From an uncultured Propionibacteriaceae bacterium (GTDB taxonomy: Bacteria > Actinomycetota > Actinomycetes > Propionibacteriales > Propionibacteriaceae), in NCBI GenBank assembly GCA_937859105.1, contig CALMAD010000453.1:1-12888 (forward strand): 12,888 bases of DNA, written 5' to 3'. The position numbers and the translations under genes were made by a program. Below, piece after piece: positions 1-12,888 of the stretch (its first letter is position 1; each line of letters starts with the position of its first letter). The notes under the pieces are model-generated. The model was not told where the DNA came from. It ran no database searches and saw nothing but the letters and a program-made list of their open reading frames with translations.

Positions 1-157
1 GCTCATGGGGCAGGCCGGAATGTCGGAGGGCGAGGAGCCGCCGGCGGACGTCTTCGTCGAGTTCTTCCGCAACGTCGTGGTGAACCGCGACGACGAGCCG
101 CGCGTGCCCGGCGAGTTGATCACGCTGAGCCTTCCTGACGCCCCGGCGGAGAGTTGA
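1..157 (+). CDS. DUF3710 family protein, C-terminal fragment
   Basis: This is the 3' end of a gene that begins before the window. The reading frame has its first full codon at base 2 and ends with TGA at 155-157, leaving 51 residues. The visible part carries FFRNVVVNRDDEPRVPGELI and then LSLP, which resembles the usual end of actinobacterial DUF3710 proteins: a beta strand, an R-D-x-E-P turn and a final L-x-L-P. The family has no established function. In mycobacteria, as I recall, it sits in this same neighbourhood beside the OB-fold protein that follows here, and this supports the call. The gap to that next gene is 45 bases with no clear terminator, so the two are probably co-transcribed. 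The assignment rests on a short tail plus gene order, so it is moderate. Confidence 0.6.
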   Translation, partial: LMGQAGMSEGEEPPADVFVEFFRNVVVNRDDEPRVPGELITLSLPDAPAES

Positions 158-202
158 GCCCGCGGGCACTGGCCGCCCGCGGGTGATGAGGAGGGTGCCG
201 TG

Positions 203-553
203 ATGTCGATCAAGGATTGGTTGTCGCGACTGACGAAGTCGAACGACGAACTCGTCCACGACGACCTGCGCAAGGTCGCGGAGCAGTCGGGCGCCGACAC
301 GATCCAGCATTGCTCCGACCGGCAGAAGGCCCGGCTGCGCGGCACGATCGAGGTGCTGACCGTTCACCCGATGGAGTCGACCCCGTGGCTGGAGGCTGAA
401 CTGTCCGACGGCACGGGAACCATCTCGCTGATCTTCATGGGCCGCCACCAGATCCCCGGCATCGAGGCGGGCCGTCAGCTCGTGGTGGAGGGTCGGATCT
501 CCGATGTCGACGGCGAGCGGCGCATCTACAACCCCTGGTACCAGCTCATCTGA
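203..553 (+). CDS. OB-fold nucleic acid-binding protein, small
   Basis: A 116-residue cytosolic protein. After an N-terminal helical part (IKDWLSRLTKSNDELVHDDL, about residues 3-22) comes a single OB-fold: LRGTIEVLTVHP, WLEAELSDGTGTISLIFMGR, then the closing strands LVVEGRISDVDGERRIYNPWY. The D-G-T-G-x-I-x-L-I-F turn is typical of tRNA-anticodon/RecG-like OB domains that bind nucleic acid. Mycobacteria carry a protein of about the same size and architecture next to ceoBC (Rv2694c, from memory). The start is chosen at ATG 203 because AGGAGG (189-194) lies 8 bases upstream. GTG 200 is in the same frame and only one codon earlier, so it cannot be excluded. The partner nucleic acid and cellular role are unknown. 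The gene converges on ceoC with 47 bases between stop codons. Confidence 0.85.
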   Translation: MSIKDWLSRLTKSNDELVHDDLRKVAEQSGADTIQHCSDRQKARLRGTIEVLTVHPMESTPWLEAELSDGTGTISLIFMGRHQIPGIEAGRQLVVEGRISDVDGERRIYNPWYQLI

Positions 554-559
554 GGCTTG

Positions 560-591
560 CTCACGCGGGCGCCTTGGGCGCGATCGGTGAG
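560..591. terminator. Possible hairpin terminator between convergent genes
   Basis: The 47-base gap between the convergent OB-fold and ceoC genes holds nested inverted repeats: an outer pair CTCAC (560-564) with GTGAG (587-591), and an inner pair GCGCC (569-573) with GGCGC (577-581) around a TTG loop. No T-run follows on either strand, so it would be an intrinsic terminator of the U-tract-poor actinobacterial kind serving both directions. The position favours this, but the stems are short. Confidence 0.35.
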
Positions 592-600
592 TTGACCGGG

Positions 601-1308
601 TCAGTCGTCGTCATCATTGTCATCGTCGTCGCCCTGCTGGAGCCGCTGCTCGCTGGGCGCCAGGAACTGCGCGAGGGCATGCTCGGCGTCCGGGTTGCCG
701 ATGAAGAGGAGTTCGTCGCCGCCCTCGAGAGCGGCGTCGTGCTGCGGCGCGCGCGCCTCGCCGTCGCGGATCACCGCGACGAGCACGAAGTCGCCCGGCA
801 GGTTCAGGTCGGCGACGCGGCGTCCGACGATCGGGCTGTCGAACGGCAGCGTCATCTCGACCAGGTTGGTCTTGCCGCCGCGGAAGCTGAAGAGCCGGAC
901 GAGGTCGCCGACCGTCACCGCCTCCTCCACCAGCGCGCACATGAGCCGGGGTGTGGACACCGCGACGTCGACGCCCCACACCTCGTCGAACATCCACTCG
1001 TTGCTCGGGTGGTTCACCCGGGCGACCGTGCGCGGCACCGCGAACTCGGTCTTCGCGACCAGCGAGTGCACCAGGTTGGCCTTGTCGTCGCCGGTGGCGG
1101 CGATGGCGACGTCGACTTTGTCGATGCGGGCTTCTTCCAGCGAGTCGACCTCGCAGGCGTCCGCCAGCAGCCACTCGGCGCCCGGGACGCTGTCGGTCTT
1201 GATCGCGTTCGGGTCCCGGTCGATCAGCAGGACGGTGTGGCCGTTCGCGATGAGTTCGCGGGCGATCGAACGCCCGACGTTGCCGGCTCCGGCGATAGCG
1301 ACGCGCAT
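601..1308 (-). CDS. ceoC: TrkA-family (RCK) potassium uptake regulatory protein CeoC
   Basis: A 235-residue cytosolic RCK protein. The N-terminal Rossmann domain shows the dinucleotide motif G7-x-G9-x-x-G12 and an acidic D30 at the end of the second strand, where NAD(H) ribose is normally held. A TrkA-C domain follows at about residues 145-222 (VEMTLPFDSPIVGRRVADLNLPGDF, then GDELLFIGNPDAE). Such proteins gate or tune K+ transporters in response to nucleotides. The ATG at 1308 is preceded by GAAAGG at a normal distance and begins exactly at the Rossmann strand; longer in-frame extensions are not supported. It lies 10 bases downstream of ceoB, so the two form one operon, the same pairing as in mycobacteria. 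The protein ends in an odd acidic tail in which eight of the last nine residues are Asp. No TrkH/KtrB membrane subunit is in the window. Confidence 0.88.
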   Translation of the reverse strand: MRVAIAGAGNVGRSIARELIANGHTVLLIDRDPNAIKTDSVPGAEWLLADACEVDSLEEARIDKVDVAIAATGDDKANLVHSLVAKTEFAVPRTVARVNHPSNEWMFDEVWGVDVAVSTPRLMCALVEEAVTVGDLVRLFSFRGGKTNLVEMTLPFDSPIVGRRVADLNLPGDFVLVAVIRDGEARAPQHDAALEGGDELLFIGNPDAEHALAQFLAPSEQRLQQGDDDDNDDDD

Positions 1309-1318
1309 GGGATGCCTT

Positions 1319-1981
1319 TCAGTGTTGGGCCGGCGGCTGGCCGAGGATGGCCTCGACGCGGGACTCGTCGTCGTTCGCGACGCCCGCGTAGAGCAGGTCG
1401 CCGTCCTGGAACAACGTGGTCTCGTCGGGCACGAGGCCCTGACCGAACCGCGACAGGAAGGGGATCGGGGCTTTGATGCGCCGCTGCATCTCCGCAACGC
1501 GCGTGCCGACCCATGCGCTGTCGACGTGCACCTCGATCAGCCGGACGCTGCCCGACGGGTCGCGCCACAGCGGCTCCGACCCCTCGGGCAGGAGGCGGCG
1601 TAGCACCTGGTCGGCGGCCCAACGCACCGTAGCGACGGAGGGGATGCCGAGACGCTCGTACACTTCCGCACGGCCCTGGTCGTAGATGCGGGCGACGACG
1701 TTGTGGACGCCGTACGTCTCGCGCACCACCCGGGCGGACAGGATGTTGCTGTTGTCGCCGCTGGAGACGGCAGCGAACCCGTCGGCCTCCTTGATGCCGG
1801 CCGCTGTCAGGACCTTGCGGTCGAACCCCACGCCCTTGATCGTCTTGCCGCGGAACGACGGCCCGAGCCGCCGGAACGAGTCGGCGTTGATGTCGATGAC
1901 GGCGACGGAGTGCCCCCGTCGCTCGAGGCTGCGCGCGAGGGACGAACCGACCCGCCCGCAGCCCATGATGACGATGTGCAC
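1319..1981 (-). CDS. ceoB: TrkA-family (RCK) potassium uptake regulatory protein CeoB
   Basis: A 220-residue cytosolic RCK protein, paralogous to the next gene. It has the Rossmann motif G7-C-G9-R-V-G12 with D30 after the second strand, the conserved stretch FAAVSSGDNSNILSARVVRE, and VVARIYDQGRAEVYERLGIP, which strongly recalls mycobacterial CeoB. A TrkA-C domain fills the C-terminal third (about residues 140-212). The start is GTG 1981: it places the Rossmann strand at the N-terminus and has GGGAGGG (1997-1991, minus strand) nine bases upstream. The longer open frame upstream would run into the divergent gene. CeoB and CeoC probably act together, and the likely client is the divergently transcribed KimA-like transporter, although that link is inferred from gene order only. 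Nucleotide sensing (NAD/NADH or ATP/ADP) is known for the family, not visible as a choice here. Confidence 0.9.
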   Translation of the reverse strand: MHIVIMGCGRVGSSLARSLERRGHSVAVIDINADSFRRLGPSFRGKTIKGVGFDRKVLTAAGIKEADGFAAVSSGDNSNILSARVVRETYGVHNVVARIYDQGRAEVYERLGIPSVATVRWAADQVLRRLLPEGSEPLWRDPSGSVRLIEVHVDSAWVGTRVAEMQRRIKAPIPFLSRFGQGLVPDETTLFQDGDLLYAGVANDDESRVEAILGQPPAQH

Positions 1982-2056
1982 AGGCGCACGCCCTCCCGTG
2001 TTGATGGCCCGCTGACATGGGGGCCAGCGTCTGTCTGGCATGGGAACCAGCGTGAG

Positions 2057-2065
2057 TAGAGTGTA
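2057..2065. promoter_or_regulatory. Overlapping divergent -10 elements (permease / ceoBC)
   Basis: Within the 89-base gap between the divergent genes, the plus strand reads TAGAGT at 2057-2062 and the minus strand reads TACACT at 2065-2060, so two TANNNT boxes share three base pairs. The plus box ends 8 bases before the GTG at 2071, which would give a leaderless or nearly leaderless transporter mRNA. The minus box would give ceoB a leader of roughly 70 bases that contains its good ribosome-binding site. No convincing -35 is visible for either, so this is a moderate call. Confidence 0.45.
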
Positions 2066-2070
2066 GCCCC

Positions 2071-4101
2071 GTGAACGTCGCCGATCCCGTGAAGCGCGTG
2101 CTCGTCGGACGGAAGCTCTCGAGCGCGCAATTAGGGGAAACCCTCTTGCCGAAGCGGATCGCGCTGCCGGTCTTCGCATCGGACGCCCTCAGCTCGGTGG
2201 CCTACGCCCCCGACGAGATCCTGCTCACGCTGAGTCTGGCCGGCATGGCCGGTTTCGCCTTCTCCTGGCAGATCGCGGTCGCCGTGGCGGTGGTCATGCT
2301 CGTGGTCGTGCTGTCGTACCGGCAGACCGTGCACGCCTACCCGTCCGGGGGCGGCGATTACGAGGTCGCCACGGTCAACGTGGGGCCGACGGCGGGGCTG
2401 GTCGTCGCGAGCGCGCTGTTGGTCGATTACGTGCTCACGGTCGCGGTGTCGGTGAGTTCGGGCGTCCAGAACGCGAAGGCGATGATCCCGATGATCGCGG
2501 GGCACGAGGGGCTCATCGCGGCGGTGGTGATCCTGCTGTTGATGGCGATGAACCTGCGAGGCGTCCGGGAGTCGGGCACCCTGTTCGCGATCCCGACGTA
2601 CGGGTTCATGATCGGCGTCCTGGGCATGACGGCCTGGGGCCTCACGCGTATCTTCGCGCTCGGCGAGCCGCTGCAGGCGCCGACCGCGCGGTTCGAGGTG
2701 GTGGGCGACCCGTTCTACAGCCAGCTCACCGGCTTCGCGCTCATCGCGCTGCTGGCCAGGGCATTCAGTTCGGGCTGTGCCGCCCTGACGGGCGTGGAGG
2801 CGATCAGCAACGGCGTCCCGGCGTTCAAAGAGCCGAAGAGCGGCAACGCCGCGACGACGCTCGCGCTGCTGGGCGGCATCGCGCTCAGCATGCTCGGGGG
2901 CATCATCGTGCTGGCGAACCTCACCGGCGCGAAGATGATCGACGAGCACGGCGGCTCGTACTTCACCCTCAACGGCCAGCGCGTCGAGGGCGGCCACGAC
3001 ACGACGATGGGCCAGTTGGCGGCGACCGTGTTCAACACGTTCACGCCCGGGTTCTACTTCGTGATCACGATGACGATGATCATCCTGATCCTGGCGGCCA
3101 ACACGGCCTTCAACGGCTTCCCGGTGCTCAGCTCGATCCTCGCGCGCGACGGCTACCTGCCCCGGATGCTCTACACCCGCGGCGACCGGCTCGCCTACAG
3201 CAACGGCATCATGCTGCTGGCCGGCGCGGCGATCACCCTCGTTCTCGTGTTCAACGCGAGCGTGACCGCCCTGATCCAGCTGTACGTCGTGGGCGTCTTC
3301 GTGTCGTTCACGGTCAGCCAGTTCGGCATGATGCGGCACTGGAACCGGCACCTGCGCACCGAGACGGACGCCCGGGCCCGCGCGGTCATGCAGCGCTCGC
3401 GGGCGATCAACGCCATCGGACTGACGTGCACGGGCACGGTGCTGATCATCGTCTTGGCGTCCAAGCTGATCTACGGGGCCTACCTGGCGATCATCGCGAT
3501 GGCCGTGCTCTTCGTGCTCATGCGCGCCATCCGCGCGCACTACGACAACGTGGCCACCGAGGTGGCTCTCGACCCCACAGAGGCGCGGACGTTGCCGAGC
3601 CGCGTGCGCGCCGTCATCCTCGTCAGCGGGGTGAACAAGCCGACGCTGCGGGCGGTGAACTTCGCGCGTGCCAGCCGGGCGAACTCGATCGAGGCCGTGA
3701 TGGTCGGCATCAACGAGGACGAGACCCGGCAGATGCGCGCCGAGTGGGAAGCCCAGGACGTCGGGATCCCGCTGAAGGTGATCGCCTCGCCGTTCCGGGA
3801 AGTGGTCGGGCCGTTCCTGAACTACGTCAGCGGAATCCGGTCGGGCAACCCGCGCGACGTGGTCTGCGTGTACGTGCCGGAGTTGATCGTGGGGCACTGG
3901 TGGGAGCGGATCCTGCACAACCAGACGGGGCTGTTCCTCAAGGCGCGGCTCAACCTCATGCCGGGCGTCATGGTGACGGCCGTTCCGTACATGCTGCGGT
4001 CGTCGAAGCATGCGGTCGCCCGCGCGCAGCGCAACTCCACGGCGGCCTGGCGGAAGGCGGGCCGCGGCCGCGTCCACTCCGGGACCCACATTGACGACTG
4101 A
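2071..4101 (+). CDS. APC-superfamily transporter, KimA-like potassium importer candidate
   Basis: A 676-residue membrane protein with about twelve hydrophobic segments up to residue ~490, followed by a cytosolic domain (~490-650) of mixed alpha/beta character. Blocks SDALSSVAY (37-45), AYPSGGGDY (89-97), LLVDYVLTVAVSVSSG (116-131), AFSSGCAALTGVEAISN (231-247), RGDRLAYSNGI and, near the end, ILHNQTGLFLKARL match my recollection of Bacillus subtilis KimA (YdaO), a proton-coupled K+ importer inhibited by c-di-AMP. D38, Y45, D119, Y120, T240 and E243 align with positions I recall as lining its ion sites. Relatives in actinobacteria are usually labelled amino acid permeases. Divergence from two TrkA-type genes favours potassium as substrate. 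The GTG start has no Shine-Dalgarno but sits just after a -10 box, suggesting leaderless translation; GTG 2089 is an in-frame alternative. The gene overlaps the following methyltransferase. Confidence 0.85.
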   Translation: MNVADPVKRVLVGRKLSSAQLGETLLPKRIALPVFASDALSSVAYAPDEILLTLSLAGMAGFAFSWQIAVAVAVVMLVVVLSYRQTVHAYPSGGGDYEVATVNVGPTAGLVVASALLVDYVLTVAVSVSSGVQNAKAMIPMIAGHEGLIAAVVILLLMAMNLRGVRESGTLFAIPTYGFMIGVLGMTAWGLTRIFALGEPLQAPTARFEVVGDPFYSQLTGFALIALLARAFSSGCAALTGVEAISNGVPAFKEPKSGNAATTLALLGGIALSMLGGIIVLANLTGAKMIDEHGGSYFTLNGQRVEGGHDTTMGQLAATVFNTFTPGFYFVITMTMIILILAANTAFNGFPVLSSILARDGYLPRMLYTRGDRLAYSNGIMLLAGAAITLVLVFNASVTALIQLYVVGVFVSFTVSQFGMMRHWNRHLRTETDARARAVMQRSRAINAIGLTCTGTVLIIVLASKLIYGAYLAIIAMAVLFVLMRAIRAHYDNVATEVALDPTEARTLPSRVRAVILVSGVNKPTLRAVNFARASRANSIEAVMVGINEDETRQMRAEWEAQDVGIPLKVIASPFREVVGPFLNYVSGIRSGNPRDVVCVYVPELIVGHWWERILHNQTGLFLKARLNLMPGVMVTAVPYMLRSSKHAVARAQRNSTAAWRKAGRGRVHSGTHIDD

Positions 4102-5251
4102 TCCCGCCCTCGTCCGGCCGGGCGACGTCATCGGGCCGGTCACGGTCGGCCCCGTGGCGCACGGCGGCCACTGGGTGGCGCGCCTGGACTCCTATGTCTG
4201 GTTCGTCCGCCATGCGCTGGAGGGCGAGCTCGTGACGCTGCGCGTCCGGGACGCCGGGGCGCGCTTCGGCCGGGCGGACGTCGCTGAGGTGCTCCGGCCG
4301 AGCCCCCATCGCGTGGACGCCCCCTGTCCGGTCGCCGGCGAGTGCGGCGGGTGCGACTTCCAGCACGTCGAGATCGGCGAGCAGCGACGCCTCAAGGCGT
4401 CCGTGCTCGACGAGCAACTGCGCCGGCTCGCCGGGCTGGGCTTCGACGCCGTGGTGGAGGCCGTCGATCCGCCCGCCCTGGGCTGGCGAACCCGCGTGCG
4501 CTACCACCGGACCCCCGAGGGTGCCCACGGCCTCAAGGCGCACGGCTCGGGCCGGGTCGTTCCGCTGCCCGAGGGCGGCTGCCGGATCGCGGTGCCCGCG
4601 CTCGCCACGCCCCCCGCCACCGTGGGCGAGGACGCCGCGAGCGCCGACGCGCTCGTCGGTGTCGCGCCGGCGGAGGGCGGCGTCCATTGGGGGACGCCGC
4701 GCGACGACACGGTCCTGCGGGAGCGTGCCGCCGGACGCGGCTGGTCCGTCCACGCGAACGGGTTCTGGCAGGTCCACCCAGCATCGGCCGACACGCTCGT
4801 GGCCGCCGTCCTCGACGGGCTGCGGCCGCAGCCGGGGGAGTCGGCCCTCGACCTGTACTGCGGCGTCGGGCTGTTCGCCGGGGCGCTCACGGACGCCGGC
4901 GTCCGGGTGCTCGGGGTGGAGGGCAGCAAGCCCGCGATCGCGCTGGCCCGCCGGAACGTGCCGGAGGCGAAGCTCGTCGCCGGGTCGGTGGAGCGGTCGC
5001 TCCACCGGCTGCCGCGACGCGCTGACCTGGTCGTGCTCGACCCGCCGCGCACGGGCGCCGGGCGGCGCGTGATGGACGCCGTGCTGGCCCTCGAGCCGCG
5101 CGCGATCGCCTACGTCGCCTGCGACCCGGCCGCTCTCGCGCGTGACGTGGCCACGGCCGCGGCGTCCGGCTGGGGTGTGCGGTCGGTTCGCGCGTTCGAT
5201 CTGTTCCCGATGACGCATCATGTCGAAGCTGTGACGATCCTGGGCAGATAG
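4091..5251 (+). CDS. TrmA/RumA-family RNA m5U methyltransferase with TRAM domain
   Basis: A 386-residue SAM-dependent enzyme that methylates C5 of uridine in rRNA or tRNA. In order: an N-terminal TRAM RNA-binding domain (~8-65); a Fe-S cluster motif C79-x5-C85-x2-C88 with the fourth ligand probably C164; the central NGFWQVHP segment; SAM motif I in ALDLYCGVGLFAG; LDPPRTGAG; the catalytic nucleophile C344 in YVACDP; and the catalytic base E379 in FPMTHHVE at the C-terminus. All key residues of the RlmC/RlmD group are present, so it should be active, but the target nucleotide cannot be read from sequence. The start is placed at TTG 4091, which gives the usual short lead into the TRAM domain and overlaps the transporter stop by 11 bases; an in-frame ATG at 4010 would overlap it by 92 bases. 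Translational coupling to the transporter is likely. Confidence 0.88.
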   Translation: MTTDPALVRPGDVIGPVTVGPVAHGGHWVARLDSYVWFVRHALEGELVTLRVRDAGARFGRADVAEVLRPSPHRVDAPCPVAGECGGCDFQHVEIGEQRRLKASVLDEQLRRLAGLGFDAVVEAVDPPALGWRTRVRYHRTPEGAHGLKAHGSGRVVPLPEGGCRIAVPALATPPATVGEDAASADALVGVAPAEGGVHWGTPRDDTVLRERAAGRGWSVHANGFWQVHPASADTLVAAVLDGLRPQPGESALDLYCGVGLFAGALTDAGVRVLGVEGSKPAIALARRNVPEAKLVAGSVERSLHRLPRRADLVVLDPPRTGAGRRVMDAVLALEPRAIAYVACDPAALARDVATAAASGWGVRSVRAFDLFPMTHHVEAVTILGR

Positions 5252-5287
5252 CCGCGGATGTCTCGAGGTGATGAGAGAATCGCGGTG

Positions 5288-5500
5288 GTGAATCGACCTG
5301 TGGAGGCCCGGTGTCCGATCCGTCCGGGCGAAAAGTGTTCCCTGTGCCAGATGGGCGTCACGGGGCCCCACGACTGCGGGCTCGTGTACCTGGTGATGAG
5401 CGACGACGAGTTGCGCGCCATGTACGACGAGCAGCGCCGTCGCGGACAGACTGGTGGCGCGACGCCGGGAATGCGAGAACACTGGGGATCACCACAGTAG
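5288..5500 (+). CDS. Small four-cysteine protein, DUF6767-like
   Basis: About 70 residues. The core reads CPIRPGEKCSLCQMGVTGPH and then DCGLVYLVMSDDELR, giving C-x7-C-x2-C-x9-C, a spacing suited to one zinc ion or Fe-S cluster. I recognise this block as a conserved actinobacterial family (DUF6767, from memory) without known function. A helical, charged tail of about 30 residues follows. The start is uncertain: ATG 5258 gives 80 residues but has no ribosome-binding site, while GTG 5285 or 5288 begins close to the conserved core. GAGAAT (5275-5280) lies 7 bases before GTG 5288, the same spacing seen at dxs, which would fit leaderless translation although the box lacks the usual first T. The gene is 36 bases after the methyltransferase stop and could also be the last gene of that operon. 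Confidence 0.7.
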   Translation: MNRPVEARCPIRPGEKCSLCQMGVTGPHDCGLVYLVMSDDELRAMYDEQRRRGQTGGATPGMREHWGSPQ

Positions 5501-5509
5501 GGACAGTAA

Positions 5510-5525
5510 AGCACGACGCCGTGCT
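5510..5525. repeat. Short inverted repeat before aconitase
   Basis: AGCACG (5510-5515) and CGTGCT (5520-5525) pair around an ACGC loop, ten bases after the stop of the four-cysteine gene. It could be a weak terminator for the upstream operon or a second protein-binding site, since its right arm touches the neighbouring palindrome. No T-run follows. Confidence 0.35.
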
Positions 5526-5543
5526 ATCTTGATATCGAGATAG
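5524..5543. promoter_or_regulatory. Palindromic operator in acnA control region (UrtR/TamR-like)
   Basis: CTATCTTGATATCGAGATAG is a 20-base palindrome with nine of ten symmetric pairs matching and a GATATC centre. Two TANNNT boxes overlap or abut it: TATCTT (5525-5530) and TAGTTT (5541-5546). A bound regulator would therefore cover the aconitase promoter. The shape and GATATC core resemble sites of the UrtR branch of MarR regulators (PecS, HucR, TamR); TamR is known to control aconitase in Streptomyces coelicolor. The regulator itself is not encoded in this window, so the assignment is inference. Confidence 0.6.
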
Positions 5544-5573
5544 TTTTCGACGACGAGACCTGGAGGACACCGC

Positions 5574-8246
<2,673 letters not shown>

Positions 8247-8259
8247 CGGAGTCAGGAGG

Positions 8260-8265
8260 TACCCT
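8260..8265 (+). promoter_or_regulatory. -10 box for small membrane protein, leaderless start
   Basis: TACCCT fits TANNNT and ends 8 bases before the ATG at 8274, which suggests transcription starting at or very near the start codon. AGGAGG at 8254-8259 is the alternative signal, but at 14 bases it is too far from the ATG to act as a good ribosome-binding site. No clear -35 is seen. Confidence 0.4.
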
Positions 8266-8273
8266 CGTCCGCG

Positions 8274-8744
8274 ATGGACGAGATCAGGTTCCGGATCCGG
8301 GAGTCGCCGACGGGCGGCTCCCGGATCGCCTATTCCTACCTGGCCGGCGTCATGATCGTCGTGATCGTGGGTTTCGCGGCGACGATCCTCGGGCCGATCT
8401 TCAACCCGTTCGGCGAGACGGGCGTCGATATCGACCAGCGCGCGCTCGCGCTGCTCCTGGTCGGGTTGGGCACAAGCGGGCTCATCGCGGACGCCGCCGG
8501 TGCGGCCGTCTTCCGGCTGGGCTGGGAGTGGTGGGCCGTCATGGCGGCCTTCATCGTGTCGCTGCCGTTGTGGTCGACGGCATTGCCTCTGGAGATGTTG
8601 TGGACGCCGTTCCTCGGCGCGCCGCTGGCTGCCGCTCTGACGACGCTGGGCGGGCCGCGGCGTCCGGCGTGGCGTCCTTGGGTGATCGGAGGGCTGTTCG
8701 CCGCCTTGGTCGTCGCGACCGCGCTGGTGACGTTCGTCCTGTGA
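8274..8744 (+). CDS. Small membrane protein of unknown function
   Basis: I do not recognise this 156-residue protein. It has a charged N-terminus (residues 1-20, rich in Arg), then about four hydrophobic segments: roughly 23-43, 58-80, 87-106 and 136-156, the last ending at the C-terminus. A weaker stretch at 108-125 could be a re-entrant or fifth helix. A short loop between segments one and two contains NPFGETGVDID. No signal peptide cleavage site, cysteine pair or known motif is visible. It starts 27 bases after the aconitase stop with base composition like its neighbours, so it is a normal resident gene. It may be read through from acnA as well as from its own -10 box. Location in the cytoplasmic membrane is the only claim the sequence supports. 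Confidence 0.7.
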   Translation: MDEIRFRIRESPTGGSRIAYSYLAGVMIVVIVGFAATILGPIFNPFGETGVDIDQRALALLLVGLGTSGLIADAAGAAVFRLGWEWWAVMAAFIVSLPLWSTALPLEMLWTPFLGAPLAAALTTLGGPRRPAWRPWVIGGLFAALVVATALVTFVL

Positions 8745-8777
8745 GACGTCCTCCGGCCCGGCGTCAGGGGCGCGGGC

Positions 8778-8806
8778 TTGGCAGAGGGACCACGGCGTCC
8801 TAGAAT
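8778..8806 (+). promoter_or_regulatory. Sigma-70-type promoter of the SOS-box gene
   Basis: TTGGCA (8778-8783) and TAGAAT (8801-8806) are separated by 17 bases, the best -35/-10 pair in the window. Transcription would begin near 8813, leaving a short leader with a ribosome-binding site for the gene at 8835. The -10 box shares its last two bases with the LexA palindrome. Confidence 0.75.
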
Positions 8807-8822
8807 CGAACGTAGGTTCGAT
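8805..8822. promoter_or_regulatory. LexA (SOS) box
   Basis: ATCGAACGTAGGTTCGAT is a perfect inverted repeat with 7-base arms around GTAG. Its inner part TCGAAC-N4-GTTCGA is identical to the mycobacterial SOS-box consensus and fits the Gram-positive CGAAC-N4-GTTCG pattern. It covers the end of the -10 box and the expected transcription start, where bound LexA would block RNA polymerase. Chance occurrence of a perfect box at this exact position relative to a good promoter is unlikely. Confidence 0.85.
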
Positions 8823-8834
8823 GAAGGGGGCGCG

Positions 8835-9239
8835 ATGGTCACCGCGACGCAGCGAGACAAGGGGCGGGCGTCGGAGGGGTACGTGCCGCCCGGCTGGCCG
8901 GTACAGGTGCGGCCTCCGGGCGCGCCGCGGTGGGAGGAGACGGCGGCGGAGTTCCTGCTCGACTGCTGCCCGGCCGACTTCCGCGGGTACGCCGTGTTGC
9001 GGCGCCACCCGGTGGTGCTGGCGCGGTTCGCCGCCGAATGCGTGGCCGCCCAGGTGCGCTCGTGCGAGGCGGGGTTGTCCGAGGTGCGGGTGAGTCTGGG
9101 CGACATGGTGTCGCCCGAGGTGGTCGAGGCGGCGACGCTGGCATGGCAGGAGCAGGGGGCGGCGCTGAAGCGGCGGCAGCGGGAGGTCGCGCTGGTGGAG
9201 GAAGTGCTGCGCGGCCGGGTTTTCGTACGCAAGCTGTGA
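8835..9239 (+). CDS. Conserved protein of unknown function, predicted LexA-controlled
   Basis: A 134-residue soluble protein, which I recall only as a conserved uncharacterised actinobacterial family. Visible features are a Pro-rich lead (VPPGWPVQVRPPGAPRWEE, 17-35), a central block LLDCCPADFRGYAVLRRHPV (41-60) with adjacent cysteines C44-C45, a helical stretch with further cysteines C69 and C77, a second helical part at ~94-126 rich in Glu and Arg, and a basic end RGRVFVRKL. There is no signal peptide or membrane segment. The ATG at 8835 has AAGGGGG (8824-8830) four bases upstream; the ATG at 8821 is in another frame and lies inside the SOS box. The promoter and LexA box directly upstream predict induction by DNA damage. 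A function in repair or damage response is inference from that regulation only. The next gene, dxs, has its own promoter. Confidence 0.85.
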   Translation: MVTATQRDKGRASEGYVPPGWPVQVRPPGAPRWEETAAEFLLDCCPADFRGYAVLRRHPVVLARFAAECVAAQVRSCEAGLSEVRVSLGDMVSPEVVEAATLAWQEQGAALKRRQREVALVEEVLRGRVFVRKL

Positions 9240-9272
9240 CGCGGGCTGAGGTAGCGGCGCGGTGAATGTGCC

Positions 9273-9278
9273 TAGAAT
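9273..9278 (+). promoter_or_regulatory. -10 box for leaderless dxs transcript
   Basis: TAGAAT ends 7 bases before the ATG at 9286, the usual distance from a -10 box to a transcription start. There is no Shine-Dalgarno before that ATG, so the mRNA probably begins at the start codon. The same 11-base string CCTAGAATCGA occurs at 8799-8809 before the SOS-box gene. No good -35 is seen here. Confidence 0.6.
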
Positions 9279-9285
9279 CGACCCT

Positions 9286-11205
9286 ATGTCTCTGCTCGAG
9301 GGCATTCATGGCCCGCGCGATGTCCGTGATCTGACCCCGCGGGAGCTGGGCGCTCTCGCGGGGGAGATCCGGCAGTTCTTGATCGACAAGGTGAGCCGTA
9401 CCGGGGGTCACCTCGGGCCCAACCTGGGGGTCGTCGAACTGACGCTGGCGCTGCATCGCGTGTTCGACTCGCCGCACGACCCCATCGTCTTCGACACCGG
9501 GCACCAGAGCTACGTGCACAAGATCTTGACGGGTCGTCAGGCCGGCTTCGACCATCTCCGGCAGAAGGGCGGCCTGTCGGGCTACCAGTCGCGGGAGGAG
9601 TCGGAGCACGACTGGGTCGAGAACAGCCACGCGTCGACGTCGCTGTCGTGGTCGGCGGGCCTGGCCAAGGCCTTCCAGCTGCGCGGAGAAGACCGGACTG
9701 TCGTGGCGGTCGTCGGCGACGGCGCCCTCACCGGCGGCATGGCCTGGGAGGCGCTGAACAACATCGCGGTCGAGCCCGACCTCAGGCTCGTCATCGTCGT
9801 GAACGACAACGGCCGTTCGTACACGCCGACCGTGGGCGGCCTGGCCTGGCACCTGCAGGGCCTGCGCACCGACCCGCGCTACGAGCAGGCGCTCGACGTG
9901 ATCAAGAGGGGCGTCCGGTCGGCCCCGCTCGTGGGCGGCCCGGTGTACGACCTCATGCACGGACTCAAGACCGGGGTGAAAGACGTCATCGCGCCGCAGG
10001 GCCTGTTCAGCGACCTGGGCATGAAGTACCTCGGGCCGATCGACGGCCACGACCTGGGCGCGCTGGAGCGGGCGCTCGACGCGGCGCGCACCTTCGGCGG
10101 GCCCGTGATCGTGCATGCGATCACCGAGAAGGGCAAGGGGTTCGAGGCGGCTGAACAGAACGAGGAGGATCGGTTCCACGCCGTCGGTCGCATCGACTGC
10201 GTGACGGGCCTGCCGGTCGGCGGCGGCGTCCACCGGCGCACCTGGACGGAGGCGTTCAGCGACCAGATGGTGGAGATCGGGCGCCGCGATCCGTCCGTCG
10301 TCGCGATCACCGCGGCCATGTTGCACCCGACGGGCCTGGGAGCGTTCGCCGCCGAGTTCCCTGAGCGGGTGTTCGACGTCGGCATCGCCGAGCAGCATGC
10401 GACCACGTTCGCAGCGGGCCTCGCGCGCGGCGGCCTCCACCCCGTCTTCGCGGTGTACGCGACCTTCCTGAATCGCGCGTTCGACCAGGTGCTCCTCGAT
10501 GTCGCCCTGCACCGGCTGGGCGTCACGTTCGTGCTCGACCGGGCCGGCGTCACCGGCACCGACGGGCCCAGCCACAACGGCATGTGGGATCACACGATCG
10601 CCGGGCTGGTGCCGGGCCTCCAGCTCGCCGATCCGCGTGACGAGCAGCGGCTCGACGAGGCGCTGCAGCGGGCGGTGGGGGTGTCGGATGCACCGACGGT
10701 GATCCGGTTCAGCAAAGAGGCGGTGCCCGACCCGGTGCCGGCCGTGCGGCGGCGCGGGTCGGTCGACGTGCTCGCGGAGGCGTCCGATCCGCGCGTGCTG
10801 ATCGTCGGCTACGGGCAGTTCGCCTCCCTGGCCGTGCAGGTCGGGTCGCGGGTGGGCGTCCAGGGCATCGGGGCGACCGTCGTCGACCCGGTCTGGGCGC
10901 TGCCGGTGTCGGGCGACCTGGTGGAGTTGTGTCGCGAGCACGCCGCCGTCGTGACACTGGAGGACAGTGGGGTCGCGGGCGGCCTGGGCACGCGGCTGGC
11001 GCTCGAGCTCGCGGAGCAGGGAGTGCGGACGCCGGTGTACCCGCTCGGCATCCCGCAGCGGTTCCTCGCGCAGGGGTCGCGCTCGGAGATCCTCGAGGAT
11101 TTGGGGCTGACCGCTCAGGCGCTGGCGCGCACGGTGGTGGAGTTCGTGGTGGAGGGCGAGGCCGACCTGCCGGCCGACCGGCGGGTCAACCCAGCGCAGG
11201 CGTGA
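9286..11205 (+). CDS. dxs: 1-deoxy-D-xylulose-5-phosphate synthase
   Basis: A 639-residue thiamine-diphosphate enzyme that condenses pyruvate and glyceraldehyde 3-phosphate to DXP, the entry step of the MEP isoprenoid pathway; cytosolic dimer. Visible motifs: H42 in GGHLGPNLGVVELT; the ThDP/Mg2+ motif from G144-D145-G146 (GDGALTGGMAWEALNN) to N173-D174-N175; the catalytic E369 in FDVGIAEQHATTFAAGLA; YATFLNRAFDQVLLDVAL; and DRAGVTGTDGPSHNGMWD. Domains follow the transketolase order: ThDP-binding, pyrimidine-binding, C-terminal. Length matches actinobacterial Dxs. The start at ATG 9286 (MSLLEGI) fits homologues and the leaderless -10 box; GTG 9262 in the same frame would place that box inside the coding region. 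The 3' end overlaps the convergent ribonuclease gene by 20 bases. Complete and expected to be functional. Confidence 0.97.
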   Translation: MSLLEGIHGPRDVRDLTPRELGALAGEIRQFLIDKVSRTGGHLGPNLGVVELTLALHRVFDSPHDPIVFDTGHQSYVHKILTGRQAGFDHLRQKGGLSGYQSREESEHDWVENSHASTSLSWSAGLAKAFQLRGEDRTVVAVVGDGALTGGMAWEALNNIAVEPDLRLVIVVNDNGRSYTPTVGGLAWHLQGLRTDPRYEQALDVIKRGVRSAPLVGGPVYDLMHGLKTGVKDVIAPQGLFSDLGMKYLGPIDGHDLGALERALDAARTFGGPVIVHAITEKGKGFEAAEQNEEDRFHAVGRIDCVTGLPVGGGVHRRTWTEAFSDQMVEIGRRDPSVVAITAAMLHPTGLGAFAAEFPERVFDVGIAEQHATTFAAGLARGGLHPVFAVYATFLNRAFDQVLLDVALHRLGVTFVLDRAGVTGTDGPSHNGMWDHTIAGLVPGLQLADPRDEQRLDEALQRAVGVSDAPTVIRFSKEAVPDPVPAVRRRGSVDVLAEASDPRVLIVGYGQFASLAVQVGSRVGVQGIGATVVDPVWALPVSGDLVELCREHAAVVTLEDSGVAGGLGTRLALELAEQGVRTPVYPLGIPQRFLAQGSRSEILEDLGLTAQALARTVVEFVVEGEADLPADRRVNPAQA

Positions 11206-12445
11206 TCGCGCCGACGACCAGTTCGCGCTGCCAGGCGCGCGCCCCGCGGCCGGCCAGGTAGGCGTCCACGGCGTCGACGGTGTGCTCGGCGGGAGGCTCC
11301 CAGCAGAGTCGGCGGATGGCGTCCGGGGAGATGAGGTTTTCCACGGGCACGCTGAGCTTCTCGGCGAGAGCGACCGTGAGCGGCCGTACCTTCGCCCAGC
11401 GCGCGGCGGCGTCGGGGTTGCGGTGCGACCAGGTTCGGGGCGGCGGCGGGCCGTCGGGTGAGACGGACGCCGGCGGCAGGTCGGTGCGCGTCAGCGCGGC
11501 GGCCCGCTCGATCGCGTCGAGCCACACCGACTCGTGGCGGGCCGCCAGCCGCCAGGTGAACCCGCGCACCGAGCGGAGCTCCTGCCGGGTGATCGATCGG
11601 TGGCCGGCGTTGACCTTCTTGGCCACCTCGCTGATGGCCTGGTCGGCCAGGACGCGCCCGGGCGCGCGATCGAGGGACTCGGCGAGTTCGTCCCGGGCGT
11701 GCCAGAGCTCCCGCACAGCCGCGAGCGCGACGGGCGCGCGGACCTCGTGGATGCCGGACGTCCGCCGCCACGGGTCCTCCCGCCGGTGCGGCGGGTCGGC
11801 GGCGTGCTCGGCGAGCCACGCGAACTCCTGTCGCGCCCACTCGTCTTTGCCCGCCTTCTCCAGCTCGTCGGCCGCCCAATCGCGCAGCGGGACGAGCAAC
11901 TCGACGTCGAGCGCCGCGTAGTTCAGCCAGTCGGCCGGCAGCGGCCGCTTCGACCAGTCGGCCGCCGAATGCTCTTTGGCCAGGGTCTTCCCGAGCGCGC
12001 GCTCGGTCAGGCTGGACAGCGACACGCGGGGCAGGCCGAGCAAGCGTCCGGCGAGCTCGGTGTCGAACAGCCGCCGGGGCACGAGGCCGACTTCGGCGAG
12101 ACAGCCCAGATCCTGGGTGGCGGCGTGGATGATCCACTCCGCGTCCGCCAACGACGCGCCGAGGTCCGACAGGTCGGCCCGGGGGGCGGCCCCCTCGAAG
12201 GCGACCGGGTCGAGCAGAACCGTGCCGGCGTCGCCGCGCGCGAGCTGGATCAGGTACGCCTTCGCAGAGTAGCGGAAGCTCTGCGCCCTCTCGGTGTCCA
12301 CGGCGAGGGGGCCGCTGGCGCCGGCGAGGGACGCCTTCGCGTCGGCGTAGGCGCCGGCGTCGTCGACGACGGGAGGGACGCCGCCCGCGGGCGACGCCAC
12401 GAGCTCGTAGCTCGGGGGGCTGTCGGTGGCCTCGACCTCGCTCAT
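11186..12445 (-). CDS. rnd: Ribonuclease D family 3'-5' exonuclease with HRDC domain
   Basis: A 419-residue cytosolic exoribonuclease, the RNase D type that trims tRNA and other RNA 3' ends. The DEDDy active site is complete: D50 and E52 in LAVDTERAQSFRY, D112 in IIHAATQDLG, and Y176 with D180 in LNYAALDVELLVPL. The sequence LADAEWIIHAATQDL and the WSKRPL motif are typical. An HRDC nucleic-acid-binding domain spans about 225-310 (VALAAVRELWHARDELAES to WLDAIERA), and a second HRDC-like part fills ~340-410. The ATG at 12445 overlaps the DUF3000 stop in an ATGA junction, so the two genes are translationally coupled, as in mycobacteria (Rv2680-Rv2681). There is no separate ribosome-binding site. 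The stop overlaps the end of dxs on the other strand by 20 bases. Precise RNA targets in actinobacteria are not known. Confidence 0.92.
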   Translation of the reverse strand: MSEVEATDSPPSYELVASPAGGVPPVVDDAGAYADAKASLAGASGPLAVDTERAQSFRYSAKAYLIQLARGDAGTVLLDPVAFEGAAPRADLSDLGASLADAEWIIHAATQDLGCLAEVGLVPRRLFDTELAGRLLGLPRVSLSSLTERALGKTLAKEHSAADWSKRPLPADWLNYAALDVELLVPLRDWAADELEKAGKDEWARQEFAWLAEHAADPPHRREDPWRRTSGIHEVRAPVALAAVRELWHARDELAESLDRAPGRVLADQAISEVAKKVNAGHRSITRQELRSVRGFTWRLAARHESVWLDAIERAAALTRTDLPPASVSPDGPPPPRTWSHRNPDAAARWAKVRPLTVALAEKLSVPVENLISPDAIRRLCWEPPAEHTVDAVDAYLAGRGARAWQRELVVGAITPALG

Positions 12446-12888
12446 CGCCGCCGCGAGGCCGAACGGTTCAGGGGCATCGGCACGACGCCGTCGGGCAGCA
12501 TGGGCAGGCCGGACACGAGGCAGAGCAGATCCTGCCAGGCGTGGGCGTGGGCGATCATGTCGTCGCCGGTGGTGACGACCGGCGTCCAGGACGCGCGGAT
12601 CTCGATCTCGGCGCGCTGCGGATCGTCCTCCATCGAACCGAAGGACTGCGACGCCACGGCCGTCACGGTGCCCGAGGGGGCGGTGTACTCGGCCTGATGC
12701 CGGTCGAGCGCGTCGATCAGCCACGACCAACCGACCTCGGCGAGCAGCGGGTCGGTGATCATCTCCGCGTCGACCTCCGCGCGAGCATACGTCACGCACC
12801 GAAACTCCCCGTCCCACGCCGGGTTGCCGGCGGGGTCGTGGAGGAGGACGAGGCGTCCGTTCCCCAACTCGGAGTCGTTGACCTCGAC
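12442..12888 (-). CDS. DUF3000 family protein, N-terminus outside window
   Basis: The gene enters from the right edge and continues to TGA at 12444-12442, leaving 148 residues of a family usually near 200. The conserved parts seen are LLHDPAGNPAWDGEFRCVTY, EMITDPLLAEVGWSWLIDAL, the TAPSGTVTAVASQSFG segment and IEIRASWTPV. The frame is open to the last base, and the TTG at 12867 is internal rather than a start, since the upstream residues VEVNDSEL also fit the family. No enzymatic motif, membrane segment or metal site is visible and no function is established. It is the first gene of an operon with the ribonuclease D gene, sharing the ATGA junction, which suggests but does not prove a shared role in RNA metabolism. 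Confidence 0.85.
   Translation of the reverse strand, partial: VEVNDSELGNGRLVLLHDPAGNPAWDGEFRCVTYARAEVDAEMITDPLLAEVGWSWLIDALDRHQAEYTAPSGTVTAVASQSFGSMEDDPQRAEIEIRASWTPVVTTGDDMIAHAHAWQDLLCLVSGLPMLPDGVVPMPLNRSASRRR

Follow-up and report, generated by a model that had tools for sequence, protein, structure and literature searches.

A small predicted helical protein as a probable lineage-specific addition to the LexA/RecA SOS regulon of Propionibacteriaceae and other actinomycete families

Background

Small SOS effectors such as RecX, DinI, SulA, YneA, DivS and SidA are controlled by LexA and are often lineage-specific. Many of the characterised small SOS proteins act on recombination or translesion synthesis, and SidA, DidA, YneA, DivS and ChiZ act at the membrane or septum.

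LexA ChIP-seq in Streptomyces venezuelae yielded the operator consensus tCGAAC-N4-GNNCGa, and Table 1 of that study gives some of the hypothetical proteins among the LexA targets by locus number only (PMC9380542). In mycobacteria, recA is under the dual control of LexA and PafBC (P1), with the two motifs in two promoters, and the RecA-independent damage promoter has been described as tTGTCRgtg-8nt-TannnT (PMC5656591).

Here we examined a gene, designated X, on a contig of an uncultured Propionibacteriaceae bacterium (GenBank assembly GCA_937859105.1, contig CALMAD010000453.1). The predicted operator of X is that of the actinobacterial LexA/SOS regulon, it likewise lies on the core promoter, and the lexA and recA genes of the same genome share it. 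However, X differs from the S. venezuelae regulon in that its Streptomyces homologues lack the box, which was absent upstream of X from all 13 genomes read in family 22, the family that contains Streptomyces. X resembles RecX, DinI, SulA, YneA, DivS and SidA in being small, lineage-specific and preceded by a LexA box, but, unlike them, it matches nothing in the sequence libraries searched, lacks a membrane-like segment and is predicted to fold into two long helices that form a hairpin. A literature search by LexA, SOS and taxon words, X itself being nameless, returned no title or opening of an abstract describing X; a supplement or a regulon database may already list it. Binding, ChIP or expression data were likewise not found for any member of the X family.

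The locus and its promoter

The window, that is, the whole stretch of 12,888 nucleotides that was analysed, comes from a draft genome of 2.61 Mb that is 74% complete. Its features around X are collected in Table 1.

Table 1. Predicted features of the window in the neighbourhood of X
Feature	Position	Strand	Basis or remark
acn (aconitase)	5574-8246	+	Part of the acn-X-dxs neighbourhood
Upstream ORF, 156 aa	8274-8744	+	Hydrophobic (membrane-like), no family match
-35-like hexamer TTGGCA	8778-8783	+	Sequence reading, promoter scan
-10-like hexamer TAGAAT	8801-8806	+	Final T common to LexA box; sequence reading, promoter scan
LexA (SOS) box TCGAACGTAGGTTCGA	8806-8821	.	Perfect palindromic consensus, 0 mismatches
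X, 134 aa, uncharacterised, predicted helical protein	8835-9239	+	Open frame, ATG 8835, stop ends 9239
dxs (1-deoxy-D-xylulose-5-phosphate synthase), downstream neighbour	9286-11205	+	ATG 9286; in-frame GTG 9262

An earlier note on this DNA had claimed a strong promoter, with TTGGCA and TAGAAT separated by 17 bp, followed by the exact LexA consensus placed on the -10 end. The hexamers, the spacer and the palindrome were all confirmed. The promoter scan predicted a sigma-70-like site for X that agrees at 10/12 positions and is the only site between 8700 and 9320 (shuffle mean 0.0, sd 0.1), and the operator overlaps this predicted promoter by one base. The link that the note drew to mycobacteria held for the motif consensus, but for the motif only. 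From the end of the box to the ATG of X is 13 bp.

Only two perfect LexA boxes occur in the draft genome, the second of them upstream of lexA, and X thus owns one of the two best sites. A further box with 1 mismatch, likewise upstream of lexA, lies 150 bp further on, and recA is preceded by a box with 1 mismatch. Since lexA and recA carry the operator that X also carries, this genome has a normal SOS system. Sites with at most one mismatch numbered 14 in the genome, compared to 3 for the reversed pattern. Within the window, 17 matches had at most three mismatches against 7.6 expected; 1/200 shuffles gave as many as 17, and we draw no conclusion from this count.

The 156-residue ORF upstream of X is co-directional with it and terminates ahead of the box. 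Therefore, the box is not the promoter of this ORF and would control only X and any read-through, at most into dxs. An ORF cluster whose representative has a start resembling that of this ORF was seen upstream of X at 13 loci. The ATG of dxs follows the stop of X by 46 bp, and read-through from the predicted SOS promoter into dxs is possible. A TAGAAT of its own precedes dxs (9273-9278, 7 bp ahead of the ATG) and may belong to a leaderless promoter; no LexA box was found at this hexamer (9273-9288).

Distribution of the LexA box

Homologues of X were present in 86 of 196 relatives, the source genome included, and a search of 394 genomes of the class gave 152 with a match. Eighteen of the 152 were already among the first 86, and 14 were left out (11 from family 22 and three from family 37), so that the box was read in 206 genomes, over the 300 bp that precede the conserved YVPPGWP start.

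A box with no more than two mismatches was found in 118 of the 127 genomes of five actinomycete families, and it was perfect in 66 of them. By family, the counts were 63/70 for the Propionibacteriaceae (family 1), 17/17 for family 3, which we tentatively take to be the Nocardioidaceae, 33/33 for family 20, in which Nocardiopsis falls, 4/6 for family 36 and 1/1 for family 50. Tiles of 310 bp taken as controls from the homologue loci had matches of this quality in 17/493 (tiles from 86 loci) and 46/1802 cases, none of them perfect. Within the genus of the source genome, 12/13 genomes had a box with at most one mismatch. Named loci with a box include those of Microlunatus flavus (1 mismatch), Raineyella antarctica (2 mismatches) and drafts of Propionicimonas and Propionibacterium (1 mismatch each); Nigerium, Micropruina, Propionicimonas and Propioniciclava are among the protein relatives in family 1.

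Seven of the 70 genomes of family 1 and two of the six of family 36 had no box within two mismatches. The two in family 36 look like Arsenicicoccus, a genus that seems to belong to this family, and X is present with no box at the Arsenicicoccus loci (L105 and L106, named as such, and L109) and in Kineosporia mesophila (L107). One of the seven in family 1, the LexA-less genome G038, had a marginal match that was considered as a remnant of X (E 6e-4, two stops) and dropped, as it lies far from the dxs of that genome; it is probably not X, and G038 is still counted among the 70. X was split or frameshifted at four loci, L074 (G006), L093 (G067), L098 (G052) and L095 (G012), which may reflect sequencing error, a contig end or decay; G006 and G067 are one-contig genomes.

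In 26 other families, the box was found upstream of X in 0/79 genomes, a total that includes one genome with no upstream sequence and hence a meaningless value (G208, family 17). As a control, recA was searched in 30 genomes of these families. Apart from one unreadable gene (G216), all 29 recA loci, which come from 24 of the 26 families, had a LexA box within some 400 bp, 28 of them with at most two mismatches and one with three. Therefore, the motif is detectable in the box-lacking families, and X lies outside their SOS regulon.

The earlier note had suggested that X is possibly a new SOS member, and had proposed scoring the promoters of homologues for the LexA motif. It had named a lack of the box in related genera as a refuting result; the counts in families 1, 3 and 20, set against 17/493 control tiles, show the opposite and support the suggestion. 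Its picture of a conserved actinobacterial gene under SOS control applies to five families, but not to the 26 others, which have the gene and lack the box. On this comparative sequence evidence, we consider it highly probable (about 0.9) that X truly belongs to the LexA/RecA SOS regulon as a lineage-specific member.

The box-lacking families have dxs on the downstream side of X in 48/79 genomes and acn on the upstream side in 42/79, a pattern that points to acn-X-dxs as the older gene order. Most families carry X with no box, so the older role of X need not be related to DNA damage. A tree of X (199 rows, 120 columns) required no fewer than 10 changes of the box label, and its resolution is too low to distinguish a single gain of the box from several.

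Association of the box with X rather than dxs

We also considered whether the box might serve dxs, such that damage would raise isoprenoid synthesis and X would be a bystander in the leader. The gene order lends itself to this explanation, given the short gap between X and dxs in the window and the position of dxs downstream of X in 53/70 loci of family 1. However, families 3 and 20 keep the box with X away from dxs, which adjoins X at 1/17 and 0/33 loci, respectively, in the 1-2.5 kb fetched. In addition, among family-1 genomes that lack X, a match with at most two mismatches was present in the 740 bp upstream of dxs in only 2/25, compared to a perfect box in the same interval in 3/3 X-bearing controls (G009, G017 and G029); the orientation of dxs in G115 could not be settled, and neither recA nor dxs was matched in G022. 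Together with the separate TAGAAT of dxs, these results make control of dxs highly improbable as the purpose of the box. In these sequences the box follows X, not dxs.

Family 3 also has a neighbour of its own. At 6/17 loci (L067, L068, L078, L081, L085 and L086), the next gene is co-directional, begins 24-52 bp downstream of X and clusters with a representative (L067, the one member in which the domain was tested) that has a NUDIX domain. X and this hydrolase could form an SOS-induced pair for cleaning up the nucleotide pool, but the arrangement is confined to part of family 3, and the genes that adjoin X elsewhere belong to other clusters, mostly dxs. We therefore regard such a pairing as very unlikely to explain X.

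The promoter geometry also differs between families. In family 1, a TAnnnT element starts 5 bp ahead of the box, as the TAGAAT of the window does, in 32 of the 63 box-bearing promoters. An element after the box was found in 17/17 promoters of family 3 and 31/33 of family 20, as opposed to 3/63 of family 1. In either geometry the box covers the core promoter, and this points to turnover under selection or to separate gains.

A second damage motif

Some promoters of X carry a second damage signal. In family 1, 15/70 genomes have the RecA-NDp motif (the RecA-independent, PafBC-type motif) with at most two mismatches in the 355 bp ahead of X, compared to 3/136 others and 10/1786 control tiles. In 13 of the 63 box-bearing promoters of family 1, it falls in the 45 bp ahead of the LexA box; the reversed motif gave 0 such cases, and 200 permuted motifs gave a mean of 0.13 and a maximum of 3. 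The motif was present in 23/28 recA genes of family 1, which served as the positive control. The 45-bp interval ahead of the box contained no RecA-NDp motif in family 3 (0/17), family 20 (0/33) or family 36 (0/4), and the promoter of X in the window has no match with up to three mismatches in 355 bp.

The start of the motif is mostly 22-23 or 28-33 bp ahead of the LexA box, and loci such as L063, L072, L094, L059 and L047, among others of family 1, thus have a composite damage promoter in which a RecA-NDp-like motif abuts the LexA box. These promoters of X resemble that of mycobacterial recA in having both damage motifs upstream, but differ in that their second motif adjoins the LexA box, whereas in mycobacterial recA the two are in separate promoters. 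The motif provides independent support for X as a damage gene in family 1.

It could be argued that the LexA box upstream of X is a chance match with no function, since the support consists of sequence data only. However, the conservation of the box is far above that of the control tiles, and the second motif is likewise above its permuted versions. We regard chance as the least probable of the explanations considered, to the point of being almost negligible.

Apparent LexA loss and the occurrence of X in Propionibacteriaceae

Both the X and the LexA tests were available for 113 genomes of family 1. X was present in 64/100 genomes with a strong match to the LexA DNA-binding domain, compared to 1/13 with a weak match or none (Fisher p 1e-4). 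The 13 come mainly from two genera (5 and 6 genomes) plus a few drafts, which amounts to about two events phylogenetically, so the link between LexA and X is suggestive only; the X-bearing exception is a 91%-complete draft. X is absent from 36 of the 100 genomes that have LexA, and is therefore accessory rather than core.

These two genera largely lack a canonical LexA DNA-binding domain. In genus g4 (G015, G038, G057, G072 and G085), the canonical LexA DNA-binding domain was unmatched in 5/5 genomes, and in genus g13, 6/8 genomes (G024, G045, G077, G090, G100 and G109) had weak matches only. The LexA box was absent from recA in the 10 readable genomes of these genera. The recA of G085 was unreadable, and in the four other g4 genomes it keeps a RecA-NDp-type motif (0-1 mismatch). 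It appears from these sequences that g4 has lost the SOS repressor and retained the second damage pathway.

The X protein

The earlier description of X as a protein with no known function was upheld, in that the protein of the window (P0001) matched no family in Pfam, NCBIfam, PHROGs or PADLOC; Pfam and NCBIfam were also run on 149 members, and PADLOC and PHROGs on 16. In the alignment of these 149 members, W21, P22 and L41 are invariant, and P28, A37, D43, P46, R50, L55, L62, R85, L88, V121, A124 and L125 nearly so. The N-terminal stretch is conserved and rich in proline and tryptophan. We recognised no catalytic signature when reading the alignment by eye. An AlphaFold2 model (mean pLDDT 89, pTM 0.80) predicts short helices within residues 33-57, followed by two long helices (59-88 and 94-125), and fold searches with this model gave no match at E <= 0.001.

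X might modulate homologous recombination or translesion synthesis directly by binding RecA filaments or a polymerase, as RecX, DinI and ImuA do, and so act like many of the characterised small SOS proteins. Weak matches to RecX_HTH2 in 3/149 members (best E 0.013) point in this direction, but they are far too weak to count, and no RecX domain scored above the cut-off in P0001. Moreover, the predicted two-helix hairpin is unlike the three-helix RecX repeat, and no recA, imuB or dnaE2 was recognised by eye in 30 neighbour clusters. A direct action of this kind, which overlaps with the adaptor role discussed below, is doubtful.

SOS regulons often include a species-specific cell-cycle checkpoint (PMC9380542), and X could in principle stop cell division after damage, as the checkpoint proteins SidA, DidA, YneA, DivS and ChiZ do. 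However, P0001 has neither a LysM nor any other Pfam domain, and a simple hydropathy scan found no membrane-like stretch in it (the best 19-residue value is 1.00; 7/216 X members reach 1.6). A role as a division checkpoint therefore seems unlikely.

No phage record with X was found, and four plasmid records carry it (two from Nonomuraea and one each from Embleya and Streptomyces; identity 36-42%), one of which is an 11.85-Mb record. There is thus little sign that X is mobile. The copy in Nonomuraea gerenzanensis has a box with 1 mismatch that ends 7 bp ahead of the likely ATG. On a 199-kb plasmid of Nonomuraea sp. (L330), X (3998-4387) adjoins two further hypothetical genes, and a LexA match with 2 mismatches lies 45 bp ahead of the annotated start.

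Proposed function and significance

If X is a member of the SOS regulon, as we consider highly probable, LexA in undamaged cells would sit on the box over the -10 region and start point and block RNA polymerase. Upon DNA damage, RecA filaments would trigger the self-cleavage of LexA, and X would then be made along with RecA and LexA. We infer this repression and induction of X from the known mechanism of LexA.

As to what X may do once made, we tentatively suggest a small, soluble, cytosolic adaptor in damage tolerance, rather than an enzyme or a membrane checkpoint. Its hairpin of two long helices might bind a repair or damage-tolerance protein such as the RecA filament, a polymerase or a replication factor. 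With a probability somewhat short of even odds, X could represent a new family of SOS effectors across several actinomycete families that was recruited from an older acn-X-dxs neighbourhood, is provided with a second promoter of the PafBC type in some Propionibacteriaceae, and serves damage tolerance through a mechanism unlike those of the small SOS proteins known so far.

SOS regulons outside model organisms are known mainly through their polymerases and recombinases. The comparative support for X in the SOS response is nearly as consistent as that for recA, with a box that is kept where X lies away from its usual neighbour and is absent where X is not linked to SOS. X would thus be a standing SOS member in five families and a case of a whole gene recruited into the response, and it is a well-delimited candidate for knock-out and damage assays in relatives that can be cultured. 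Judged by its promoters, X is very probably an overlooked part of the DNA-damage response in these five families.
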